Below, piece after piece: positions 1 to 64,000 of a stretch of DNA of 64,000 nt. How positions within the stretch are numbered: the first letter of the stretch is position 1; each line of letters opens with the position of its first letter. A model generated the notes under the pieces. The model was not told the DNA's origin. It saw only the letters and a program-made list of their open reading frames with translations, and did no database searches. Location of the stretch: positions 186,001 through 250,000 of the forward strand of contig JAIMBD010000002.1 in NCBI GenBank assembly GCA_023511625.1, in the 5' to 3' direction. This stretch comes from Bacillota bacterium. Lineage in GTDB: Bacteria > Bacillota > Sulfobacillia > Sulfobacillales > Sulfobacillaceae. The position numbers and the translations under genes were made by a program.

Positions 1-410
1 GCCCAGCGCTGCACCCACGGGTGCGATTCGGTTCCCCACCCCAACGCGGCCAGTTCCTCCCGCCCGAGGCTGGTCAGCAGGGTGACGGCCACCACCGCCA
101 TCGGCCCCTTGTGTTCCGCGGCGGCTTGGAGCATGGCCAAGCCTCCCGCGCCGTGCACCGTCAAAAGCTCTACCCCCAAGTCGCGCGCCGCCGCAACGGC
201 TCCCGCCACGGTGCGCGGGATGTCGTGGAGCTTGAGGTCCAAGAAAATCTTGGCCCCCCCTCGGGCCCACGCCTCTACGGCCTCGGGCCCCGCCCGCACA
301 AACAACTCCAGCCCGACCTTGAAGTGGCGATGCGGCCAAAGATGGTCCATCCACGCCTCTGCCGCCGCTCGCGAAGCAGTGTCTAGGGCCACCCACACCG
401 TGACGCTCAT
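1..410 (-). CDS. pyrF: Orotidine 5'-phosphate decarboxylase, N-terminal part (runs off the window)
   Basis: This enzyme makes UMP from OMP, the last step of de novo pyrimidine synthesis. Only the first 136 residues or so are visible. The start MSVTVWVALD fits the first beta strand of the TIM barrel. The catalytic D-x-K-x-x-D signature appears as DLKLHDIP at residues 58-65 (D58, K60, D63). The ATG overlaps the pyrD stop codon (ATGA), so translation is probably coupled. It is the last pyr gene visible; pyrE, if it follows, lies outside the window. Confidence 0.95.
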   Translation of the reverse strand, partial: MSVTVWVALDTASRAAAEAWMDHLWPHRHFKVGLELFVRAGPEAVEAWARGGAKIFLDLKLHDIPRTVAGAVAAARDLGVELLTVHGAGGLAMLQAAAEHKGPMAVVAVTLLTSLGREELAALGWGTESHPWVQRW

Positions 411-1345
411 GGCCGGGCCTCTTCGCAAAACCCCTGAGCAGCTCCGATCGCGTCCCGAACGCACTCAAACCCCAATGCCCGGAGCGTTGCCGGCAACGCC
501 TCGATCACCGCCTCCATGCGTCCGGGGTCGCGGAACGTTACCGTGCCCATCATCACGGCGGTGGCCCCGGCCATCAGAAACTCCACCACATCCTCGGCGC
601 TCTCGATGCCGCCGATGCCGATAATCGGGATGTGCACCGACTGCGCCACCTCCCACACCACCCGAAGGGCAATCGGCTTGATAGCCGGTCCCGAAAGGCC
701 TCCCGTCACGGCCCCCAGCGCCGGGCGCCGACGCTTAAGGTCGATGGCCATCCCGATGACGGTATTGATGGCAGACAGGGCATCGGCTCCGGCCGCCGCG
801 ACCGCTTGGGCGATGGCCACGGGATCGGAGACGTTGGGCGAAAGTTTGACAATCACCGGGCGCCGGGTGACCGCCCGCACGGCCCGCGTCACGGCCGCCG
901 CATGGTCCGGATCCTGCCCGAAGCTGATGCCCCCCTCCTTGACATTGGGGCAGGAGATATTGACCTCGATGGCATCGATGCCCGCCTCGCGTTCGAGGCG
1001 CTCGACCACCCGCGCGTACTCGTCTATCGTGCGCCCGATGACGTTGGCGATGACCCGAGTCTGGGCGCGGCGCAAGAAGGGCAGATCCTCGCGGCAGAAC
1101 ACCTCCACTCCAGGATTCTGCAACCCGATGGAGTTGAGTAACCCTGCAGCCGTTTCCCACACCCGCGGCGGCGGGTTACCCGGCCACGGGTCCCAGGACA
1201 CCCCCTTGGCGGCCACTGCCCCCAACCGCGCCAGGTTGACGTACGGCGCGTATTCCGGTCCAAACCCGAAGGTGCCGGAGGCGGCGATGATCGGGTTGGG
1301 CAGCGCCATCCCCGCAACCTCGACCGCCAGCGGATTGTCGCTCAC
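407..1345 (-). CDS. pyrD: Dihydroorotate dehydrogenase, class 1B catalytic subunit
   Basis: The 312-residue FMN protein oxidises dihydroorotate to orotate and, with PyrK, passes electrons to NAD+. It has the ASGTFGFG N-terminal motif, the NISCPN loop with the catalytic-base cysteine near residue 132, and a glycine-rich FMN phosphate site (IGIGGI) in the C-terminal third. The GTG start was chosen because it overlaps the pyrK stop (GTGA) and matches family length. The reading frame stays open far upstream, but that part lies out of frame over pyrK and is not coding. Pairing with pyrK identifies class 1B. Confidence 0.95.
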   Translation of the reverse strand: MSDNPLAVEVAGMALPNPIIAASGTFGFGPEYAPYVNLARLGAVAAKGVSWDPWPGNPPPRVWETAAGLLNSIGLQNPGVEVFCREDLPFLRRAQTRVIANVIGRTIDEYARVVERLEREAGIDAIEVNISCPNVKEGGISFGQDPDHAAAVTRAVRAVTRRPVIVKLSPNVSDPVAIAQAVAAAGADALSAINTVIGMAIDLKRRRPALGAVTGGLSGPAIKPIALRVVWEVAQSVHIPIIGIGGIESAEDVVEFLMAGATAVMMGTVTFRDPGRMEAVIEALPATLRALGFECVRDAIGAAQGFCEEARP

Positions 1346-2121
1346 TCCAGCCGCACCTCCTCGGCCAAGAACACCGGGCCGTCGCAGCAGACGCGTCGCC
1401 AGGGGGGCCACGTCGCCCGATCGGCCGCCGGCACCACGCACGCCAAACAGGCTCCCACGCCACAGCCCATGCGCTGCTCCAACCCGAGATAACAGGGTCC
1501 ATGCCCCTGAACGGCTGCCGCGACGGCCGCCAACATCGGCGTGGGGCCGCACGCGTAGACCTGTCCTTGGGGGTGACTCGCGAGCCATCGCCGCAAGGGG
1601 CCGAGGACCGTTCCCGCTTCGCCGAGACTGCCATCGTCGGTCGTCACCCACGGTTCGGCCCCGCCGGCGCGGAAATCTTCCACCATCACCACCGCCTCGC
1701 GCGTGCGGGCACCGGCGATGACTGTGATGGGAGCGCGTAAAGACGCCTTCCACCGCGCCCAGGCCGCAAAGAGGGGAGGAATCCCCACTCCACCGCCCAC
1801 AAGACACCAGGGCCGGTCGGGTTCCGGAGGCGGGAACCCGCGCCCCAAGGGGCCCAAGAGGTCCAACGGCTCCCCTTCCCGCCGGGCGGCAAGCCACGCC
1901 GTTCCCCGGCCCACTACCCGAAACAAGACGGCGGCAAGCCCGCTCGCGGGGTCCAACCGGGAGAAGGACAGCGGCCGTCTTAACGTGCCCTCGGTGAGAA
2001 TGTGGGCGAATTGGCCCGGTACCGCCGCCGTCAAGGCCGGATGGCGAAAGTACAGCTCTACATGGTCTCGTGCCACCACTTCCCGGCGCTCGATACAAAC
2101 CACCATCCGTGCGGGCGGCAT
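1342..2121 (-). CDS. pyrK: Dihydroorotate dehydrogenase electron-transfer subunit
   Basis: The 259-residue FAD and [2Fe-2S] protein carries electrons from PyrD to NAD+. The ferredoxin-reductase-like fold shows the FAD motif RRPLSFSR at about 48-55, a GGGVGIPP nucleotide loop at about 109-116, and YACGPTPM near 189. The cluster cysteines follow the PyrK pattern: C220, C225, C228 and C245 or C246. An AAAGGAGG ribosome site lies just upstream of the ATG. It is separated from carB by an 80-nt spacer in which I see nothing. Confidence 0.95.
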   Translation of the reverse strand: MPPARMVVCIERREVVARDHVELYFRHPALTAAVPGQFAHILTEGTLRRPLSFSRLDPASGLAAVLFRVVGRGTAWLAARREGEPLDLLGPLGRGFPPPEPDRPWCLVGGGVGIPPLFAAWARWKASLRAPITVIAGARTREAVVMVEDFRAGGAEPWVTTDDGSLGEAGTVLGPLRRWLASHPQGQVYACGPTPMLAAVAAAVQGHGPCYLGLEQRMGCGVGACLACVVPAADRATWPPWRRVCCDGPVFLAEEVRLE

Positions 2122-2201
2122 AGCCCCCTCCTTTCTCCGATGGCTAGGGCAGTTCGCGGTCCACCCCGTCGAATCCTGCCCGCCGCGACCGTTTCTCCGC
2201 C

Positions 2202-5200
2202 TTAATGCACCGCCCGCTGGCCAAGCCAGTGGTTCAGCGAGTGGACCGAAAACGTTGCCTGTTGGCGCTGGCGTAAGGCAGTCAGGGCCGCCCGCAAGGT
2301 ATCCAGCGAGGTGAAGCAGGGAACGCCGCGCTCCACGGCCGCCCGGCGAATGAGAAAGCCCTCGCGCTCTTGGTCTCCCCCCACCGTGATGGTGTTGACC
2401 ACCAGATCAAAGGTGCCCTGGCGAATCAAATCCACCAGGTGGGGCCGCGTCTCTCCCAGGCGCCGGACGGGAGTGGCCGGGATGCCGGCCAAGGACAGCC
2501 GGGCCAAGGTCCCATAGGTCGCGAACAGTCGATAGCCGAGTTCGACTAACTCCTTGAGCAGCGGCACCGCCTCCTCCTTGTCGGCGTCGGCGATGGTGGC
2601 CAGGATGGCCCCCCCTGCCGGCAGGCGAAAGCCGCCGGCCAGCAGTGCCTTGTACAGCGCCGTGGGATAGTCGCGATCGATCCCCATGGCCTCGCCCGTC
2701 GACTTCATCTCCGGACCGAGCGCGGCATCCACCCGGTCCAGCTTGCCGAAGGAGAAGACGGGCATCTTCACGGCGTAGTGAGCAGGCGGTGGCAGCAAAC
2801 CGTACCCGTAGCGATCGGAAAGACGCCCTTCCAAAATGGCCTCGATGGCGAGCTCGACCAACGGCACGCCGGTGGCCTTGACCACAAAGGGAACCGTGCG
2901 GCTCGAACGCGGGTTGGCCTCGATGACGTACAGTTGCCCCCCCTGCGCCACAAATTGGACGTTGAGAAAGCCGCGAACCTTTAGCGCACGGCACAACACC
3001 TCGGTGTAGCGCACCGCCTCCGCCACCAAGGCTGGATCGGCCCGGCGGGCCGGCAACACCGCCAGCGAATCGCCGGAATGCACCCCTGCGCGCTCCACAT
3101 GCTCCATGACGGCGGGGATGATCACCCGCTCACCGTCGGAAACCGCGTCGACCTCCATCTCCAGTCCATTCACATACCGATCCAGGAGCAGCGGCTGGCT
3201 CGGCCCGATTTCTGTCAACCGCTCGAGATAACGTACCAGTTGCGCCTCGTCCTCGATGATTTCCATGGCCCGGCCCCCCAGCACGAACGACGGCCGCACC
3301 AGAACCGGGTAACCAATCGAAGCGGCTACGGCCAACGCCTCATCGGCCGTCGTGGCGGTGCCGCCGGGCGGGCGGCGCAGGCCATGCCGCTCTAACAGGG
3401 CGTCGAATCGGCGGCGGTCTTCGGCCGTCCGCACCCCCTCGTAGTCGGTGCCCAGAATCGGCACGCCATGGTGCACCAGTCCCTCGGCCAGATTGATGGC
3501 GGTCTGCCCGCCGAACTGCACCAACACCCCGCGCGGGCGCTCATGTTCCACAACGTTCAACACGTCCTCCAGCGTCAGGGGATCAAAGAACAGCCGGTCG
3601 GAGGCATTAAAGTCGGTCGACACCGTCTCTGGGTTACTGTTGATGATCATGGCGCGGACTCCGCGACGCCTCAGGGCGTCGAGCGCCCACACCGTGGCGG
3701 CATCAAACTCGATGCCCTGGCCGATGCGAATCGGCCCCGACCCCAAAACCAGGACCTTGTCCCCAGCCAGCGGCTCGGCCTCGTTCTCTCGCTCGTAGGT
3801 GGCATAGTAGTAGGGAGTGGCAGCGGGAAACTCCCCGGCACACGTATCCACCATCTTGTAAACCGGCGCGACCCCGAGCTCCCGGCGGATCCGCCGGATC
3901 TCGGCTTCCGGCACCCGCGCCAGTTCCGCGATGCGCGCATCTGCCACGCCCGCCGCTTTGAGTTCCGGCAAAAGCTCCCTCCAGCGTTGGGGTTCGTTTT
4001 CCAGCGCGCGATCCAGCGCTGCCATGCGCGCGATCTCGCCGAGAAACCAGCGGTCGATGTGGGTGGCTTGATGCAGCTCATCTAAATCCATTCCTCGGCG
4101 GATGGCCTCGGCCAGGTAGAAGAGGCGGTCGTCGGTCGCCGTCGCCGCCCGCTCGAAAACCTCTTGATCCGAGACCTGGGCCGGGATGATGCCGAAGAGC
4201 GCATGCCGCTTGACCTCCAAGGAGCGGACGGCCTTGTTGAGCGCCCCGACGAAGGTGCGGTCGATGGCCATCACCTCGCCGGTGGCCTTCATCTGGGTCC
4301 CCAGCCGTCGATTCGCGGTCGGAAACTTATCGAATGGCCACCGGGGGATTTTGACCACCACATAGTCTAGAGCCGGCTCGAAGGCGGCGGTGGTCTTGGC
4401 CGTGACCGGGTTCGGAATCTCTGGCAAAGTCAGGCCCACGGCGATCTTGGCCGCGATCCGGGCGATGGGGTATCCGGTGGCCTTGGATGCCAATGCACTC
4501 GACCGCGAGACCCGGGGATTGACCTCGATGACCCGATACTGCCCGTCCGGGTTAAGCGCGAATTGGACATTGCACCCGCCTTCTACGCCCAGCGCGGAGA
4601 CGATTTCCAACGCCGCCCGCCGCAGCCGGTGGTAGTCGACATCGGTGAGAGTCTGGCTCGGCGCCACCACGATGGAATCGCCAGTGTGCACCCCTACCGG
4701 GTCCAAGTTTTCCATGTTGCACACGGTGATGGCGTTCCCATCTCGGTCTCGCATTACTTCGTATTCGATTTCCTTCCATCCAGCAATAGACTCTTCTACC
4801 AACACCTGTCCGATGGGACTCAGGGAGAGCGCGTGGGCCAAGCGCTCGCGCAGCTCGCGCCGGTTATGGGCGAACCCGCCCCCGCTGCCCCCGAGGGTAT
4901 AGGCCGGGCGCAGGACCACCGGATACCCAATCTCCTCCGCATAGGCCACCCCCTCCTCGACGTCTGTCACCGAGCGGCTTCTCGGGATGGGCTGGCCCAG
5001 TTCCAGCATCAGGCGCCGGAACAACTCGCGGTCCTCTGCCTTCTCGATGGCAGACAAGGGCGTCCCCAACAGCTCCACACCGAGGTCGGTGAGGATGCCG
5101 GCCCGCGCCAGTTCGCTGGCCAGATTGAGTCCGACCTGGCCGCCAAGGGTAGGAAGAATGCCGTCGGGGCGTTCTTTGCCCAACACGTACGCCAAGAAGG

Positions 5201-5414
5201 ACACCGTCAACGGTTCCAGGTAGACCACATCCGCCACGCTGAGGTCGGTCATGATGGTGGCCGGATTGCTGTTGACCAGCACCACTTCCAAGCCTTCCTC
5301 ACGCAGTGCCCGACAGGCCTGGGTCCCGGCGTAGTCAAACTCCGCCGCCTGACCGATGATGATGGGACCCGACCCGATGACCAAAACCTTCCGCAAATCC
5401 CGCCGCTTAGGCAT
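2202..5414 (-). CDS. carB: Carbamoyl-phosphate synthase large subunit
   Basis: The 1070-residue subunit makes carbamoyl phosphate from bicarbonate, ATP and ammonia delivered by CarA. It has the duplicated ATP-grasp architecture: two pre-ATP-grasp starts (VLVIGSGPIIIGQ near residue 11 and VLVLGSGPIRIGQ near 555) and a C-terminal MGS-like allosteric domain of about 130 residues. Length matches the family. The start chosen (MPKRRDLRKV) has AAGGAGG upstream and overlaps the end of carA by 8 nt. It sits inside the pyr operon and is expected to follow PyrR control. Confidence 0.96.
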   Translation of the reverse strand: MPKRRDLRKVLVIGSGPIIIGQAAEFDYAGTQACRALREEGLEVVLVNSNPATIMTDLSVADVVYLEPLTVSFLAYVLGKERPDGILPTLGGQVGLNLASELARAGILTDLGVELLGTPLSAIEKAEDRELFRRLMLELGQPIPRSRSVTDVEEGVAYAEEIGYPVVLRPAYTLGGSGGGFAHNRRELRERLAHALSLSPIGQVLVEESIAGWKEIEYEVMRDRDGNAITVCNMENLDPVGVHTGDSIVVAPSQTLTDVDYHRLRRAALEIVSALGVEGGCNVQFALNPDGQYRVIEVNPRVSRSSALASKATGYPIARIAAKIAVGLTLPEIPNPVTAKTTAAFEPALDYVVVKIPRWPFDKFPTANRRLGTQMKATGEVMAIDRTFVGALNKAVRSLEVKRHALFGIIPAQVSDQEVFERAATATDDRLFYLAEAIRRGMDLDELHQATHIDRWFLGEIARMAALDRALENEPQRWRELLPELKAAGVADARIAELARVPEAEIRRIRRELGVAPVYKMVDTCAGEFPAATPYYYATYERENEAEPLAGDKVLVLGSGPIRIGQGIEFDAATVWALDALRRRGVRAMIINSNPETVSTDFNASDRLFFDPLTLEDVLNVVEHERPRGVLVQFGGQTAINLAEGLVHHGVPILGTDYEGVRTAEDRRRFDALLERHGLRRPPGGTATTADEALAVAASIGYPVLVRPSFVLGGRAMEIIEDEAQLVRYLERLTEIGPSQPLLLDRYVNGLEMEVDAVSDGERVIIPAVMEHVERAGVHSGDSLAVLPARRADPALVAEAVRYTEVLCRALKVRGFLNVQFVAQGGQLYVIEANPRSSRTVPFVVKATGVPLVELAIEAILEGRLSDRYGYGLLPPPAHYAVKMPVFSFGKLDRVDAALGPEMKSTGEAMGIDRDYPTALYKALLAGGFRLPAGGAILATIADADKEEAVPLLKELVELGYRLFATYGTLARLSLAGIPATPVRRLGETRPHLVDLIRQGTFDLVVNTITVGGDQEREGFLIRRAAVERGVPCFTSLDTLRAALTALRQRQQATFSVHSLNHWLGQRAVH

Positions 5415-6501
5415 GGGCTCCCTCCTTCCCCGGTCCAAAGGCGTCCACCATGGCCAAGAATTCGTCGAACAGGTAGAGCGAGTCGCTGGGCCCGGGACCG
5501 GCTTCGGGGTGATGCTGGACCGTCAAGATGGGGCGCTCGCGGTGCACCAAGCCTTCGACCGTCTGGTCGTGCAGATTGGTCAGGCGGATGGTGTAGCGAT
5601 CCAGAATGGCCTCGGGGTCCACGGCGTATCCGTGGTTTTGGGAGGTGATCAGCACCCGCCCGGTGCGGTGGTCGTACAAGGGGTGATTGGCCCCGTGATG
5701 GCCAAACTTGAGCGCGTAGGTCTCTGCCCCTTCGGCCAACGCCACCAACTGATGCCCAAGACAAATCCCGAAGGTCGGGTAGTGATCCAGCACGTGGCGC
5801 ACGGTAGGCAGCACGGCACCGAGGTCCTTGGGATTGCCAGGCCCATTGGAGAGCACCACCCCGTCGGGAGACAGCTCGTCGATATCCTCGGGCCCGCTGG
5901 TCGCCGGCAGCACCGTGACGGTGGCGCCGCGCTCCACCAGATGGCGGAGGATGGCGTTTTTCACCCCGTAGTCCAACACCACCAGCCGGCGCGAGCCGGT
6001 GCCGACCGCATACCGCGCGGGCGTCGTGACCCGCCAGACACTATCGCGAAGCATCGGCCCGATCCCTTCCCACAAGGCCGCGGCCTCGCCCTCGTCGGTA
6101 CCTTCTGGCAAAAGGACGGCGTGACTGGTGCCACGTTCGCGGAGGTAGCGGGTCAAAGCCCGGGTGTCTACGCCGACCAGTCCCGGTTTGCGGTAGCGGC
6201 GAAGATAGGGGTCCAACGCCTCCGGATCCGGCCGGCGCGAGGGATGCGCACAGACCTCGCGACAGATGACGGCGGATGCCCAAGGGAAAAGAGACTCGGC
6301 CGCCTCAGGATAGGTGCCGTAGTTGCCGATCAAGGGGTAGGTCAACACCACCAGCTGTCCGTAATAAGACGGGTCGGTCAGGATCTCTTGGTATCCGGTC
6401 ATGCTGGTGTTGAACACCACCTCTCCGGCAGCGGGCACCGGCTCCCCCACCCACTCTCCTTCAAAGCGGGTACCGTCGGAAAAGATCAGGCGTCCCAGCA
6501 T
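5407..6501 (-). CDS. carA: Carbamoyl-phosphate synthase small (glutaminase) subunit
   Basis: The 364-residue glutamine amidotransferase supplies ammonia to CarB. It has the CarA N-terminal domain (TGYQEILTDPSYYGQ at 35-49) and a class I amidotransferase domain with nucleophile C247 in FGICLGHQ and the HHPE histidine/glutamate pair near the C-terminus. The start MLGRLIFSDG was preferred over upstream in-frame codons because it matches family N-termini; those upstream codons lie inside the end of pyrC. It overlaps pyrC by 16 nt and carB by 8 nt. Confidence 0.95.
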   Translation of the reverse strand: MLGRLIFSDGTRFEGEWVGEPVPAAGEVVFNTSMTGYQEILTDPSYYGQLVVLTYPLIGNYGTYPEAAESLFPWASAVICREVCAHPSRRPDPEALDPYLRRYRKPGLVGVDTRALTRYLRERGTSHAVLLPEGTDEGEAAALWEGIGPMLRDSVWRVTTPARYAVGTGSRRLVVLDYGVKNAILRHLVERGATVTVLPATSGPEDIDELSPDGVVLSNGPGNPKDLGAVLPTVRHVLDHYPTFGICLGHQLVALAEGAETYALKFGHHGANHPLYDHRTGRVLITSQNHGYAVDPEAILDRYTIRLTNLHDQTVEGLVHRERPILTVQHHPEAGPGPSDSLYLFDEFLAMVDAFGPGKEGAHA

Positions 6502-7814
6502 GCTGCGCTCACGGCTCCTTCCCGCATCACCCAGATGCCTCTCACCATGGTGGCCACGGCGCGCCCTTTCAACCGCATCCCGGCCAGGGGCGTGTTCTTG
6601 CCTTTGGAATAAAAGCGCTCGGGTTCGACGGTCCACTCGTGATACGGGTCGATCAGGGTAAGGTCAGCCGCCGCCCCCGGAACAATCCCCGGATACGATA
6701 GTCCCAGCACGGCATGGGGGGCAGCGCTCATGCGCCGGAAGGCGTCGATCGGCTTCAGCCGCCCCGTGTGCACGAGGACCGTGAGGACTACGCCGAGACT
6801 GGTCTCCAATCCCGCAATCCCAAAGGGGGCTTCGGCATACGGCAACGCCTTTTCGTCGGCATGGTGCGGGGCGTGATCGGAGGCGATCACCTCCACCACG
6901 CCTTGGCACACGGCCTCGATCAAGGCATCGCGCACGGCTTGGGGGCGCAGGGGCGGGTTCACCTTGGTCACGGCGTGGTACCCCCACTCGGCCACGGCTT
7001 CGTCCGTGAGCAACAGGTGATGGGGCGTGACCTCGGCCGTCACCCGAAGCCCCCTGGCCTTGGCCCAGGCCACGGCCTCTAGGCTTCCCGGGGCGGAAAG
7101 GTGCGCGATGTGCAGGCGTCCGCCGGTCAGGGCCGCCAGCTGGACGTCGCGCCACACCATCACCGACTCGGCCTCGGCCGGCCCGGCAGGAATGCCGAGC
7201 CGCAGCGACACGGCTCCCTCGTGCATGGCGGCGCCTTCAAACAGGCGCGGGTCCTCGGCGTGTTGGATGATAGGCACGCGCAGACTTTGCGAGTAGGTCA
7301 GAGCAGACCGCATCAGTCGGCTGTCCCACACCGGACGACCGTCATCGGAAAAGGCCACCGCTCCGGCCTCCTGCATCCGCCACAAGTCTGCCAGCGTCTC
7401 TCCGGCCAATCCTCGGGTCACCGCTCCGATGGGCCAGATCTGGGTGTAGCCCAAGCGCTCGCCCGTGGACCGCTGCCACGTTACCAACGCCGGATCGTCC
7501 ACCGGCGGCACGGTGTTGGGCATGGTCGCCACGGCCGTCATTCCGCCGGCTGCGGCCGCCTTGGAGCCGCTTTCCAGGTCTTCCTTCCACTCTTGCCCAG
7601 GGCTGCGGAAATGGACGTGGATGTCCACCAACCGCGGAACCAGCCACAGGCCGTCTGCCTCCACGCGCCGAACTGGCACGGCGCCACTGGGGGCTTCGAC
7701 CACGCGGCCACCCTCCACTACCACCGGCCCGGACCACTCCCGCCCGGTGAACGGGTCCAGCACCAGGGCTCCTTCGATTTGGTAGGCTTCCGGGGGGCAG
7801 TTTTCGGCCGTCAC
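6486..7814 (-). CDS. pyrC: Dihydroorotase (class I, PyrC type)
   Basis: The 442-residue zinc amidohydrolase closes carbamoyl-aspartate to dihydroorotate. The metal-binding motif DIHVHFRSPGQ lies near residue 60 and is followed by the family motif GGMTAVATMPNT. Later segments ASDHAPHH and GIAGLETSL are typical of the Bacillus-type enzyme. The GTG start overlaps the pyrB stop (GTGA), which indicates coupling. The open frame continues upstream across pyrB but is not coding there. Length is close to the usual 425-430 residues. Confidence 0.94.
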   Translation of the reverse strand: MTAENCPPEAYQIEGALVLDPFTGREWSGPVVVEGGRVVEAPSGAVPVRRVEADGLWLVPRLVDIHVHFRSPGQEWKEDLESGSKAAAAGGMTAVATMPNTVPPVDDPALVTWQRSTGERLGYTQIWPIGAVTRGLAGETLADLWRMQEAGAVAFSDDGRPVWDSRLMRSALTYSQSLRVPIIQHAEDPRLFEGAAMHEGAVSLRLGIPAGPAEAESVMVWRDVQLAALTGGRLHIAHLSAPGSLEAVAWAKARGLRVTAEVTPHHLLLTDEAVAEWGYHAVTKVNPPLRPQAVRDALIEAVCQGVVEVIASDHAPHHADEKALPYAEAPFGIAGLETSLGVVLTVLVHTGRLKPIDAFRRMSAAPHAVLGLSYPGIVPGAAADLTLIDPYHEWTVEPERFYSKGKNTPLAGMRLKGRAVATMVRGIWVMREGAVSAACWDA

Positions 7815-8725
7815 TCCGCCGCACCTCCCAACAATCGGTACAACACCGCCATCCGCACCGCCACGCCGTTGCGCACTTGGTCTAACACCGCCGACTGAGC
7901 CCCTTCCAGTACCTCGCTGTCGATCTCCACACCCCGGTTCTGCGGGCCAGGATGGAGCACCAGCACATTGGGGTCGGCCCAGCCCAAGTGTTCCCGCGTG
8001 ATTCCCCAACGCTCCCGATACTCCTGCCACGAGGGGAGCAACCCTTGGGCCTGGCGCTCGCGTTGGATGCGCAAAACCTGCACGACGTGCGCCCCGCGAA
8101 TGCCTTGGGCGAGGTCCCAGGTAACCTCGGCGCCCCACTCGCGCCATTCCTCTGAGACCAGGCCAGGCGGCCCCACCAAGGTCACCCGCGCCCCCAGAGC
8201 CAAAAATCCATACAGGTCCGACCGTGCCACGCGGCTGTGCAGGACGTCGCCGACGATGGCTACGCGAAGGCCCTGAAGGCGGCCGAACCGTTGCCGCACC
8301 GTCAACAGGTCCAACAACGCCTGCGTCGGATGCTCGTGCTCGCCATCCCCGGCGTTGATAACGGGAATGGCTAGGCGCTCGGCCATCAACTGCGGCACCC
8401 CGGCCTCGCGGTGCCGCACCACCACTGCATCAACCCCTAAAGCCTCCAAGGTTTTGACGGTATCCCACACCGACTCCCCCTTCTCCAGACTGGACCCTGT
8501 ACTGGAGAAATTCACCACGTCGGCACTGAGGTATTTGGCCGCGAGCTCGAAGGCGTTGCGGGTGCGGGTACTGGGTTCGAAGAAGGCGTTGGCGATGGCG
8601 CGGCCGCGCAGGGTAGGCACCTTTTTAATGGGCCGGCTCAAGATCTCGGACAGGGCCTGCGCCGTGTCCAGCAAGTCCTCCAAGGTCTTGGTGCTAAGCT
8701 CCGCAATCCCCAGAAAGTCGTCCAT
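7811..8725 (-). CDS. pyrB: Aspartate carbamoyltransferase catalytic chain
   Basis: The 304-residue enzyme joins carbamoyl phosphate and aspartate. The carbamoyl-phosphate loop FFEPSTRTRNAFE is near residue 48, the active-site segment HPTQALLDLLT near 130, and LHPGPQNRGVEI near 260. No regulatory chain gene (pyrI) is present, as is usual in Firmicutes. The gene begins 4 nt after pyrR, with a purine-rich GGGGAGGGG tract overlapping the pyrR end. It ends in a GTGA overlap with pyrC. Confidence 0.96.
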   Translation of the reverse strand: MDDFLGIAELSTKTLEDLLDTAQALSEILSRPIKKVPTLRGRAIANAFFEPSTRTRNAFELAAKYLSADVVNFSSTGSSLEKGESVWDTVKTLEALGVDAVVVRHREAGVPQLMAERLAIPVINAGDGEHEHPTQALLDLLTVRQRFGRLQGLRVAIVGDVLHSRVARSDLYGFLALGARVTLVGPPGLVSEEWREWGAEVTWDLAQGIRGAHVVQVLRIQRERQAQGLLPSWQEYRERWGITREHLGWADPNVLVLHPGPQNRGVEIDSEVLEGAQSAVLDQVRNGVAVRMAVLYRLLGGAAE

Positions 8726-8729
8726 GGCC

Positions 8730-10615
<1,886 letters not shown>

Positions 10616-10752
10616 GCTTGCCTCTCTCCTTTCGAACGCGGACCGGGATCCGATTGCCGCCGCTTCCACCGTAACCGGCGCCGCTCCGACCACCAAAGGT
10701 GCTTTGGGATTGAACATTTCGGCCCGATTTCCCCAAGGAAGACGGCCCATTT

Positions 10753-10780
10753 GGCTCCCCTCGAGCGGGCCCGGGGAGCC
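10753..10780. other. Inverted repeat in the adh/aldo-keto reductase intergenic region
   Basis: GGCTCCCC at 10753-10760 pairs with GGGGAGCC at 10773-10780 around a 12-nt loop. It has no T-tract on either side. It lies 138 nt upstream of the alcohol dehydrogenase start within the 401-nt divergent gap 10616-11016; it may be a leader hairpin or an operator. I see no convincing promoter in this gap. Confidence 0.4.
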
Positions 10781-10881
10781 CAAGCGGCGCTGCCCGCGCC
10801 CCCGTCGGCACCGGACCCCTTTGGCCGGCTTTCTTCGCCGGCCCCCTTAGGTGCGCGCGCAAAATCGGATACCATTACCGC

Positions 10882-10904
10882 AGGAGGCCCGCGACCGGCC
10901 TCCT
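10882..10904. other. Perfect 8-bp inverted repeat upstream of the aldo/keto reductase
   Basis: AGGAGGCC (10882-10889) and GGCCTCCT (10897-10904) flank a 7-nt loop. It lies about 110 nt before the aldo/keto reductase start and has no T-tract. The 5' arm resembles a ribosome binding site that would be masked when folded, but no convincing gene starts just after it. Confidence 0.4.
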
Positions 10905-11016
10905 CCAGGAAACCACAGGCGGCCAGGGCGGCCTGGATTGCCAGCCGTTGGCGGTCGTCGGGCGGGCACAAGCCCCCCGAGCCATTCCCATACCTCGAGA
11001 GGGGAGCGAGCGCGAT

Positions 11017-11856
11017 ATGGTCCCTAACGGTGCTGTGGAACGGGTGACGCTGGCCAATGGCGTCACCATGCCTTGCCTCGGCCTCGGCGTCTGGCAGGCT
11101 TCGGACCGCGAGGTCGAGCGGGTGATCCCCCAGGCGGTCGAAATCGGTTACCGCCTCATCGACACCGCGACTTTATACGAAAACGAAGCGGGAGTGGGGC
11201 GCGGGATTCGCGCCGCGGCAGTGCCGCGCGAGGAACTCTTCATCACGACCAAGGTCTGGAACCGAGATCAGGGGTACGAGCGCACCCTGGCCGCGTTTGA
11301 GGCCAGCCGCAAACGGCTCGGGCTCGAGTACATCGACCTTTATCTCATCCATTGGGCCGTCCCCGACCGATATCCGGAAACATGGCGGGCCTTAGAAACG
11401 CTGTATCGCGACGGGGCCGTGCGCGCCGTCGGGGTCTCCAACTTTGTCGTGTCGCACCTCGAGCGGATCCTCCAGGAGTCAGAACTGGTGCCGATGGTCA
11501 ACCAGATCGAGCGCCATCCGTATCATGCCCAGACACCGGTGGTGGCCTTTTGCCAGGCCCACGGCATCCAGGTGGAGGCCTGGGCCCCGTTGATGCGAGG
11601 CGGCCCGCTGTTATCTGACCCGGCCATCGCCACCATCGCCGCACGCCACGGCAAGACGCCGGCCCAAGTGGTGCTACGCTGGCACCTTCAGCACCACGTC
11701 ATTCCCATCCCCAAAACCGTTCGCCCTGAACGCCTGCGCGAAAACCTCGACGTGTTCGACTTCACCTTGAGCGCCGAGGAGATGGCGGCACTCGACCGGC
11801 TGGACCGGGAGCAACAATCGTTTCCGTACGATCCGGTCGCCGTCCGGTTCGGCTGA
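11017..11856 (+). CDS. Aldo/keto reductase
   Basis: The 279-residue NADPH-dependent TIM-barrel oxidoreductase reduces aldehydes and ketones. The catalytic tetrad is visible as D49 and Y54 (DTATLYENE), K79 (TTKVWN) and H112 (LIHWAVPD). The cofactor segment near IPKTVRPERLRENLDVFDF is well conserved. Length matches the 2,5-diketo-gluconate reductase-like branch. The ATG at 11017 has GAGAGGGGAG upstream; an in-frame codon 69 nt earlier is not supported by family alignment. No terminator is obvious before the next promoter at 11879. Confidence 0.92.
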   Translation: MVPNGAVERVTLANGVTMPCLGLGVWQASDREVERVIPQAVEIGYRLIDTATLYENEAGVGRGIRAAAVPREELFITTKVWNRDQGYERTLAAFEASRKRLGLEYIDLYLIHWAVPDRYPETWRALETLYRDGAVRAVGVSNFVVSHLERILQESELVPMVNQIERHPYHAQTPVVAFCQAHGIQVEAWAPLMRGGPLLSDPAIATIAARHGKTPAQVVLRWHLQHHVIPIPKTVRPERLRENLDVFDFTLSAEEMAALDRLDREQQSFPYDPVAVRFG

Positions 11857-11878
11857 TCAAGGGGGCGGGATTGCCGAA

Positions 11879-11940
11879 TTGACACAGATGCCGAACTGGC
11901 TAAACTAGGGTGTAGTGATTCTGAATCCGAATCCATTCAG
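11879..11940 (+). promoter_or_regulatory. Promoter with inverted repeat, upstream of the oxidase-assembly cassette
   Basis: TTGACA (11879-11884), a 16-nt spacer and TAAACT (11901-11906) form a good vegetative promoter. Just after the predicted start of transcription lies CTGAAT (11921-11926), 8 nt, ATTCAG (11935-11940), a perfect inverted repeat. It is placed where a repressor could block elongation or initiation. Confidence 0.65.
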
Positions 11941-11987
11941 CCGTCGGCCGCGGCTCGTCCCCCAGCAGGCAAAGGAGGCGACCTCAG

Positions 11988-13052
11988 GTGCCGCCCATGA
12001 ACATGGTGGCGTATCCGTCCACGCTGGCGCTGGCGTTCTTCTACCGGCTGGTGGGAGGCATCGGCCTCGGCGTCGCCGGGTTGACCTTGGCGTGGTGGGC
12101 GTTTCGGCGGTGGAACCGCTCTACACCGCACGAGCCCGTCACCGGCGATGTGGCCGACCGCGTCACCTGGGGATTGGGCGCACTGTGGCTGCTCGATGGC
12201 CTGTTGCAAATGCAGCCCCTGATGGTCACCCACTTTATCGGCGGCTTTCTCACTCCGTTGGTAAGTGGGCAGCCGCCCTGGCTCCAAGCCGCCATCCGGG
12301 TCGGCATCGCGCTGTGGGCGATCAACCCGGTGGTGTGGAACGCGCTCGCGGCCTGGTTGCAGGTGGGAATCGGACTCGTCCTGCTCTTCGCCCGGGATCC
12401 GGGGTGGCGCCGTGCGGCGCTTTGGATCAGCGTCGGGTGGAGCGCCGTGGTGTGGGTCGCCGGAGAGGCGATGGGCGGAGTCTTTTCCGGCGGATCCTGG
12501 TTTTCTGGCAGCCCAGGGTCGGTCCTGTTCTACGGCCTGCTCGCCGTCTGGGTGTTGGCCTCCCCCGATTGGCGCCGGCGCCGCGGCCAGTCGGCCGTGC
12601 GCTATGGTCTCGGGGGGCTGTGGACCCTCGCCGCCCTCGAGCAAGCCTGGCCAGCCAACGGGTTTTGGGGCCCGGCCCTGTCCCAATACGTCGCCTCCAT
12701 GGCCGCTATGCCGCAGCCCGGCTGGCTCTCGGCGCCGCTCTACGCCTGGGCCCACGTCTTGTCCAGCGCCCCGGCGGCTTGGAACGCGGGGTTGGTCGCC
12801 ATCTTTGCCGCCCTCGGAGGGCTCTGGTTTTTTGCGCCCGACCGCCTCGCCACCTTCTGGGCCACGATGGGCGTCGTCCTTTTGACGTGGTACTTCGGCC
12901 AGGACTGGGGGGTGCTCGGGGGTATGGGCACGGACCCGAATAGCGGCGCCCCGGTGTTGTTAGCCCTCTTCATCTACCCCCTCCTGTCTGCTCGGAAAGT
13001 GCTCGCCTCCTCCCCGTCTCCGTTCGGCGCCGCGCCGCGGGTGCAGCCATGA
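11988..13052 (+). CDS. Polytopic membrane protein with an internal duplication; oxidase-cassette component
   Basis: This 354-residue integral membrane protein has about eight to ten hydrophobic segments. I do not recognise a named family with certainty. The two halves look like repeats: WGLGALWLLDGLLQMQP near 65 parallels YGLGGLWTLAALEQAWP near 205, and the glycine-rich GEAMGGVFSGG near 163 parallels GQDWGVLGGMGTDPNSG near 306. The GTG start is 9 nt after AAAGGAGG. It overlaps the SCO-like gene by 4 nt (ATGA), and CtaG follows, so a role in terminal-oxidase or copper handling is inferred from context. Confidence 0.85.
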   Translation: MPPMNMVAYPSTLALAFFYRLVGGIGLGVAGLTLAWWAFRRWNRSTPHEPVTGDVADRVTWGLGALWLLDGLLQMQPLMVTHFIGGFLTPLVSGQPPWLQAAIRVGIALWAINPVVWNALAAWLQVGIGLVLLFARDPGWRRAALWISVGWSAVVWVAGEAMGGVFSGGSWFSGSPGSVLFYGLLAVWVLASPDWRRRRGQSAVRYGLGGLWTLAALEQAWPANGFWGPALSQYVASMAAMPQPGWLSAPLYAWAHVLSSAPAAWNAGLVAIFAALGGLWFFAPDRLATFWATMGVVLLTWYFGQDWGVLGGMGTDPNSGAPVLLALFIYPLLSARKVLASSPSPFGAAPRVQP

Positions 13053-14716
13053 AACCGCGCACGGCCCGGACCGTGGGCTGGGTGGCGGTGGGCGCAGTCC
13101 TGGCCGCGCTGGGCGTGCGTACAGCCCTTGCTCACAGCCCCTCCCGACAGTTGCCACCAGAGGCCGCGGCCGCGTTGGCCGCAGACGGCATGACGCCACT
13201 CGGAGGTTCTCCGGCGCCAGATTTCCACCTCGTCGATCAGCGCGGTCGACCGGTTGCGCTCGACCAATTTCGCGGCAAGACGGTGATCCTCACCTTTCTC
13301 GACCCAGTCTGCTGGTGGGACTGCCCCCTGCAGGCAGCCGAGATGGCTGGCGTCGACCGCCTCCTCGGCCCGGCCAAAGACCGAGTCGTGTTATTGGCCG
13401 TCGCAGGCAACCCCACCGTCCACAGTTTGGGTGCCATCGCCGCCTTCGACCGCTCTCACCATTTGACGGGGCTGCCGAACTGGATCTTTGCCACCGGATC
13501 CACCACGGCCCTTCAGGCAGTGTGGAAGGCATACGGGTACCAGGTCCGCCCGGCCTTGAACGGGATGGATCCCCACAGCGACCTCTTTTACCTCATCGGC
13601 CCCGACGGCCATCTCGACTACCTCTCCAATCCTGAAGCCAACGCCGGTCTGGTGACGGGAACCAGCGCCCTCCTGGCCGCGTATGCGGCCCGGGTAGGAC
13701 ATTGGGCGCCGCCCCCTCAGGCGGACCTGCCCGCACTGTCGCTCGGCCCGGTTGCGACGGCACCGCCCTTGGGCGGGGTAGGACCCGTGGCCTGGTTGGG
13801 GCCGGGCCCCCAGACGGCCTGGGCCATTGGCAACGTTTCCGCAAACGGCGTCACCTATCAGGTAGCGTTCTACACCCGCGACGGCGGCCGCCATTGGCGC
13901 GATGTAGGACCGCCGGGGCTGTCCAAACGGGGCGGCACGGTCCTCGTGGCCGCAAGTGGAACGGCAGCCTGGGCTGTGGTGCGCCCCTTCGGCTACCAAC
14001 TGGACCCCGCCGTCTTCGCCACGGCCGATGGAGGCCGAAATTGGGCCGGGCCCACCCTCTTGCCGGGTCCGCTCGCCCCGGGAAACCCGCTGGCTGCTGC
14101 CGGCGCTACGGTGGCCTGGGTGGCGAGCGGACAACACCTGTGGCAAACCGAAGATGGAGGGCAGCGTTGGACGGCTCGAGGTCTCTTGCCCGGACCCGCT
14201 GGCCAACCGGTCGACTTGGCCTTCAGCGGGGGGCAGTTGTGGCTGGCAATCGGCAGTCGATTGTGGCGGTGGACACCAGGGCACTGGGCCAACGTCGCGC
14301 TGCCGTCCGCCCCGGGTTCCGGGCCGGTGACCGTTGGCACCCCCTGGCCGGTAAGGGGCGGCTGGGCTACGCCCGTGATCCGTGGCGGTGCGCGCCCCCG
14401 GTTGCAAATCGCAATGGAAAAGGCGGGAACCTGGCAGTGGTCGCGCGCCCTGGATCTGCCCGCCCCCGACCTCGCACTGGTGTCGTTTGCCGATGGGTCG
14501 GTGTTTGCGGTGGGCGCAGCCGGACTCCACCTGGAGGTGTGGCGCTGGAATGGCAGTCCGAGTGGCTGGGTTCCCGTCTCAGGCCCTTGGCCGGGCCGAG
14601 GCCAGCCGACGGCATTGACGGCAAGCGGGAGCAGGTTTTGGCTCACGGTGGCGGATGGCAGCCGCCAGGCGTGGGTATGGAACGGCCGCGCCTGGATTCA
14701 AGCCGCCGTCCCGTAA
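13049..14716 (+). CDS. Exported SCO1/SenC-like redoxin fused to a C-terminal BNR/Ycf48-like beta-propeller
   Basis: The 555-residue protein begins with a signal sequence or anchor (residues 8-28, ALA-HS). Residues about 50-215 form a thioredoxin-fold SCO domain with the copper-binding C88-W-W-D-C92 (CxxxC) and the conserved distal histidine H176 (MDPHSD). From about 230 to the end, repeated blades carry sialidase-like turns (TRDGGRHWRD, TADGGRNWAG, TEDGGQRWTA), as in Ycf48/HCF136-type propellers. SCO proteins deliver copper to the CuA site of cytochrome oxidase; the propeller may act as an assembly scaffold, which is inference. The fusion is unusual. Confidence 0.88.
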   Translation: MKPRTARTVGWVAVGAVLAALGVRTALAHSPSRQLPPEAAAALAADGMTPLGGSPAPDFHLVDQRGRPVALDQFRGKTVILTFLDPVCWWDCPLQAAEMAGVDRLLGPAKDRVVLLAVAGNPTVHSLGAIAAFDRSHHLTGLPNWIFATGSTTALQAVWKAYGYQVRPALNGMDPHSDLFYLIGPDGHLDYLSNPEANAGLVTGTSALLAAYAARVGHWAPPPQADLPALSLGPVATAPPLGGVGPVAWLGPGPQTAWAIGNVSANGVTYQVAFYTRDGGRHWRDVGPPGLSKRGGTVLVAASGTAAWAVVRPFGYQLDPAVFATADGGRNWAGPTLLPGPLAPGNPLAAAGATVAWVASGQHLWQTEDGGQRWTARGLLPGPAGQPVDLAFSGGQLWLAIGSRLWRWTPGHWANVALPSAPGSGPVTVGTPWPVRGGWATPVIRGGARPRLQIAMEKAGTWQWSRALDLPAPDLALVSFADGSVFAVGAAGLHLEVWRWNGSPSGWVPVSGPWPGRGQPTALTASGSRFWLTVADGSRQAWVWNGRAWIQAAVP

Positions 14717-14774
14717 GCAGAAGCAGGCGCACGGCGGCACTTTTCCCCTGCTTGATGGGAAGTGAGGTGAGAGG

Positions 14775-15623
14775 ATGATCCCGTTGAACGCCATCCCCTT
14801 CTGGGCCTGGGCCACCCCTGGGATCCTGGTGGCGGTCGCGGCGGTAGCCGCATTGTATCTTTGGATCCTGGCGGGACCTGGCCACGCCCTGGTGCCACAC
14901 CTTTCCCCGCCGACCCGGCTCCAGGCGGCCGCCTTCCTGGCCGGTTGCTTGTTCCTTTACCTCGCCTTGGGCAGTCCGCTCGGAGTTCTGGCCATGGGCT
15001 ATTCCTTCACGGCCCACATGATCCAGCACGTCCTGGCGGCCTTGGTCGCAGCGCCGTTGCTGTTGGTGGGACTCCCGGCCGACGTGTGGCGGAGCGTCCT
15101 CCGTACCCCCGGGCTTGGCTTTCTCTTCCGCCGCGCCGTGCGCCCGATTCCGGCGCTGGTGGTGTTCAACCTATTCTTCGGGATCTTGGTCTGGCCGCCT
15201 CTCTTAGACGCCATGGTTCGGTCCATGGCCCTGATGTTGACCATGCACCTCATCCTGGTCGTGGTGGCCATCCCCATGTGGTGGCCGCTTTTAAGCCCGC
15301 TGCCGGAACTGCCCCGCTTGCACCCTGGTGTACAGCTGCTCTACATCTTCGCCGACGGTCTGCCGATGCTGTTGCCGTTGGCCCTTGTGGCCCTCGACAC
15401 CCATCCCCTGTACGCCGCGGCCTACCAAGCCGGAGTCCGCGCGATAGGCATGGGCCTGGTGCCTGACCAACAGCTCGGCGGCTCTATCTGCATCGTCTTG
15501 GTCCACGCGCTATACGGTGCCCTCTTCATCGTCCGTTTCCGCCAATGGGCCCGCCTGGAAAGCGGTCGCATCGACGGCGTGCCCCACCTGTCGGTAGTCG
15601 AGCCGCCCGCCAAGCGGCGGTGA
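14775..15623 (+). CDS. ctaG: Cytochrome c oxidase assembly protein CtaG (Caa3-type)
   Basis: The 282-residue protein with about seven membrane segments belongs to the Caa3_CtaG family of Firmicutes, needed for assembly of caa3 oxidase and thought to handle copper. Family hallmarks seen are HMIQHVLAALVAAPLLLVGLP near 75-95, the MHLILVVVAIPMWWPLLSP segment near 155, and PDQQLGGSICI near 235. It lies 58 nt downstream of the SCO-propeller gene and probably belongs to the same operon. It ends 4 nt from the end of the convergent gene with no visible terminator between them. Confidence 0.92.
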   Translation: MIPLNAIPFWAWATPGILVAVAAVAALYLWILAGPGHALVPHLSPPTRLQAAAFLAGCLFLYLALGSPLGVLAMGYSFTAHMIQHVLAALVAAPLLLVGLPADVWRSVLRTPGLGFLFRRAVRPIPALVVFNLFFGILVWPPLLDAMVRSMALMLTMHLILVVVAIPMWWPLLSPLPELPRLHPGVQLLYIFADGLPMLLPLALVALDTHPLYAAAYQAGVRAIGMGLVPDQQLGGSICIVLVHALYGALFIVRFRQWARLESGRIDGVPHLSVVEPPAKRR

Positions 15624-15627
15624 CGCC

Positions 15628-18051
15628 TCACCACATTCCCACAGTCCCCTGTGCCGCATCGAGATCCACGGTATCGGTGATGCCGGTGGGACCAGGCACG
15701 TCTCCGGCGTACTGCCACAGGGTGGCCTCGGGCAGGATTTGGGTAGGGTCTGGGGGAGGCACCTGGACTCCCGCGTAGTTCCATGCAGTGACCCAATACA
15801 ACACGTGGTTTTCGCCCCACGGTTGGCTGGCGATGGTTTGAAGCTGGTGCGGCCCGCTGTACACCCCAGGCAGGTAGCCCTGAGCGGCCACCGCCTCCGT
15901 CCATCCCTCGACGTAACCGAGCCATTGGGTCCCGGTTTGGTACGGCTCAAGGTCAAGATAGATGGCCGTGCCCGGAGGTTGGCCCACCCCTTCAGCCAAT
16001 GCCACGGCCCGCTCCCCATCGACGGTGCCCTGGGCTTGCGTCTGCACCCCACACACCGCTTCCCCGGGCACGCGGTTGGCCCCGCTGTAAAGACTGACCA
16101 ACAGCAGACCGTCGGCCTTGAGGGCCGCGGCTTCGCGCGCCGTCAAAGGCGTACTCCGGTAACAAGGTCCGCCGAGGTAACGGGCGGCGAACCGATAGGG
16201 GGTCCCCGGTCCGATCTGTCCTGCAGCGGCTGCGGGAACCAGCGATTGATCGGCGTCGAGCCCGTTGAGCACCTCCGAAGCGCCCGAAACGCCAGAGGGC
16301 GCCTGGGCGGCATCTGCCGTACCTTGGCACGCCGGCGCCGGCGTCGCTGCCGCGGGCAGGCTCCCCGTCGGCAGGATCCCAGTCAAGGCGTACTGGACCC
16401 AAGCCGCGGCCAGGGCTGCGCTGTCTTGGGCCGTGTTGCCGTTGGCATCCACGAAATACCCCGCCGTGGGCTCAGTCACTCCAAGTGCGCCGGGATAAGG
16501 CGACCCTTGGGCTGGCGTCCCCGTAGACCCGGCGCTCCATCCACACGGGTCATAGGCCAGGGCGTTGGCAGCGGGAGAGCCAATGGCTACCACCACCGCG
16601 GAGCCTTGTTGCATGGCCTGCCAGGCCTGGGCGAACGTAGTCAAAATTTGGTCGGCGGGAATCCCTTCGGCTTGGGCCAGCGCCTTCGCGGTCGCCAGAT
16701 CGGCAGGGCTTGCCGCGTAGAGCGCGATCTGATCCGGCGTCGCCGGATGCGGCGCGTGGACGATGACCGTCGCGGTGGCCGTCAGCCCGGCCACTTGAGC
16801 CGTCACGGTGTAGGTCCCGGATTGGTCCGCCACCACCGCCACCCCCCCGTCCCCCTGGGGCGCCCACGCGACCCACGGGGAGGAGGAAGAGACCGTCCAC
16901 GTCACTGAGGGGGACAACGGCTGGCCCCAGGCGTTGGCAACCTCGGCGCGGGCCGTCCACAACTTCCCCGCTACGGCCGTCGACGCACCCTGCAGGGTAA
17001 GACGGGCCGGCGTCTTAGTCCAAATCTCCGCCACGTCTGCCTGCACCGAGGGCGGCACGGCTTGGCTTTGGCCCACCACTGCCCACCGCATGGGCGAAAA
17101 CGCTTGGGGCTTGCCAAGATACGCCGCAATGGCCCCAGGCAACGGCCCGGTCGAAGGCACCAACACCAGTCCTGCTTGCCAGGCCGCAGCCAGAGGGCCC
17201 GCTACCAAGGCATCGGTGAAGTGGTCGGGGCTGGCGCTGGCCAGCACCACCGCAGACCAAGGTCCGGCGGCAAAATAGGCGTCCAAGGCTACGTTGGTGG
17301 CGTAGCGGTCGGCCCCTGCCAACGGTACCACCCGGCCGGTGGCGGGCAACGGGGTCGCGGCCGCCGCACCGACAAGATACACCGTGGCGCCGGGAGAAAG
17401 CCAGGTCGCCTCGTCCGGGGGCAAGGGCCCGCCCCCCACAGGACGCAACAAAATCGGAGCCTCCGCTTCGGCAGCAAACGGCCCGGCTGCCAGCGCGTCC
17501 ACCAAGTGGTCTTGGGCTCCCGAAGCCACGAACGCCGCCGGGAAGGCGTGGCGCTGGGTCACCGCAGCCAAATAGCCGGCCACTGCCGCCGCTGTGGCAA
17601 ACCGGTCCGGTCCCGAAAGGCGGGCCCGCACTGCCACACCAGGGGGCAGCGCGCCCGAGTTGCCCAAAGACGCGGCGGCACCTACCAGGATGACGTTCTC
17701 CACACCAAGGGATTGCAGGGCCAGAGTGGTGGTGGACCCCAAGACAGTGGGCGATTCCGCCAGCAACAAGGGCGCATGCAACGCCGCCGCCAATGGTCCC
17801 GCCGTCAGGGCGTCGACGGCATGGGCGTCGGTCCCCACTGCCAGCACGGCCGTGCTGGCACCGTGGGGAAACTCCTCGAAAGCCACCTGAGCCGCCGTAG
17901 CAAACCGGTCTGGTCCGGCCAGCACCACCGGGGACGGCGGCCCCGCCGCATGGGCCGCCTCCGGCCCCGCGGCGACGCCAAACAGCACCGCCCCTGCCGC
18001 GAGGACCGCCCCCCATGGGGTCCGGCGCTGCCTGGTCCGACCTTTCCGCAT
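15628..18051 (-). CDS. Exported cell-wall-binding-repeat-2 protein with Ig-like and DUF1906 glycosidase-like domains
   Basis: This 807-residue secreted protein has a twin-arginine-free signal peptide (about 1-35, ending AHA). Three CWB2 repeats follow (about 40-125, 130-220 and 225-320), each with the hallmark GxDRxATA/N and DALVAGPLAA-type segments. Next come an Ig-like domain near 350-430, a linker, and a C-terminal DUF1906 (Rv2525c-like, glycosidase-fold) domain marked by RFAARYLGG, AIYLDLEPY, GVYSGP and WQYAGD. It is likely anchored to wall polymers and acting on peptidoglycan or glycan. The start has GGGAGGGAG upstream. Confidence 0.88.
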   Translation of the reverse strand: MRKGRTRQRRTPWGAVLAAGAVLFGVAAGPEAAHAAGPPSPVVLAGPDRFATAAQVAFEEFPHGASTAVLAVGTDAHAVDALTAGPLAAALHAPLLLAESPTVLGSTTTLALQSLGVENVILVGAAASLGNSGALPPGVAVRARLSGPDRFATAAAVAGYLAAVTQRHAFPAAFVASGAQDHLVDALAAGPFAAEAEAPILLRPVGGGPLPPDEATWLSPGATVYLVGAAAATPLPATGRVVPLAGADRYATNVALDAYFAAGPWSAVVLASASPDHFTDALVAGPLAAAWQAGLVLVPSTGPLPGAIAAYLGKPQAFSPMRWAVVGQSQAVPPSVQADVAEIWTKTPARLTLQGASTAVAGKLWTARAEVANAWGQPLSPSVTWTVSSSSPWVAWAPQGDGGVAVVADQSGTYTVTAQVAGLTATATVIVHAPHPATPDQIALYAASPADLATAKALAQAEGIPADQILTTFAQAWQAMQQGSAVVVAIGSPAANALAYDPCGWSAGSTGTPAQGSPYPGALGVTEPTAGYFVDANGNTAQDSAALAAAWVQYALTGILPTGSLPAAATPAPACQGTADAAQAPSGVSGASEVLNGLDADQSLVPAAAAGQIGPGTPYRFAARYLGGPCYRSTPLTAREAAALKADGLLLVSLYSGANRVPGEAVCGVQTQAQGTVDGERAVALAEGVGQPPGTAIYLDLEPYQTGTQWLGYVEGWTEAVAAQGYLPGVYSGPHQLQTIASQPWGENHVLYWVTAWNYAGVQVPPPDPTQILPEATLWQYAGDVPGPTGITDTVDLDAAQGTVGMW

Positions 18052-18077
18052 CGTTGTCTCCCTCCCGCACTCCGCTT

Positions 18078-18121
18078 GGCGACAACACGCCATCCCCGAC
18101 GGCGAAAACCTGTTCGCCGCC
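18078..18121 (-). other. Two hairpins in the 5' leader of the CWB2 gene
   Basis: On the minus strand a 9-pair hairpin (18121-18098, one G-U pair) is followed by GGCG-6 nt-CGCC (18091-18078). Both lie between the start codon at 18051 and the likely promoter region. No known riboswitch consensus is matched. They could set mRNA stability or regulate translation. Confidence 0.4.
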
Positions 18122-18160
18122 AATTGGGAGCGGAGTATGGCATTGGCAGTCGAGACAACC

Positions 18161-18193
18161 ATTCGACACCGAGGGAGGGAGTTCCTGTCGAAT
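18161..18193. promoter_or_regulatory. Inverted repeat, candidate operator upstream of the CWB2 gene
   Basis: ATTCGACA (18161-18168) and TGTCGAAT (18186-18193) are perfect 8-bp inverted copies whose starts are 25 bp apart. They lie 110-140 nt upstream of the CWB2 start. The spacing of about two and a half helical turns is typical of a dimeric regulator or of a looped pair of half-sites. No convincing -10/-35 pair was found. Confidence 0.4.
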
Positions 18194-18290
18194 CGTGGAA
18201 TAGGTAGAAATTGGCACTATGGGGTCGCAGCAGCACAAGGCCCCCGGCCCTCCTGGCGGGAGAACCGGAGGCCCAGCGGAGCCTCCCGGG

Positions 18291-19427
18291 TTACCCCTCC
18301 CACAGGGAGGGGTCGGCCAAGTGGCGCGCCACCGTCTGAAGGAAGGCGGCCGCCGGAGCACCGTCCACGACGCGGTGGTCGAAAGTCAGGCTCAAGGTCA
18401 TCACCGTACGCCACTCCATCCCGCGATCGACCCGCACCAGCTGTTCGCGGGCCCGCCCCACACCGAGTGCCGCCGCCTCTGGCGGGTTGATGATGGGCGT
18501 GAAAGCGTCGACGCCGTACATCCCCAAGCTGGTCACCGTAAAGGTGCCGCCGCTGACCGCCTCGGGATCCAGGGTCCCGGCCCGCGCGCGTGCGGCCAAC
18601 GCGTGCACCGCTTCGGCAATGGCCGACAGCGTCAGGCGGTCGGCGTGGCGGATCACCGGAACCAAAAGGCCGTCCTCCAGCGCCACTGCGACCCCCACGT
18701 GGATGGCAGGCCACAGCCGGATTCCCTCATCGGTCCAGGACGCGTTGAGCATCGGGTGTTCGCGCAAGGCTAACGCCGCAGCCCGAATCACCGCGTCGGT
18801 ATAGGTAAAGGCGTAGCCCAAGCGCCCAGACGCGCGGGCCTCTGCCAAGGCGCTGACGTCGACCTCGCTGAAGAGCGTGACCTGGGCCATGGCGGTCACG
18901 CTTTCCACCATTCGCCGCGCGATGGTCCGACGCATCGGAGTCAGGGCAACCAGCCTCCCGGCCGGCTCGGCTGGGGCTGCCGCGCGCCGGACATCCTCCT
19001 CGGTCACCCGCCCGCCGGGCCCCGTGCCCGCAATCCGGGTCAAATCCACTCCCAATTGGTGCGCTAACCGTTGCACACGGGGACTGGCCGGAGGACGGGC
19101 CGATGGTGTGGTCTTGGGCACCGGTGGCGGCGGTACGGCAGACGGAGCAGCCGATGGCGGCTCGGGGCTTGGTCCAGGCGATTCGCCGCCTTCGGTTGCC
19201 AGTTCGCACAGCACCGTGCGTACCGGCACCGTCGTTCCCTCCGCGACGAGAATGCGCGTCAGCACACCGCTGGCAGGCGCCGGCAGTTCCTGGGTAACCT
19301 TGGCGGCATCGATTTCGGCCAACGCCTCTCCCTGCTGCACCGGATCTCCGACGGCCTTAAGCCACCGCAAGACCGTCCCTTCTTGCATCCCCATGCCCCA
19401 CTGCGGCAGTCGAACCGCTATCGTCAT
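18291..19427 (-). CDS. 2-oxoacid / acetoin dehydrogenase E2 component (acyltransferase)
   Basis: This 378-residue E2 transfers the acyl group from E1 to CoA. The N-terminal lipoyl domain (about 1-77) carries the lipoylated lysine in EIDAAKVTQE near residue 43. A Pro/Ala/Ser linker (about 80-110), an E3/E1-binding domain (VQRLAHQLGVDLTRIAGTG, about 115-150) and a catalytic domain ending in the active-site motif DHRVVDG near 355 follow. It is the third gene of an operon with E1alpha and E1beta. A bulged GC hairpin follows the stop (near 18276-18250). Confidence 0.92.
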   Translation of the reverse strand: MTIAVRLPQWGMGMQEGTVLRWLKAVGDPVQQGEALAEIDAAKVTQELPAPASGVLTRILVAEGTTVPVRTVLCELATEGGESPGPSPEPPSAAPSAVPPPPVPKTTPSARPPASPRVQRLAHQLGVDLTRIAGTGPGGRVTEEDVRRAAAPAEPAGRLVALTPMRRTIARRMVESVTAMAQVTLFSEVDVSALAEARASGRLGYAFTYTDAVIRAAALALREHPMLNASWTDEGIRLWPAIHVGVAVALEDGLLVPVIRHADRLTLSAIAEAVHALAARARAGTLDPEAVSGGTFTVTSLGMYGVDAFTPIINPPEAAALGVGRAREQLVRVDRGMEWRTVMTLSLTFDHRVVDGAPAAAFLQTVARHLADPSLWEG

Positions 19428-19446
19428 AAACGTGGTTCGCCTCCCG

Positions 19447-20433
19447 TCAAGCCGAGGCGGCGGATTCCCGTAGGGTCTGACGCACTGCCGCCACGATGCG
19501 CTCGCTGGTGGGGTACAGTTGCCGTTCCAGAGGAGGGCTGAACGGCACGTGGACGTCGGGGGTGGCCACGCGCACGATGGGAGCGCTGAGACTCCAAAAG
19601 CCGCGCTCGGCCACCAAGGCGGCGATCTCACTGGCGGCGCTGCAGGTTTGATGCGCGGGGTCCACCACCACCAAGCGCCCGGTCTTTTCGACCGAGGCCA
19701 GGATCGTCGCGACATCCAGGGGCACCAAACTCCGGGGGTCCACCACTTCTACCGAAATCCCCTCCTGCGCCAGCACCTGCGCGGCGTCTAACGCCTGGCG
19801 CACGGCCCCTGCCACGGCCACCACCGTCACGTCCCGCCCTTCCCGCTTCACGGCGGCTTGGCCCAATGGAATCAGGTACTCCTCTTCCGGTACCGCCTCT
19901 TTGGTGAACCACAAGGTGGCGTCCTCGAAGCACAGCACCGGGTCGTCGTCGCGAATGGCCGTCTTCAACAACCCCTTGATGTCGTAAGGGCTCGACGGGG
20001 CGATGATCTTCAACCCCGGCATGTTCATGAACATCGGGTAAGGCCGATCGGAATGTTGCGCCGCATTGGCCCCGTTGTAAAACATGGCGGCCCGAATCAC
20101 CAGGGGAACCCGCGCCTGGCCACCGTACATGTAGGTGGCCTTGGCCACGATGCTCACCAGCTGGTCCATCGCCACGTACATGAAGCTGGCAATGTTGATG
20201 TCGACGATGGGTCGTAGACCGACCATGGCCGCTCCCGCGGCTGCCCCCACAAAGCCGTTTTCGGACAGCGGCGTGTTGCGCACCCGCTCGCGCCCGAACT
20301 CTTCCGTGAACCCGCGCGTGGTCCCGTAGACGCTGGATTCCAAGTCCTCGCCCATGATGAACACCCGGGCGTCGCGCTGCATCTCTTCGCGCTGGGCCTC
20401 GTAAATGGCTTGCAAATACGTAATCTCCCGCAT
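19447..20433 (-). CDS. 2-oxoacid / acetoin dehydrogenase E1 component, beta subunit
   Basis: The 328-residue transketolase-like beta subunit pairs with the adjacent alpha subunit to bind thiamine diphosphate. Typical segments are MGEDLESSVYGTTRGFTEEFG, RNTPLSENGFVGAAAGAAMVGLRP and the C-terminal domain DPRSLVPLDVATILASVEKTGRLVVV. AGAGG lies about 9 nt before the chosen ATG (MREITYLQA). Context and the alpha-subunit sequence favour acetoin dehydrogenase (AcoB-like), but pyruvate or branched-chain 2-oxoacid use is not excluded. Confidence 0.92.
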   Translation of the reverse strand: MREITYLQAIYEAQREEMQRDARVFIMGEDLESSVYGTTRGFTEEFGRERVRNTPLSENGFVGAAAGAAMVGLRPIVDINIASFMYVAMDQLVSIVAKATYMYGGQARVPLVIRAAMFYNGANAAQHSDRPYPMFMNMPGLKIIAPSSPYDIKGLLKTAIRDDDPVLCFEDATLWFTKEAVPEEEYLIPLGQAAVKREGRDVTVVAVAGAVRQALDAAQVLAQEGISVEVVDPRSLVPLDVATILASVEKTGRLVVVDPAHQTCSAASEIAALVAERGFWSLSAPIVRVATPDVHVPFSPPLERQLYPTSERIVAAVRQTLRESAASA

Positions 20434-20470
20434 GGGTTCGACCTCTCCCCCTCTCGCTGGGTCTTCCCCA

Positions 20471-21451
20471 TCAGCGGACGCCACCGACTGGGGTGCTGTA
20501 CACGCCGGTGAAGGCCTCTTCGGGATCCGGATAGGGGCTGGAACGGGCATACGCCACGGCCTCCGCCACCTCGGCCCGGACCGCCGCCACCACCTGGTCC
20601 AGCGCTTCCGGTGTGGCCACCCCCTCCTGAATCAGCCGCTGGCGAAAGGTGACCACCGGATCCCGCGCCTTCCACGCCGCCACTTCCTCCGCCGTCCGGT
20701 ATTGGGCAGCGATGGGCAGTCCTTCCGCATGCTCCAAGTAGCGATAGGTCTTGGCCTCGATCAGGGAAGGGCCGAGACCTTGGCGCGCCCGCTGTACCGC
20801 TTCCGACACCACCTCGTACACCGCCACCGGATCCTGCCCGTCGACCACCACGCCCGGGATGTCGTAGGCCCTGGCCCGGTCGGCGATGTTGCGCACAGCC
20901 ACCACCTCGGCCGCTGGCGTGGTCACGGCGTACTGATTGTTCTCGCACAGGTAGATGACCGGCAGCTTCCAGATTGCGGCCAGGTTCAACCCCTCGTGGA
21001 AGGCCCCTTCATTGGTGGCCCCATCTCCAAAAAAGCACAGACATACGCGGTCCGTGCCCAACATGCGCGCAGCCAAGGCCGCCCCCGCCGCCACCGGCAC
21101 GCCGGAACCGACGATGCTGGTCTCTCCCACGCTGCCCACGCTGAAGTCCGCCAAGTGCATCGAGCCGCCCTTGCCGCGATTGACACCGGTCACTTTCCCC
21201 AGCAGCTCCGCCATCAGCCGCTTCATGTCTGCACCCTTGCCGATGGGGTGACCGTGCGAGCGATGATTGCCCACCATGTAATCGTCCACCCGCACGGCCA
21301 TGCACGCGCCGACCACTTCCGCTTCCTGGCCAATGGTGGTGTGCGCCACGCCTGGCAGCTCCCCTTGGCGGACCAATTCCACGGCCGCCTCGTCAAAATA
21401 GCGAATGCGCAGGATGCGCCGATACATCTCTAACAGGAAATCAGGCGTCAC
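20471..21451 (-). CDS. Acetoin-dehydrogenase-like E1 component, alpha subunit
   Basis: This thiamine-diphosphate enzyme subunit (326 residues from the chosen GTG) has the TPP motif FFGDGATNEGAFHEGLNLAAIWKLP and the ENNQYAV segment. RGKGGSMHLADF near residue 90 is characteristic of the AcoA branch. Two GTG starts are possible. The one at 21463 overlaps the AGGAGG, whereas the one at 21451 lies 11 nt after it and is preferred. It is the first gene of an E1alpha-E1beta-E2 operon with no E3 gene and no AcoR-type activator nearby. Confidence 0.9.
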   Translation of the reverse strand: MTPDFLLEMYRRILRIRYFDEAAVELVRQGELPGVAHTTIGQEAEVVGACMAVRVDDYMVGNHRSHGHPIGKGADMKRLMAELLGKVTGVNRGKGGSMHLADFSVGSVGETSIVGSGVPVAAGAALAARMLGTDRVCLCFFGDGATNEGAFHEGLNLAAIWKLPVIYLCENNQYAVTTPAAEVVAVRNIADRARAYDIPGVVVDGQDPVAVYEVVSEAVQRARQGLGPSLIEAKTYRYLEHAEGLPIAAQYRTAEEVAAWKARDPVVTFRQRLIQEGVATPEALDQVVAAVRAEVAEAVAYARSSPYPDPEEAFTGVYSTPVGGVR

Positions 21452-21504
21452 AACTGCCCGCACCTCCTCGAAGAACGCCGCCTTGGCTGTGGCAGCTCGA
21501 ATTG

Positions 21505-21533
21505 ACAGTAATCTTCCTAGTGCGAAGAGTCAA
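21505..21533 (-). promoter_or_regulatory. Putative promoter of the first 2-oxoacid dehydrogenase operon
   Basis: On the minus strand, TTGACT (21533-21528), a 17-nt spacer and TACTGT (21510-21505) lie about 55 nt before the E1alpha start. The -10 box is weak (3 of 6), which would suit an activated promoter. No sigma-54 site was found. Confidence 0.45.
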
Positions 21534-22308
21534 GGCACCGTGGTTCCCGCCACTGTTCGGAAAGAGCCGCCGGACTCCCCCACCCCAAGTCTCGAGGCGC
21601 TCCCTTAAACCCCGCGCGACGGCAGAGAGAAGGCCAGGCCATCGGCCTGATAGACCCACAGGCAGCGTGGCCACGGCCGGTCCCGGTTTTGCCACCACTG
21701 GACGCCCACCCGTTCGCCCTATCTCGCGGTCGGCCGCAGACCTCTCGCCGCCATAGTCCTCTGACGGCATCCGCGTTCCAGCGCCGGAGGTTTTGGATTT
21801 TGGGGGCCTCGCCCCGAGGCTATAGACTGTCTGGGACCGTCGGCCATGGAGACTTGGCGGCCCTTAGGCGAAGGCGCGGCCTGCAGTCAGGTAGGCCGTG
21901 CAGTTCTTCCGGTAGGGGTGAGCTCGGTCGGCCGGACCCACTTAGACCCCCAGTTGGCCGGCGCTGATTCCGCCTCGTTGTCGGTTCGCAGTCGGCGACC
22001 ACATCGCCCATTGGGAGCGGCTATACCCCGGGGTCGATCCCGCCATGGCTCCCTCGGCGCTCCGTCCGGAGCCTCGAAAGGGACGAGGGCTGAGATCCCT
22101 TGAGGTAGACCCCGCCGCTGCCACGACGTACGGCGTGTTCCTTGCGGAGCCAAACGGCGCCCACCATCCCCTGGTAGACATGGCTCCCGACTGCCGGGAC
22201 CGGCTCTTCCGGCTCCCGTGGACCGCGCCTCGGAGAAGGCCCGCCTTCCTTCGGCCCTCGAGCGCATCGCGCACGCCGTCCGCACCGCCACCGTTTCCCG
22301 GTGAGGGC
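21534..22308. other. Gene-free stretch with no feature recognised
   Basis: Together with the promoter region this makes an 857-nt gap (21452-22308), the longest in a very dense window. No frame shows family similarity, codon regularity or a ribosome site. A short TPP-riboswitch-like string (GGGCTGAGAT near 22088) lacks the rest of that riboswitch. Some GC-rich inverted repeats are present. It could hold an unrecognised RNA or a decayed gene. Confidence 0.5.
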
Positions 22309-23115
22309 CTAGGCGTTTTCCGTCCCAAGGTGGCGGCCCAACCATTCCATCGCGCGGATCCAAGCGGCCCGGGCCGCCTCCGGGTGATAACGCTCGGGGT
22401 CGGTGTCATCGTGAAAACCGGGGGCCGCATGCGGATAGACGATGCGTGCCCAAGCGGCCGCGCCCTCCACGGAGCCGACTGCCTGTGCCGGTCCGCCCTC
22501 GTCGCGCCCGGCGTCGATGACCAGCACAGCTACGCCCTGCAGCCGCTCAAGGTCCGCCGGCAGCCCATCCCCGTAGAACACCACCAGAGCCTTCAATCGA
22601 CTCTCGCGCTGCGCCCACCGCCATGCCTGGCCCCCGCCCTCGCCGAAGCCTAAGGCGCCGATGCGGTCTGGCTTTACGCCCGCCTGCGCGCGCAAGAACT
22701 CCAGGGCGCTAGAAAGCACAGCCTGCTGCTGGACTTCCCTGTCGCCCACCGCTTCTGGTTCTCGCGCCCCCGCAAGGGATGAAGGAATGGGGACCACCAC
22801 CGCCGCCAACCCTCCCCGTGCCAACCGTCGCCCAACATCCTCAAAGTACGGTGTCAGCCCGCGCCGGTCCGGAATCACCACCACGCCCGGGACCGGTGAC
22901 GGCGCGGCCGGCCGCACCCAATACCCCTCGAAGGGGCGGCCCTGGACTACAATGGGCACCCGGGCGGCCACCACGGCCGGATCATCCGGGCCGATGTGCA
23001 CGGCAGGATCGACTGATTTTCCGGGCGCCGCCCCCGGCGCGAGTTGCCCCGAGGCCCAAGTCCGGTCACTTGCCTGACTCGACGGCTCCCGCTCGGTGCT
23101 CCCCAATCCCTGCAC
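22309..23115 (-). CDS. Dienelactone-hydrolase-family protein lacking the catalytic cysteine
   Basis: The 268-residue alpha/beta-hydrolase is of the DLH type. PGVVVIPDRRGLTPYFEDVGRRL near 76-98 matches the DLH signature region. The late histidine is present (GFHDDTDPERYHPEAA). At the nucleophile elbow, where DLH enzymes have G-x-C-x-G-G, the sequence is GFGEGG, so the cysteine position (about 158) is glycine. The acidic residue of the triad motif is also changed (ENRG to DRRG). It is probably non-hydrolytic or uses other chemistry. The start is a GTG 9 nt after AGGAGG; 23121 is an alternative. Confidence 0.8.
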   Translation of the reverse strand: MQGLGSTEREPSSQASDRTWASGQLAPGAAPGKSVDPAVHIGPDDPAVVAARVPIVVQGRPFEGYWVRPAAPSPVPGVVVIPDRRGLTPYFEDVGRRLARGGLAAVVVPIPSSLAGAREPEAVGDREVQQQAVLSSALEFLRAQAGVKPDRIGALGFGEGGGQAWRWAQRESRLKALVVFYGDGLPADLERLQGVAVLVIDAGRDEGGPAQAVGSVEGAAAWARIVYPHAAPGFHDDTDPERYHPEAARAAWIRAMEWLGRHLGTENA

Positions 23116-23177
23116 AGCCACCGACCTCCTCCCTGCCTTCCTCTCCCTGCTGTCCCCATCCCTGCCAAGCGTCGCAA

Positions 23178-24224
23178 TTACGCCATGAGGCGCATCCAGG
23201 CATCCCACGGCGACGACGTCGAACACGCGTCCGGAAACGCGGAGGCCTGCGACGACGTCGTTGGCCGCCCGTCGGGCGCTCCCAGACGCTCTGCCACCAC
23301 CTTCCAACTAGCGGGCAGCGGCGCCGTAAAACACAGAAGCTCCCGGCTGACGGGGTGCCGAAACGCGATCCGCCACGCGTGAAGCGCTTGATGGGAAAGT
23401 CCCAAGGCTTGATTGCCGCCGTAGACGGCGTCGCCCACCACGGGGTGTCCCAACGAGGAAAAATGCACCCGGATTTGGTGGGTGCGCCCTGTCTTCAACT
23501 TGACCAGCATCAACGCGTAGCCGCGCCACCGGGCCACGGTTTCGTACACCGTCACTGCCGGGCGCCCCCCCTCCACGACAGCCATCTTCAGCCGATTGTG
23601 GGGATCCCGGCCGATGGGCCCCTCGATTTGGCCGTGCAGGGGGTCGGGGTGCCCCGCCACTAGGGCCAGGTACCACCGCTCCACTTCGCGCCGGGCCACC
23701 GCTAAAACCAGTTGACGCTGGACGTCCGCGGTTTTGGCCCACAACAAACACCCTGAGGTGTCCTTGTCCAGGCGGTGGACGACCCCCGGCCGCCAGTCTT
23801 CCGGCGGCGCCCCCTCCCGCCATGCTGGCCACAGGCGATGAACCAAGCTGTCTTCCCAATGTCCTGGAGACGGATGCACCACCATTCCCACCGGCTTGTT
23901 CAGGACCACGAGATACGAATCTTGGTACAACACCCAATCCGGGGGGGGCTCTCCGCCCGGTGGCGCCGGAGGGAGAGTCCACCTGGGGCGCACATCGCAG
24001 TCGACCGACGGGAGCACCACCACATCCCCTACCTTGAGGATGTGGCTGGCTCGCACCGGATGCCCATTGACCAAGACCCGGTGCGCGCGAATTTGCTGTT
24101 GCCAATCGGACCGAGAGCGGTCGGGCCGGATTTCCGCCAACCACGCGTCGATACGGCGTCCTTGGGCTTCAGCCGGCACCACGACGGTTGTGGGAGGTGG
24201 ATCGGGTGTTACCGCTTCGGGCAT
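23178..24224 (-). CDS. rluD: RluD-type 23S rRNA pseudouridine synthase
   Basis: The 348-residue enzyme modifies uridines in 23S rRNA. It has an S4 RNA-binding domain (about 20-75: RIDAWLAEIRPDRSRSDWQQQI...VLVNG) and the RluA/RluD catalytic domain with HRLDKDTSGCLL near residue 155 (catalytic Asp) and LKTGRTHQIRVHFSSLGHP. The C-terminal 30 residues are Ser/Ala-rich and not part of the fold. It overlaps lspA by 56 nt, the usual lspA-rluD order of Firmicutes. GGAGGAGGG lies upstream of the ATG. RluA-family specificity is assigned by similarity only. Confidence 0.92.
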   Translation of the reverse strand: MPEAVTPDPPPTTVVVPAEAQGRRIDAWLAEIRPDRSRSDWQQQIRAHRVLVNGHPVRASHILKVGDVVVLPSVDCDVRPRWTLPPAPPGGEPPPDWVLYQDSYLVVLNKPVGMVVHPSPGHWEDSLVHRLWPAWREGAPPEDWRPGVVHRLDKDTSGCLLWAKTADVQRQLVLAVARREVERWYLALVAGHPDPLHGQIEGPIGRDPHNRLKMAVVEGGRPAVTVYETVARWRGYALMLVKLKTGRTHQIRVHFSSLGHPVVGDAVYGGNQALGLSHQALHAWRIAFRHPVSRELLCFTAPLPASWKVVAERLGAPDGRPTTSSQASAFPDACSTSSPWDAWMRLMA

Positions 24225-24672
24225 CTCCGCTGTCCCTCCTCCACGCCTCGAACACCAACAGCACCATCCCCACCACGATGGCGGAATCGGCGACATTGAA
24301 AACCGGCCACCAGTGAAGGTTGATGAAATCCACCACCTCGCCTGCCCCCAGCCGATCCCACAGGTTGCCGATGGCGCCTCCCGCTAAAAGGCCGAACCCG
24401 ATGGCAGTGGAGACCGCCCAGTGATGACGGGTGGCCCCGAGATAGACCACTGCCGCCAAGAGTCCTATCGCCACCACCACGAACAACGCCGTCCCATTGG
24501 GGAACAAACCGAACGCAGCACCGCGGTTGAGGACATAGGTAAACGCCACGACCCGTCCCCAATGCCAAAACGTCTCCCCCGGGACGGCATGGGCTCGAAC
24601 CCACGCTTTCGTCCAGCGGTCCAATGCCACCACCAACGCAGCAGTAAGCAGGAGGATCGCCCGCGACCGCAT
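24169..24672 (-). CDS. lspA: Lipoprotein signal peptidase (signal peptidase II)
   Basis: The 167-residue membrane aspartyl protease removes signal peptides of prolipoproteins. Four membrane segments are present. The first catalytic aspartate sits in GNLWDRLGAGEVVDFI near residue 105 and the second in VFNVADSAIVVG near 125. The N-terminal DRWTKAWV and the NRGAAFG segment are also typical. The ATG overlaps the ileS stop codon (TGATG), so it is likely translated by re-initiation. The C-terminal tail is long and overlaps the start of rluD. Confidence 0.95.
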   Translation of the reverse strand: MRSRAILLLTAALVVALDRWTKAWVRAHAVPGETFWHWGRVVAFTYVLNRGAAFGLFPNGTALFVVVAIGLLAAVVYLGATRHHWAVSTAIGFGLLAGGAIGNLWDRLGAGEVVDFINLHWWPVFNVADSAIVVGMVLLVFEAWRRDSGDARSGNTRSTSHNRRGAG

Positions 24673-27425
24673 CAGACGCCATCCAATTGCAGCAACACCG
24701 ACTGACACCGAGCACAGAGATCCGGCGCCTGCGGGTCCCTTCCCACCTCGGGCAGGTGACGCCAGCAGCGTTGGCACCGAGCGGATTTCGTCTTGGCCGC
24801 CGCTGCCATCCACCCCGGAGCCGGCTCCACAGTGATGGCGGCCACCAGGCAGAGTTCGGTCAGCACCGCCACCTGTTGCGCATCCGGCCAGGCCAAGGTT
24901 TGTGGCCATCCCAGCCGCACCTCGGCCTCCAGCGAGTTCCCGATCTCCCCGCGTTGCCGCAGCTGTTCGAGGGCTTTGAGCACGACCTCGCGCGCCTGCA
25001 ACAGTTCGGCCATGGCCTTGCGCTCGCGATCGGTGTAACCCACGGCCCATGCCGCCGGCCACTCTGCCAAGTGCACCGACGGTGGGCTCCCCGCCGGGCG
25101 CGGCATCGTCTGGTAAACCTCTTCGGCCGTGAACGCCAAGATGGGCGAAAGCCCGATGGTCAACGCCGTCAGCAGATGATACAGCACGCTTTGCGTCTCC
25201 CGGCGCAAGGGGTCATTCTTGGCCAACGTGTAGAGCCGGTCCTTAATCACGTCGAGGTAGATGCTCGACAGCTCTACCGTTACCAGCCGTTGGGTGTGGT
25301 GGTGAACCAAGTGGAACTGGTAGTGCCGGTACGCGGCGTCGGCCTCCTCCAGCCACCGGTTGCCCAAGTCCACCGCCCAGCGGTTGATGGCATCACGCAC
25401 CTCCGCCACGCGGTCGCGCTCAGGGTCAAAGTCGGACAAGTTGCCCAAAAGAAACCGAAAGGTGTTGCGCAGTTTGCGATACGTTTCGGCCAGCTGGCCC
25501 ATCAACTCGTCCGAGATGCGCACGTCGCTGCGAAAATCGCTCGATGCGACCCACAGCCGCAGGACGTCGGCTCCCCAACGCTCTACCAGCTCCAAAGGGT
25601 CGACGGTGTTACCAAGCGACTTGTGCATCTCGCGCCCTTCGCGGTCGAGTACCCAGCCGTGGGTCAACACCCCGCGGTAGGGAGCGCGCCCGCGCATGGC
25701 CACGCCGGTGGTCAACAGGCTGTTGAACCACCCGCGAAATTGGTCGGCGCCTTCCAGCACCAAGTCGGCAGGCCACGTCAACTCCGGACGCTGGAGCAAC
25801 ACTGCGGCATGGGTCGAGCCGGAGTCCATCCAGACATCAAAGATGTCGCGTTCCTGGCGAAATTGCTTCCCGCCACACTGAGGGCAGCGAAATCCCGGAG
25901 GCAAGAAAAACGCAGCCGGCTCTTGCCACCACACATCGGAACCGCGCTGGCGCACCTTCTCCGCCACCCGGCGCACCAGCCTAGCCTCGAGGATCGCCGC
26001 GCCGCATCCCTCGCAGTAAAAGGCCGGGATGGGTACGCCCCACACCCGCTGCCGCGACAGGCACCAGTCCTGGCGGTTGACGACCATCGAGCGCATACGG
26101 TCGCCCCCCCACTCGGGATCCCACGATACCGACCGCGTGGCCGCCTCGAGTTGGTCGCGGATGCGGTCGACGGACAGGAACCATTGGTCCGTGGCCCGAT
26201 ACACCACGGGGTTCTTGCATCGCCAACAGAAGGGGTAGGCGTGGACGAGCGACCGATAGCCCAAAAGGGCTCCCGTCTCGCGCAGGCGCTCCACGATCAC
26301 GGGGTTGGCGTCCTCGTAAAACAATCCCCCCACCAAGGGGGTGTCTGCCACGAAGCGCCCCCGGTTGTCCAGCGGCTGCAGCATCCCCACCTGGTACCGC
26401 TTCCCCACCACCCAGTCTTCCACCCCATGACCGGGAGCCGTGTGCACGAGCCCCGTCCCGCTGTCTGCCGTCACGTGCTCGCCCAAAATCAGCGGCACCG
26501 TCCGATCGAGATAGGGATGTCGGGCCTGCAGGCCCTCCAATTCCCGCCCCGTCCAACGACCCGGCAACACCTCGTACGGCAATTGCATGTCCCCAAGTGC
26601 TGCCTCGACCCGGGCGGCCGCCACCAAGAGCGGGCCGACGGCAGTCTTGACCGCGACATACTCCAAGTCGGGGTGGACTGCAATGGCTAGGTTAGCCGGC
26701 AAGGTCCACGGCGTGGTCGTCCAAATCACCGCCCGCGTCTCGAGCGGCAAACCCCGCGCTTGGCCGTCGACCAATATAAACCCTACGTAAATCGCGGGAG
26801 ACCGGTGGTCGTGATATTCGATTTCGCCTTCCGCCAGGGCCGTCTCGCAGTGCGGGCACCAGTACACCGGCATCTGGTCGCGATACACGAGCCCCTTGTC
26901 CACCATATCGGCAAAGACTTCGAGTTCCGCGGCTTCAAATTCCGGATCGAGCGTGATGTACGGATGGTCCCAGTCCCCCAAGATTCCGAGGCGTTGAAAC
27001 TCCCGGGTCATGGCCGCAATGTAGCGTTCTGCCACGGCGCGACACGCGCGCCGCAACTCCAGCGGCGCAATCTCGTGCTGGGTGACCCCGAGTTCCTTCA
27101 GCGCGCGCGTCTCGATAGGCAGGCCATGCGTATCCCATCCCGGTACGAAGGGCACATCGTAACCGCGTATGGCCCAGTACCGGTTGATCATGTCTTTCAC
27201 GATCTTATTCAGCGCCGTGCCGGTGTGGATATCGCCGTTGGCGTATGGAGGGCCATCGTGCAGGACAAATCGCGGGCGTCCCCGACGCGCCTCGCGCAGA
27301 CGCTGGTACAGATCGTGAGCCTGCCAACGAGCCACCTGCTCCGGCTCGCGCTGGGGCAAGTTGGCCCGCATAGGAAAGGTCGTTTTGGGCAGATTCAAGG
27401 TGGCTCGGTAATCCCTCAAAAACAC
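24672..27425 (-). CDS. ileS: Isoleucyl-tRNA synthetase
   Basis: This class I synthetase of 917 residues charges tRNA-Ile. The HIGH motif appears as GPPYANGDIHTG near residue 60. The KMSKS loop is REMHKSLGNTV near 605, a tolerated variant. An editing (CP1) domain lies between. The C-terminus has the zinc finger CQRCWRH...CARC. I chose GTG at 27425 because the residues after it align with family N-termini (DYRATLNLPKT). GTG 27434 and TTG 27419 are alternatives. The AAAGGAGG lies 26 nt upstream, separated from the start by a strong hairpin. No T-box consensus was found. Confidence 0.95.
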   Translation of the reverse strand: MFLRDYRATLNLPKTTFPMRANLPQREPEQVARWQAHDLYQRLREARRGRPRFVLHDGPPYANGDIHTGTALNKIVKDMINRYWAIRGYDVPFVPGWDTHGLPIETRALKELGVTQHEIAPLELRRACRAVAERYIAAMTREFQRLGILGDWDHPYITLDPEFEAAELEVFADMVDKGLVYRDQMPVYWCPHCETALAEGEIEYHDHRSPAIYVGFILVDGQARGLPLETRAVIWTTTPWTLPANLAIAVHPDLEYVAVKTAVGPLLVAAARVEAALGDMQLPYEVLPGRWTGRELEGLQARHPYLDRTVPLILGEHVTADSGTGLVHTAPGHGVEDWVVGKRYQVGMLQPLDNRGRFVADTPLVGGLFYEDANPVIVERLRETGALLGYRSLVHAYPFCWRCKNPVVYRATDQWFLSVDRIRDQLEAATRSVSWDPEWGGDRMRSMVVNRQDWCLSRQRVWGVPIPAFYCEGCGAAILEARLVRRVAEKVRQRGSDVWWQEPAAFFLPPGFRCPQCGGKQFRQERDIFDVWMDSGSTHAAVLLQRPELTWPADLVLEGADQFRGWFNSLLTTGVAMRGRAPYRGVLTHGWVLDREGREMHKSLGNTVDPLELVERWGADVLRLWVASSDFRSDVRISDELMGQLAETYRKLRNTFRFLLGNLSDFDPERDRVAEVRDAINRWAVDLGNRWLEEADAAYRHYQFHLVHHHTQRLVTVELSSIYLDVIKDRLYTLAKNDPLRRETQSVLYHLLTALTIGLSPILAFTAEEVYQTMPRPAGSPPSVHLAEWPAAWAVGYTDRERKAMAELLQAREVVLKALEQLRQRGEIGNSLEAEVRLGWPQTLAWPDAQQVAVLTELCLVAAITVEPAPGWMAAAAKTKSARCQRCWRHLPEVGRDPQAPDLCARCQSVLLQLDGV

Positions 27426-27427
27426 CC

Positions 27428-27449
27428 GCGGCACGCAAGGACGCGCCGC
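27428..27449 (-). promoter_or_regulatory. Hairpin between Shine-Dalgarno and start codon of ileS
   Basis: On the minus strand AAAGGAGG (27459-27452) is followed by GA, then an 8-pair stem with a TCCTTG loop (27449-27428), then GG and the GTG start. If the hairpin forms, the effective spacing falls from 26 nt to 4 nt, so the structure may bring the ribosome site and the start together or act as a translational switch. Confidence 0.6.
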
Positions 27450-27613
27450 TCCCTCCTTTCTTGCGGCCCGGACTTCAGGTCACCCATAGAACGCGCAAAG
27501 TCCCTGCCCTGCGCAAGGACCCCGCGTACTCTGGCCCCGCCCCAGGGCCATCTCGGTCCTCGTCCCATCGTCCTTGAGCGGCCGCACCCGTCCCGTCGAC
27601 GCATTCTCTCCCG

Positions 27614-27642
27614 AGCATATCCCAATCCTTGCCGGGGTGCAA
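27614..27642 (-). promoter_or_regulatory. Promoter of ileS
   Basis: TTGCAC (27642-27637), a 17-nt spacer and TATGCT (27619-27614) on the minus strand. Transcription would begin near 27606, giving a leader of about 180 nt. The leader has GC-rich hairpins but no AGGGTGGNACCGCG T-box sequence. The stretch 27643-27874 between this promoter and the tRNA promoter shows nothing recognisable. Confidence 0.65.
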
Positions 27643-27874
27643 GTGCCGGCGGCCCGCGCCTGGCAAAGACAGGGAACTGACAAGACCACATGCTTGGCGT
27701 GCCCGCTGTAAGCCGCCGATGAGCCCTAACCAAACGGCGCAGCATCACCCGGCTCCACAGCCGGGCAGCCTCTGCTGCTCGCCCTCCTCACACCCCTCCC
27801 GCCGCTTCCGCGCCTCCTTCCGGAAAGCCCTCGCAGATTCACCCGGTCGAGGATCCCGGGTGCGTCATCGGCCC

Positions 27875-27904
27875 TTGACCCCCTTGGCCCGCGCCTGTTA
27901 TAAT
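27875..27904 (+). promoter_or_regulatory. Promoter of the tRNA-Leu pair
   Basis: TTGACC (27875-27880), an 18-nt spacer and a perfect TATAAT (27899-27904), 22 nt before the first tRNA. This is a strong stable-RNA type promoter. Confidence 0.8.
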
Positions 27905-27926
27905 GCCTCCAGTTCCAAGGGAACGG

Positions 27927-28013
27927 GCCGAAGTGGTGGAATAGGCAGACACGCGGTGTTCAGGGCGCCGTGAGCGTATGCTCGTGTGGGTTCAAGTCCC
28001 ACCTTCGGCACCA
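27927..28013 (+). tRNA. tRNA-Leu (anticodon CAG)
   Basis: Acceptor GCCGAAG (27927-27933) pairs with CTTCGGC (28003-28009). An A discriminator follows and CCA is encoded. The anticodon stem CGGTG/CGCCG encloses TTCAGGG, so the anticodon is CAG. A long variable arm (GTGAGCGTATGCTCGT) marks class II tRNA-Leu. The T-arm has GGGTTCAAGTCCC. Confidence 0.95.
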
Positions 28014-28017
28014 TCGT

Positions 28018-28102
28018 GTCGGGATGGCGGAACTGGCAGACGCGTACGTTTGAGGGGCGTATGAGGCAACTCGTGGGGGTTCAAGTCCCCCTCCCGACAC
28101 CA
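28018..28102 (+). tRNA. tRNA-Leu (anticodon GAG)
   Basis: Acceptor GTCGGGA (28018-28024) pairs with TCCCGAC (28092-28098). An A discriminator and encoded CCA follow. The anticodon stem TACGT/GCGTA encloses TTGAGGG, giving GAG. It has a long variable arm, as in other leucine tRNAs. It lies only 4 nt after the CAG tRNA and is surely co-transcribed with it. Confidence 0.94.
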
Positions 28103-28133
28103 TCTTTAATATTATCCCCGTCAGGGATTCTCG

Positions 28134-28157
28134 CGCACGGGAAGGTGCGGTTTTTTT
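28134..28157 (+). terminator. Intrinsic terminator of the tRNA-Leu operon
   Basis: Stem CGCAC (28134-28138)/GTGCG (28145-28149) with loop GGGAAG, followed by T7 at 28151-28157. The loop and 3' arm also contain the only ribosome-site-like sequence of the next gene, and the T-tract runs into its TTG start. Confidence 0.75.
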
Positions 28158-28806
28158 GTTTAGCGACCACAATGCAGCCTCCCCGCCCTCGCGGGAACGC
28201 GAGGGGAGTGCCGACACCAAGGTCACCCAAGAGCGTCGGCAGGCGCTTTTGGCCGCCGCGCAAAGCGTCTTTGCCCGCGAAGGCTATCACCGCACCGGGA
28301 TCCGGCAGATCGCCGAAGCGGCAGGCTGCGCCGTCGGCACGTTTTACCTCTATTTCCCCAGCAAAGGGGACTGTTTTCGAGCCCTCATCGACAAACTCTA
28401 CCAAGCCGTCATGGAGGCCATCGAAAAGCGGCGATCGGCCCAAGGCGCCCCAGAGGCCAAGTTGGCGGCGTCTTTGTCGGCCGTCACCGATGTGCTCATG
28501 ACCGAACAGGACTTGGCGCGCGTGGTTCTGATCCACGCCCGCGGCTCCGAATTGGCCCTTGAAGAGCACTTGTGGACCATCCAAAAAACGTTTGCGCGGC
28601 TCGTGGCACAGGATCTCTTGGAGTGCGGCGTGCCCGAACCGAGCGCTACCGTCGGTGCCCACGCGTGGGTGGGCGCCTTGGCCGAGGTCGTCAACCTCTG
28701 GGCCCGCGACCCGCAACTGCACGATCTTCGGGCCATGGTCCACACCGTTCAGGCCCTATTCTGGCGGGGCTGGGGGCTGCCATCGACTTGGCCGAATCCC
28801 GCGTGA
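28156..28806 (+). CDS. TetR/AcrR-family transcriptional regulator
   Basis: The 216-residue repressor has an N-terminal helix-turn-helix at about 25-70 (ALLAAAQSVFAREGYHRTGIRQIAEAAGCAVGTFYLYFPSK in outline; recognition helix around AVGTFYLYF). The ligand domain cannot be assigned to a substrate. The only in-frame start is TTG at 28156, inside the T-tract of the tRNA terminator. GGAAGGTG at 28140-28147, within the terminator hairpin, would be its ribosome site. It may therefore be expressed only from read-through or from a promoter inside this short region. No target operator was identified. Confidence 0.88.
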   Translation: MFSDHNAASPPSREREGSADTKVTQERRQALLAAAQSVFAREGYHRTGIRQIAEAAGCAVGTFYLYFPSKGDCFRALIDKLYQAVMEAIEKRRSAQGAPEAKLAASLSAVTDVLMTEQDLARVVLIHARGSELALEEHLWTIQKTFARLVAQDLLECGVPEPSATVGAHAWVGALAEVVNLWARDPQLHDLRAMVHTVQALFWRGWGLPSTWPNPA

Positions 28807-28835
28807 AGCGCCCGGCGTTCCGCATTCACCTCAAG

Positions 28836-28862
28836 CCGCCAAAATTTTTCCTTTTTGGGCGG
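28836..28862 (+). terminator. Putative terminator after the TetR gene
   Basis: CCGCCAAAA and TTTTTGGGCGG form a GC-then-AT hairpin with one bulged G, 30 nt after the TetR stop. The T-rich part lies in the stem and loop rather than after it, so the call is tentative. Confidence 0.4.
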
Positions 28863-28949
28863 GTTCGACAAGGAGTCTTCCGCACCCAAGGCGAATATGC
28901 TGGAGCGAACTGGCCTGCCAATCTATCCTAACCATGGAGGACCCGTTTG

Positions 28950-29792
28950 ATGCGTCACGCCCGTCTGGTTGCTTGGGTTTTGGCGGTTACCTTGGGCACC
29001 CTACTCGCCGGTTGCGGCCTTATCACCGGCATCGGCCGCACTCCGACTGCACCGTCCTCGGCCACCCCCCTGGCCGTCGCGCCCTCCCGCACTGCGCACA
29101 AGACGCCCCTCAGGATGTCTTTACCGGAGCCACTCCAACCGGTGTCGCACATCGCCCATGCCGCAAGCCCGCATCTTACGGTCTACGCTGCCCCTCCTGA
29201 CGCCCCGCGACCGGTACCGGTGTACTGGTTTGGCTCCCCCGCCGGCAACCACGTGTACATTACCATCGACGACGGGTGGGCCCCGAGTACCCGTGTCCTG
29301 GTCTACCTCGAGCGCACGCACCTACCGGTCACTGCGTTCCTCATCCGGAACGCCATGGCCGAACATCTGGCTTACTGGAAGGCCTTCGTGGCCGCTGGCG
29401 GGGTGGTCGAAGACCATACCGTCTCGCATCCGGATTTGGTGTATCAACCCTACGCGCAACAGGTGGCTCAATGGCAAGGGGAACGGACGGCCCAGGCAGC
29501 TTGGTTGGGCACCACCGCCACCCTCGGGCGCCCGCCTTACGGGGGATTGAATGAAACCGTAGAACAGGCCGCTGCCGCAGCCGGACTGAAGGGGATCGTC
29601 ATGTGGAGCGCCAGCATGGGGCCTCATGGTCTCGTCACCTGGAACGGGCGCCCGGTGCAGGCCGGCGACATCATCCTCCTGCACTGGGACCCAGGTCTGT
29701 ATAGGGAGCTGATGACGCTCTTGCAGATCCTGGCCCAGCGCCACCTCACTCCGGCCCCGCTGCTCAGCGGCTTACCCGTTGCCGGGCCCTGA
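28950..29792 (+). CDS. Polysaccharide deacetylase family lipoprotein
   Basis: The 280-residue lipoprotein has signal peptide 1-22 with the lipobox LLAGC. It is followed by a Ser/Thr/Pro-rich linker and a NodB-like domain. The catalytic aspartate pair is in TIDDGW near residue 110; TFDDGP is more usual. The metal histidines are in HTVSHPDL (HxxxH), and RPPYGG gives the RxPxG motif. A late LLHWDPG supplies the catalytic histidine. It probably removes acetyl groups from cell-wall glycans outside the membrane. GGAGG lies 9 nt before the ATG. Its 3' end overlaps the convergent MFS gene by 29 nt. Confidence 0.88.
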   Translation: MRHARLVAWVLAVTLGTLLAGCGLITGIGRTPTAPSSATPLAVAPSRTAHKTPLRMSLPEPLQPVSHIAHAASPHLTVYAAPPDAPRPVPVYWFGSPAGNHVYITIDDGWAPSTRVLVYLERTHLPVTAFLIRNAMAEHLAYWKAFVAAGGVVEDHTVSHPDLVYQPYAQQVAQWQGERTAQAAWLGTTATLGRPPYGGLNETVEQAAAAAGLKGIVMWSASMGPHGLVTWNGRPVQAGDIILLHWDPGLYRELMTLLQILAQRHLTPAPLLSGLPVAGP

Positions 29793-30978
29793 CGCCGACC
29801 CAACGCGGCACTGCGAGGCCCAGGGCAATGAGTCCGCCCTGCACTGCGATCACCCCCGGCCAACCACCGCGTTGGAAGGCGAGGAGGCCCAACGACGACC
29901 CCACGGAGCCGCCGAGAAAGTAGCTGACCATGTACACGGTGTTCAGGCGACTGCGAGCTTGGGCGTGCTGCGCGTACACGCGGGATTGGTTGGAGACGTG
30001 CCCAAACTGGCACCCGGCATCCACCAACACGATGCCCGCCACCAGAGGACCGAGGCGGTCGACGCCGGCCCACAGCAGGGCTACGCCGGCGGCCAGGATG
30101 CCGTACGCCATCCACACCTGTTGGGCCGGGGGCCGCCGGTCGGCGAGGTGTCCCGCCAAGGGCGCCATGGCTGCACCGGCCAGTCCTGCCAGACCAAACA
30201 GCCCGATGACGCCCGCCGAGAAGTGGAACGGCGGACCGCTGAGGTGAAAGGTCAAGGTGGTCCACAGGGCTGAGAAGATCCCAAACAAGGCCGCGCCGCT
30301 GACCGACGCCTCTCTCAGCGCCGGCAAGGTGGCCACCAGTTCCCGCAACGAGGCCAAGAGCTGGCGGTACGCCATCCGTTGGTGGGGAGCAAGAGGAGGC
30401 AACCACCGCCAAAAGCCCGCCGCCAGGACCAGGGCGAAACCAGCCGCCAGGGCGAACACGGCGCGCCAGCCGAGCCACTGGCCCATCCATCCCCCGAACA
30501 CGCGACTGGCCAAGATCCCGAGCAGAAGCCCAGACATCACGGTGCCGACCGCGCGCCCGCGCCGCTCAGGCGTCGCCAAATCCGCGGCCAGCGGCACCAC
30601 GATTTGCGGCACCACCGTGGTGACCCCCACCAAAAAGGCTCCCACGTCGAAAACCCACAAGACCGGCGCCGTGGCCATGACCAAAAGGAAGGTGGCCACG
30701 GCCAACAACAGCCCGACGATGGTCTTGCGGCGGTCGGTACCGTCTCCCAGGGGAACGAAGACGAACAACCCCACCGCATAGCCGAGTTGGCTTAACGTGA
30801 CGGCCCATCCCGCAGCCGGTGCAGGCACCCCCAATCCGCGGGCCACGAGGTGTAGGAGCGGTTGGCTGTAATAGAGGTTGGCGACGCTTACGCCGGTGGC
30901 GATGGCAAAAAACGTTGTCAGCCCCGGGGTCAACGTCAGTTGCGCGGCTATCGCCTTGGTCTTGACCTCCCGATTCAT
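29764..30978 (-). CDS. MFS transporter (arabinose/drug efflux type)
   Basis: This is a 404-residue transporter with 12 predicted membrane segments. The loop 2-3 motif GDGTDRRKTIVG near residue 78 is the MFS signature A. MSGLLLGILASRVFGG near 150 resembles the YgaY-like efflux branch. The substrate is unknown. The ATG overlaps the ThpR stop (ATGA). The 3' end overlaps the deacetylase gene on the other strand. Confidence 0.9.
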   Translation of the reverse strand: MNREVKTKAIAAQLTLTPGLTTFFAIATGVSVANLYYSQPLLHLVARGLGVPAPAAGWAVTLSQLGYAVGLFVFVPLGDGTDRRKTIVGLLLAVATFLLVMATAPVLWVFDVGAFLVGVTTVVPQIVVPLAADLATPERRGRAVGTVMSGLLLGILASRVFGGWMGQWLGWRAVFALAAGFALVLAAGFWRWLPPLAPHQRMAYRQLLASLRELVATLPALREASVSGAALFGIFSALWTTLTFHLSGPPFHFSAGVIGLFGLAGLAGAAMAPLAGHLADRRPPAQQVWMAYGILAAGVALLWAGVDRLGPLVAGIVLVDAGCQFGHVSNQSRVYAQHAQARSRLNTVYMVSYFLGGSVGSSLGLLAFQRGGWPGVIAVQGGLIALGLAVPRWVGVRARQRVSR

Positions 30979-31598
30979 GGGCGCTGGGTTGCCTCCCTGC
31001 GCAAGGCGACGGTGTGGAGCGGGCGGTAAATAGGCCCCGAAGGGGTCAAGGTGCTGTGCACCAAAGCCACCTGCGTAATGGCCACCGTCACAGGACGCCA
31101 CGGTGGCAGCGGCCCAGAAGGTCCCCGCCGGGGTCGGGCGACCGTCACGTGGGGCCGCCACGGATTGGATTCGGCCTCAAACCCCACCGCCCGCGCGGCC
31201 GCCAAGGTCTCGGCCTGAATGCGCGCCAAGGGCCGCGGCACAGTTCGGCTCCCCACCCAGATGGCCCGGGGAGCCTGCGGCGGCCCGAAGGTGCCGCTCT
31301 GGTCCAAGTGCCAGGAGACTGCCGGCAGCGCCGCCACCGCCTCCAGGGCCGTCGCCAGCCTTCGTGCCCACTCGGCGGGCCAGTCTCCCAGAAAAAGATA
31401 AGTCAAGTGCACCGCCGTCTCGGCCACCCAGGTGGCCTCCCATCCCGCCCGGCGCAGCTGGCCCTGATAAGCCGCCACCGCCGGCGCCAATGCCGTCCCG
31501 GCCAACGATGTGCCGATAAACAGGCGCGTACGTCTCGCCTCCTTGCCGTCCCCGGCTTGCCGGTGGCCAGCCGCACCGGTAGCATGGGGACAGGTCAT
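30975..31598 (-). CDS. thpR: RNA 2',3'-cyclic phosphodiesterase (2H / 2'-5' RNA ligase family)
   Basis: The 207-residue 2H phosphoesterase has two HxTx motifs: HLTYLFLG near residue 64 and HVTVARPR near 150. The core starts at RLFIGTSLAG; the 22 residues before it are not typical. No ribosome site is near the chosen ATG, so the true start is uncertain; AAGGAGG sits inside the frame near residue 18. It is transcribed divergently from the ABC ATPase gene. Confidence 0.87.
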   Translation of the reverse strand: MTCPHATGAAGHRQAGDGKEARRTRLFIGTSLAGTALAPAVAAYQGQLRRAGWEATWVAETAVHLTYLFLGDWPAEWARRLATALEAVAALPAVSWHLDQSGTFGPPQAPRAIWVGSRTVPRPLARIQAETLAAARAVGFEAESNPWRPHVTVARPRRGPSGPLPPWRPVTVAITQVALVHSTLTPSGPIYRPLHTVALRREATQRP

Positions 31599-31616
31599 CG
31601 AGAAATGAGGGATGCC

Positions 31617-32411
31617 GTGAATACCGTGCTAAACCTGCGCGGCGTGTCGTTCATCCGCGGGCACCGCGCCATCCTCCGCGACCTTTCCTGGACAGTGGAG
31701 GCCGGGCAACACTGGGTCCTCTTGGGTCCCAACGGATCCGGAAAGACCTCGCTACTCAATCTTATCATGGGCTATCAATGGCCGTCGGCGGGGGCGATCG
31801 AACTGCTGGGTCACCGCTTCGGCACCACTGACCTGCGCCTCTTGCGCCGGCACGTGGGGTGGGTCAGCGCCGCCTTAAGCGACTGGCTCGGACGGCATCA
31901 CGGGCACCGCCCAGCCTGGGAGGTGGTGGCGGCCGGCGCCCTCGGCGCCATCGGCAGCCATCCCCACTCCGACGAGCCTACGCGTCGCTCCGCCTTTGCA
32001 TGGTTGGCCGCCTTCGGGCTGGCAGGGCGCGAGGAGACCCCCTACCAGCTCCTCTCCCAGGGCGAGCGCCAACGGACCCTTTTGGCCCGCGCCTGGCTGG
32101 CCAGCCCGCGCCTGCTCATCCTTGACGAACCGTGTGCCGGGCTGGACCTCAGCGGGCGCGAACAGCTGCTGACGGCACTTAACCGGCTGGCCGCACAGCC
32201 AGATAGCCCTACGCTGATCTACGTCACCCACCATCCCGAAGAGGTCATACCCGTCATCACGCACGCGCTGTTGCTGAGAGCAGGCGAGGTGTTGGCGCAA
32301 GGTCCCAAAACCGCCGTAATCGCCCCCGCCGAGCTCGGGCGGCTCTTTGACCTGCCGGTCGAAGTACAGTGGCGTGGCGGCCGACCTTGGGTGACCGTCC
32401 AACCGCTGTGA
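31617..32411 (+). CDS. ABC transporter ATP-binding protein without an adjacent permease
   Basis: This single-domain ATPase has about 264 residues. Walker A is GPNGSGKTSLL near residue 40, the signature is LLSQGERQRTLLARAW near 140, and Walker B is LLILDEPCAGLD, followed by the switch histidine in YVTHHPEEV. It resembles the ModF/YlmA-like ATPases that stand alone. No membrane or binding-protein gene is adjacent. GAGGG lies 5 nt before the GTG chosen; an ATG at 31605 is an alternative. Confidence 0.88.
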   Translation: MNTVLNLRGVSFIRGHRAILRDLSWTVEAGQHWVLLGPNGSGKTSLLNLIMGYQWPSAGAIELLGHRFGTTDLRLLRRHVGWVSAALSDWLGRHHGHRPAWEVVAAGALGAIGSHPHSDEPTRRSAFAWLAAFGLAGREETPYQLLSQGERQRTLLARAWLASPRLLILDEPCAGLDLSGREQLLTALNRLAAQPDSPTLIYVTHHPEEVIPVITHALLLRAGEVLAQGPKTAVIAPAELGRLFDLPVEVQWRGGRPWVTVQPL

Positions 32412-32489
32412 CTGCTTGCCACCATTTGCCGCCGCGCAGCCAACATACCGCCGAGTCCCCGCAGGGCATCCTTCGGGAGGGAGGGATGC

Positions 32490-32948
32490 ATGATGGGGAA
32501 AGTGCTGGCCACTTTTCAAGACCCGGCTCGGGCCGAAGAGGCGGTACACGCCTTGGAGGAGGCCGGGTTCACCGATCGCGAAATCTCGCTGGTGAGCAAG
32601 GACCATCGCCGCCAAACCAAAGGGGATAGTCTGGCCGACGGCACCGCCTGGGGCGCCGGCATAGGAGCCGGCGCGGGGCTCTTGGCCAGTGCCGGCCTTT
32701 TGGCCATCCCTGGGATCGGTCCCATTCTCGCGGCGGGACCTTTGGCTGCTGCCTTGACCGGCGCCACCGTGGGCGGACTGACCGGCGCCTTCATGGACTG
32801 GGGAGTGCCGGAAGCCGAGGGACGTCACCTGCAGCGGGAAGTAGAAGAAGGCCGGGCAGTGGTCTTGGTCGACGCCGGGCCGCGCGCGGAACGGGCGGAG
32901 TCCATTCTCCGCCGCTACGGCCAAGAGGTCCAAGCGTTGCACGGATAG
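32490..32948 (+). CDS. General-stress-protein 17M-like (YflT-domain) protein
   Basis: The 152-residue protein opens with the YflT-type domain (VLATFQDPARAEEAVHALEEAGFTDREISLV in outline). It then has a long Gly/Ala-rich hydrophobic segment (about 50-105), as in the DUF1269/YflT relatives that associate with membranes. The C-terminal part repeats a ferredoxin-like half (VVLVDAGPRAERAESILRRYG). Its function in stress is known only by association. GGAGGGAGGG precedes the ATG. Confidence 0.8.
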   Translation: MMGKVLATFQDPARAEEAVHALEEAGFTDREISLVSKDHRRQTKGDSLADGTAWGAGIGAGAGLLASAGLLAIPGIGPILAAGPLAAALTGATVGGLTGAFMDWGVPEAEGRHLQREVEEGRAVVLVDAGPRAERAESILRRYGQEVQALHG

Positions 32949-32963
32949 GAAGGAGGGCATGCC

Positions 32964-33185
32964 GTGCGCCAACTGACTGTGCGCTGCACCGTGGACAACT
33001 GCTATTACTGGGCTCAAGACAACTACTGCGCGGCAGAGTCCATCCTCATTACTTCCGACGCCGCGGGCCGCCGCTATCCGGAAGGGGTCGACGCCCCGCA
33101 GACCAACATGATCGTCCAGGACATCGGAGAGACGCCGGTGTCCAACTGCGCCGAGACGGCGTGCAAGACCTTCCGCCGAAAGTAG
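32964..33185 (+). CDS. DUF1540 domain protein
   Basis: The small 73-residue protein has a cysteine pattern typical of DUF1540: CTVDNCYYW near the start, NYCAAESILI, then SNCAETACKTF at the end. It probably binds a metal; the function is unknown. AAGGAGG lies 10 nt before the GTG. It follows the YflT gene by 15 nt and is likely co-transcribed. Confidence 0.85.
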   Translation: MRQLTVRCTVDNCYYWAQDNYCAAESILITSDAAGRRYPEGVDAPQTNMIVQDIGETPVSNCAETACKTFRRK

Positions 33186-33189
33186 CCCG

Positions 33190-33209
33190 GGGCCCCCAGA
33201 CGGGGGCCC
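33190..33209 (+). terminator. Hairpin between the convergent DUF1540 and egtD genes
   Basis: GGGCCCCC (33190-33197) pairs perfectly with GGGGGCCC (33202-33209) around AGAC. A short TTGCCTCT follows on the plus strand. It sits exactly between two convergent stop codons and probably serves both. Confidence 0.6.
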
Positions 33210-33216
33210 TTGCCTC

Positions 33217-34164
33217 TCACACCCCCGCCAAGTACAGCGCAAAGTCACCGCGACGGTCGAGCCATACCCGCTCCGGGTGCCACCCTGCCGCTTGCAGCAG
33301 CGTTCGAAACCCGGCCAGGCTGTATTTGTACGAGTTCTCGACGTGAATCCGCTCTCCCGGCCCGAACGAAAACCGTCGGCCCCCCACCGCCACCTCTTGG
33401 CGCGTGCGCGAAACCAGGTACAACTCCACCCGATGCCGCGCGGCGTTATAGGTGGCGAGATGGTCAAACGCCTCGGGATCGAAGTCGGCACCGAGTTCCC
33501 GGTTGAGGCGGACCAACAGGTTGCGGTTGAATGCCGCCGTCACTCCACGGCGATCGTTGTACGCCGCCTCCAACCGCTGCCGATCCTTTTCCAGGTCTAC
33601 CCCCACCAACAGCCCGTCCCCCGGTTCCAGTCCGGCTCCCAACCGACGCAAGAACGCCACGGCTTCGGCCGGCTCGAAGTTGCCAATAGAAGAGCCCAAG
33701 AAGGCCACCAATCGCGGCAACGGCCCCGCCTCCGGCCAGCGCCAGCCTCCGCTGTAATCCGCGACCTGCGGCTGGATCGCGCCGGCCCAACCGCTGTCAC
33801 GGACCCGGGCCACGGTCGCCTCCAATCCGCTGGGGGCAATATCCACCGGCAGATAGACCGCCACCTCCGGCAGGGCCGCCAACAGCAACACCGTTTTTTC
33901 CCCGTTGCCGGGCCCAAGCTCCGCCACGGCCTTGGGCCGGGGTCGGGTAGACGGCCACACCGTTCCCAACCGGCCTAAAATCTCGCACTCGGCCCGCGTC
34001 AGATAATACTCCGGCACTTGGGTAATGGCCTCGAACAGCCGGCAACCCTCAGCATCGTAGAGGTACTTGCAGGGGATGGCCTTCTGGGGTTGACTCAACC
34101 CCTGCAGCACGTCGCGCTCGAGCGCCGACGTTGAAGACACGCCCGACAGCTCTTGGGGACCCAC
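33217..34164 (-). CDS. egtD: L-histidine N-alpha-methyltransferase (EgtD-like)
   Basis: The 315-residue SAM-dependent methyltransferase belongs to the EgtD family, which makes trimethyl-histidine in ergothioneine synthesis. Seen are CKYLYDAEGCRLFEAITQVPEYYLTRAE near 32-60 (the family N-terminal signature), the SAM motif AELGPGNGEKT near 81, FLGSSIGNFEP near 152 and the C-terminal HVENSYKYS. No EgtB or EgtC gene is nearby, so ergothioneine production is not established. GTG start with GGAGGGGGAG upstream. Confidence 0.85.
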   Translation of the reverse strand: MGPQELSGVSSTSALERDVLQGLSQPQKAIPCKYLYDAEGCRLFEAITQVPEYYLTRAECEILGRLGTVWPSTRPRPKAVAELGPGNGEKTVLLLAALPEVAVYLPVDIAPSGLEATVARVRDSGWAGAIQPQVADYSGGWRWPEAGPLPRLVAFLGSSIGNFEPAEAVAFLRRLGAGLEPGDGLLVGVDLEKDRQRLEAAYNDRRGVTAAFNRNLLVRLNRELGADFDPEAFDHLATYNAARHRVELYLVSRTRQEVAVGGRRFSFGPGERIHVENSYKYSLAGFRTLLQAAGWHPERVWLDRRGDFALYLAGV

Positions 34165-34260
34165 GCCGACTCCCCCTCCAGGCTTGGTTGCCTGAATTGC
34201 GCATCCGCTCGGAACTGCGCGCCTTCAGTGTAGGCCTTGCGCCCCAGGTCGTCAACGCGG

Positions 34261-34290
34261 GGGCCCCCCGACGATGGTCGGAGGGCCCGC
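34261..34290. terminator. Long GC hairpin between egtD and sdhB
   Basis: A 12-nt arm with one C/A mismatch (34261-34272 with 34279-34290) around GATG. It lies about 110 nt downstream of the sdhB stop on the minus strand. The T-tract is poor. It probably ends the sdh transcript or insulates egtD. The rest of the 233-nt gap 34165-34397 shows nothing clear. Confidence 0.45.
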
Positions 34291-34397
34291 GTCCCTTTAG
34301 CCCAGTGCCTGCCACGACCGCCCTCATACCGATGCCCTTGAACAGCCCCTCAAAACCTCCCCGCCAGTGGGGGACGGTCTTCAGGCCCTGCGGCCCC

Positions 34398-35141
34398 TCA
34401 AGGTGCGGTCTTTTGAAACCGGCGGAAGAGCCCGCGAATGGGGTCCCAGTACCGGTCGGCCACCCGCTCCTTCAACGGAATGATGGCGTTGTTGGTGATC
34501 TCGATCGCCTCCGGGCACACTTCGGCACAACAGTGCGTGATGTTGCACCAGCCTACGCCGGCCGTCTCGCGGATAAACCCCACCCGGTCTCCGGCATCCA
34601 TCGGGTGCATCTCCAATTCGGCCAGCCGGGCCATAAAACGGGGCCCAAAGTAGTGCTCCTGCTCGTGGTGTTCGCGCAGGACGTGGCAGACGTCTTGGCA
34701 CAAGAAACACTCGATGCAGCGGCGAAATTCCTGGACCCGGTCGACGTCGCGCTGGTAGAGGGTGAAGGGGGCGGGCTCGCGGGGCTGAAAGGGCGGGATT
34801 TGCCGCATCACCCGGTAGTTCCAGGACACGTCGGTGACCAAATCCTTGATGATAGGAAAGGTCTTCATGGGACGCACATGAACCGGGACCCCCTCTTTGA
34901 CGAACTCGTCCAGGCGGGTCTTGCACAAAAGGCGCGGGCGCCCATTGACCTCTGCACTGCAAGATCCGCAGTGCGCAGCCTTGCAATTCCACCGCACGGC
35001 CAAATCGGGAGCGAGGTGCGCCTGAATCCAGTGCACCGCGTCCAGCACCACCATGCCCGGCATCAGCGGTACTTCGTAGGGCTTCTCTTCCCCGCCGTGC
35101 TGGTCTCCCCGGTAGACCCACAGCGTCACCGTTTCCGCCAT
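34398..35141 (-). CDS. sdhB: Succinate dehydrogenase iron-sulfur subunit
   Basis: The 247-residue subunit carries three clusters. The [2Fe-2S] cysteines are in WNCKAAHCGSCSAEVNGRPRLLC (about 52-74). The [4Fe-4S]/[3Fe-4S] ligands are in CIECFLCQDVCHV near 142 and later CNITHCCAEVCPEAI near 200. It passes electrons from SdhA to the quinone-reducing membrane anchor. It follows sdhA with a 3-nt gap. Confidence 0.95.
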   Translation of the reverse strand: MAETVTLWVYRGDQHGGEEKPYEVPLMPGMVVLDAVHWIQAHLAPDLAVRWNCKAAHCGSCSAEVNGRPRLLCKTRLDEFVKEGVPVHVRPMKTFPIIKDLVTDVSWNYRVMRQIPPFQPREPAPFTLYQRDVDRVQEFRRCIECFLCQDVCHVLREHHEQEHYFGPRFMARLAELEMHPMDAGDRVGFIRETAGVGWCNITHCCAEVCPEAIEITNNAIIPLKERVADRYWDPIRGLFRRFQKTAP

Positions 35142-35144
35142 CGC

Positions 35145-36920
35145 CTACTTCGTCTCCTCTCTGCCGTTCTGGGCCTGCCGAGCGCGCAGGACCCCCGGAG
35201 CCACTCCAGCTTCGAACAGCCGGGCCAGTTCGGGCGGCATCTCGGGGACCGGTTCGGGGCGAATGTGGTACCGACCGTCCTCATACGTCTGGACAAAATT
35301 GACCCGCCCGTATTCTGGCAGTTCCTCCGGATAGTCGGTGCGCCAATGGGCCCCCCGGCTCTCCTTGCGCTCCAACGCCCCCCGAAAGATAGCCTCCGCC
35401 AGAAGTAGCATCGATTGCACCTCAAACACCGTGTGCCAGCCAGGGTTGAAGTGCAGGGGCCCATCCACCGACATGCGCTCGGCCCGCGCCTTTAGCTCCT
35501 CCAGCTCGGCCAACCCCTTCTCCAACTCTGGCCCGCTCCGCTCGATCCCGGCATAGGTGCTCATGATGGTCTGCAACGCCTCGTGGATCAGGTAGGGGTT
35601 CTCGCCGCCCTCCACCTCAAATGGGCGCAGCACCCGCCGCATCTCGTCGCGCACCTCGGCCTCGTCCACCTCGGGAAGCGACGCGAGGTTCTGGACGTAT
35701 TCGTGCGCGGCCATACCGGCCCGGCGACCAAACACCAAGAGGTCCCCCAACGAGTTCCCGCCCAAACGATTGGCGCCGTGCAAGCCGCAGGCGGTCTCGC
35801 CGGCCGCGTACAGCCCCGGTACGTTGGTGGCCGCAAGCTCGGGGTGCACGCGCAACCCGCCCATGGTGTAATGCACAGTGGGTGCCACCTCGAACCGTTC
35901 CTTGGTGATGTCGACGTCGGCCAATTTCTTAAACTGCTCGTACATCCCTGGCAGTTTGCGCTTGATGTACTCCGGTCCCTTGTGGGTGATGTCGAGCCAT
36001 GCACCTCCGTGGGGGGTGCCCCGCCCGGCCTTCACCTCGCGGTAGATGGACCGCGCCACGACGTCGCGGGACGACAACTCCTTTTTCTCCGGGTCGTACC
36101 GCAACATAAAGCGTTCGCCTTCGGCGTTGTACAACAATCCGCCTTCGCCGCGCACGCCCTCGGTCACCAAAATCCCGCGCACACCCGGCGGCCACACCAT
36201 CCCGGTCGGGTGGAACTGCACCATTTCCATATCCTGCAGCTCCGCCCCCACCCGAAACGCCATCGCCGCCCCGTCACCGGTACACTCCCAGGAGTTGGAG
36301 GTCGGCTTGTACATGCGACCCCATCCTCCGGTGGCCAGGATGATGGCGCGGGTCTTGAACAACACAAAGTGGCCGTCGTCGCGATGGTAGGCAAACAGGC
36401 CCGCCACGCGTCCCTGTCGGTCTAAAAAGATGCGCGTGGTGGTCACCTCGGCAAAGATGTCGACATTTTGCGTGACCACCTTTTGTTGGAGCGTGCGGAT
36501 CAATTCTTTGCCGGTGCGGTCGCCCACGTGGGCCAGCCGTCGGAACGAATGCGCGCCGAAGGGCCGCTGCATGATCTTGCCGTCCTCGGTGCGGTCGAAC
36601 ACCGCGCCCCAGCTTTCCAGCTCCAAGACCCGCTCCGGCGCCTCTTTGGTGTAGAGCTCCACCATCCGGTAGTTGTTGATGAAGTGGCCGCTCTTCATGG
36701 TGTCGTAGAAGTGGGTCTCCCAGCCGTCGTACGGGTCGAGGTTCCCGAAGGAGGCCGCGATGCCGCCCTCGGCCATGACCGTATGGGCCTTGCCCAAAAG
36801 GGATTTGGTTAAAACCGCCACGCGGCTGCCTCGCCCGGAGGCCTCGATCGCAGCGCGCAGTCCGGCCCCGCCAGCGCCCACGACCACGACGTCGTATTCC
36901 CTGGTCTCGATGTCCAGCAT
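35145..36920 (-). CDS. sdhA: Succinate dehydrogenase flavoprotein subunit
   Basis: This 591-residue subunit oxidises succinate to fumarate. It has the FAD motif VVGAGGAGLRAAIEA near residue 13. The covalent-FAD histidine region shows KSLLGKAHTVMAEGGI, in which AHT matches the histidyl-flavin site, and ANRLGGNSLGDLLVFGRRAG near 375 is intact. The catalytic motif HYTMGGL lies near 343. It starts at the sdhC stop (TAATG), so it is probably translated by re-initiation. Confidence 0.96.
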   Translation of the reverse strand: MLDIETREYDVVVVGAGGAGLRAAIEASGRGSRVAVLTKSLLGKAHTVMAEGGIAASFGNLDPYDGWETHFYDTMKSGHFINNYRMVELYTKEAPERVLELESWGAVFDRTEDGKIMQRPFGAHSFRRLAHVGDRTGKELIRTLQQKVVTQNVDIFAEVTTTRIFLDRQGRVAGLFAYHRDDGHFVLFKTRAIILATGGWGRMYKPTSNSWECTGDGAAMAFRVGAELQDMEMVQFHPTGMVWPPGVRGILVTEGVRGEGGLLYNAEGERFMLRYDPEKKELSSRDVVARSIYREVKAGRGTPHGGAWLDITHKGPEYIKRKLPGMYEQFKKLADVDITKERFEVAPTVHYTMGGLRVHPELAATNVPGLYAAGETACGLHGANRLGGNSLGDLLVFGRRAGMAAHEYVQNLASLPEVDEAEVRDEMRRVLRPFEVEGGENPYLIHEALQTIMSTYAGIERSGPELEKGLAELEELKARAERMSVDGPLHFNPGWHTVFEVQSMLLLAEAIFRGALERKESRGAHWRTDYPEELPEYGRVNFVQTYEDGRYHIRPEPVPEMPPELARLFEAGVAPGVLRARQAQNGREETK

Positions 36921-37669
36921 TAGAAAAACCTCACGTCATGAATTACGCCCATAATGAGCAGGCGCACGTAGACCCCAGTGCCCCAGACCCAGAACATCGA
37001 CACCCAAGCCCAAAGACCATGGTGTCGATTCCACTCGGAAACCCGGCGCCACAACCGGTACCGTGCCGTCGGCCGGCCGCGGCACGAGAAGCAGTCCAGC
37101 CCGCCCCCGACTAGATGGCGAAAAGCGTGGCAAGAAAAGGTATAGAGGGTGAGCAAGATGGCATTGACCAGTAAGATGAGCGAACCCAACCCGACTCCAA
37201 ACCCATTGGGGAAGATAAACGCCTCGACGGCGTCCTTCCACAAAAAGATCACCACGATGATGGCCAGATAGAGGAAGAACCGGTGTAGGTTATTCCACAC
37301 CAAGGGAACCCGAGTCTCACCGCGGTACCGCCGCGGCCGCTCGGCGATGGCGCAGGCCGGCGGATCCCAGAAAAACGCGCGGTAGTATTCCCGGCGGTAG
37401 TAGTAGCACGACGCCCGAAAGAAGAGCGGCACCCATGCCACCAGCACTGCCGGTACGGCGTGCACCCCTAGCCACGCCCCGACGTTGGGCGAGAAATAGG
37501 GCGATATGTAGTTGTGGTATTGTCCGGTGTTGTGAAACAGCACGTCCCATGCGGAGTAGAGGACAAACAACGAAAAAGCCACCACCGTCGCCACCGGTTC
37601 CACCCACCACCGGGGCTCGGCGGTAGCCTTCGACACCGTCCTCGCCTCTGGCTCGGCCGCTTGCGCCAC
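36920..37669 (-). CDS. sdhC: Succinate dehydrogenase cytochrome b / membrane anchor subunit
   Basis: The 249-residue protein has five or so hydrophobic segments and many histidines (H-rich positions near 50, 73, 133, 183 and 187) suited to haem ligation. Its place directly before sdhAB and its single-anchor-subunit arrangement fit Gram-positive type B complexes. The sequence is divergent from Bacillus SdhC, so the call rests partly on context. The GTG start has AAAGGGGGAG upstream. Confidence 0.85.
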   Translation of the reverse strand: MAQAAEPEARTVSKATAEPRWWVEPVATVVAFSLFVLYSAWDVLFHNTGQYHNYISPYFSPNVGAWLGVHAVPAVLVAWVPLFFRASCYYYRREYYRAFFWDPPACAIAERPRRYRGETRVPLVWNNLHRFFLYLAIIVVIFLWKDAVEAFIFPNGFGVGLGSLILLVNAILLTLYTFSCHAFRHLVGGGLDCFSCRGRPTARYRLWRRVSEWNRHHGLWAWVSMFWVWGTGVYVRLLIMGVIHDVRFF

Positions 37670-37758
37670 GCAAACTCCCCCTTTACCTACCCCCTGGCAA
37701 GATCGAAGCGGCCCGGCCTTGACCATGGGCCGCTCCTGTTCTCGACGGCTCCAGGCAA

Positions 37759-37787
37759 ATTGTATGCGTTGGGTCAGGGCCTGTCAA
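37759..37787 (-). promoter_or_regulatory. Promoter of sdhCAB
   Basis: On the minus strand a perfect TTGACA (37787-37782), a 17-nt spacer and TACAAT (37764-37759). It begins 12 nt after the bioB stop codon, so sdh has its own strong promoter and is not simply part of the bio operon. Confidence 0.85.
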
Positions 37788-37798
37788 TTTTGCCCCCA

Positions 37799-38794
37799 TC
37801 AGGGCAGGGGCAGCTCCAGACCGGGCGGCTCTACCTCAAACCCGAGATCGCGGACCATCTGATGGTCCAGTCCGGGATCCTGTCCCGGCGTGGTGAGATA
37901 ATCGGCCACGAATAACGAGTTGGCCACGTACAGCCCCAACGCCTGCAGGCTGCGCAACTGCAATTCCCGCCCACCGGCCAACCGGATCTCCCGCGTGGGA
38001 TTGACAAAGCGCATCATGATCACCGCCTTCAAATCGCGCAAGGGCGGCGTCAAGGGGCGATCGGCCAACGGGGTCCCCGGCACCGGATGCAAGAAATTGA
38101 TCGGAATCGACTCGACCTCCAACGCCCGCAAGGCAAAGGCCACGTCGACCAGGTCGGCATCGGACTCCCCCATCCCCACGATGAGGCCAGAACACGGGGA
38201 AATCCCGGCCGCTTTGACCACCTCAACCGTACGCACCCGGTCCTGGTAGCCATGGGTGGTAACGATGGCCGGGGTATGGGCCTCACTGGTGTTGAGGTTG
38301 TGGTTGTATCGGTCCACGCCCGCCGCTTTGAGGGCTGCGGCCTGATCGGGGCGCAGGAGGCCCAAACACGCACAGACCCTCACCGGTAGCTCCTGCTTGA
38401 TCGTGGCCACCGCCTCAGTCACCCGAGCGATTTCCCGCGGGTTAGGCCCACGGCCGCTGGCGACCAAGCAGACCGTGGTGGCGCCGAGCGCGTGTGCCCG
38501 GCGGGCCCCTTCGACCATAGTCTCGACGTCCACCAGCGGATAACGCGCGATGTCCGCCATCGATACCCGCGACTGCGAGCAGTACCCGCAATCTTCCGGG
38601 CAGTATCCGCTCTGAATGTTGACCAGGTGTTGGAATCGCACCCAATTACCGTAATAACGCCGGCGCAACCGGTATCCCTGACTTAAGAGCTCCAAAAACT
38701 CCGCATCGGGACAGGCCATGATGGCCAAGGCCTCCTCCCGCGTCACCGCCTCGCCCGCCAGCACCCGATCGGCCATTTCCTCCCAGCGACTCAC
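37799..38794 (-). CDS. bioB: Biotin synthase
   Basis: The 331-residue radical-SAM enzyme inserts sulfur into dethiobiotin. The radical-SAM cluster motif is CPEDCGYC (CxxxCxxC) near residue 65. The auxiliary-cluster cysteines and YNHNLNTSE near 160 are typical of BioB. I chose the GTG at 38794, 8 nt after AGAGGAG; the GTG at 38803 overlaps that ribosome site. Last gene of bioFADB. Confidence 0.95.
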   Translation of the reverse strand: MSRWEEMADRVLAGEAVTREEALAIMACPDAEFLELLSQGYRLRRRYYGNWVRFQHLVNIQSGYCPEDCGYCSQSRVSMADIARYPLVDVETMVEGARRAHALGATTVCLVASGRGPNPREIARVTEAVATIKQELPVRVCACLGLLRPDQAAALKAAGVDRYNHNLNTSEAHTPAIVTTHGYQDRVRTVEVVKAAGISPCSGLIVGMGESDADLVDVAFALRALEVESIPINFLHPVPGTPLADRPLTPPLRDLKAVIMMRFVNPTREIRLAGGRELQLRSLQALGLYVANSLFVADYLTTPGQDPGLDHQMVRDLGFEVEPPGLELPLP

Positions 38795-38840
38795 GCGCGC
38801 CACTCCTCTCTTTCCCTACAATTGCCGCAGCCCAAGGGCC

Positions 38841-39593
38841 TTAGCTCCCCGAGTCCCTCCGCCGCAGATTCTTTGGACCTGCCTCACCCTCCCCCTCGCC
38901 GGCGACGGCAGGGTCCAATCGGTGCAAAATTGCCGCCCACAGCAGAAAACGGCCGGCGTCGCCGTCAGGTGGCAGCGGGTCGACCTCCCCCCAGCAGGGA
39001 ACCCCGGTCAGGGCTTCAATCACCGCTCGATTGGTGTCCTCGGTTCCGTCCCGCGCGTCCGTCAACCGATTGAGAACAAACCCCGCCACCTCCACGCCTC
39101 GGCTGCGGGCGTAGGCCACGGTCAGCACAGTGTGGTTGATGGTCCCGAGCCGGTTCGGCGCCACTACTAACAAAGGCAACCCCAAGGCCAAGGCCAAGTC
39201 GGCCCAGTTGTGCCGGGCGTCGATGGGGACAGCCAACCCGCCGGCGCCCTCCACCAGCAACACCGGCCATCGTTGCGCCAGGGTCTTGGCGGCTTCCACC
39301 AGGCGGGCAAACGCCACCGGTCGTCCCTCGAGTCGGGCCGCCACCCAGGGCGCCGCCGGCGTCCGAAACACGTAGGGCACCACCAGCTCCCGCGCGTCGT
39401 CGATGCCCGCCGCTTCCCTAAGGGACCAGGCGTCTTGAGGCCATCCCTCCTGCGCTTCGTGGCCGGTTTCCACGGGCTTCATGACTCCCACCGTCACTCC
39501 GCGCTGCCGAAGGCCCCGGGCCAAGCCTACGGCTACCCGGGTCTTGCCTACGCCGGTATCCGTTCCGGTCACCAATACGCCCCGCACCGTCAT
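38841..39593 (-). CDS. bioD: Dethiobiotin synthetase
   Basis: This 250-residue ATP-dependent carboxylase-like enzyme closes the ureido ring of dethiobiotin. The P-loop GTDTGVGKTRVAVGLA lies near residue 8, KPVETG near 38 and VEGAGGLAVPI near 115. The ATG chosen (MTVRGVLVTG) has AGGAAGGG just upstream. The C-terminal 20 residues (GEGEGEAGPKN...) are charged and unstructured. Confidence 0.94.
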   Translation of the reverse strand: MTVRGVLVTGTDTGVGKTRVAVGLARGLRQRGVTVGVMKPVETGHEAQEGWPQDAWSLREAAGIDDARELVVPYVFRTPAAPWVAARLEGRPVAFARLVEAAKTLAQRWPVLLVEGAGGLAVPIDARHNWADLALALGLPLLVVAPNRLGTINHTVLTVAYARSRGVEVAGFVLNRLTDARDGTEDTNRAVIEALTGVPCWGEVDPLPPDGDAGRFLLWAAILHRLDPAVAGEGEGEAGPKNLRRRDSGS

Positions 39594-39688
39594 TCCCTTC
39601 CTCAACATCTCCAGGGTTTCACGCCAGCCTAGACATCGCCAGCGCCCAGCCCCCTCCGCCGGCTGCGCCCAATCGGCCCCCCAACCCG

Positions 39689-41098
39689 TCAGTCCCCATC
39701 CGGCGCCACCGCGTGTGCAAGCTCCGCCAATGAGGCCTCGCTCGCGGCCACCGCCTCCGCCAAAATGGCGGTCATGCAATCGAGGTCTGGTTCCGTCGCC
39801 GCTAACGGGGGCATGAAGATCACCACGTTGCCCACCGGGCGAATCAACATCCCGCGCTCGCGCGCCGCGTCGGCCACCACAAATCCGGCTTGAGCTTCAT
39901 ACGGGAAAGGCGTCTTGGCAGTCCGGTCGGCGACCAGTTCCACTCCGACCATCAGCCCGCGCGCCCGCACGTCGCCGACAAACGGCAAGGTGCGAATCGG
40001 CTCCAAGCGCTCGCGAAGCCGTTCCGCCTTCTGTTCCAACGCCGCGAGAAACTCTGGAGTAAAGAGGGCGAGATTGGCCACTGCCGCCGCTGCCGCGAGT
40101 GGGTTGCCGGCAAACGAATGGCCGTGGTACAACGCCTTCTTCTCTCCAGGCTCGCCCCAAAACGCGGCGTAAACGGCATCGGTGGCCACGGTCGCGGAAA
40201 TGGCGAGATAGCCGCCCGACAATCCCTTCCCGAGACACAGGATGTCAGGACAGATCCCATCGTGGTCCACGCCCCACATGCGGCCGGTGCGCCCAAAGCC
40301 GGTGGCCACCTCATCGACGATAAGCAACAGGCCGTACCGGTCGCACAGCGCCCGCAGCGCCTTAAGGTAGCCCGGAGGGGCCGGGATGATGCCACCGGCC
40401 CCCTGCACCGGCTCGATGATGACCGCCGCCAACCGATCGGCTTCTTGGGCCATCACCGCCTCCACCTGCTCCAAGCACGCCAGCTGGCAGTCTGGCCACG
40501 TGCGCCCGAGAGGGCAGCGGTAGCAATAGGGATACGGGGCGCGCGGTTCCTCTGGCAGGTAGCTCAGGAACGGCCAATGAAAAATAGGGTCCGGTGCCAC
40601 TGCCATGGCTCCCAAGGTGTCGCCGTGGTAGTTGGTGGTAAATCCGAGGATGCGCGTGCGCCGGGTCTCGCCCTGGTTGGCCCAGAACTGGACCGCCATT
40701 TTGAGGGCTACCTCGACGGCAGCGGCTCCCGAGTCGGAAAAAAAGACCCGGCGCAGGCCCTGGGGCAACCGTTCGACCAGCCGCCGCGCCAGCACCGCTG
40801 CCGGCACGTGCCCCTGACCCAATAACGTGACATGCGCCATGCGCTCCAGCTGGGTACGCACGGCCTCATCAAGCGCCGGCACCCGATGGCCGTGGACGTT
40901 GAGCCAAATCGAGGCCACGCCATCGTAGTACCATCGCCCGTCGATGTCTCGCAACCGCACGCCGTCGGCTTCGGCAATGATCACCGGACGGCGCCGGGCG
41001 TAATCTTTCATTTGAGTAAACGGATGCCAGACGTGTTCCAAGTCCCAGGCCCGAATCACTTCGGGGTCCCAAACCTCCAGATCATGCGCCCCCGCCAT
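39689..41098 (-). CDS. bioA: Adenosylmethionine-8-amino-7-oxononanoate aminotransferase
   Basis: The 469-residue PLP enzyme makes 7,8-diaminopelargonate. The start WHPFTQMKDY near 24 is diagnostic for BioA. The PLP lysine is in CLGKGLSGGYLAIS near 285, after the IVDEVATGFGRTG aspartate motif near 255. GHSFAGNPLA near 325 is also conserved. It overlaps bioF by 17 nt. GGAGGGAGG precedes the ATG. Confidence 0.95.
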   Translation of the reverse strand: MAGAHDLEVWDPEVIRAWDLEHVWHPFTQMKDYARRRPVIIAEADGVRLRDIDGRWYYDGVASIWLNVHGHRVPALDEAVRTQLERMAHVTLLGQGHVPAAVLARRLVERLPQGLRRVFFSDSGAAAVEVALKMAVQFWANQGETRRTRILGFTTNYHGDTLGAMAVAPDPIFHWPFLSYLPEEPRAPYPYCYRCPLGRTWPDCQLACLEQVEAVMAQEADRLAAVIIEPVQGAGGIIPAPPGYLKALRALCDRYGLLLIVDEVATGFGRTGRMWGVDHDGICPDILCLGKGLSGGYLAISATVATDAVYAAFWGEPGEKKALYHGHSFAGNPLAAAAAVANLALFTPEFLAALEQKAERLRERLEPIRTLPFVGDVRARGLMVGVELVADRTAKTPFPYEAQAGFVVADAARERGMLIRPVGNVVIFMPPLAATEPDLDCMTAILAEAVAASEASLAELAHAVAPDGD

Positions 41099-42272
41099 CC
41101 TGGGCCTCCCTCCACTGTTGCCGGATGCGCCAGAATTCCGCGATCACCCAGTCGATCTCCTCCGGCCGATGGTCCGCCGTGACCGTCAGGCGCAGGCGGC
41201 TGGTTCCCTCGGGCACCGAGGGCGGCCTGATGGCGGCGGCCCAGATGCCTGCCTGCCGCAACTGCTCCATCAGAGACAACGCGGCCCCCTCTGATCCGAC
41301 CACCACCGCTACGATGGGCACCTCTTCGACGGCCGTGGGCACCACCTGCCACCCTTGATCGGCCAGCGCCCGCCTCAGACGCCGGGCATAGGCACCGAGC
41401 CGTTGGCGCCGCTCGGGCTCGTCCTGGATGACTTCCAGCGCCGCTGCAGCAGCTCGGGCCACCGGTGCCACCAGCCCGCTCGAAAAAATAAAAGAGCGAG
41501 CCCGATTGACGAGATAGTCCACCAACGTTGCGCTGCCGGCCACAAACCCTCCCTGTGCGCCCACCGCTTTGCTGAGGGTGGCGACGGCCACCGGGATCCG
41601 GCCCCGCAGGCCGAAATATTCCGCCAGCCCCGCGCCGGTCTTCCCGAGGACCCCCAACCCATGGGCGTCATCTACCACCAGCAAGGCTCCGTGTGCTTCT
41701 GCCACCTCCGTAAGCTCCGGGAGCGGCGCCACGTCGCCGTCCATGCTAAACACGCCGTCGGTGACGATCAGACGCCCTCCCGGTGCCGAAACCTCGTTCA
41801 AACACTGGCGGAGATGGTCGACATCCCGGTGCCGCCAGACCACTACCCGGGCGCGAGACAGGCGGGCGGCATCGATGAGGCTGGCGTGGTTGAGGGCATC
41901 ACAGAACAATACGGTGTCTGGGCCCGCCAATGCCGTCACCACTCCGAGGTTGGTCTGGTAACCGGCCGCAAAGACCACGCTGGCTTCAGTCCCCTGGTGT
42001 TGCGCAATGGCTGCCTCCAAGGCAGCATGGGCCGGTCCGTGCCCGGTGATGAGGCAAGAGCCAGCGGCGTTCAGCCCTTCGTCGTACAGGCTGGCCACGG
42101 CTGCGGCGATGACGCGGGGATGGTCCGCCAGCCCCAGGTAGTTGCTGGAACTGAGATTGAGGTACCGGCGGCCTTGGTGCTCGAGCCAGGGGCGGGCCCC
42201 ACCGGCCAGCACCCGAAGCGAGCGGTAGCGCCCGCGCGCGCGAAGGGCATCCAGCTCGCGGCCTAGATCCAC
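41082..42272 (-). CDS. bioF: 8-amino-7-oxononanoate synthase
   Basis: The 396-residue alpha-oxoamine synthase condenses pimeloyl-CoA or -ACP with alanine. Seen are the SSSNYLGLADHP N-terminal motif, DDAHGLGVLG near 205 and the PLP lysine in ATLSKAVGAQGGFVAG near 240. GTG start with GGGGAGG 4 nt away. First gene of bioFADB; no bioW, bioI or bioC/H is visible, so the pimeloyl source is elsewhere. Confidence 0.95.
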   Translation of the reverse strand: MDLGRELDALRARGRYRSLRVLAGGARPWLEHQGRRYLNLSSSNYLGLADHPRVIAAAVASLYDEGLNAAGSCLITGHGPAHAALEAAIAQHQGTEASVVFAAGYQTNLGVVTALAGPDTVLFCDALNHASLIDAARLSRARVVVWRHRDVDHLRQCLNEVSAPGGRLIVTDGVFSMDGDVAPLPELTEVAEAHGALLVVDDAHGLGVLGKTGAGLAEYFGLRGRIPVAVATLSKAVGAQGGFVAGSATLVDYLVNRARSFIFSSGLVAPVARAAAAALEVIQDEPERRQRLGAYARRLRRALADQGWQVVPTAVEEVPIVAVVVGSEGAALSLMEQLRQAGIWAAAIRPPSVPEGTSRLRLTVTADHRPEEIDWVIAEFWRIRQQWREAQDGGGA

Positions 42273-42305
42273 CGGCCTCCCCCCTCGCTCGGTCGCATCA
42301 CCCTC

Positions 42306-42334
42306 AGTATACGAGCCCGTATAAGGCTTGGAAA
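42306..42334 (-). promoter_or_regulatory. Promoter of bioFADB with overlapping palindrome
   Basis: On the minus strand TTTCCA (42334-42329), a 17-nt spacer and TATACT (42311-42306). A perfect inverted repeat TATACG-AGCC-CGTATA at 42308-42323 covers the -10 box and part of the spacer, the expected place for a repressor such as BirA. It does not match the Bacillus BirA operator I know, so the binding protein is open. Confidence 0.6.
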
Positions 42335-42440
42335 GTCGCCAGGCCCTTGGGCCTTTTAGGGAAAAAGCGCGTCCCGAGCCCGGTGCGGGCAGGAGATGGT
42401 CCCGCCCACAGCGAAGAAAGGCGGCAGCCGTTGCCAAGGC

Positions 42441-42463
42441 GCCACGCCTACGCCAGGCGTGGC
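42441..42463. other. Perfect 9-bp hairpin before the quinone reductase gene
   Basis: GCCACGCCT (42441-42449) and AGGCGTGGC (42455-42463) flank ACGCC, 30 nt before the ATG at 42493. It has no T-tract, so it is more likely a leader hairpin or operator than a terminator. Confidence 0.4.
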
Positions 42464-42492
42464 CGCAAGACCATTCCCGAAGGGGGCAAAAC

Positions 42493-43458
42493 ATGCGCGC
42501 CATCCAGATCCGCCAACACGGAGGGCCGGAAGTGTTGCGTCCCGTCACCTTACCCGACCCACAGCCCGGCCCCGGCCAAGCCGTTGTCAAATTGGGAGCT
42601 ATCGGAGTCAACTTTGTCGACATCTACGGCCGCAAGGGCTGGTATCCCACCCCGCTACCGTGGATCCCCGGAGCCGAGGGAGCCGGACAGGTGGTGGCGG
42701 TCGGTCCAGACGTGCAGGAGGTGCGCGTGGGCGAACGCGTCGCCTTTGCCATGGCCCAGGCCGCGTACGCGGAGTTGGTGGCCGTTCCTGCCTGGCGACT
42801 CGTACCGATTCCGCCCCAACTGACCGACCGCCAAGCGGCGGCCGCCATGTTGCAGGGGATGACCGCCCGCTACTTGACCCATCTGACCTATCCCGTGCAT
42901 CCCGGCGATTATGTGTTGGTGCACGCCGGCGCAGGCGGTGTCGGCCTGCTTCTCCTCCAAATGGCCAAGCGGCTCGGGGCCACCGTCTTGACCACCGTCT
43001 CCACCCCCGAAAAGGCGGAGCTCGCCCGTCAGGCCGGGGCAGACCACGTGATCCTTTACACGGCGGTCGATTTCGCGCGCGAAGTCGACGCCATCACCGG
43101 TGGCCGCGGAGTCCAGGTGGTTTACGACGCCGTGGGACAGGCCACGTTCGACCAAAGCCTCGCCTGTTTGGCCTCGCGCGGGTATCTCGTGCTGTACGGG
43201 CAAGCGAGTGGTCCCGTGCCGCCGCTCGAGCTGGGCCGTCTCGCGCAGCGCTCGCTTTTTCTGACCCGCCCGAGCCTCGCGCACTACACGGAAACCCGTC
43301 AGATGCTGCTCGATCTAGCCCAGGCGGTGCTGACCGACGTGGCCCAGGGCCGATTGACCCTGCGCATCTTCGAAACCCTGCCGCTGGAGGAGGCCGAAAC
43401 GGCGCACCGGCATTTGGAGAGCCGGCTTAGCACCGGCAAGATCTTACTGATTCCCTAG
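42493..43458 (+). CDS. NADPH:quinone reductase-like MDR oxidoreductase
   Basis: The 321-residue protein is a zinc-free medium-chain reductase of the quinone reductase branch. It has NFVDIYGRKGWY near 36 (the QOR substrate region), the Rossmann motif VHAGAGGVGLLLLQMAK near 143, and a C-terminal family end (ESRLSTGKILLIP). It reduces quinones or enones with NADPH. AAGGGGG lies about 7 nt before the ATG. Divergent from bioF. Confidence 0.92.
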   Translation: MRAIQIRQHGGPEVLRPVTLPDPQPGPGQAVVKLGAIGVNFVDIYGRKGWYPTPLPWIPGAEGAGQVVAVGPDVQEVRVGERVAFAMAQAAYAELVAVPAWRLVPIPPQLTDRQAAAAMLQGMTARYLTHLTYPVHPGDYVLVHAGAGGVGLLLLQMAKRLGATVLTTVSTPEKAELARQAGADHVILYTAVDFAREVDAITGGRGVQVVYDAVGQATFDQSLACLASRGYLVLYGQASGPVPPLELGRLAQRSLFLTRPSLAHYTETRQMLLDLAQAVLTDVAQGRLTLRIFETLPLEEAETAHRHLESRLSTGKILLIP

Positions 43459-43601
43459 AACCCGACTGCGCTTGGGCGTGGTACCACGCGTCGGGTTTTG
43501 GGGAATCCTGGATGAGGGCAGGGGCGGCGGCCCATCGCCGCCCGTCGGCTCGGAAGCGGGCGACCCGCAACGCGTGCAAGAAGGGAAGGACGCAATCAAC
43601 C

Positions 43602-44861
43602 ATGTCGACATCGCCGTTATCAGACCTCGTAGTCCTCGACCTGTCCCACATCCTGAGCGGCCCGTTTGCCACCATGACCCTCGGGGATTTCGGAGCCCGC
43701 GTCATTAAGGTCGAGCCGCCGGGCGGTGAAGCCACCCGCCGCTGGGGCCCTCCCTTTCGCGGACGCGACGCCGCCTACTTCTTTGCCATCAACCGCAACA
43801 AGGAGAGCATCGTCCTCGACCTCAAGGCGCCTGCCGATCGGGCCGTGTTCGAGCGGCTGGTGGCTCGCGCGGACGTCCTGGTGGAGAATTTTCGCCCCGG
43901 CACCTTGGCTCGACTGGGATGGCCGTTCAGCCGCCTTCACGCCATCAACCCGCGCCTTATCCTGTGCTCCATCTCGGGGTTCGGGCAGACCGGTCCGCGC
44001 CACCTGGAACCGGGGTTTGATCAAATCGCGCAAGGCATGTCGGGGCTGATGGCCGTCACCGGCACGGCGGGAGGCGAGCCGGTGCGCGCTGGCTTTTCCA
44101 TCGGCGACTTGGCCGCTGCCATGTGGGCCGTGGTCGGCATCCTCTTGGCGCTGCGGCATCGGGATCGGACGGGCCAAGGACAGTGGGTCGATGTCTCCCT
44201 CCTCGACAGCTTGATCGCCTTTCAGACCTTCCAGGCTCAAAACTTCTTTGCTACGGGCGAGGACCCTCAACCCAACGGCAGCGCCCATCCCAATCTGGTC
44301 CCGTACCAGGCCTTTCGTTGTGCCGACGGCTATCTCAACGTGGCCGTCGGCAACGACGCCCTGTGGGCGGCCTTCTGCCATGCCCTCGACCTGTCCGAAC
44401 TCGCCGACCACCCCCATTACCGCACCAACGCCGACCGGGTGGCGCACAAGCGCGAACTCGTGGCGCGCATTGGAGAACGCCTCGGCCGTGAGACGGTGGA
44501 ACAGGCGTGGGATCGGCTGCGCGCGGCGGGGGTACCGGCCGGCCCTATCTACTCCATCTCCCAAGTCTTTCGCGACCCACAGGTCCAGGCCCGCGCCCTC
44601 CTCTTCACCCTCGACCACCCCGAAGCCGGTCCGGTTGAACAAATCGCATCGCCGGTCCGGCTTTCGGCGACGCCTGCCCACCCTCGCACGCCGCCTCCCC
44701 TCTTGGATGCGGATGGGCCCCGCATCCGCTCGGAAGTGGGAGCCGACGGCGGCGCCTTGCCCCCCGACCGCCCGCCTGCAGGTCCAGGGGACTTAAACCA
44801 TGGCGTAGCCGCCGTTAATGGAGAAGACCTGCCCGGTGATCCACCCCGCCGTGCGCTCTGA
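43602..44861 (+). CDS. CaiB/BaiF family (class III) CoA-transferase
   Basis: This 419-residue enzyme moves CoA between carboxylic acids. LVVLDLSHILSGPFATMTLGDFGARVIKVEPP near the N-terminus is the family signature. The catalytic aspartate is in GFDQIAQGMSGLM near residue 147. The last 23 residues or so are antisense to the end of the neighbouring SDR gene and are not conserved in the family, so the 69-nt 3' overlap may have arisen by loss of the normal stop. Substrate unknown. GGGAAGG is 12 nt from the ATG. Confidence 0.92.
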   Translation: MSTSPLSDLVVLDLSHILSGPFATMTLGDFGARVIKVEPPGGEATRRWGPPFRGRDAAYFFAINRNKESIVLDLKAPADRAVFERLVARADVLVENFRPGTLARLGWPFSRLHAINPRLILCSISGFGQTGPRHLEPGFDQIAQGMSGLMAVTGTAGGEPVRAGFSIGDLAAAMWAVVGILLALRHRDRTGQGQWVDVSLLDSLIAFQTFQAQNFFATGEDPQPNGSAHPNLVPYQAFRCADGYLNVAVGNDALWAAFCHALDLSELADHPHYRTNADRVAHKRELVARIGERLGRETVEQAWDRLRAAGVPAGPIYSISQVFRDPQVQARALLFTLDHPEAGPVEQIASPVRLSATPAHPRTPPPLLDADGPRIRSEVGADGGALPPDRPPAGPGDLNHGVAAVNGEDLPGDPPRRAL

Positions 44862-45545
44862 AGCCAGGAGGGCCACCAGCGGCGGCACATCCTGGATCTG
44901 CCCCAAGCGCCCGAGGGGATACAGTCGGCGCACCTGTTCCAATCGGCTCGGGTCCACGTGCATAGCCTGATCCCCTTTATCGACCAAGCCCAAGGAGACG
45001 GCGTTAGACCGCACGCCATGGCGCCCAAACTCTTTGGCCAGCGATTTGACGAAGGCGATCTCGGCGGCCCGCGCGGCCGCCGTCACCACCAAGCGCGACT
45101 CGCCCACCCGCCCGGCATCGCCCACAATGGTGACCAGGGCGCCGCCTCCCCGCGGGACCATGCGGCGCAAAACCGCCTGCGTCACCCAGATGGTACCAAA
45201 GACGGTGGCGCCAAATTCTTCCGCTAGATCCTGCGGCGTCGTCTCCAAGAAGGGGTGGGCCCGAGTATAGGCGGCGTTGTTGACCAGGATCGCGATGGGG
45301 CCGAGGGCCTGCTCCACCTCTTCCACCATGTGCTCGACCTCTTCGGGGTTCCGAAGGTCGGCCCGTACCGCCACTGCGCGGCCGGGCCCAGCCGCCTCGG
45401 CCGCCGCGGTGGCTCCGGCTTGGGAAGTCAGGTAGTGACACGCCACCCGCGCGCCTTCCTGCAGCAAAAAACGCGCGATGCCAAGCCCGATGCCCTGCCC
45501 TGCCCCGGTGACCAAGGCCACCTTGCCTTCCAATCCGAGATCCAT
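44793..45545 (-). CDS. Short-chain dehydrogenase/reductase with a non-canonical active site
   Basis: The 250-residue SDR has the cofactor motif TGAGQGIG at 13-20, NNAA near 89-92 and the C-terminal GQVFSINGGYAM. At the active site, where SDRs have Ser and YxxxK, it has VGDAG and T155-x3-R159 (VVTAAARAAE), so the catalytic Tyr and Lys are missing. It may be a binding or structural protein, or use another mechanism. AAGG lies close to the ATG; a GGAGGAG further up forms the loop of a short hairpin. Confidence 0.88.
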   Translation of the reverse strand: MDLGLEGKVALVTGAGQGIGLGIARFLLQEGARVACHYLTSQAGATAAAEAAGPGRAVAVRADLRNPEEVEHMVEEVEQALGPIAILVNNAAYTRAHPFLETTPQDLAEEFGATVFGTIWVTQAVLRRMVPRGGGALVTIVGDAGRVGESRLVVTAAARAAEIAFVKSLAKEFGRHGVRSNAVSLGLVDKGDQAMHVDPSRLEQVRRLYPLGRLGQIQDVPPLVALLASERTAGWITGQVFSINGGYAMV

Positions 45546-45624
45546 TGCCTTCTAGCGCCCCGGCTCCTCCGGGACGCCCTGCCTCCCTTCGCATGCGCCG
45601 ATTTTCTGGACATTCGTTCCGGAG

Positions 45625-46716
45625 TTATTCCCAATGAAGCCCCTGCCCGGTTTCGAAATACTGGGCCACCACATCAAGAAACCGGGCGGCATCGGCGCCG
45701 TCCGCGACGCGGTGATCGACCGTCACGGTAAACTCGGCCCACCACGTCGCCCGCATGGCCCCCTGCGTCACGGCCACCCCTTCTTGAACCCGACCGGCCG
45801 CCAAGGCCAGAAACGTGCCGGGTGCCAACAGGGCCAAAAACCGGTCGACGCCCATCCCGCCGAGGTTGCTGAGGATGACTTCCGGCGAGCCCACGTCTTG
45901 CGGCAAAAGGCGCCCGGCCCGCGCCCGTTCGACCAGCCCGCGCCGCGCCTGCGCCAACGCCGCCAATCCAGTCCTCGGTTCCACAGACAGCACCGGCAGC
46001 ACCAGGCCCCCTGGCACGGCTACGGCCAACCCCACCTGGACCGCCGGCTGTCGGCGGGCTCGCGCCAAGGCCGGCGTCTGGGCAATCCCCAGCACCAGCG
46101 CCTGAAGCAGGCAGTCGGTCCAACCAACCCCCCGCGGCGCGCCCTCGCGTTCGAGTAGCGCTCGGACCGAAGCCATCTCCACGCGGCGGGCCGCCCAGAA
46201 GGACGGCACGGCGGCGCCTTCGGCGGTGACGCGCGCGACGGCGGCGCGCATGCGCTGGGTGCGCCGGCTCTGGGCCGCTTGTTCGACGTCCCGCGCCACC
46301 ACCCGCCCTCCAGGGCCGCTGCCTTTAACCTCCCGCAAATCCACCCCCAGCTCCCGCCCTAGACGGCGAGCGTAGGGGGAGGCCCGCACGCGTGGCCCAG
46401 ATGGTTCCCGAGGCGCTTGGGGATCAGGGCGCCCAGCCGGCGGGTTCGGCCGTTCCTCGGCCTGCGGCGGCGCTTCCCCGGGTTGCACGATCCAGCCGAG
46501 CACGGCACCCTCCTCGACCCACTCCCCTTCGGCGCCGACCACCCCGGTCAGAATCCCTGCCTGCTCGGCCGTGACTTCGATCGTCGCCTTGTCGGTCTCT
46601 AGCTCCAAGAGCACGGCCCCCGGAGTCACCGCATCGCCGGCCCGCCGGTGCCAGGCCGCAATGCGCCCGCCCCCACTGCCGAGGCCCAGGCGCGGCACCC
46701 GAATCGCTTCCGCCAT
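45625..46716 (-). CDS. Second 2-oxoacid dehydrogenase complex, E2 component
   Basis: This 363-residue acyltransferase has a lipoyl domain (about 1-78) with the lysine in LELETDKATIEV near 43. A linker, an E1/E3-binding domain (ASPYARRLGRELGVDLREVKGSG, about 112-137) and a catalytic domain with DHRVADG near 335 follow. It is shorter and more divergent than the E2 at 18291. Third gene of an E1alpha-E1beta-E2 operon, 28 nt after E1beta. Confidence 0.9.
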   Translation of the reverse strand: MAEAIRVPRLGLGSGGGRIAAWHRRAGDAVTPGAVLLELETDKATIEVTAEQAGILTGVVGAEGEWVEEGAVLGWIVQPGEAPPQAEERPNPPAGRPDPQAPREPSGPRVRASPYARRLGRELGVDLREVKGSGPGGRVVARDVEQAAQSRRTQRMRAAVARVTAEGAAVPSFWAARRVEMASVRALLEREGAPRGVGWTDCLLQALVLGIAQTPALARARRQPAVQVGLAVAVPGGLVLPVLSVEPRTGLAALAQARRGLVERARAGRLLPQDVGSPEVILSNLGGMGVDRFLALLAPGTFLALAAGRVQEGVAVTQGAMRATWWAEFTVTVDHRVADGADAARFLDVVAQYFETGQGLHWE

Positions 46717-46744
46717 CCTCGCTCCCCCCTACGGCGATCGGACC

Positions 46745-47719
46745 TTACGCCAACACGGTGCGCACGGCCTCCGCCACCGCCTCGGCACTGGGAATCACGG
46801 CCCGCTCCAAGGGGGGGCTGAAGGGAATGGCCACGGGACGGCCCCCCAAGCGGAAGATCGGGGCATCCAAGTCGTCGAAGACCTCGGATTGCAGGCGGGC
46901 CGCAAGTTCCGCGCCCAAGCCGCCCGTCACCACCGCTTCGTGCACGATGAGGACGCGGTGGGTGCGGCGGACCGACTCCAGTACCGGCTCGAGATTGAGC
47001 GGGCTTAATCCCAGGAGGTCCCAGACCTCGACCGAGATCCCGTCCCTCTCCAAGGCAGAGGCTGCCGCCAGCGCCGTTTCGCCCATGGCCGAGTACGTCA
47101 CCACCGTGGCGTCGCGGCCCGGGCGGCGCAGTTGCGGGCCCGGTCGCCACTGAGGGTCCCATTCCAAGGCCTCTCGCGCCTGCCGGCGCCCGTACAGCCC
47201 CTTATGTTCCATCACCACCACCGGCCCGGGTTGCCGAAGCGCCCACCGCACTGCCCGGTAGGCGTCGTTAGCCACCCCGGGCGCCACCACCGCAAGGCCG
47301 GGAACGTGCACCAGCCACGCCTCCAAGGACTGCGAATGCTGGGCCCCAGCACTGTGATAAATCCCGGCTTGGGTGCGCACCACCAACGGCACCGCCTGCT
47401 GAAACCCCGACAACAGCGCAAGCTTGGCGGCCTGATTGGCCAACATGTCCAAGGCCAAGGTGATGAAATCCATGAACATGATCTCCACCACCGGTCTGCG
47501 GCCAGCCAAGGCTGCTCCGACCGCAAACCCGGTGATGGCCGCCTCGCTGATGGGCGTGTTGAGCACGCGGCCGGCCCCAAAACGCTCGCGCAACCCCCGC
47601 GTCACGCCGAAAGGACCGCCCAAGGCTACGTCTTCTCCCAACAGCAGCACTGCGTCGTCCTCCGCCATGGCGTCGGTCAGCGCCTGCCGGATGGCTTCGG
47701 CATAGGTCCACTCAGCCAT
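46745..47719 (-). CDS. Second 2-oxoacid dehydrogenase complex, E1 beta subunit
   Basis: The 324-residue transketolase-like beta subunit shows LLGEDVALGGPFGVTRGLRERFG near 27, NTPISEAAITGFAVGAALAGRRPVVEIMF near 53 and HEAVVTGGLGAELAARL near 262. It overlaps the end of E1alpha by 8 nt and has no ribosome site of its own, so translation is coupled. Substrate is not defined by sequence; pyruvate, acetoin or branched-chain 2-oxoacids are all possible. Confidence 0.91.
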   Translation of the reverse strand: MAEWTYAEAIRQALTDAMAEDDAVLLLGEDVALGGPFGVTRGLRERFGAGRVLNTPISEAAITGFAVGAALAGRRPVVEIMFMDFITLALDMLANQAAKLALLSGFQQAVPLVVRTQAGIYHSAGAQHSQSLEAWLVHVPGLAVVAPGVANDAYRAVRWALRQPGPVVVMEHKGLYGRRQAREALEWDPQWRPGPQLRRPGRDATVVTYSAMGETALAAASALERDGISVEVWDLLGLSPLNLEPVLESVRRTHRVLIVHEAVVTGGLGAELAARLQSEVFDDLDAPIFRLGGRPVAIPFSPPLERAVIPSAEAVAEAVRTVLA

Positions 47720-48650
47720 GGTTGAGGACGGTCAGGTCGGGCCAAGGGGCTTTTTGGGCTTGTTCGCGCGCAGCCTCCACCTGGCGCGCCACCTCCTCTT
47801 CTACCGCCGCTAAGGCCTCTTCTGCCACGCCGCGTTCCGCCAAGGCGTCTCGCCAGCGCCGCACAGGGTCGCGCGCCCACTGTCGCGCCTGCTCCTCGGC
47901 ACTGCGGTAACCCTGCGGATCCCCTTCGTAATGGCCAGAGAGGCGCGCCACCTCTACCTCTAGAAAATAGGGGCCACCCGCGCGCACCTCGGCTACAGCC
48001 GCACGCGCCGCCTCAAACACCGCTTCGACGTCGCTGCCATCCACTCCGGCACTCGGGATCCCATAGACTTCGGCGAAACGTCGCGCATAGGCCACGGGGC
48101 TCTGCTCGGCGCGGGCCGTAAACTCCGCATAGCCGTTGTTCTCGCAGCAGAAGAGCACCGGCAGGCGCCAAAGACTGGCCAGGTTAAGGCTCTCGTGAAA
48201 GATGCCGGTCGTACTGGCGCCATCGCCGAAAAACACAGCCACGACGCCGCCGGTCGCCTGCCGCGCCCAGGCTGCCCCCAAGGCCAGGGGAATGGTGCCT
48301 CCCACGACTCCCGTGGCTCCCCAGAACCCGACGGCGGTGTCCACGAGGTGCATCGATCCCCCGAGTCCGCGGCAGACGCCCTCCGCGCGGCCCAGGATCT
48401 CCGCCAAAACCCGCGCGGGGTCGGCGCCGCGAGCCAGAAGGTGCCCATGCGCCCGATGGCCGGAAAACACCACGTCGCGGCCGTCCAGGGCATGGACCAC
48501 GCCCACGGCGGCCCCTTCCTGCCCGATAGCCAGATGCACAAACCCGGGAACCAGACCCGCCCGGACCCACTCAGCCACCGTCTCCTCAAAGCGGCGAATC
48601 AGAAACATCGCGCGATATAGCGCAATGCCGTCCTCGACGCGGATGGCCAC
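47712..48650 (-). CDS. Second 2-oxoacid dehydrogenase complex, E1 alpha subunit
   Basis: The 312-residue TPP-binding subunit has GGSMHLVDTAVGFWGATGVVGGTIPLALG near 95-125, the TPP motif FFGDGASTTGIFHESLNLASLW near 140 and CCENNGYAEF near 165. It is close in style to AcoA/PdhA-like alpha subunits. The GTG start follows AGGGAGGGAGG. No E3 gene is present. Together with the operon at 18291-21451 this is the second such complex in the window. Confidence 0.9.
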   Translation of the reverse strand: MAIRVEDGIALYRAMFLIRRFEETVAEWVRAGLVPGFVHLAIGQEGAAVGVVHALDGRDVVFSGHRAHGHLLARGADPARVLAEILGRAEGVCRGLGGSMHLVDTAVGFWGATGVVGGTIPLALGAAWARQATGGVVAVFFGDGASTTGIFHESLNLASLWRLPVLFCCENNGYAEFTARAEQSPVAYARRFAEVYGIPSAGVDGSDVEAVFEAARAAVAEVRAGGPYFLEVEVARLSGHYEGDPQGYRSAEEQARQWARDPVRRWRDALAERGVAEEALAAVEEEVARQVEAAREQAQKAPWPDLTVLNHG

Positions 48651-48718
48651 CCCGCCTCCCTCCCTCCATGCCTTCCCGATGCCATGGTACCGTACCGGCT
48701 TGGCTTCCTCAACGCCTG

Positions 48719-49579
48719 CTACTCTCGGGCAGTGGGAAACCACCAGGTGCGCTGCGGCAAGAGATACCGGTCGGTCGCCACGTTCACCACTCTTCGGATG
48801 GGCGTCAGACGGTCGACGGCCGCGGCCACGAGCGCCATCTCCCCCGTCACGGCAGGTGCCAACCGCAAGGCCGTGCGATAGCACCAGCCGGCCAACGCCT
48901 CCATCCAGCGCACCGGGTCATCGGGCAGCCGAGGTTCCTGGTGCGCCGGTCCCGCCCACGCTGCCACTGCCTGCCATCGCCGCCACCAGCGGCTGGAACG
49001 GCCCAAAAAATCGGGGAAGACTCCGGCCAAAAACAACGCCAAATCTCCAAGGCGCCGGTACAGCCACGGCCGTTCCTCCGCCCGGGCCACCTCCAGCCAC
49101 TGCACCAGATGCAGGGGGTCGAGCTCGCTGATGCGCTGGCGCACCATGCGCCCGCGCCGTTTCACCCGTACGGCACCGCTGGCGACATGGGTATACGAAT
49201 CCAACAGTTCGGCCACGAACAGCCGCAGCTCAGCGTCGGCCAACACCTGGCGCAACGGATCGACGTCAAAAACGAAGAGGCGTTGACGCGGGCCGACCCA
49301 TTCGGGCACGGCCCCGACCCCGTGGAGATCCTGGGCCAGCCGTCCGAGCGCGGCACTGAAAAACAGGAACGGCGAAAGATCGTGGCGCAACCCTTGCTGC
49401 GGTTGTGCGCGAATGGCTTCGAAGGTGGCCGGATGACGGATCCAGTACTCGGCCCAACCCGGCTGGCGGCGCAAGTCCTCGGCGGTGACCGTCCGCCCTT
49501 GGATTGCGCTGGCCACCGCCGCTAGGCACTCGAGGTCGCCGTCCGTGAGATGGTCGAGATAGCGTTCAGCCACCCGCAT
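48719..49579 (-). CDS. Conserved-looking protein of unknown function
   Basis: I do not recognise the family. The 286-residue protein is soluble, rich in Trp, Arg and Leu, and appears mostly helical. Conspicuous segments are HDLSPFLFFSAALGRLAQDL near 90, HVASGAVRVKRRGRMVRQRISELDPLHLVQWLEVA near 155-190 and FLAGVFPDFLGR near 210. The DSYTHVASG and HDLSPF blocks look like a ligand site, but that is a guess. The ATG has GAGGAGGGAG upstream, so it is a real gene. Neighbours are the second dehydrogenase operon and a divergent deacetylase. Confidence 0.8.
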   Translation of the reverse strand: MRVAERYLDHLTDGDLECLAAVASAIQGRTVTAEDLRRQPGWAEYWIRHPATFEAIRAQPQQGLRHDLSPFLFFSAALGRLAQDLHGVGAVPEWVGPRQRLFVFDVDPLRQVLADAELRLFVAELLDSYTHVASGAVRVKRRGRMVRQRISELDPLHLVQWLEVARAEERPWLYRRLGDLALFLAGVFPDFLGRSSRWWRRWQAVAAWAGPAHQEPRLPDDPVRWMEALAGWCYRTALRLAPAVTGEMALVAAAVDRLTPIRRVVNVATDRYLLPQRTWWFPTARE

Positions 49580-49778
49580 CGGTCTCCCTCCTCGTCCGGC
49601 CCGGGCACCATCGCTCTCCCAGAGCCATGCCACGACCGACGATATCCTTCTGAATCCTGGTCTACGCGCCGGCTGCATCGCCGTCAAGACGCCGGGGGCG
49701 CGAGGATAATCGGTGCCGAGGCCCGCCATACTGTGGGCGGTGAGCGGTGTTGCAAGACCGCACCCAAGAATCCCTCGG

Positions 49779-49829
49779 AAAGGAGGAACAGGGTCCCCAT
49801 CGAACGGGATCCTGTGCTGGACGCCGACC
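49779..49829 (+). promoter_or_regulatory. Distant ribosome site and hairpin before the deacetylase gene
   Basis: AAAGGAGG at 49779-49786 lies 43 nt before the ATG. In between, a 9-pair hairpin (49789-49797 with 49806-49814, one G-U) would shorten the gap to 17 nt. No usable start codon stands closer to the AAAGGAGG in the coding frame. The gap 49580-49778 shows no convincing promoter. Confidence 0.4.
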
Positions 49830-50615
49830 ATGCTGAAGTCGTTCGACGCGTTGTGGCGCGGCTGGCGCCCTGCCCTTCGCCGCGCCGTTCTCTGCACCGC
49901 CGGCATGGCGGGGGCGCTGGCCTTGGGCTGGTCGCCTCGGTCCCACGCCGCCCTGGCCACCAGCCGCACTCCGGGCGTCATCCGCCAGGTGATCACCTCG
50001 AAAAAAGTGGTCGCGCTCACCTTCGACGACGGGCCCACCCGTCGCTGGACGCCGCAGATCCTGGCCATTCTGACCCACGACAAAGTACCGGCCACGTTCT
50101 TCGTAGTGGGCTCGCACGCGCTGCGCCATCCCACCTTGATCCAAGACGAGGTCCGCGCCGGGATGGAGATCGCCAGCCACGGTTCCCGCCACCTGGTTTT
50201 GCGAGGCAAGGATGCCGCCACCATTCGGCGCGAGGTGGAAGAGAACGCCGCCATCCTGAAGTCGCTGGGCGCCCCTGCTCCCACTCTTTATCGGCTGCCC
50301 GCTGGCCAGTCGGACCGCACGGCTTTGACTGTGCTTCACCAGATGGGGTATCAGGTCATCGGCTGGACCATCGACACCCGCGACTGGCGGCGGCGCTACA
50401 GTGCGCAGCAGATGGTGGATCTGGTCCTCAAGCAGATCGAACCCGGAAGCATCATCATCTTCCACGACGGCCCGAACTCGTCGGACCAGACCGTGGCGGC
50501 TGTGCGTGCCCTGATTCCCGCGTTGCGCGAGCGCGGCTACCAATTTCTCACCGTCAGTCAAATGCTCAAAGAAGAGGTGCTCAACCGCGATCGCCTCGGT
50601 GACCTCGTGCCTTAA
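49830..50615 (+). CDS. Polysaccharide deacetylase (NodB homology), exported
   Basis: The 261-residue protein starts with a signal anchor (about 15-40, ending SHAALA). Then comes a NodB domain with LTFDDGPTRRWTPQIL near 64 (catalytic Asp), SHGSRH (HxxxH metal ligands) near 116, RLPAGQSD near 155 and IIIFHDGPN near 215. It resembles PdaA/PdaB-like peptidoglycan N-acetylmuramic or glucosamine deacetylases of spore formers. The ATG has no close ribosome site. Confidence 0.87.
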   Translation: MLKSFDALWRGWRPALRRAVLCTAGMAGALALGWSPRSHAALATSRTPGVIRQVITSKKVVALTFDDGPTRRWTPQILAILTHDKVPATFFVVGSHALRHPTLIQDEVRAGMEIASHGSRHLVLRGKDAATIRREVEENAAILKSLGAPAPTLYRLPAGQSDRTALTVLHQMGYQVIGWTIDTRDWRRRYSAQQMVDLVLKQIEPGSIIIFHDGPNSSDQTVAAVRALIPALRERGYQFLTVSQMLKEEVLNRDRLGDLVP

Positions 50616-50654
50616 CAGCGTTGGCAACGCCTCCCTGACTTGCCTGCGGATCCC

Positions 50655-50670
50655 GCCGCCCTTCGGCGGC
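50655..50670 (+). terminator. Putative terminator after the deacetylase
   Basis: GCCGCC-CTTC-GGCGGC, a stable UUCG-type hairpin 39 nt after the stop, followed by CCGCGACTTT. The T-tract is weak. It lies before the asparagine synthetase leader. Confidence 0.45.
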
Positions 50671-50739
50671 CCGCGACTTTGCCCCTGCATACCATGGCGG
50701 GTGATCACCAGCTTTGAACGGGGCAAAGGAGCGAGCGGC

Positions 50740-52587
50740 ATGTGCGGAATCGCGGGATGGTGCGATTGGGAGCGGCCCTTGGACGGCGAGCGCGCGGTGC
50801 TGGAGGCGATGTCGCAACCGCTGGCTTGCCGCGGCCCGGATGCCGAAGGGATGTGGGTCGCCCGCCACTGCGGATTTGCCCACCGCCGACTGGTGGTGGT
50901 CGACCCCGAGGGCGGCCAGCAGCCGATGGTGCGCCAGGTGGGAAAAGACCCGGTGGTCTTGATCTACAACGGCGAGCTGTACAACACTGAAGAGCTGCGC
51001 CAGGAGCTCAGCGCCTGTGGCCACCGGTTTGAGGGGCATTCCGACACCGAGGTGCTGTTGGTCAGCTACCTGCAGTGGGGAGTCCAGGCCCTGGAGCGAC
51101 TGAACGGCATCTTCGCCTTCGCCATCTGGGATGCCCGCCATCAAAGCCTGTTTTTAGCGCGGGACCGGTTAGGCGTCAAACCCTTGTTCTACGCCCCCCG
51201 CGGGCGAGGTTTGGTGTTCGGTTCCGAGCTTAAGGCGTTGTTGGCGCACCCGGCAGTGGAACCGGTCCTCGAGGCCGATGGCCTGGCTGAGGTCCTAGGC
51301 CTCGGGCCCGCGCGCACCCCCGGCCACGGCATCTTCCGAGGAGTGTACGAGCTTCGGCCGGGGTTCGCGCTCTGGGCCGACCGGCGCGGAGTGAGGCTCC
51401 AGCGGTATTGGAAACTGGAGAGCCGCCCCCACCCTCACAGTCCCGAGCAAACACGTCGGCACCTCCAAGACCTGTTGGTCGACACCGTGCGGCGCCAACT
51501 CGTGGCCGACGTGCCGGTGGTGACGCTCCTCTCTGGAGGCCTGGACTCCAGTCTCGTCACGGCCCTGGCCCATCAGGCCTTTTTGGAGAGCGGCCGGGGA
51601 CCGCTGCACACCTTCTCCGTCGAGTTCGTGGACCAAGCGCGCCACTTTCGCCCCACCGAATTCGTCACCAGCTTGGACGCCCCGTGGGTGGCCCGCGTCT
51701 CCAAGACCTTAGGCACCATCCATCATACGGTGGTCCTCGACACTCCGGCCCTTGACACCGAGCTCCTCCCTTCGCTCTGGGCCCGCGACCTACCGGGGAT
51801 GGCCGACATCGACACCTCGCTGATGGTGTTTTGCCGGGAGATCAAGCGCGAAGCCACCGTGGCCCTGTCCGGGGAAGCGGCCGACGAGGTCTTCGGCGGG
51901 TATCCCTGGTTTCGCTTGCCTGAAGCCATTTGGTCCGATACCTTCCCGTGGTCGCGCACAGTGTCGGAACGGTTGCGGGTCTGGTCGCCGGAAGCTGTCC
52001 ACATGACGCGCCTTGAAACGTACATCGCCGCACGCTATCGCGAGGCCCTAGAGGAGGTCCCGCACCTTGCGGGAGAAGAGGGGGAAGCGCGACGGTTGCG
52101 CGAGATCGCCTATCTCAGTCTGACCCGCTTCCTCGCCTGCCTTTTGGATCGCAAGGACCGGATGAGCATGGCCTCGGGGCTGGAGGTCCGGGTCCCTTAC
52201 TGCGACCACCGGCTGGTCGAGTACGTCTGGAACATCCCTTGGGACCTCAAGCGGTATCGCGGAGAAGTGAAAGGCATCTTACGCTGGGCCGCTGAGGCGT
52301 GGTTGCCGCCCGAGGTCGCCTGGCGCCGCAAGAGCCCTTACCCCTCCACCTTGAACCCCTCGTATCGCGAAGCCATGCGCCGGCGGCTCATCCGTGAGGT
52401 GTTGGAAGACCCTACAGCGCCAGCCCGTCCCTTCATCCGGCTCGACTTCGTGCGCGCCTTGACCGACCCCCGCCAGGAGATCGCCAACATCCCTTGGTAT
52501 GGACAACTGATGGGCACGGCCCAGCTGTTTGCCTACCTTATCCAATTCAACGCCTGGCTGCGCGACTACCGCATTCGCATCGCCTGA
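50740..52587 (+). CDS. asnB: Glutamine-hydrolysing asparagine synthetase
   Basis: The 615-residue enzyme makes asparagine from aspartate, ATP and glutamine. The N-terminal nucleophile domain starts MCGIAGW (Cys2 becomes the nucleophile after Met removal), with RRLVVVD and YNGELYNT following. The synthetase domain has the PPi loop LLSGGLDSSLV near 260 and LSGEAADEVFGGYPWFR near 378. Length matches the Bacillus AsnO/AsnB type. AAAGGAGC lies 8 nt before the ATG. Confidence 0.94.
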   Translation: MCGIAGWCDWERPLDGERAVLEAMSQPLACRGPDAEGMWVARHCGFAHRRLVVVDPEGGQQPMVRQVGKDPVVLIYNGELYNTEELRQELSACGHRFEGHSDTEVLLVSYLQWGVQALERLNGIFAFAIWDARHQSLFLARDRLGVKPLFYAPRGRGLVFGSELKALLAHPAVEPVLEADGLAEVLGLGPARTPGHGIFRGVYELRPGFALWADRRGVRLQRYWKLESRPHPHSPEQTRRHLQDLLVDTVRRQLVADVPVVTLLSGGLDSSLVTALAHQAFLESGRGPLHTFSVEFVDQARHFRPTEFVTSLDAPWVARVSKTLGTIHHTVVLDTPALDTELLPSLWARDLPGMADIDTSLMVFCREIKREATVALSGEAADEVFGGYPWFRLPEAIWSDTFPWSRTVSERLRVWSPEAVHMTRLETYIAARYREALEEVPHLAGEEGEARRLREIAYLSLTRFLACLLDRKDRMSMASGLEVRVPYCDHRLVEYVWNIPWDLKRYRGEVKGILRWAAEAWLPPEVAWRRKSPYPSTLNPSYREAMRRRLIREVLEDPTAPARPFIRLDFVRALTDPRQEIANIPWYGQLMGTAQLFAYLIQFNAWLRDYRIRIA

Positions 52588-52631
52588 CGGCGTCCCCGGT
52601 TCCGGCTATACTCGTTGCCGAGGGATGTGCA

Positions 52632-53408
52632 ATGGTAGGCATTGTGGATCTAGACGCGGCCCTTCCCGCCTCCAGACGCCACTTGGCCCCGGTAATGGCC
52701 GAAGCCCTGGCGCTCGGAGTAGGGCGGGGCGAACGCGGCACCATGGAGGCGGTGGTGGTCATCGACCGGCCTTGGGACCGGGTGGCCCTACTCGGCCCCC
52801 GCGACCGCGCGCTCGCGCGGGTATGGGCCGGGGCGCGGCTTTTGGCCGAGGCCGGCTATCGCGTGCTGTGGCGCCGCGAAGGCGGCACGGCAGCCTTGCT
52901 CGATACCGGATGCCTCGCTTTTTGCGTCATCCGCGCCGGTCAAGCCTGGGAGTGGCGCCGGCACTTTGCCGAACTGACGGCCGGGGTACGCCAGGGCTTA
53001 GAACGCCTAGGGGTGCCGGTAACATTCGGCGAAGCCCCCGACACCTGGTGCCCCGGCCCCTACGACTTCCTGGTTGGCACGCGCAAGCTTGGGGGCGTGG
53101 CGCAGGCCATCCGCCAAGGCTACACCTTGGTAGGCGGAATCGTGCCGGTACATCAGGACCGCCATCGCGTGGCCTCGCTGCTGGAGCAGTTCTACGCCGC
53201 GGCTGGATCGCCGCGCCGCATCGCTTCCGATGCCACCATCACCGTAGCCGAGTGGCTAGGCCGACCGGTTACCGTCGACGAGGTGGCCCGCGCCATCCTC
53301 ACCACCTATGCCGCGGCGGGCCCGGTGGTCCTCCAGCCGTCCGAGGCCGACTGGCAGCGGGCCGAGGCCTTGTACGCCGAGCGCCTCGTCCTGGCCCCGC
53401 CCGTATAA
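52632..53408 (+). CDS. Lipoate/octanoate ligase-transferase family protein
   Basis: The 258-residue protein has the biotin/lipoate protein ligase fold. RRHFAELTAGVRQGLERLGVPV near 114 and DFLVGTRKLGGVAQAIRQGYTLVGGIV near 150-176 match the LplA/LipM family, with the RKLGG lysine as the substrate-binding residue. The N-terminal 45 residues are atypical. It may attach lipoate or octanoate to the two E2 proteins encoded in this window. Ligase and transferase cannot be told apart here. It is 44 nt after asnB, with GAGGG before the ATG. Confidence 0.82.
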   Translation: MVGIVDLDAALPASRRHLAPVMAEALALGVGRGERGTMEAVVVIDRPWDRVALLGPRDRALARVWAGARLLAEAGYRVLWRREGGTAALLDTGCLAFCVIRAGQAWEWRRHFAELTAGVRQGLERLGVPVTFGEAPDTWCPGPYDFLVGTRKLGGVAQAIRQGYTLVGGIVPVHQDRHRVASLLEQFYAAAGSPRRIASDATITVAEWLGRPVTVDEVARAILTTYAAAGPVVLQPSEADWQRAEALYAERLVLAPPV

Positions 53409-53432
53409 CGAGGGGGTGGGCGCCCTTGGGGG

Positions 53433-54287
53433 TTAGCGCAGGTACTCTCCGACATTTAAGAGTTCCGCCGGGCCATCGGCCGGAACCAGCGCCCTTAAAA
53501 ACGGTAACGCGGCCTTCAGCGCACGGGTGGCAGGCGAAAAGCCCGGCGTGTGCATCAGGGGATGCAGCCAGTACACGGTAGTCCCCGCCCGGCGGAACCG
53601 AGTCAACGCCGCGCGCAGGGCCTCGGGATCCCCGCGGTCCCACCCGTCGGAAATGATCCACACCATCGTGCCCGGTCGCAGGAAGCCACCATAGGGACCT
53701 TGAAGCCAGCCGAGCAGGCTCTCGCCGATGGTGGTGCCCGATCCCCAGACGCGGAACACTGCCTGGAGGCGCTCACCGCCGTGCCGGTAGGAACCCGAGA
53801 ACGCGGCGCTGACATCGGCCACCCCGGTGCCGAAGGCAAACACCGCCCATTCGCCGGCATCGCCCAGCACGCGGTACAACCAAGGCCACAACCACTCGGC
53901 GTATTCCACCATCGAGCCCGACACATCCCAAAACACCACCAGCCGCTCGGGCCAGCGGCGCTTCGGCCGCCGACGAAGGTCGAGCCCCAACCCCCCCGTG
54001 CGCGCCCATTGGCGAAAGGTTTTGCGCCAGTCCACGGCGGGATCCGGTTGCGGCTGCCGCCAACGGTACAGACGGCTTTTGCGCACCCGCGGAAACGGCG
54101 AGACGACGCGATGCACCCACGGCGGCCATTCCGGAGCGGCCGTCCGCCACGCCCGCCCCCGGCCCACAGAGGCGGTCGCCCCTTCCCCGCGAGGCTTCTC
54201 GTCGTTGCGCCGACCCGACTGCATCGTCGTCTCGGGCTCCGCCCGAGGGAGCCCCGGCGGTGTGGGCGGCCGGGGCGCTGGCGCCAC
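53433..54287 (-). CDS. VWA-domain (CoxE-like) protein
   Basis: The 284-residue protein has a basic Pro/Arg-rich N-terminus (1-80) and a von Willebrand A domain with the metal-ion motif FWDVSGSM near 121 (DxSxS), a later Thr in GSGTTIGESL near 184 and ISDGWDRGDPEAL near 213. CoxE/VWA proteins work with MoxR ATPases in metalloenzyme maturation. It begins directly at the MoxR stop (TGAGTG). The ATG at 54224 is an alternative start. Confidence 0.88.
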   Translation of the reverse strand: MAPAPRPPTPPGLPRAEPETTMQSGRRNDEKPRGEGATASVGRGRAWRTAAPEWPPWVHRVVSPFPRVRKSRLYRWRQPQPDPAVDWRKTFRQWARTGGLGLDLRRRPKRRWPERLVVFWDVSGSMVEYAEWLWPWLYRVLGDAGEWAVFAFGTGVADVSAAFSGSYRHGGERLQAVFRVWGSGTTIGESLLGWLQGPYGGFLRPGTMVWIISDGWDRGDPEALRAALTRFRRAGTTVYWLHPLMHTPGFSPATRALKAALPFLRALVPADGPAELLNVGEYLR

Positions 54288-55154
54288 TCAAGGGGGGCCC
54301 TCCACCAATTCGCCGACGCGTGCCCGCACCCACTCCAAGTCCACCTGGTCCTTGACCACCGTACCTAAGGTGGCGCCTACAAAGGCCTCCGTCCACGGGG
54401 GATACCCGAGCGCGCGACTGGCGCGCGCCCAGTCTAGGGTCTCGGCTAAACCTGCCGGTTTGACCAAGGGCCAGGCGCGCAGGCAGCCGACAGCCCGCAC
54501 CAGGGCCGCGACCAGCGGCTCGGGCATGTCCGGAAGCCAATGGCGCACGATGGCCGCCTCGCGCACGGGGTCGGGCCAATCGACATAGGCGTACAGGCAC
54601 CGCCGGCGCAAGGCATCGCTCAACGGACGGGTGCGGTTGGAGGTCAGGATGGTAACGGGAATCGTACGCGCCGATACCGTCCCCCACTCGGGTACCGAAA
54701 TGCGATACTCCGCGAGGTACTCCAACAGCAAGGCCTCAAACGCCTCGTCGCTCCGGTCGACTTCGTCCACCAACAACACGGCCCCCTTGGGATGGGTCAA
54801 GGCCTGCATCAGGGGGCGCGGCAACAAGAAGCGCTCGTCAAACGGGTTGATATCGTGATGGCGTTGGAGCGCGACCAATTGAGCGTGGTAGTTCCAATCG
54901 TATAGGGCACTTTGGGCGTCGACGCCTTCGTAGCACTGCAGCCGCACCACCTCACGCTCCAAGGCGCGCGCTAAGGCTTCGGCCAAATACGTCTTGCCAC
55001 TCCCAGCCGGTCCCTCCAACAACAACGGCCGTGCCAATTCCACCGCCAAGCCCACGGTGACCGCGAGGGGCCCATCGGCCAAGTATCCCGCCCGCGCCAG
55101 GCGATCTCGCCAGGTTTCCCCCAGCGCCTCCCACTGGGCCTGCGAATCGTCCAA
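54288..55154 (-). CDS. MoxR-family AAA+ ATPase (CoxD-like)
   Basis: The 288-residue ATPase has Walker A GPAGSGKTYLAEALA near 50, Walker B AVLLVDEVDRSDEAFEALLLE near 128, sensor 1 ILTSNRTRPLSDALRRRC near 168 and an arginine finger within it. LLPRPLMQAL near 110 is typical of MoxR proteins. With the VWA partner it may remodel or insert metal into an unknown client; no CO dehydrogenase or similar enzyme is adjacent. TTG start, with GGGAGGAG 9 nt upstream. Confidence 0.9.
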   Translation of the reverse strand: MDDSQAQWEALGETWRDRLARAGYLADGPLAVTVGLAVELARPLLLEGPAGSGKTYLAEALARALEREVVRLQCYEGVDAQSALYDWNYHAQLVALQRHHDINPFDERFLLPRPLMQALTHPKGAVLLVDEVDRSDEAFEALLLEYLAEYRISVPEWGTVSARTIPVTILTSNRTRPLSDALRRRCLYAYVDWPDPVREAAIVRHWLPDMPEPLVAALVRAVGCLRAWPLVKPAGLAETLDWARASRALGYPPWTEAFVGATLGTVVKDQVDLEWVRARVGELVEGPP

Positions 55155-55217
55155 TCGCGTTCACTCCTCCCCCGGACTCCGCATCCGGGGCGGAGCCCTT
55201 ATCCGGAGATTAAGTTT

Positions 55218-55246
55218 AGCATACCTCCCTGGACTCCTCCGGTCCA
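55218..55246 (-). promoter_or_regulatory. Putative promoter of the MoxR-VWA pair
   Basis: TGGACC (55246-55241), a 17-nt spacer and TATGCT (55223-55218) on the minus strand. It directly follows the terminator of the zinc-ribbon gene. The -35 box is weak. Confidence 0.45.
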
Positions 55247-55248
55247 CC

Positions 55249-55279
55249 GCAAAACAAAGCGGGCGCCAGTCCGGCGCCC
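55249..55279 (-). terminator. Intrinsic terminator after the zinc-ribbon gene
   Basis: On the minus strand a perfect 7-bp stem GGGCGCC/GGCGCCC (55279-55261) is followed by GCTTTGTTTTGC. It is 14 nt downstream of the stop codon. Confidence 0.75.
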
Positions 55280-55292
55280 GATGCCCCTCCGG

Positions 55293-55568
55293 CTAGCTGC
55301 CGCGTCGCCCGTGGCGCCGACTGCCCGCAAGGTGTGACTTGCGCCGCAGGCGTTGTCGCTCCCGCCATCCTTCGGTCAGGTAGTGGACATTGGGCGGATA
55401 CCAGCGCACCAAGACCGCTTGGGGAATCATCACCTGCAAGGTGCCGCAGAGGATGCACTGCCTGCCCTCCAAGTCCCGCACTACGGCGTGGTTTCCTTCC
55501 AACGTCAGCGGGCCTGACCAGACCAGTTCTTGGGACCCACAGACCGGACAACGGTCATCCAGCCACAA
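55293..55568 (-). CDS. Small zinc-ribbon protein (YgiT-like)
   Basis: The protein of about 91 residues has two CxxC knuckles, CPVCGSQ near 7 and CILCGTL near 38, separated by a beta-rich segment, as in YgiT/MqsA-type zinc ribbons. A basic C-terminus follows (RERQRLRRKSHLAGSRRHGRRGS). I chose the TTG start after AAGGGGGG because it lies directly before the first knuckle; the frame is open further upstream. Function unknown. A clear terminator follows, which supports a real gene. Confidence 0.6.
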   Translation of the reverse strand: MWLDDRCPVCGSQELVWSGPLTLEGNHAVVRDLEGRQCILCGTLQVMIPQAVLVRWYPPNVHYLTEGWRERQRLRRKSHLAGSRRHGRRGS

Positions 55569-55674
55569 ACCGGCGCCCCCCTTTTCGCTCTCTCGCGTGC
55601 CAGCCGCGCTACAGCCAGCGTGCTCACCGGGATCTTCTCGTTCCTCCGGACAAATTCCTGCTGGCGCCCACAGC

Positions 55675-55739
55675 CGGTCCACAGATTCTTCACAACTTTA
55701 TCCCCAATTTGTCCCCAAATCTCGACAGAGTTTTCCCCA
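55675..55739 (+). repeat. Helically phased DnaA-box-like 9-mers
   Basis: Four similar 9-mers in one orientation: CGGTCCACA (55675), TTATCCCCA (55698), TTGTCCCCA (55709) and TTTTCCCCA (55731). The start-to-start distances are 23, 11 and 22 bp, all near multiples of one helical turn. Each of the last three differs by one base (C for A) from TTNTCCACA DnaA boxes. The stretch is AT-rich for this genome and lies upstream of the zinc-ribbon gene. Confidence 0.5.
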
Positions 55740-55779
55740 CCCCCTGGACCGAGCGGGAGCGAGACCAGTCGTTCGGCGT

Positions 55780-56583
55780 CTAGGCCAACCCGTGGTGGGC
55801 GCCGCCGTCGATGTCTATCGAGGTGCCGGTGATGGGCAGGGCTGCATCCGAAAGCAGAAAGAGCGCCAGCTCGGCCACCTCTGGCGCCGTGGGCAATCGG
55901 CCCAGCGGCGGACCTTGGCGCAGCGCGCGCAACATCTCTTCAGGGGTGGCGTGGCAGCGGGCGGCGTATGCGGCCGCCATTTCCTGCAGGAGGTCGGTCT
56001 CGGTGGCGCCGGGGTTGATGTTGACCACCCGAATCCCCCGCGGGGCAAGGTCTTGGGCCAAACTCTTGGTGACGGCGCGTAGCGCGGCGTTGGCAGCGCC
56101 GGCGATGGCCAGGGCCGGATTGGGGTCTTTGCCGGTCACGCCCAGGATGTTCAGGATGGCGCGCGGCCCCGTGCCCGCCTCCATCCACGGCACTACGGCC
56201 CGCATCATACCGAGATAGCCCCAAAATTTCACGGCCATCTCCGCCTGCCACAGGTCCCACGACGCCTCCAGTACTGCCGTGACGCGGGCGCCGCCGGCGG
56301 CATTGACGAGGTAATCTACCCCGCCCAACTGCTCGGCGGCGAAGGCGGCCAGCGCCTGATGCACTGACGCATCGGCCCCGATGGTGGCCGCACGGCCGAC
56401 GACCAGAGCCCCGCCTCCCCCGAGCCCGCGCAGGTAGCTTAAGGCACGGCTCAGGTGTTCCAGCGAGCGTCCGACGATAGCCACCGACGCCCCCTCCGCC
56501 ACCAGCCCGGCTGCGACGGCCAACCCGATGCCCCGAGTCCCTCCGGTAACCAATGCGCGGCGCCCGGCAAAACGCGTGCCCAT
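55780..56583 (-). CDS. Short-chain dehydrogenase/reductase with an atypical active site
   Basis: The 267-residue SDR has the cofactor loop TGGTRGIG at 13-20, VNAAGG near 93 and the C-terminal GTSIDIDGGAHHGLA. The segment ILGVTGKDPNPALAIAGAANAAL near 146-168 aligns with an atypical SDR branch that has GxxANAAL in place of YxxxK. Those relatives that I know keep a tyrosine, and here that position is not Tyr. Reductase activity is uncertain. The ATG chosen has GGGAGGGGG upstream. Confidence 0.87.
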   Translation of the reverse strand: MGTRFAGRRALVTGGTRGIGLAVAAGLVAEGASVAIVGRSLEHLSRALSYLRGLGGGGALVVGRAATIGADASVHQALAAFAAEQLGGVDYLVNAAGGARVTAVLEASWDLWQAEMAVKFWGYLGMMRAVVPWMEAGTGPRAILNILGVTGKDPNPALAIAGAANAALRAVTKSLAQDLAPRGIRVVNINPGATETDLLQEMAAAYAARCHATPEEMLRALRQGPPLGRLPTAPEVAELALFLLSDAALPITGTSIDIDGGAHHGLA

Positions 56584-56741
56584 AATCCCCCTCCCGCTGG
56601 ATAGGTATGACGCGGGACGGCATCCTAGTCCTGGCACTTGGCGTTTGCCGCCGCCCTCGCCGAGACTGCGTTTTCCGAGGGTCCGGGACTCTCGTCTTCT
56701 GCACGCGCTCAGCTACGCCAGGGGCCGCCACAGCAAGATTC

Positions 56742-56775
56742 GGGGTCGCACGCCCTGATCCAGGGTGGCGACCCC
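56742..56775 (-). terminator. Putative terminator of the small membrane-protein gene
   Basis: GGGGTCGC (56742-56749) and GCGACCCC (56768-56775) enclose a second stem CCCTG/CAGGG. On the minus strand it starts 36 nt after the stop and is followed by GAATCTTG, a weak T-tract. The rest of the 227-nt gap 56584-56810 shows nothing. Confidence 0.5.
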
Positions 56776-56810
56776 GCGCTCAAAGGCCTCGTCCTCAGAA
56801 TCCCACGGAC

Positions 56811-56999
56811 TTAGAATCCTACGGAGATGGTGGCCAGGCCGACCACCGCAAGCGCCACCCCGACCAACCCGTAAAACGTGGCGACGTGACGATACCCTGG
56901 CGTGTTGCGCTCGAACAGCATCACCGCCGCCAGGATCACCCCCAGGATCAAGGCCAGTGTCCCGAGAGTGGTTTTCATGGGCATGTTTCCAATGGGCAT
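56811..56999 (-). CDS. Small two-helix membrane protein
   Basis: The 62-residue protein (MPIGNMPMKT...) has two hydrophobic helices: about 10-29 (LGTLALILGVILAAVMLF) and 41-59 (FYGLVGVALAVVGLATI). AGGTGA lies 5 nt before the ATG, and a strong extended -10 promoter lies 120 nt upstream. No family is recognised; size and topology resemble many DUF small membrane proteins of Firmicutes. Confidence 0.6.
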   Translation of the reverse strand: MPIGNMPMKTTLGTLALILGVILAAVMLFERNTPGYRHVATFYGLVGVALAVVGLATISVGF

Positions 57000-57118
57000 C
57001 GCATTCACCTCGCGGACCTTCACTCCGGTCCCACCTGGACCTGGCGGAAGCGGCCATTCGACGGACCTCCGCAGTCGATGCCTCGGGCCGACCGCGCTGC
57101 CGCTCATGCCTGGCCCCT

Positions 57119-57174
57119 ATTATACCAAACTGCCCGGAGACGTCCCCTGCCGCAGCGGTGGCCCTTGGTATAAT
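57119..57174. promoter_or_regulatory. Mirrored divergent extended -10 promoters
   Basis: A perfect 10-bp inverted repeat, ATTATACCAA (57119-57128) and TTGGTATAAT (57165-57174), places TGGTATAAT, an extended -10 element, on both strands. One points to the small membrane protein and the other to the XRE regulator. Neither has a clear -35 box. The 36-bp spacer would hold a shared operator. Confidence 0.65.
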
Positions 57175-57239
57175 GGACCTTAAGCCGTAGCGGCCCCACC
57201 CTCGGGGCGGCACCCGAGGGCACCAGAGGAGGGAGCAAC

Positions 57240-57914
57240 GTGCCGCGACGCGTGCCGACCTACGCGCCGGTGATCCGGTATCTTCGCGAGACGCAGGGGA
57301 TGACGCGCCGGGAACTCGGTCAACGCCTCGGCGTGCCCGATTACTATGTAGGATATATGGAGGAAGGGTACCGGTATCCGCGCCCGCGGCAGGTAACGCA
57401 ATTATCGCAGATCTTTGGCTGGTCTCCCTTTGAGATCGCGTTGGTGGCCGATGTCGAGATCCCGTATCCCGATTGGCCCGCACTGGGCGACTTGGCGGGC
57501 TGGCAACGGCTGGCCAACGAGTGGTGGGCGATCGTGGACGCGATCCAGCGCTACACCGTGGCCAAGGCGATCTTCTCCACGCCGGACTGGCTCCATACGC
57601 TGACCCGGCGCGAGCCCGCACTGGGCGAGGCCGTCGACCGGTATGGATTCGTGGCGCTTTACGGGTTTCTCCGCCAGCGATGGCAATCGCTTCGCCCCCA
57701 TCCTGGGCGGACCGCCCTGCCAACGACTCTGGACGAGGCCCTCGCTGCCGTGGAAGCTCCCCAAGGCAGCTGGTCTGTGCCCGGACCCCCCGAGGAGGCG
57801 CTGCCGCCATGGTGGCGGCGCCTGACCGAAAGCGAGAAAGCCACCCTCGCGGCCGTCGCCGACGGATTGCTGCGCGCGCGCGCAGTCCCTCAACTCGAGG
57901 ACGACCCGACGTAG
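57240..57914 (+). CDS. XRE-type helix-turn-helix protein with a novel C-terminal domain
   Basis: The 224-residue protein has an N-terminal XRE-like DNA-binding domain at about 8-68 (VIRYLRETQGMTRRELGQRLGVPDYYVGYMEEG in outline). A Trp-rich helical C-terminal region without a recognised family follows (DWPALGDLAGWQRLANEWWAIVDAIQRY near 78-105). GTG start with GGAGGG upstream. It may control its own divergent promoter. Its end overlaps leucine dehydrogenase on the other strand by 25 nt. Confidence 0.8.
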   Translation: MPRRVPTYAPVIRYLRETQGMTRRELGQRLGVPDYYVGYMEEGYRYPRPRQVTQLSQIFGWSPFEIALVADVEIPYPDWPALGDLAGWQRLANEWWAIVDAIQRYTVAKAIFSTPDWLHTLTRREPALGEAVDRYGFVALYGFLRQRWQSLRPHPGRTALPTTLDEALAAVEAPQGSWSVPGPPEEALPPWWRRLTESEKATLAAVADGLLRARAVPQLEDDPT

Positions 57915-59002
57915 ATGCGGTGGATCTGGTTCAGGACCCGGCGCCGCTCCTCCACCCAATCCAGCGCCACGGCCAACGTAGATCGCCCCTCGCGTTCGGC
58001 GGTCCGGAAAATCTCCAACATCAAGTGATACAGCGCCTCCACCCGCACCCAAAGACGTTCGGGGTCTGCCCCGTGGCCTTCCTCGGCCAGTTGGATCAGT
58101 CCGCCGGCGCCGGCAATAAAATCGGGCGCATACAGGATGCCGCGGCTCGCCAGCCGATCCGCCACACCGGCCTCTTTTAAGGGGTTGTTGGCCGACCCGG
58201 CCACAATGGCACAGCGCAGGCGCTCCACCGTCTCCTCGCCGATGACCCCTCCGAGGGCACAGGGGGCAAGGATGTCACAGGGTGTCTCCAAGATGGTCCA
58301 CGGATCGGCAGGCTCGATGCCCCATTCGGCTGCGGCCCGGCCCACCGCCTGTGGGTCGATGTCCGCTGCCACCACGCGGGCGCCCCGCTCCACCAATAGG
58401 CGGGTCAACGCCGAACCGACCTTGCCAAGCCCCTGCACCGCCACGCAGCGCCCTTTCCACTCGCGGGTACCGAACCGGTGCGTCAAGGCGGCTTCCATGG
58501 CCGCCAGCACGCCGGCGGCCGCAGCCGGCCCGGTGTCCCCTGAGCCACGAAAGGCGCGAGGCAACCCGCGCACGTGGGGAGTCTCCCGCTGCACCACCGC
58601 CAAGTCCTCGGCATTGGTCCCCAAGTCCTGACCGATGACGAGACGACCGCCTAGCGTCTGCACGAATCGTCCCAAGGCCCGCAGCCACGCCTCCCGCCGC
58701 TCGCTGCCCGGATCGCCCAGGACCACCACCTTGCCCCCGCCCCAGTCCACGCCGGCCGCTGCGGCTTTGTAGGTCATGGTCTCGGACAACCGCAACGCAT
58801 CCTCCAAGGCGGCCCATTCCGAGGGATAGGGCCAAATCCGGCAACCGCCGATGGCCGGCCCGAGACTGGTGTCGTGGATGGCGATGATGGCCTTCATCCC
58901 CGTCGCTCGGTCGTAATTGAAAATGACCTGCTCGTGGCCGTACCGTTCCATGGCCGCAAACACCCCCGGCCCTGCCCAGTCCTCCCCGCGGCCTTGGCCC
59001 AT
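57890..59002 (-). CDS. Leucine (branched-chain amino acid) dehydrogenase
   Basis: This 370-residue Glu/Leu/Phe/Val dehydrogenase deaminates branched-chain amino acids to 2-oxoacids with NAD+. The catalytic lysines are K79 (MTYKAAAAG) and K91 (WGGGKVVV). The Rossmann motif QGLGKVGSALTRLL lies near 204. DLGTNAEDL near 138 is typical of leucine dehydrogenases, and length fits (364-370). Its products could feed a branched-chain 2-oxoacid dehydrogenase such as those in this window. GGGGAGGAG precedes the ATG. Confidence 0.92.
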   Translation of the reverse strand: MGQGRGEDWAGPGVFAAMERYGHEQVIFNYDRATGMKAIIAIHDTSLGPAIGGCRIWPYPSEWAALEDALRLSETMTYKAAAAGVDWGGGKVVVLGDPGSERREAWLRALGRFVQTLGGRLVIGQDLGTNAEDLAVVQRETPHVRGLPRAFRGSGDTGPAAAAGVLAAMEAALTHRFGTREWKGRCVAVQGLGKVGSALTRLLVERGARVVAADIDPQAVGRAAAEWGIEPADPWTILETPCDILAPCALGGVIGEETVERLRCAIVAGSANNPLKEAGVADRLASRGILYAPDFIAGAGGLIQLAEEGHGADPERLWVRVEALYHLMLEIFRTAEREGRSTLAVALDWVEERRRVLNQIHRIYVGSSSS

Positions 59003-59015
59003 GGTGCTCCTCCCC

Positions 59016-59246
59016 TCAGCGGCTTCGTTGAATCCAGAAAATGTAGACCCCGTCTTCCTCTCGCCGGTCGACCAAGACATGCCCCGTACTCTTCGCCCAG
59101 GCCTGGAAATCGGCCACCGATCCCGGATCGGTGCACTGGACCTCCACCACCTGGCCCACGGCCACCGATTCCACCCCTTTCTTGGCTTTGATAATCGGCA
59201 GCGGGCAGCGCAACCCTTTGGCGTCCACTACCAGAGCCGTTTCCAT
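59016..59246 (-). CDS. TusA/SirA-family sulfur carrier protein
   Basis: The 76-residue protein has the TusA fold with the active cysteine in KGLRCPLPIIKAKKG near residue 14. It may carry persulfide sulfur or act in another sulfur-transfer role. AAGGGAGGG lies close to the ATG. It sits 13 nt before leucine dehydrogenase and 18 nt after the CofE-like gene. Confidence 0.9.
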   Translation of the reverse strand: METALVVDAKGLRCPLPIIKAKKGVESVAVGQVVEVQCTDPGSVADFQAWAKSTGHVLVDRREEDGVYIFWIQRSR

Positions 59247-59264
59247 GCCGTCCCTCCCTTCGCG

Positions 59265-60089
59265 TCAGCCTGCTGGCGATCCGTCTCCCGATCCGACCAC
59301 CGGGATAAAGCTTCCCCCGAACGCTGCCGGTTCCTCCGCCCCCCCGGCCCACCGCGAGGCTCGCCGCGGCTCCCGCCGGACGGGGCGCAGCACGCCGAGA
59401 GGAGTTTGTTCTGCTCCCTGCCCCATGGGATTGTCACGGAGCAGCTCGCGCACCCACTCGACCCGCACCCCCGGGGAGTGGGCCAACACCTCGGCCCCGA
59501 CGTCATTGACGTCGACCACAGCCACGCCCGCCCTGAGCCTGCGGGCCAACTGCACCGCCAGGGCCTGGGCGTGGATCGGGGCCAAGACGATATAGCGGTT
59601 GTACGGCGGGATGGTGCTAGGCCCCGGCCCGTCGATGGCTGCCACCCGCCGCCCGGCGATGCGGTAGAAGTCCCCCGACCGGCCGATGACGCGGTCTACC
59701 AACCCTGCACCGGCGGCCAACAAAATCCGCGGCCATCCCACCTCGCGCACGGCCATGGCCATCGTTTCGGGTCGCCGAAGCCCGAGCCCGTACCCCAACG
59801 GGCGAACCTGGCGAGACAGCCACCGAACCAGGGGGCTCACTGGCACGCTGTCGAGTGGCACCGCCCGCCCCTCGGCAATGGCCACCACCTTCTCGCCCAA
59901 CACCACCACGTCCCGCGGCCGCACGCGCCCTTGAAGATACGGCATCAGGGTCTGCTCCAGCGGTTCGCCGATCTCCACCAAATGCGTGCGAATGACAAAG
60001 CGCTGCCAGATCATCCCACCTGCTTGGCGCGCCGATTTCTCCACCCAGGTGCCAGGGGCCGGCACCTCGCGTTCTGGTTGTTGGGGCAT
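59265..60089 (-). CDS. CofE-like (F420-0:glutamate ligase family) protein
   Basis: The 274-residue protein shows the CofE-family pattern: HLVEIGEPLEQTL near 36, RDVVVLGEKVVAIAEGRAVPL near 59-80, PAGAG-like nucleotide segments and NDVGAEVLAHSPGV near 195. The C-terminal 60 residues are Pro/Arg/Gly-rich. Members without F420 genes nearby are common, and no cofC/D/G/H is visible here, so F420 involvement is unproven. AAAAGGAGG lies 10 nt before the ATG. Confidence 0.78.
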   Translation of the reverse strand: MPQQPEREVPAPGTWVEKSARQAGGMIWQRFVIRTHLVEIGEPLEQTLMPYLQGRVRPRDVVVLGEKVVAIAEGRAVPLDSVPVSPLVRWLSRQVRPLGYGLGLRRPETMAMAVREVGWPRILLAAGAGLVDRVIGRSGDFYRIAGRRVAAIDGPGPSTIPPYNRYIVLAPIHAQALAVQLARRLRAGVAVVDVNDVGAEVLAHSPGVRVEWVRELLRDNPMGQGAEQTPLGVLRPVRREPRRASRWAGGAEEPAAFGGSFIPVVGSGDGSPAG

Positions 60090-60194
60090 GGCGCCCGCGC
60101 CTCCTTTTCCGGAAATGACGCTGATACGCTATGCCCCAAGGCCCAAACCGCCCCGACGGCAACTCCGGATTCTCCTGGCAACGCTGCCAATCCC

Positions 60195-61088
60195 TCAGCG
60201 ACTGTACTCAGCCAAAAGCCGGTGCACGGCGTGAGACACCTCCAAGGCATCGGGATAAGGCCGTTGCCACACGTTGCGCCCAAAAATGAGCCCGCTGGCG
60301 CCCGCTTCCATGCATAGGCGGGCCTTGGCCAGCGTCTCCTCCACCCCTCCGCGCTCGCCGCCGGCAAAGATGACCAAGGAGCGCCCGGCCGAGGCGATGA
60401 CTTGGCGGAGGGCCTCCTCCACCGTCCAAGACCGCTGGTACGCCTTGGGAGCCTGGGCCAGTCGCTCGGGATCCACCTTGGGCACGTTCAGTTTGATGAC
60501 GTCGGCCCCTAATTCCTGGGCCACGCGCGCCGCGTAATCCACGGCGTAGACGCTGTCGCGCCCCCCTTTGGCCTCAATCGCGGCCCCGCGGGGATAAGAC
60601 CAGACGATGACCGGCATCCCATACCGCTCGGCTTGTTCGCGCACCGTTTGAAACTGGCGGAAATCCTCATCTTGACGAGGCGAACCCACATACAAGGTGT
60701 AGCCGACGGCTACGGCCCCAAGCCGCACCGCGTCCTCTACCCCGGCGTTGAGCGGAGAGATTGGAGCCTCGTCCGAGGGGATTTCGGTCTTTCCGTTGAG
60801 TTTCAACACCAGCGGGATTTTGCCCGCGTAATCGGGGTAGTACTTTTCCGCCAGCCCGATCTGGACGGCAATAGCCGAAAAGCGCCCCTCTACGGCGATG
60901 CGGAACTGGTGATGGGGGTCTTGGCTCTCAGGAGCATCCAGGAAATCCCGAGGGCCGTGCTCCAATCCTTGGTCGATGGGCAAAATCATCAGCGTGCCAT
61001 TGGCTGGCCCGGCTTGGTACAACAGCTGGTGCAGCCGGGTGCGTTTGCCCGGCGAAAGCCGCATCGCTTCCAACGTGATCCGTTCCAT
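60195..61088 (-). CDS. Archaeal-type class I fructose-bisphosphate aldolase (DhnA/DeoC-LacD family)
   Basis: The 297-residue TIM barrel has IDQGLEHGP near 39, the YPRG motif in [15 protein letters not shown] near 166 and the Schiff-base lysine in [11 protein letters not shown] near 199. These fit archaeal-type class I FBP aldolases, which also occur in some thermophilic bacteria. Cleavage of fructose-1,6-bisphosphate is expected; gluconeogenic bifunctionality is not indicated. The ribosome site AGGGAGGAG is separated from the ATG by a strong hairpin. 105 nt upstream of the CofE-like gene. Confidence 0.88.
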
Positions 61089-61094
61089 CGCGTG

Positions 61095-61120
61095 GGCGCC
61101 GCCCCACGGGGGCCGACGCC
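61095..61120 (-). promoter_or_regulatory. Hairpin between Shine-Dalgarno and start codon of the aldolase gene
   Basis: On the minus strand GGAGGAGC (61128-61121) is followed by an 11-pair stem (61120-61109 with 61105-61095, one bulged G, CGT loop) and then CACGCG and ATG. Linear spacing from the GGAGG core is 35 nt; with the stem folded it is 9 nt, an ideal distance. Confidence 0.6.
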
Positions 61121-61181
61121 GCTCCTCCCTTCCTGGCTCGTGGTCGAACGCTAAAAAACGGCCTGTCACCGACCCCAACCG

Positions 61182-62150
61182 CTATTCGCGGGTGATCCCC
61201 ATGGCCTTGAGCGCTTGGCGCGCGGATTCCACAGCCGTCGCCACCTCCCCGAACCCGGTGGCGATCAGCTTCACCTTGCCCGGATAGTGAACGATGTCGC
61301 CCGCAGCGTAGACCATCGGTAGGTTGGTGGCCATGCGCGCGTCGACCTGGATCTCGGCCCCCACCATGACCAATCCCCATTCGGCCAACGGTCCTGGTTG
61401 AGGGATGAGCCCGATGGCGACGATCACCTCGTCCACCGGCACCGTCTCCACCGCATCGCGATCCAGGCGTCGGATCTGGGCTGCCGTCACTCGGTCCTCC
61501 CCAAGGCACGCGTCCAAAGCGGCGTTGGGTATCATGGTGACGTTCGGAGCCGCACGCAGCTTGGCCAAGCTGTCGGCGTGACATTGAAACTCATTGCGGC
61601 GATGAATCATGGTGACGGACCGCGCCCGCGGAATTAAGGCCATAGCCCAGTCTGCGGCAGAGTTTCCGCCGCCCACCACCAAGACGCGCCGGTCGTCGAA
61701 CGCTGCCAAGCGATCGACGACATAGTGCACGCCGCGTCCTTCCCATCGGTCTACTGCCGGGTTGTCCAACCGACGCGGGGTGAACTCCCCGATTCCCGCC
61801 GTGATGATGACGCAGCGCGCGGGGTATCGCCGTCGGTCGGTCTCGACCACCCATAGGTCTGTTCCCCGCTCTAACCGCCACGCCGTCTCCCCCAAAGCCA
61901 ACTTGAGGGGGTACTGAAACGCCTGCTGTTTGAGCTGCTCCACCAGCCCGCGACCAGTGATGGCAGGAATCCCGCCCACGTCGTAGACCGGCTTGTCCGG
62001 GAACAAGTACTCCGCCTGGCCCCCCAGTCGCTCCAGACGCTCCACGATGCGGACCCGCAGGCGGTGCAGGCCGGCCAGGTACGCGCCGTAGAGGCCTACC
62101 GGCCCTCCCCCGATTATCAAGATGTCATCTGCTCCATCCATTGCTGCCAT
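61182..62150 (-). CDS. Ferredoxin/flavodoxin-NADP+ reductase (YumC type)
   Basis: This 322-residue thioredoxin-reductase-like flavoprotein lacks the redox CxxC. FAD motif GGGPVGLYGAYLAGL at 14-28; NADP motif VGGGNSAADWA near 160; AAGDIVHYPGKVKLIATGFGEVATAV near 283. It transfers electrons between NADPH and ferredoxin. AAAGGATGAG lies upstream of the ATG. Confidence 0.92.
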   Translation of the reverse strand: MAAMDGADDILIIGGGPVGLYGAYLAGLHRLRVRIVERLERLGGQAEYLFPDKPVYDVGGIPAITGRGLVEQLKQQAFQYPLKLALGETAWRLERGTDLWVVETDRRRYPARCVIITAGIGEFTPRRLDNPAVDRWEGRGVHYVVDRLAAFDDRRVLVVGGGNSAADWAMALIPRARSVTMIHRRNEFQCHADSLAKLRAAPNVTMIPNAALDACLGEDRVTAAQIRRLDRDAVETVPVDEVIVAIGLIPQPGPLAEWGLVMVGAEIQVDARMATNLPMVYAAGDIVHYPGKVKLIATGFGEVATAVESARQALKAMGITRE

Positions 62151-62227
62151 GTTCGTTGCTCATCCTTTTTCGGTGGTTTGGTGCCGGTTCCGACCCCCCT
62201 GAGCTCCAGGCGGAACCCTTACCTCCG

Positions 62228-62246
62228 CCCGGCCGATATCGCCGGG
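62228..62246. terminator. Hairpin between the DUF2203 and ferredoxin-reductase genes
   Basis: CCCGGC-CGATATC-GCCGGG, a perfect 6-bp stem just after the DUF2203 stop. T-tract poor on both strands. It may end the upstream transcript. Confidence 0.35.
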
Positions 62247-62256
62247 TTCGGCGGTC

Positions 62257-62676
62257 CTAGGACGGTCGGACAGGGTTCAAAGGGCGGCGGCCGGCGAATC
62301 CTTCGTGCAGGCCATGATAGTAGGCCACTTCCGGCTCCTGCATCTGCCAACAAAGGTAGACCTGCACGCCTGCGATTTTGGCCGGGAAATCCACCAACCC
62401 CATCTCGACATCGGTCACGCGGCACCCCATCTGGTTGATTTCTCCCAGCAGTTGGTTGGCGTCGGCCACCAGTCGGTCGAAATCCTGCTTAGCCCGCTGA
62501 TAGTCGGCCAACATGATGAGGTTGCCATCCCGGCGATACCCCACCTCGCGAATGTCGCGCATCTCTTCGTACTTCCGGCGTGCCTCCTCTTGCAGTGCCT
62601 TGAGGCGCTGCAACATGGTGCGCAATGCCGGGATCAGCTGGTTGGCTTCGGAGACCGTAAAGTAGCGGACGGCCAT
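62257..62676 (-). CDS. DUF2203 protein
   Basis: The 139-residue protein begins YFTVSEANQLIPALRTMLQRL and ends with VDFPAKIAGVQVYLCWQMQEPEVAYYHGLHEGFAGRRPL in outline, both diagnostic of DUF2203. The middle is a charged coiled-coil-like helix. Function unknown. GGAGGG lies before the ATG. 32 nt after the adenosyltransferase-like gene. Confidence 0.9.
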   Translation of the reverse strand: MAVRYFTVSEANQLIPALRTMLQRLKALQEEARRKYEEMRDIREVGYRRDGNLIMLADYQRAKQDFDRLVADANQLLGEINQMGCRVTDVEMGLVDFPAKIAGVQVYLCWQMQEPEVAYYHGLHEGFAGRRPLNPVRPS

Positions 62677-62708
62677 CCAATCCCTCCCTTCTCCCTCCCT
62701 CCGGCGGA

Positions 62709-63257
62709 CTACCAGCTGGCAATGATATCCCCGATGCCCTGTTCGTAGTTCATTTTGCGAGCCAGGGCAAAGATCAGGTCGGCCAATCGATTTAGGTAAT
62801 CCACGGCCACCGCCAACTCCGGATCGTCGCGCTCCAGGGCTTGCACGCGCCGCGCCGCCCGGCGCACCACCGTTCGCGCCCAGTGTAACAGGGCCGCCGC
62901 TGGCACGCCGGTCGGAATGACGAAATTGCGCACGGGAAACAGATCGCGGTCGGCGGCCTCGAGCCATCGTTGCAACTGGTCGACCGCGTCTGGGCCAACG
63001 CCTAACGGCTGCCCCCCGTGCTCTTGGGAAAAAAACGCGGAGAGGGCGAATAGCCGGTTCTGGACCTGTTCCAGAACCTCGTTGACCCAGGAGTTGGTCA
63101 AAAACGCCCGCGCCACGCCGACTGCGGCGTTAGCCTCCTCCAGACTGCCCAAGGCTTCCTCGCGCCAGGCTTCCTCCTGCGCCCACTCCCCGATCGGGGG
63201 CCGGTTGGGCAGCGCCGAACCACCGGCTTGCTCGCCGCACACGCGCTTCACCGCCAC
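62709..63257 (-). CDS. PduO-type cobalamin adenosyltransferase-like protein with a degenerate N-terminus
   Basis: The C-terminal half of this 182-residue protein is canonical: FVIPTGVPAAALLHWARTVVRRAARR near 120-145 and YLNRLADLIFALARKMNYEQ near 158. The N-terminal ATP-binding motif TGDxGxT and its GTVDEL partner are absent; the sequence there reads CGEQAGGSALPNRPP and GSLEEANA. It may bind ATP differently or have lost adenosyltransferase activity. GTG start, with AAGGAG from the end of the upstream gene. Confidence 0.8.
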   Translation of the reverse strand: MAVKRVCGEQAGGSALPNRPPIGEWAQEEAWREEALGSLEEANAAVGVARAFLTNSWVNEVLEQVQNRLFALSAFFSQEHGGQPLGVGPDAVDQLQRWLEAADRDLFPVRNFVIPTGVPAAALLHWARTVVRRAARRVQALERDDPELAVAVDYLNRLADLIFALARKMNYEQGIGDIIASW

Positions 63258-63265
63258 CCCGCTCC

Positions 63266-63826
63266 TTACCAGTAACGTTCCTCCTGCCACGGATCGCCGC
63301 GCAGGTGATAGCCGCGTTCCTCCCAGAACCCGGGCCGGTCCTCGGCCATCAGCTCGAATCCGGTCACCCACTTGGCGCTTTTCCAGAAATAGCGGTGCGG
63401 AACCACGAGCCGCATCGGCCCGCCATGCTCCGCCGCTAACGGCGCCCCCGCGAAGCGATGGGCCAACACCGTATCCGGCGCCAGGATGTCATCCAGCTCC
63501 AGGTTGGCCGTGAACTGATTCATCCCGTGCACCATCACGTAACGCGCCTCCGGTAGCGGCTCGGCCACCTCCAAGACGGCCTGCGGATCGATGCCCTCCC
63601 ACTCGGTGTCCAATTTGGACCACCCTGTAACACAGTGGATGTCGGCGCGCACCGTTTTCGGGCGCAGTTGCAGCATCTCTTCCCACGAGAATTCGAGAGG
63701 ACGGCGCACCAACCCAAACACCCGAAATCGCCACCGGTCCAACGCCACGCGCGGGACCGGCCCGAAGTGCAGGACGGGAAACAAGCGGGTGACGGTTTGG
63801 TTCGGTGGCACACGCGGTTCTGGCAC
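63266..63826 (-). CDS. Sulfite-oxidase-like molybdopterin oxidoreductase (YuiH type)
   Basis: The 186-residue protein consists of a single Mo-binding domain with the molybdenum-ligand cysteine in ADIHCVTGWSKLDTEWEGI near residue 65, followed by VHGMNQFTANLELDDIL and HGGPMRLVVPHRYFWKSAKWV. No signal peptide is seen, so it is probably cytoplasmic like YuiH. The GTG start follows a G-rich tract. First gene of a three-gene run with the adenosyltransferase-like and DUF2203 genes. Confidence 0.88.
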   Translation of the reverse strand: MPEPRVPPNQTVTRLFPVLHFGPVPRVALDRWRFRVFGLVRRPLEFSWEEMLQLRPKTVRADIHCVTGWSKLDTEWEGIDPQAVLEVAEPLPEARYVMVHGMNQFTANLELDDILAPDTVLAHRFAGAPLAAEHGGPMRLVVPHRYFWKSAKWVTGFELMAEDRPGFWEERGYHLRGDPWQEERYW

Positions 63827-63873
63827 GGATACCCCCCCACCTTCGGGTTCGCGGCTGGAACCGAGGATCGCTC

Positions 63874-64000
63874 CTATTTTACCCTAAAGCCGAGGCCGTG
63901 GTCGTAGAGAACCGCAATCGCGCCCGCTGTCATCAAGCCGACCCCCACCCATCCGGGGCGCGTCCCGGCCTCCTTCAGCCAGATCCGCCCCAAAAGCGCG
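63874..64000 (-). CDS. C-terminal end of a membrane transporter, probably EamA/DMT type
   Basis: Only the last 41 residues or so are in the window. A basic turn with KEAGTRPGW is followed by a hydrophobic helix (VGVGLMTAGAIAVLYDHG) and the stop. The pattern E-x-x-x-x-x-x-W-x-G-x-x-L-x-x-x-G fits the last helix of EamA-like transporters. The family is a guess. Confidence 0.4.
   Translation of the reverse strand, partial: ALLGRIWLKEAGTRPGWVGVGLMTAGAIAVLYDHGLGFRVK

Follow-up and report, generated by a model that had tools for sequence, protein, structure and literature searches.

The assembly of CuA/CuB oxidases in Gram-positive bacteria is poorly understood. The closest described system is the Bacillus pair YpmQ/CtaG (Sco and Caa3_CtaG families), and according to a 2022 review the CtaG and SCO genes are adjacent in Bacillus halodurans (PMC9145763). 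That review expects more oxidase-assembly proteins, yet unidentified, and CtaG is called poorly understood in a second article (PMC13344008). Two further systems bear on the membrane protein described below. NACHO/TMEM35A (9h9e_B) is a chaperone that helps to assemble a membrane complex, a receptor, in animals, and DoxX/DoxD proteins are built on a four-helix unit.

The locus studied here is located in a 64,000-nucleotide stretch of DNA (hereafter the window), which corresponds to positions 186001–250000 of contig C8 in the genome under study (G000). Three genes on the forward strand encode, in this order, a membrane protein (MP), an SCO protein with an extended C-terminus (SCO-propeller) and CtaG (Table 1). 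The last two belong to the same families as the Bacillus pair, but the locus differs from it by the additional MP gene, by the C-terminal Asp-box region of SCO, and by its location on a different contig from the oxidase. No MP-like component is named in the available parts of PMC9145763 and PMC13344008, and literature searches on such a component gave no paper among the matches listed, which does not imply its absence from print.

Table 1. Coordinates of the identified features, numbered from the first nucleotide of the window.
Feature	Position	Strand	Description
Promoter-like site, TTGACA-16-TAAACT	11879..11906	+	10/12 matches; consensus match only; 5' of all three genes
Shine-Dalgarno-like site, AAAGGAGG	11971..11978	+	9 nt ahead of the GTG start at 11988
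MP, membrane protein, 354 aa	11988..13052	+	N-terminal helix and two four-helix repeats; no Cys
SCO-propeller	13049..14716	+	N-terminal anchor, SCO domain, then C-terminal Asp-box region
CtaG, caa3 type	14775..15623	+	Multi-pass; PF09678

An earlier note on this DNA had described a three-gene cassette with tight spacing, and the open reading frames agree with this: the MP stop and the SCO start overlap by 4 nt, within a common ATGA (13049–13052), and a 58-nt gap separates the SCO stop from the ATG of CtaG. A second possible start for MP is the in-frame ATG at 11997. The note had also attributed the three genes to one common promoter. A lone promoter-like site is indeed found upstream (one between positions 11500 and 16200, against a mean of 0.3 in shuffled sequences), and a scan of the same interval listed no terminator-like site between the cassette genes; a single transcript spanning MP, SCO and CtaG is plausible. 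I rejected the aldo/keto reductase gene located upstream as a member of the operon, as the sister genome (G001) has a divergent gene upstream of MP instead. In that genome, the contig stops inside SCO. A plasmid tblastn search gave no match.

The SCO domain matches the SCO1/SenC family (PF02630, 42.8 bits for a cut-off of 22.8), and possesses the copper-ligand motif, with C88WWDC92P (CxxxCP) and a distal His, H176. The CxxxCP motif and the His are retained in all 14 of the MP-linked SCO domains that were aligned. The C-terminal region includes three Asp-box-like motifs (DGGRHW, DGGRNW and DGGQRW), and is likely a beta-propeller; I do not consider this proven, because the matches to BNR, Sortilin and Ycf48 are all sub-threshold. 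A literature search combining SenC with propeller or BNR showed no paper on an SCO-propeller among the matches listed. CtaG matches the Caa3_CtaG family (PF09678, 140.2 bits for a cut-off of 27.7), but scores 128.6 bits against the curated NCBIfam equivalog TIGR02737, below its cut-off of 279. It therefore belongs to the broader Pfam family, and falls outside the curated equivalog. Judging from these family assignments, SCO and CtaG mark the locus as a probable operon for oxidase assembly, of a type already known.

The explanation that I favour, to which I would give an even chance, is that this operon builds the copper centres of an oxidase encoded elsewhere, with MP as the docking platform for SCO. 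The SCO-propeller would be a membrane-anchored copper chaperone at the cell exterior, acting together with CtaG, a known caa3-oxidase assembly protein. MP, with nine predicted helices, two DoxX/NACHO-like four-helix units and conserved motifs that would face outward, may dock the exported domains of its partners, in this case SCO, at the membrane, beside the oxidase under assembly. On the simplest account, it would be an outer-face platform that is reused with different partners, and was recruited for SCO in this locus. I propose physical docking as the most likely relationship between SCO and MP.

A profile search of the genome identified no COX1 or COX2 on the window's contig, extending to the whole contig the earlier observation that the window holds no oxidase subunits. 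The five COX1 copies, and the COX2 copies (two above the cut-off and one below), are all on other contigs, and neither MP, SCO nor CtaG is found in the ∼8–10 kb that flank each COX1 copy on either side. One of the two above-cut-off COX2 (C17:21059) carries CAEFCGTGHADM and a C-terminal CxxCH, and corresponds to a caa3-type subunit II, while the CuA motif is missing from the other. It had been suggested that the cassette is usable by several oxidases; with CuA ligands in a single COX2, this is weakened, and the likeliest client is the caa3-type, cytochrome-c-fused CuA oxidase encoded on contig 17. CtaG, in its tentative CuB role, could serve several oxidases.

I identified MP in 51 of the 121 genomes of relatives, and in 7 of 398 genomes drawn evenly from the phylum. 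Its neighbours were then counted for the MP genes among the matches listed in 27 chosen genomes, out of the 51 with a match; three CtaG rows were removed, as they are second fragments of genes that had been counted before. In this set, SCO is found within 3 kb of 17 of the 86 MP genes, compared to ∼0.4 expected, and always on the same strand (17/17); these pairs include 13 of the 42 SCO genes listed. The linkage between MP and SCO is recurrent, and well above chance. CtaG is within 3 kb of three of the 86 MP genes, and either SCO or CtaG of 18. The exact three-gene cassette was seen only in the genome under study and, as a fusion, in one other (G035). MP is mostly upstream of SCO, and the order is reversed in a distant clade (G017, G023 and G029). 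The existence of both gene orders suggests more than one origin for the linkage. A tree was also built from MP proteins that are again 86 in number, but not the 86 of the linkage count. It includes 12 rows labelled with SCO, scattered across the tree, for which six changes are needed and six are forced by supported branches; 60 of the 86 have no labelled neighbour. This tree omits L031, which shares a contig with L099, and the MP remnant L033, whose reading frame is broken.

For the MP family as a whole, the neighbourhood comparison went against the earlier note. Among the matches listed in the 27 genomes, 68 of the 86 MP genes lack both SCO and CtaG as neighbours within 3 kb. On this basis I rejected a role for MP as a dedicated partner of these two proteins. 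The distribution of oxidases leads to the same result. A CuA-type COX2 (C...C...H..M), as judged from the COX2 loci retrieved, is present in 22 of the 27 genomes, and missing from five (G004, G007, G010, G015 and G034), where none of the eight listed COX2 rows, which were all included, has the CuA motif. All five possess MP, and neither SCO nor a full CtaG was found in them. SCO is missing from eight of the 27 genomes, including these five (a chance of 0.0007, ignoring kinship), and a CuA-type COX2 is found in all nine genomes of this set in which MP and SCO are adjacent. SCO therefore follows the presence of CuA, and MP does not. Because 68 of 86 genes are away from SCO and CtaG, and five genomes possess MP without CuA and SCO, MP as a family is not a dedicated oxidase-assembly factor.

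These same figures support the alternative that MP serves many functions in this lineage as a general membrane protein, adjacent to SCO through co-regulation and with no direct role at the copper centre. Consistent with this, up to 11 MP copies are found per genome (among the matches listed), and its other neighbours include Lgt, ECF sigma factors and dehydrogenases. I nonetheless regard it as unlikely, as co-regulation would have to account for an SCO linkage far above chance, on one strand in every pair, in both orders, and extending in one genome to a fusion.

In that genome (G035, a single contig), MP and SCO form one 605-aa frame. Downstream of it, on the same strand, are genes for a 183-aa membrane protein, for CtaG and for a P-type ATPase of the copper-translocating type (TIGR01511, 460 bits for a cut-off of 397). 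Cu-ATPases are also found ∼1.2 kb 3' of MP in G017 and G023. COX1 is located near MP in L032, L141, L144 and L171. In five genomes MP carries a fused sulfocyanin-like domain, above the Pfam cut-off in every case (5/5), and these fusions form a single clade (support 100/100). In all five, three of the four expected copper ligands (the Cys and two His) are replaced, as judged against the sulfocyanin-like L169 and the ligands of type-1 copper sites. I therefore rejected this fusion as evidence for copper; it shows that MP carries exported domains, rather than that it handles copper. In both types of fusion, the fused domain comes directly after a hydrophobic segment predicted as a helix, which is consistent with a location of these domains at the outer face. 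MP is a broad family, repeatedly tied to SCO, and fused to two kinds of exported domain.

The earlier note had considered MP an unnamed component, and this holds, as no Pfam or NCBIfam family matches it above cut-off. Its two halves align with each other with a probability of 98.8 in hhalign (E 8e-16), and MP is a real internal tandem duplication, with repeats spanning residues ∼54–200 and ∼201–340 after a single N-terminal helix. An AlphaFold2 model of the full-length protein, with four alignment rows, is weak (pLDDT 57.6), and consists of the N-terminal helix and two repeats, each with a helix, two short helices and three helices. I also modeled a single repeat, using both repeats of the aligned proteins as rows (pLDDT 74.7). 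The first Foldseek match for this model is NACHO/TMEM35A (probability 1.00, TM 0.60/0.66, with a weak E of 0.019), which is second for the whole MP model (probability 0.99). With VIA-align, 116 of 133 residues of the half align to 9h9e_B within an rmsd of 2.4 Å (Z 12.0, next row 8.3), and the full model gives a Z of 11.4 to NACHO (next row 8.7). I consider a NACHO-like four-helix fold likely for each MP half, rather than proven, because helical bundles may often give Z values under ∼13. MP differs from NACHO in being bacterial, in its tandem duplication and extra helix, and in its exported partner domains, and the two share 12–14% identity with no sequence match; what they would have in common, besides the fold of each half, is the role proposed here for MP, in assembling a membrane complex.

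The similarity to DoxX/DoxD is also limited at the sequence level. The N-terminal half of MP matches the DoxX profile with an E of 0.0017, compared to 0.38 for the reversed DoxX and 0.03 for the best of 10 membrane decoys, which provides faint support for a DoxX-like fold, but the DoxX-type Pfam models match none of 17 MP members. The MP profile matched no PDB sequence, NACHO included, and a three-row DoxX/DoxD profile searched against the PDB (E up to 10) retrieved no NACHO chain, just two unrelated weak matches. A literature search for DoxX with TMEM35A or NACHO found no paper, and one for DoxX with MauE or thioredoxin gave nothing relevant among the matches listed.

MauE and DoxD are redox partners, and following this model MP could use quinol electrons to keep the SCO cysteines reduced. 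SCO has a thioredoxin fold with a CxxxC motif, and the MP half-fold resembles the DoxX group, to which NACHO may belong. This explanation is quite improbable, as the window's MP has no Cys and no Cys column is conserved above 40% in 87 aligned members; no thiol relay is visible, and I rejected such a role for MP.

Returning to MP as a docking platform, its positive residues cluster at positions 40–44, 136–142, 196–205, 286 and 336–337, which would place the conserved motifs (QxQPxM79, GQP96, GE160xxG, GSPGS, MPQP and GQDxGVLGGMGTDP) on the outside. From this I infer that they face outward. Among the 87 aligned members Glu160 is invariant, and Met is found at position 79 in 89% and at position 241 in 68%. 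No His is widely conserved in this alignment, where one column is 55% His, and Ala in the window's protein. That MP would carry or transport copper itself, and pass it to SCO from these outward Met residues, is very unlikely: the two Met, Glu160, the start of the window's protein (VPPMNM, read MPPMNM from its GTG) and the Cu-ATPase neighbours in three genomes (G017, G023 and G035) would fit, but neither His nor Cys is widely conserved, and MP is found in genomes without CuA or SCO.

The docking platform explanation makes MP a concrete candidate for an assembly component, in a family tied to SCO by repeated linkage and one fusion. The fold match raises the question of whether MP is a chaperone scaffold or a redox enzyme. 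An extended version, for which I see a slim prospect, is that MP, SCO and CtaG form one membrane hand-over complex with the Cu-ATPase seen in G035, where a scaffold of the NACHO fold would couple copper export to CuA loading. If this is true, the same four-helix chaperone fold would assemble multi-subunit membrane proteins in both bacteria and animals.

Several further genes were identified next to the duplicated membrane protein (MP) and its SCO and CtaG neighbours, or related to them; the coordinates are collected in the table below. A copper ATPase lies near MP in one relative (G017), where it is read as two frames, whereas the intact form, a single 822-aa frame, is present in another (G023). 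A sigma-70-family (ECF-like) factor is found near MP in seven loci (L141, L144, L145, L155, L173, L174 and L175), this cluster having been checked against Pfam through one member.

Features near or related to the MP-SCO-CtaG genes
Feature	Location	Strand	Remarks
Cu-ATPase	L153 (G017), 8040-10510	+	two frames, 342 and 480 aa
SCO-like protein	L178 (G000:C9), about 3854-4282	-	CxxxC and His lost
844-aa protein	window, 15628-18162	-	repeated 'GPDRFATA' segments
MP remnant	L033 (Sulfobacillus benefaciens AMDSBA4), 7998-8667		frames broken

MP itself is fused to a sulfocyanin-like domain in five genomes (L149, L155, L156, L172 and L173), the fusions forming one clade, and type-1 copper ligands are absent from these domains. 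The source genome also encodes the SCO-like protein at L178, possibly a non-copper SCO relative. Downstream of CtaG, and convergent with it at a distance of 4 nt, is the gene for the 844-aa protein, which resembles a cell-wall-binding-repeat protein.

In five loci (L100, L102, L104, L105 and L146), the MP-SCO genes are adjoined by a membrane protein of 181–186 aa (cluster c20), possessing a conserved, cysteine-containing GC motif followed by a histidine, and H(G/A)WC at the C-terminus. The best match in this cluster is a weak one, below the cut-off, of a single protein to DUF4153. This small membrane protein may be a further component.

Follow-up and report, generated by a model that had tools for sequence, protein, structure and literature searches.

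A SCO domain fused to a β-propeller in Sulfobacillus-type bacteria: sequence, predicted structure and a possible role in oxidase assembly

SCO proteins are membrane-anchored chaperones whose recognition of their targets is unsettled. Within the window analysed here, a 64,000-nucleotide stretch of genomic DNA, one gene (13049..14716, + strand) appears to join a SCO domain to a β-propeller, which raises the questions of whether the two are made as one protein and what part a propeller could play beside a SCO domain. The organism belongs to the Sulfobacillus-type bacteria, acid-mine-drainage microbes of the kind used in bioleaching. In the literature that we searched, which largely comprised papers open without subscription, we found no description of a SCO–propeller fusion or of SenC in Sulfobacillus, and we do not claim priority. 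The fusion, together with the split version described below, names a candidate recognition module and candidate membrane partners, and as a natural fusion it makes the question of SCO target recognition testable.

A single frame and its SCO domain

The gene, whose coordinates the initial annotation had given exactly, is one frame of 555 residues that runs from ATG to TAA with no internal stop in its translation. Residues 1–28 (13049..13132, +) form a predicted N-terminal signal-anchor, with a hydropathy peak of 1.79 at residue 9 and a helix at residues 10–28 of the AlphaFold2 model; no lipobox cysteine is present in residues 1–28. The SCO domain (residues 50–221; 13196..13711, +) is followed by a poorly conserved Pro/Ala-rich linker (residues 222–243; 13712..13777, +) and by the β-propeller (residues 244–555; 13778..14713, +), which was delimited by the model, structure matches and a family profile. 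We infer that the protein is exported and membrane-anchored. The model, built from 11 sequences (mean pLDDT 72.5, pTM 0.67), consists of two domains. The propeller region lies mostly at a pLDDT of 70–90, and residues 223–247 of the linker region fall below 50, which fits a flexible joint. The initial annotation had placed a SCO domain and a propeller in one chain, and the single frame, the Pfam match to SCO1-SenC and the propeller fold of the predicted model all bear this out.

Residues 57–188 match SCO1-SenC with 42.8 bits against a cut-off of 22.8 (6e-11). The SCO domain also matches solved SCO proteins in the PDB by sequence, and residues 54–217 of the model match Bradyrhizobium ScoI with a Z score of 20.2 and an r.m.s.d. 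of 2.0 over 153 aligned residues. The CxxxC motif and the distal histidine of SCO proteins are intact, as had been described. The cysteine pair C88-x3-C92 (CWWDC; 13310..13324, +), which lies within DPVCWWDCP, is invariant in all of the fusion relatives that cover the motif, and the distal histidine, H176, is invariant among the fusion relatives. We take C88, C92 and H176 to be the putative copper site.

Two further residues set this SCO domain apart. Alignment of the relatives places a methionine three residues before the distal histidine (M173-x-x-H176; 13565..13576, +), and this methionine is found in 11 of the 11 proteins comprising the fused forms and the relative in genome G035, versus one of 27 other SCO domains. 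H125 (13421..13423, +), in the motif NPxxHS, is shared by all ten of the fused proteins and G035 but missing from the 27 other SCO domains; when aligned with BsSco it stands where the DPxxD loop has its second aspartate. On this comparison H125 and M173 are signature residues of the propeller-linked SCO clade. The fold, the CxxxC motif, the distal histidine and the N-terminal membrane anchor are thus shared with SCO1/SenC chaperones such as BsSco, Bradyrhizobium ScoI and human SCO1, whereas the C-terminal propeller, the motif DPVCWxxCP and the additional invariant H125 and M173 set the fusion apart from them.

The same bacteria also encode SCO proteins of about 400 residues (for example on contig C29 of G000, the genome of the window) which likewise carry a C-terminal partner domain, but in these the partner is, as judged by eye, thioredoxin-like and the SCO domain belongs to a different clade. 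Such a second thioredoxin-like domain appears to be present at the C-terminus of the related SCO proteins at loci L031 (G000 C29), L010–L030 and L033; the SCO cysteines have been lost in L030 and L033.

The propeller and its kinship with Ycf48

Taken alone, the C-terminal half matches family models weakly (BNR, 0.017; Ycf48, 0.0063), so that the propeller named by the initial annotation needed proof. A motif scan finds three T-x-DGG-x-x-W Asp-boxes, all in the N-terminal part of the propeller: TRDGGRHW (residues 276–283; 13874..13897, +), TADGGRNW (residues 325–332; 14021..14044, +) and TEDGGQRW (residues 367–374; 14147..14170, +). Shuffling the domain 100,000 times never produced three DGGxxW motifs, which rules out chance as the source of the repeats that had been noticed earlier. 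The motif is absent from blades 4–7, so sequence alone reveals just three blades. In the model, which matched the SCO and propeller folds separately, residues 244–555 superpose on the propeller domains of GH74 enzymes with a Z score of 21.2 and an r.m.s.d. of 3.4 over 294 aligned residues, and many WD40-type propellers match the same residues with Z scores of 18–20 in alignments that cover the whole propeller length. These matches suggest a propeller of seven blades.

When His, Cys, Met, Trp, Asp, Glu, Lys and Arg were checked across the family, the near-invariant positions of the propeller were tryptophans and R294; an RGG-containing loop is conserved besides the tryptophans. No Cys, His or Met is conserved among these residue types, so the propeller is unlikely to have a copper site of its own or to bind copper itself. 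It diverges faster than the SCO half, with 26–42% identity to the window protein versus 44–76%. Numerous further Asp-box propeller genes are found in each of these genomes.

A propeller profile built from ten family members and searched against all solved structures matches Ycf48 first (1.7e-10 to 5e-10), followed by HCF136 (8.5e-7) and a xyloglucanase (5e-5). The label 'Ycf48-like' is therefore sound as to kinship, the photosystem II factors Ycf48 and HCF136 being the nearest relatives of solved structure and sharing the general fold, but it cannot be pressed further. The curated Ycf48 model (an NCBIfam equivalog) gives 17.6 bits against a cut-off of 326, and PSII_BNR, which the initial annotation had named together with SCO1/SenC, matches three of the ten family members, whereas SCO1/SenC is found above its cut-off. 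Ycf48 binds D1 through a conserved arginine patch (PMC10403576); the aligned region of the fusion has no conserved arginine counterpart to this patch, in what is a remote alignment where single positions may be off. Since it falls far below the curated cut-off and lacks a conserved counterpart of the patch, the fusion propeller is, as judged by sequence, a relative of Ycf48 and not a Ycf48; it differs further in being joined to a SCO domain. Ycf48 is absent among the structural matches listed for the model, which we do not count as evidence against kinship.

Distribution, gene neighbourhood and origin of the fusion

The fusion is found in ten genomes from three families, on chromosome-sized contigs in four of them. 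Seven full-length examples belong to one family (G000, G005, G009, G017, G023, G026 and G029) and another is in G115, from a different family of the class. In G106, of the third family, the SCO domain is followed by a shortened propeller part of about 200 residues, and in G001, a sister species, the two halves lie at the ends of two contigs, and these ends share overlapping sequence. A fusion created by sequencing error or annotation is ruled out: the frame is uninterrupted both on the four chromosome-sized contigs and in several draft genomes, relatives conserve it over its whole length, and GC content by codon position does not change across the SCO–propeller junction. A separate propeller made from an internal start was also considered; GTG and TTG codons lie near residues 241–250, but their product would lack an export signal.

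Beyond the fusions named, a search of 154 class genomes gave no further match to both halves at 1e-45. At a strict threshold of 1e-55, 398 sampled genomes of the phylum yielded matches in G000 and G005 alone and none outside the fusion family. Among plasmid records, none spans 80% of the fusion query. Other phyla were covered by a single pattern scan across 84,980 genomes, which finds close relatives only. At L079 (G031:C146, about 6300–8436), propeller fragments with stops precede a paralogue of the membrane protein described below and a gene for a protein of about 180 residues; this suggests that the relative has a copy of the fusion locus that has decayed or was misassembled.

The gene order in the window is membrane protein, SCO–propeller, CtaG. 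The membrane protein (354 residues; 11988..13052, +) matches no Pfam family and is all-helical in its AlphaFold2 model. Its stop codon overlaps the start of the fusion in an ATGA read directly from the sequence (13049..13052, +), and this overlap makes translational coupling of the two genes likely; in G115 the corresponding overlap is also of 4 nt (GTGA). The same membrane protein is encoded immediately 5′ of the fusion, with 3–15 nt between the matches, in seven members of the order, among them G001, G009, G017, G023, G026 and G029; it is missing beside the fusion in G005. The partner resembles the membrane part of GGCX and NACHO weakly (Z about 10 and 8, from a low-confidence model), and we assign it to no known family. 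Its own family is large and without a Pfam model, is present throughout the order (42 of 42 genomes) in up to about ten copies, and has a member within 3 kb of 14 of the 53 SCO hits in the order; certain copies lie near CtaG or COX2.

CtaG (282 residues; 14775..15623, +), a cytochrome c oxidase assembly factor of the Caa3_CtaG family, begins 58 bases 3′ of the fusion. It matches PF09678 with 140.2 bits against a cut-off of 27.7 (9.4e-41); against the NCBIfam equivalog it scores 128.6 bits, short of the cut-off of 279. CtaG lies directly downstream of the fusion in the window and in G001, and in several fusion genomes it is located away from it. In G009, G017, G023 and G029 the fusion is followed by a shorter paralogue of the membrane protein and by an apparently membrane-embedded protein of about 180 residues. 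This last protein is conserved and is seen in the operon at L046 (13374–13934) and L042 (11277–11828). On the other side of CtaG in the window, an 844-residue protein encoded at 15628–18162 on the minus strand adjoins the operon and carries three CWB2 cell-wall-binding repeats and an Rv2525c-like glycoside-hydrolase-like domain.

A split relative is found on a single contig of G035, from another family of the same order. Here the membrane protein and the SCO domain form one frame (L042, 8320–10137) and the propeller is a separate gene, whose start overlaps the last 4 bases of that frame and whose product begins with a lipoprotein-type signal; the ∼180-residue protein and CtaG follow. The best match of this propeller in G000, G005, G017 and G023 is the fusion propeller, by a narrow margin in G000 (1.5e-9 versus 3.6e-8 for the next propeller). 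That the same parts occur both fused and split is a classical sign of joint function. In a tree of SCO domains the fused proteins make up one side of a branch (support 100/99), with G035 as their neighbour (87/75) and standalone SCO proteins beyond it (100/99); at least one of these standalone proteins adjoins a copy of the partner membrane protein. On this sequence evidence the fusion is of ancient single origin. The simplest reading of the order of events is that a membrane protein and a SCO protein came together, that a propeller gene then joined the operon and that fusion followed. The 87/75 support is modest, however, and the arrangement in G035 may instead have arisen by a later split.

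Proposed role and alternative interpretations

In our view the fusion probably serves a haem-copper oxidase as a copper chaperone, a thiol reductant or both, and its propeller would be a docking or site-shielding module; we assign this reading a probability of roughly 0.55. The SCO domain, through C88, C92 and H176, would reduce a cysteine pair of the target and hand over copper, while the propeller, flexibly linked, would dock onto the target (most likely an oxidase subunit) and keep its unfinished site held or shielded during loading; the membrane protein of the operon and CtaG would be the membrane partners. The SCO residues, both folds, the anchor, the CtaG neighbour and the gene set of G035 speak for this reading, as do the occurrence of fused and split forms, the kinship with a propeller that shields a metal site and the presence in the genome of a CuA-type subunit II. 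In Bacillus halodurans sco lies adjacent to Caa3_ctaG, an arrangement consistent with a part in caa3 biosynthesis, although Caa3_CtaG has been tied tentatively to CuB rather than to CuA (review, PMC9145763).

This tie counts against the oxidase reading, as do the unlinked oxidase genes, the relatives with CuA oxidases that lack the fusion, and the fusion genomes in which CtaG, or in G005 the membrane protein, is not beside it. The operon holds no oxidase structural genes, none of the SCO genes in the order has a COX2 gene within 3 kb, and the genome's own CuA-type subunit II with fused cytochrome c (CAEFCGTGHADM) is on another contig (G000 C17). Numerous relatives with CuA oxidases have other SCO proteins instead, so the fusion would be an optional or specialised chaperone. 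The initial annotation had seen in the fusion of a CuA-site metallochaperone a dedicated assembly scaffold for a respiratory oxidase; oxidase assembly fits the position of CtaG and the recurrence of the gene set in a second family, but 'CuA-site' and 'dedicated scaffold' both go further than this evidence, given the absence of nearby COX2 genes, the many CuA-oxidase genomes without the fusion and the lack of the Ycf48 arginine patch.

The same unlinked oxidase genes and fusion-free CuA relatives would suit a different client, an extracytoplasmic copper protein such as rusticyanin or another blue copper protein that the propeller recognises. The relative S. thermotolerans has rusticyanin and several copper systems (PMC6803676). 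We nevertheless think this unlikely, though worth keeping in view, as the oxidase-specific factor CtaG shares the operon in two families and we noticed no further copper-protein gene there.

Slightly less likely in our estimation is a thiol-disulfide enzyme whose SCO domain keeps cysteine pairs of exported proteins reduced while the propeller selects substrates. ResA, TlpA and thiol-peroxidase models match the SCO domain weakly, other SCO proteins of these genomes carry the second thioredoxin-like domain, and proteins that join a thioredoxin-like domain to a propeller exist. One of them, human NHLRC2 (PMC6107167), is among the Foldseek matches and has a thioredoxin-fold domain and then a propeller in one chain; it differs in that the domain is thioredoxin-like and not SCO and the propeller is of the NHL and not the Asp-box type, and the abstracts consulted give it no tie to oxidase assembly. 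Against an enzyme of this kind, H176 is invariant, the distal histidine being the SCO-specific copper ligand, and SCO1-SenC is the best Pfam match of the window protein and the sole one above cut-off.

Returning to the oxidase reading, a narrower form of it can be drawn by analogy. Ycf48, the nearest characterised relative of the propeller, acts by occupying a metal site that has yet to be loaded (PMC10403576), and the fusion propeller might likewise cap a nascent oxidase subunit at its still empty metal site, after which the tethered SCO domain would load copper; we consider this specific mechanism doubtful. Were it true, photosystem II and respiratory oxidases would share propeller-based protection of metal sites during assembly, and in the fusion the cap and the metal donor would sit in one chain. 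The fusion links the propeller family that shields the manganese site of photosystem II to what is probably copper-site assembly in acid-dwelling bacteria.

We regard as very improbable a last reading, in which the propeller serves as a generic tether to the surface or cell wall, takes no part in copper transfer and could have been fused incidentally. In its favour, each genome has multiple other propeller genes, divergence is faster in the propeller than in the SCO half and G106 retains just the ∼200 residues beyond its SCO domain; against it, the fusion is kept in three families with its SCO domains on one side of a branch, G035 keeps its separate propeller in the same operon, and the RGG-containing loop and tryptophan positions are conserved. 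A copper-protein domain naturally fused to a β-propeller is also found in the Cu/Zn-SOD of Deinococcus (DrSOD), which differs in being an enzyme with a six-bladed, calcium-binding lactonase propeller and no chaperone role shown (PMC12362111).
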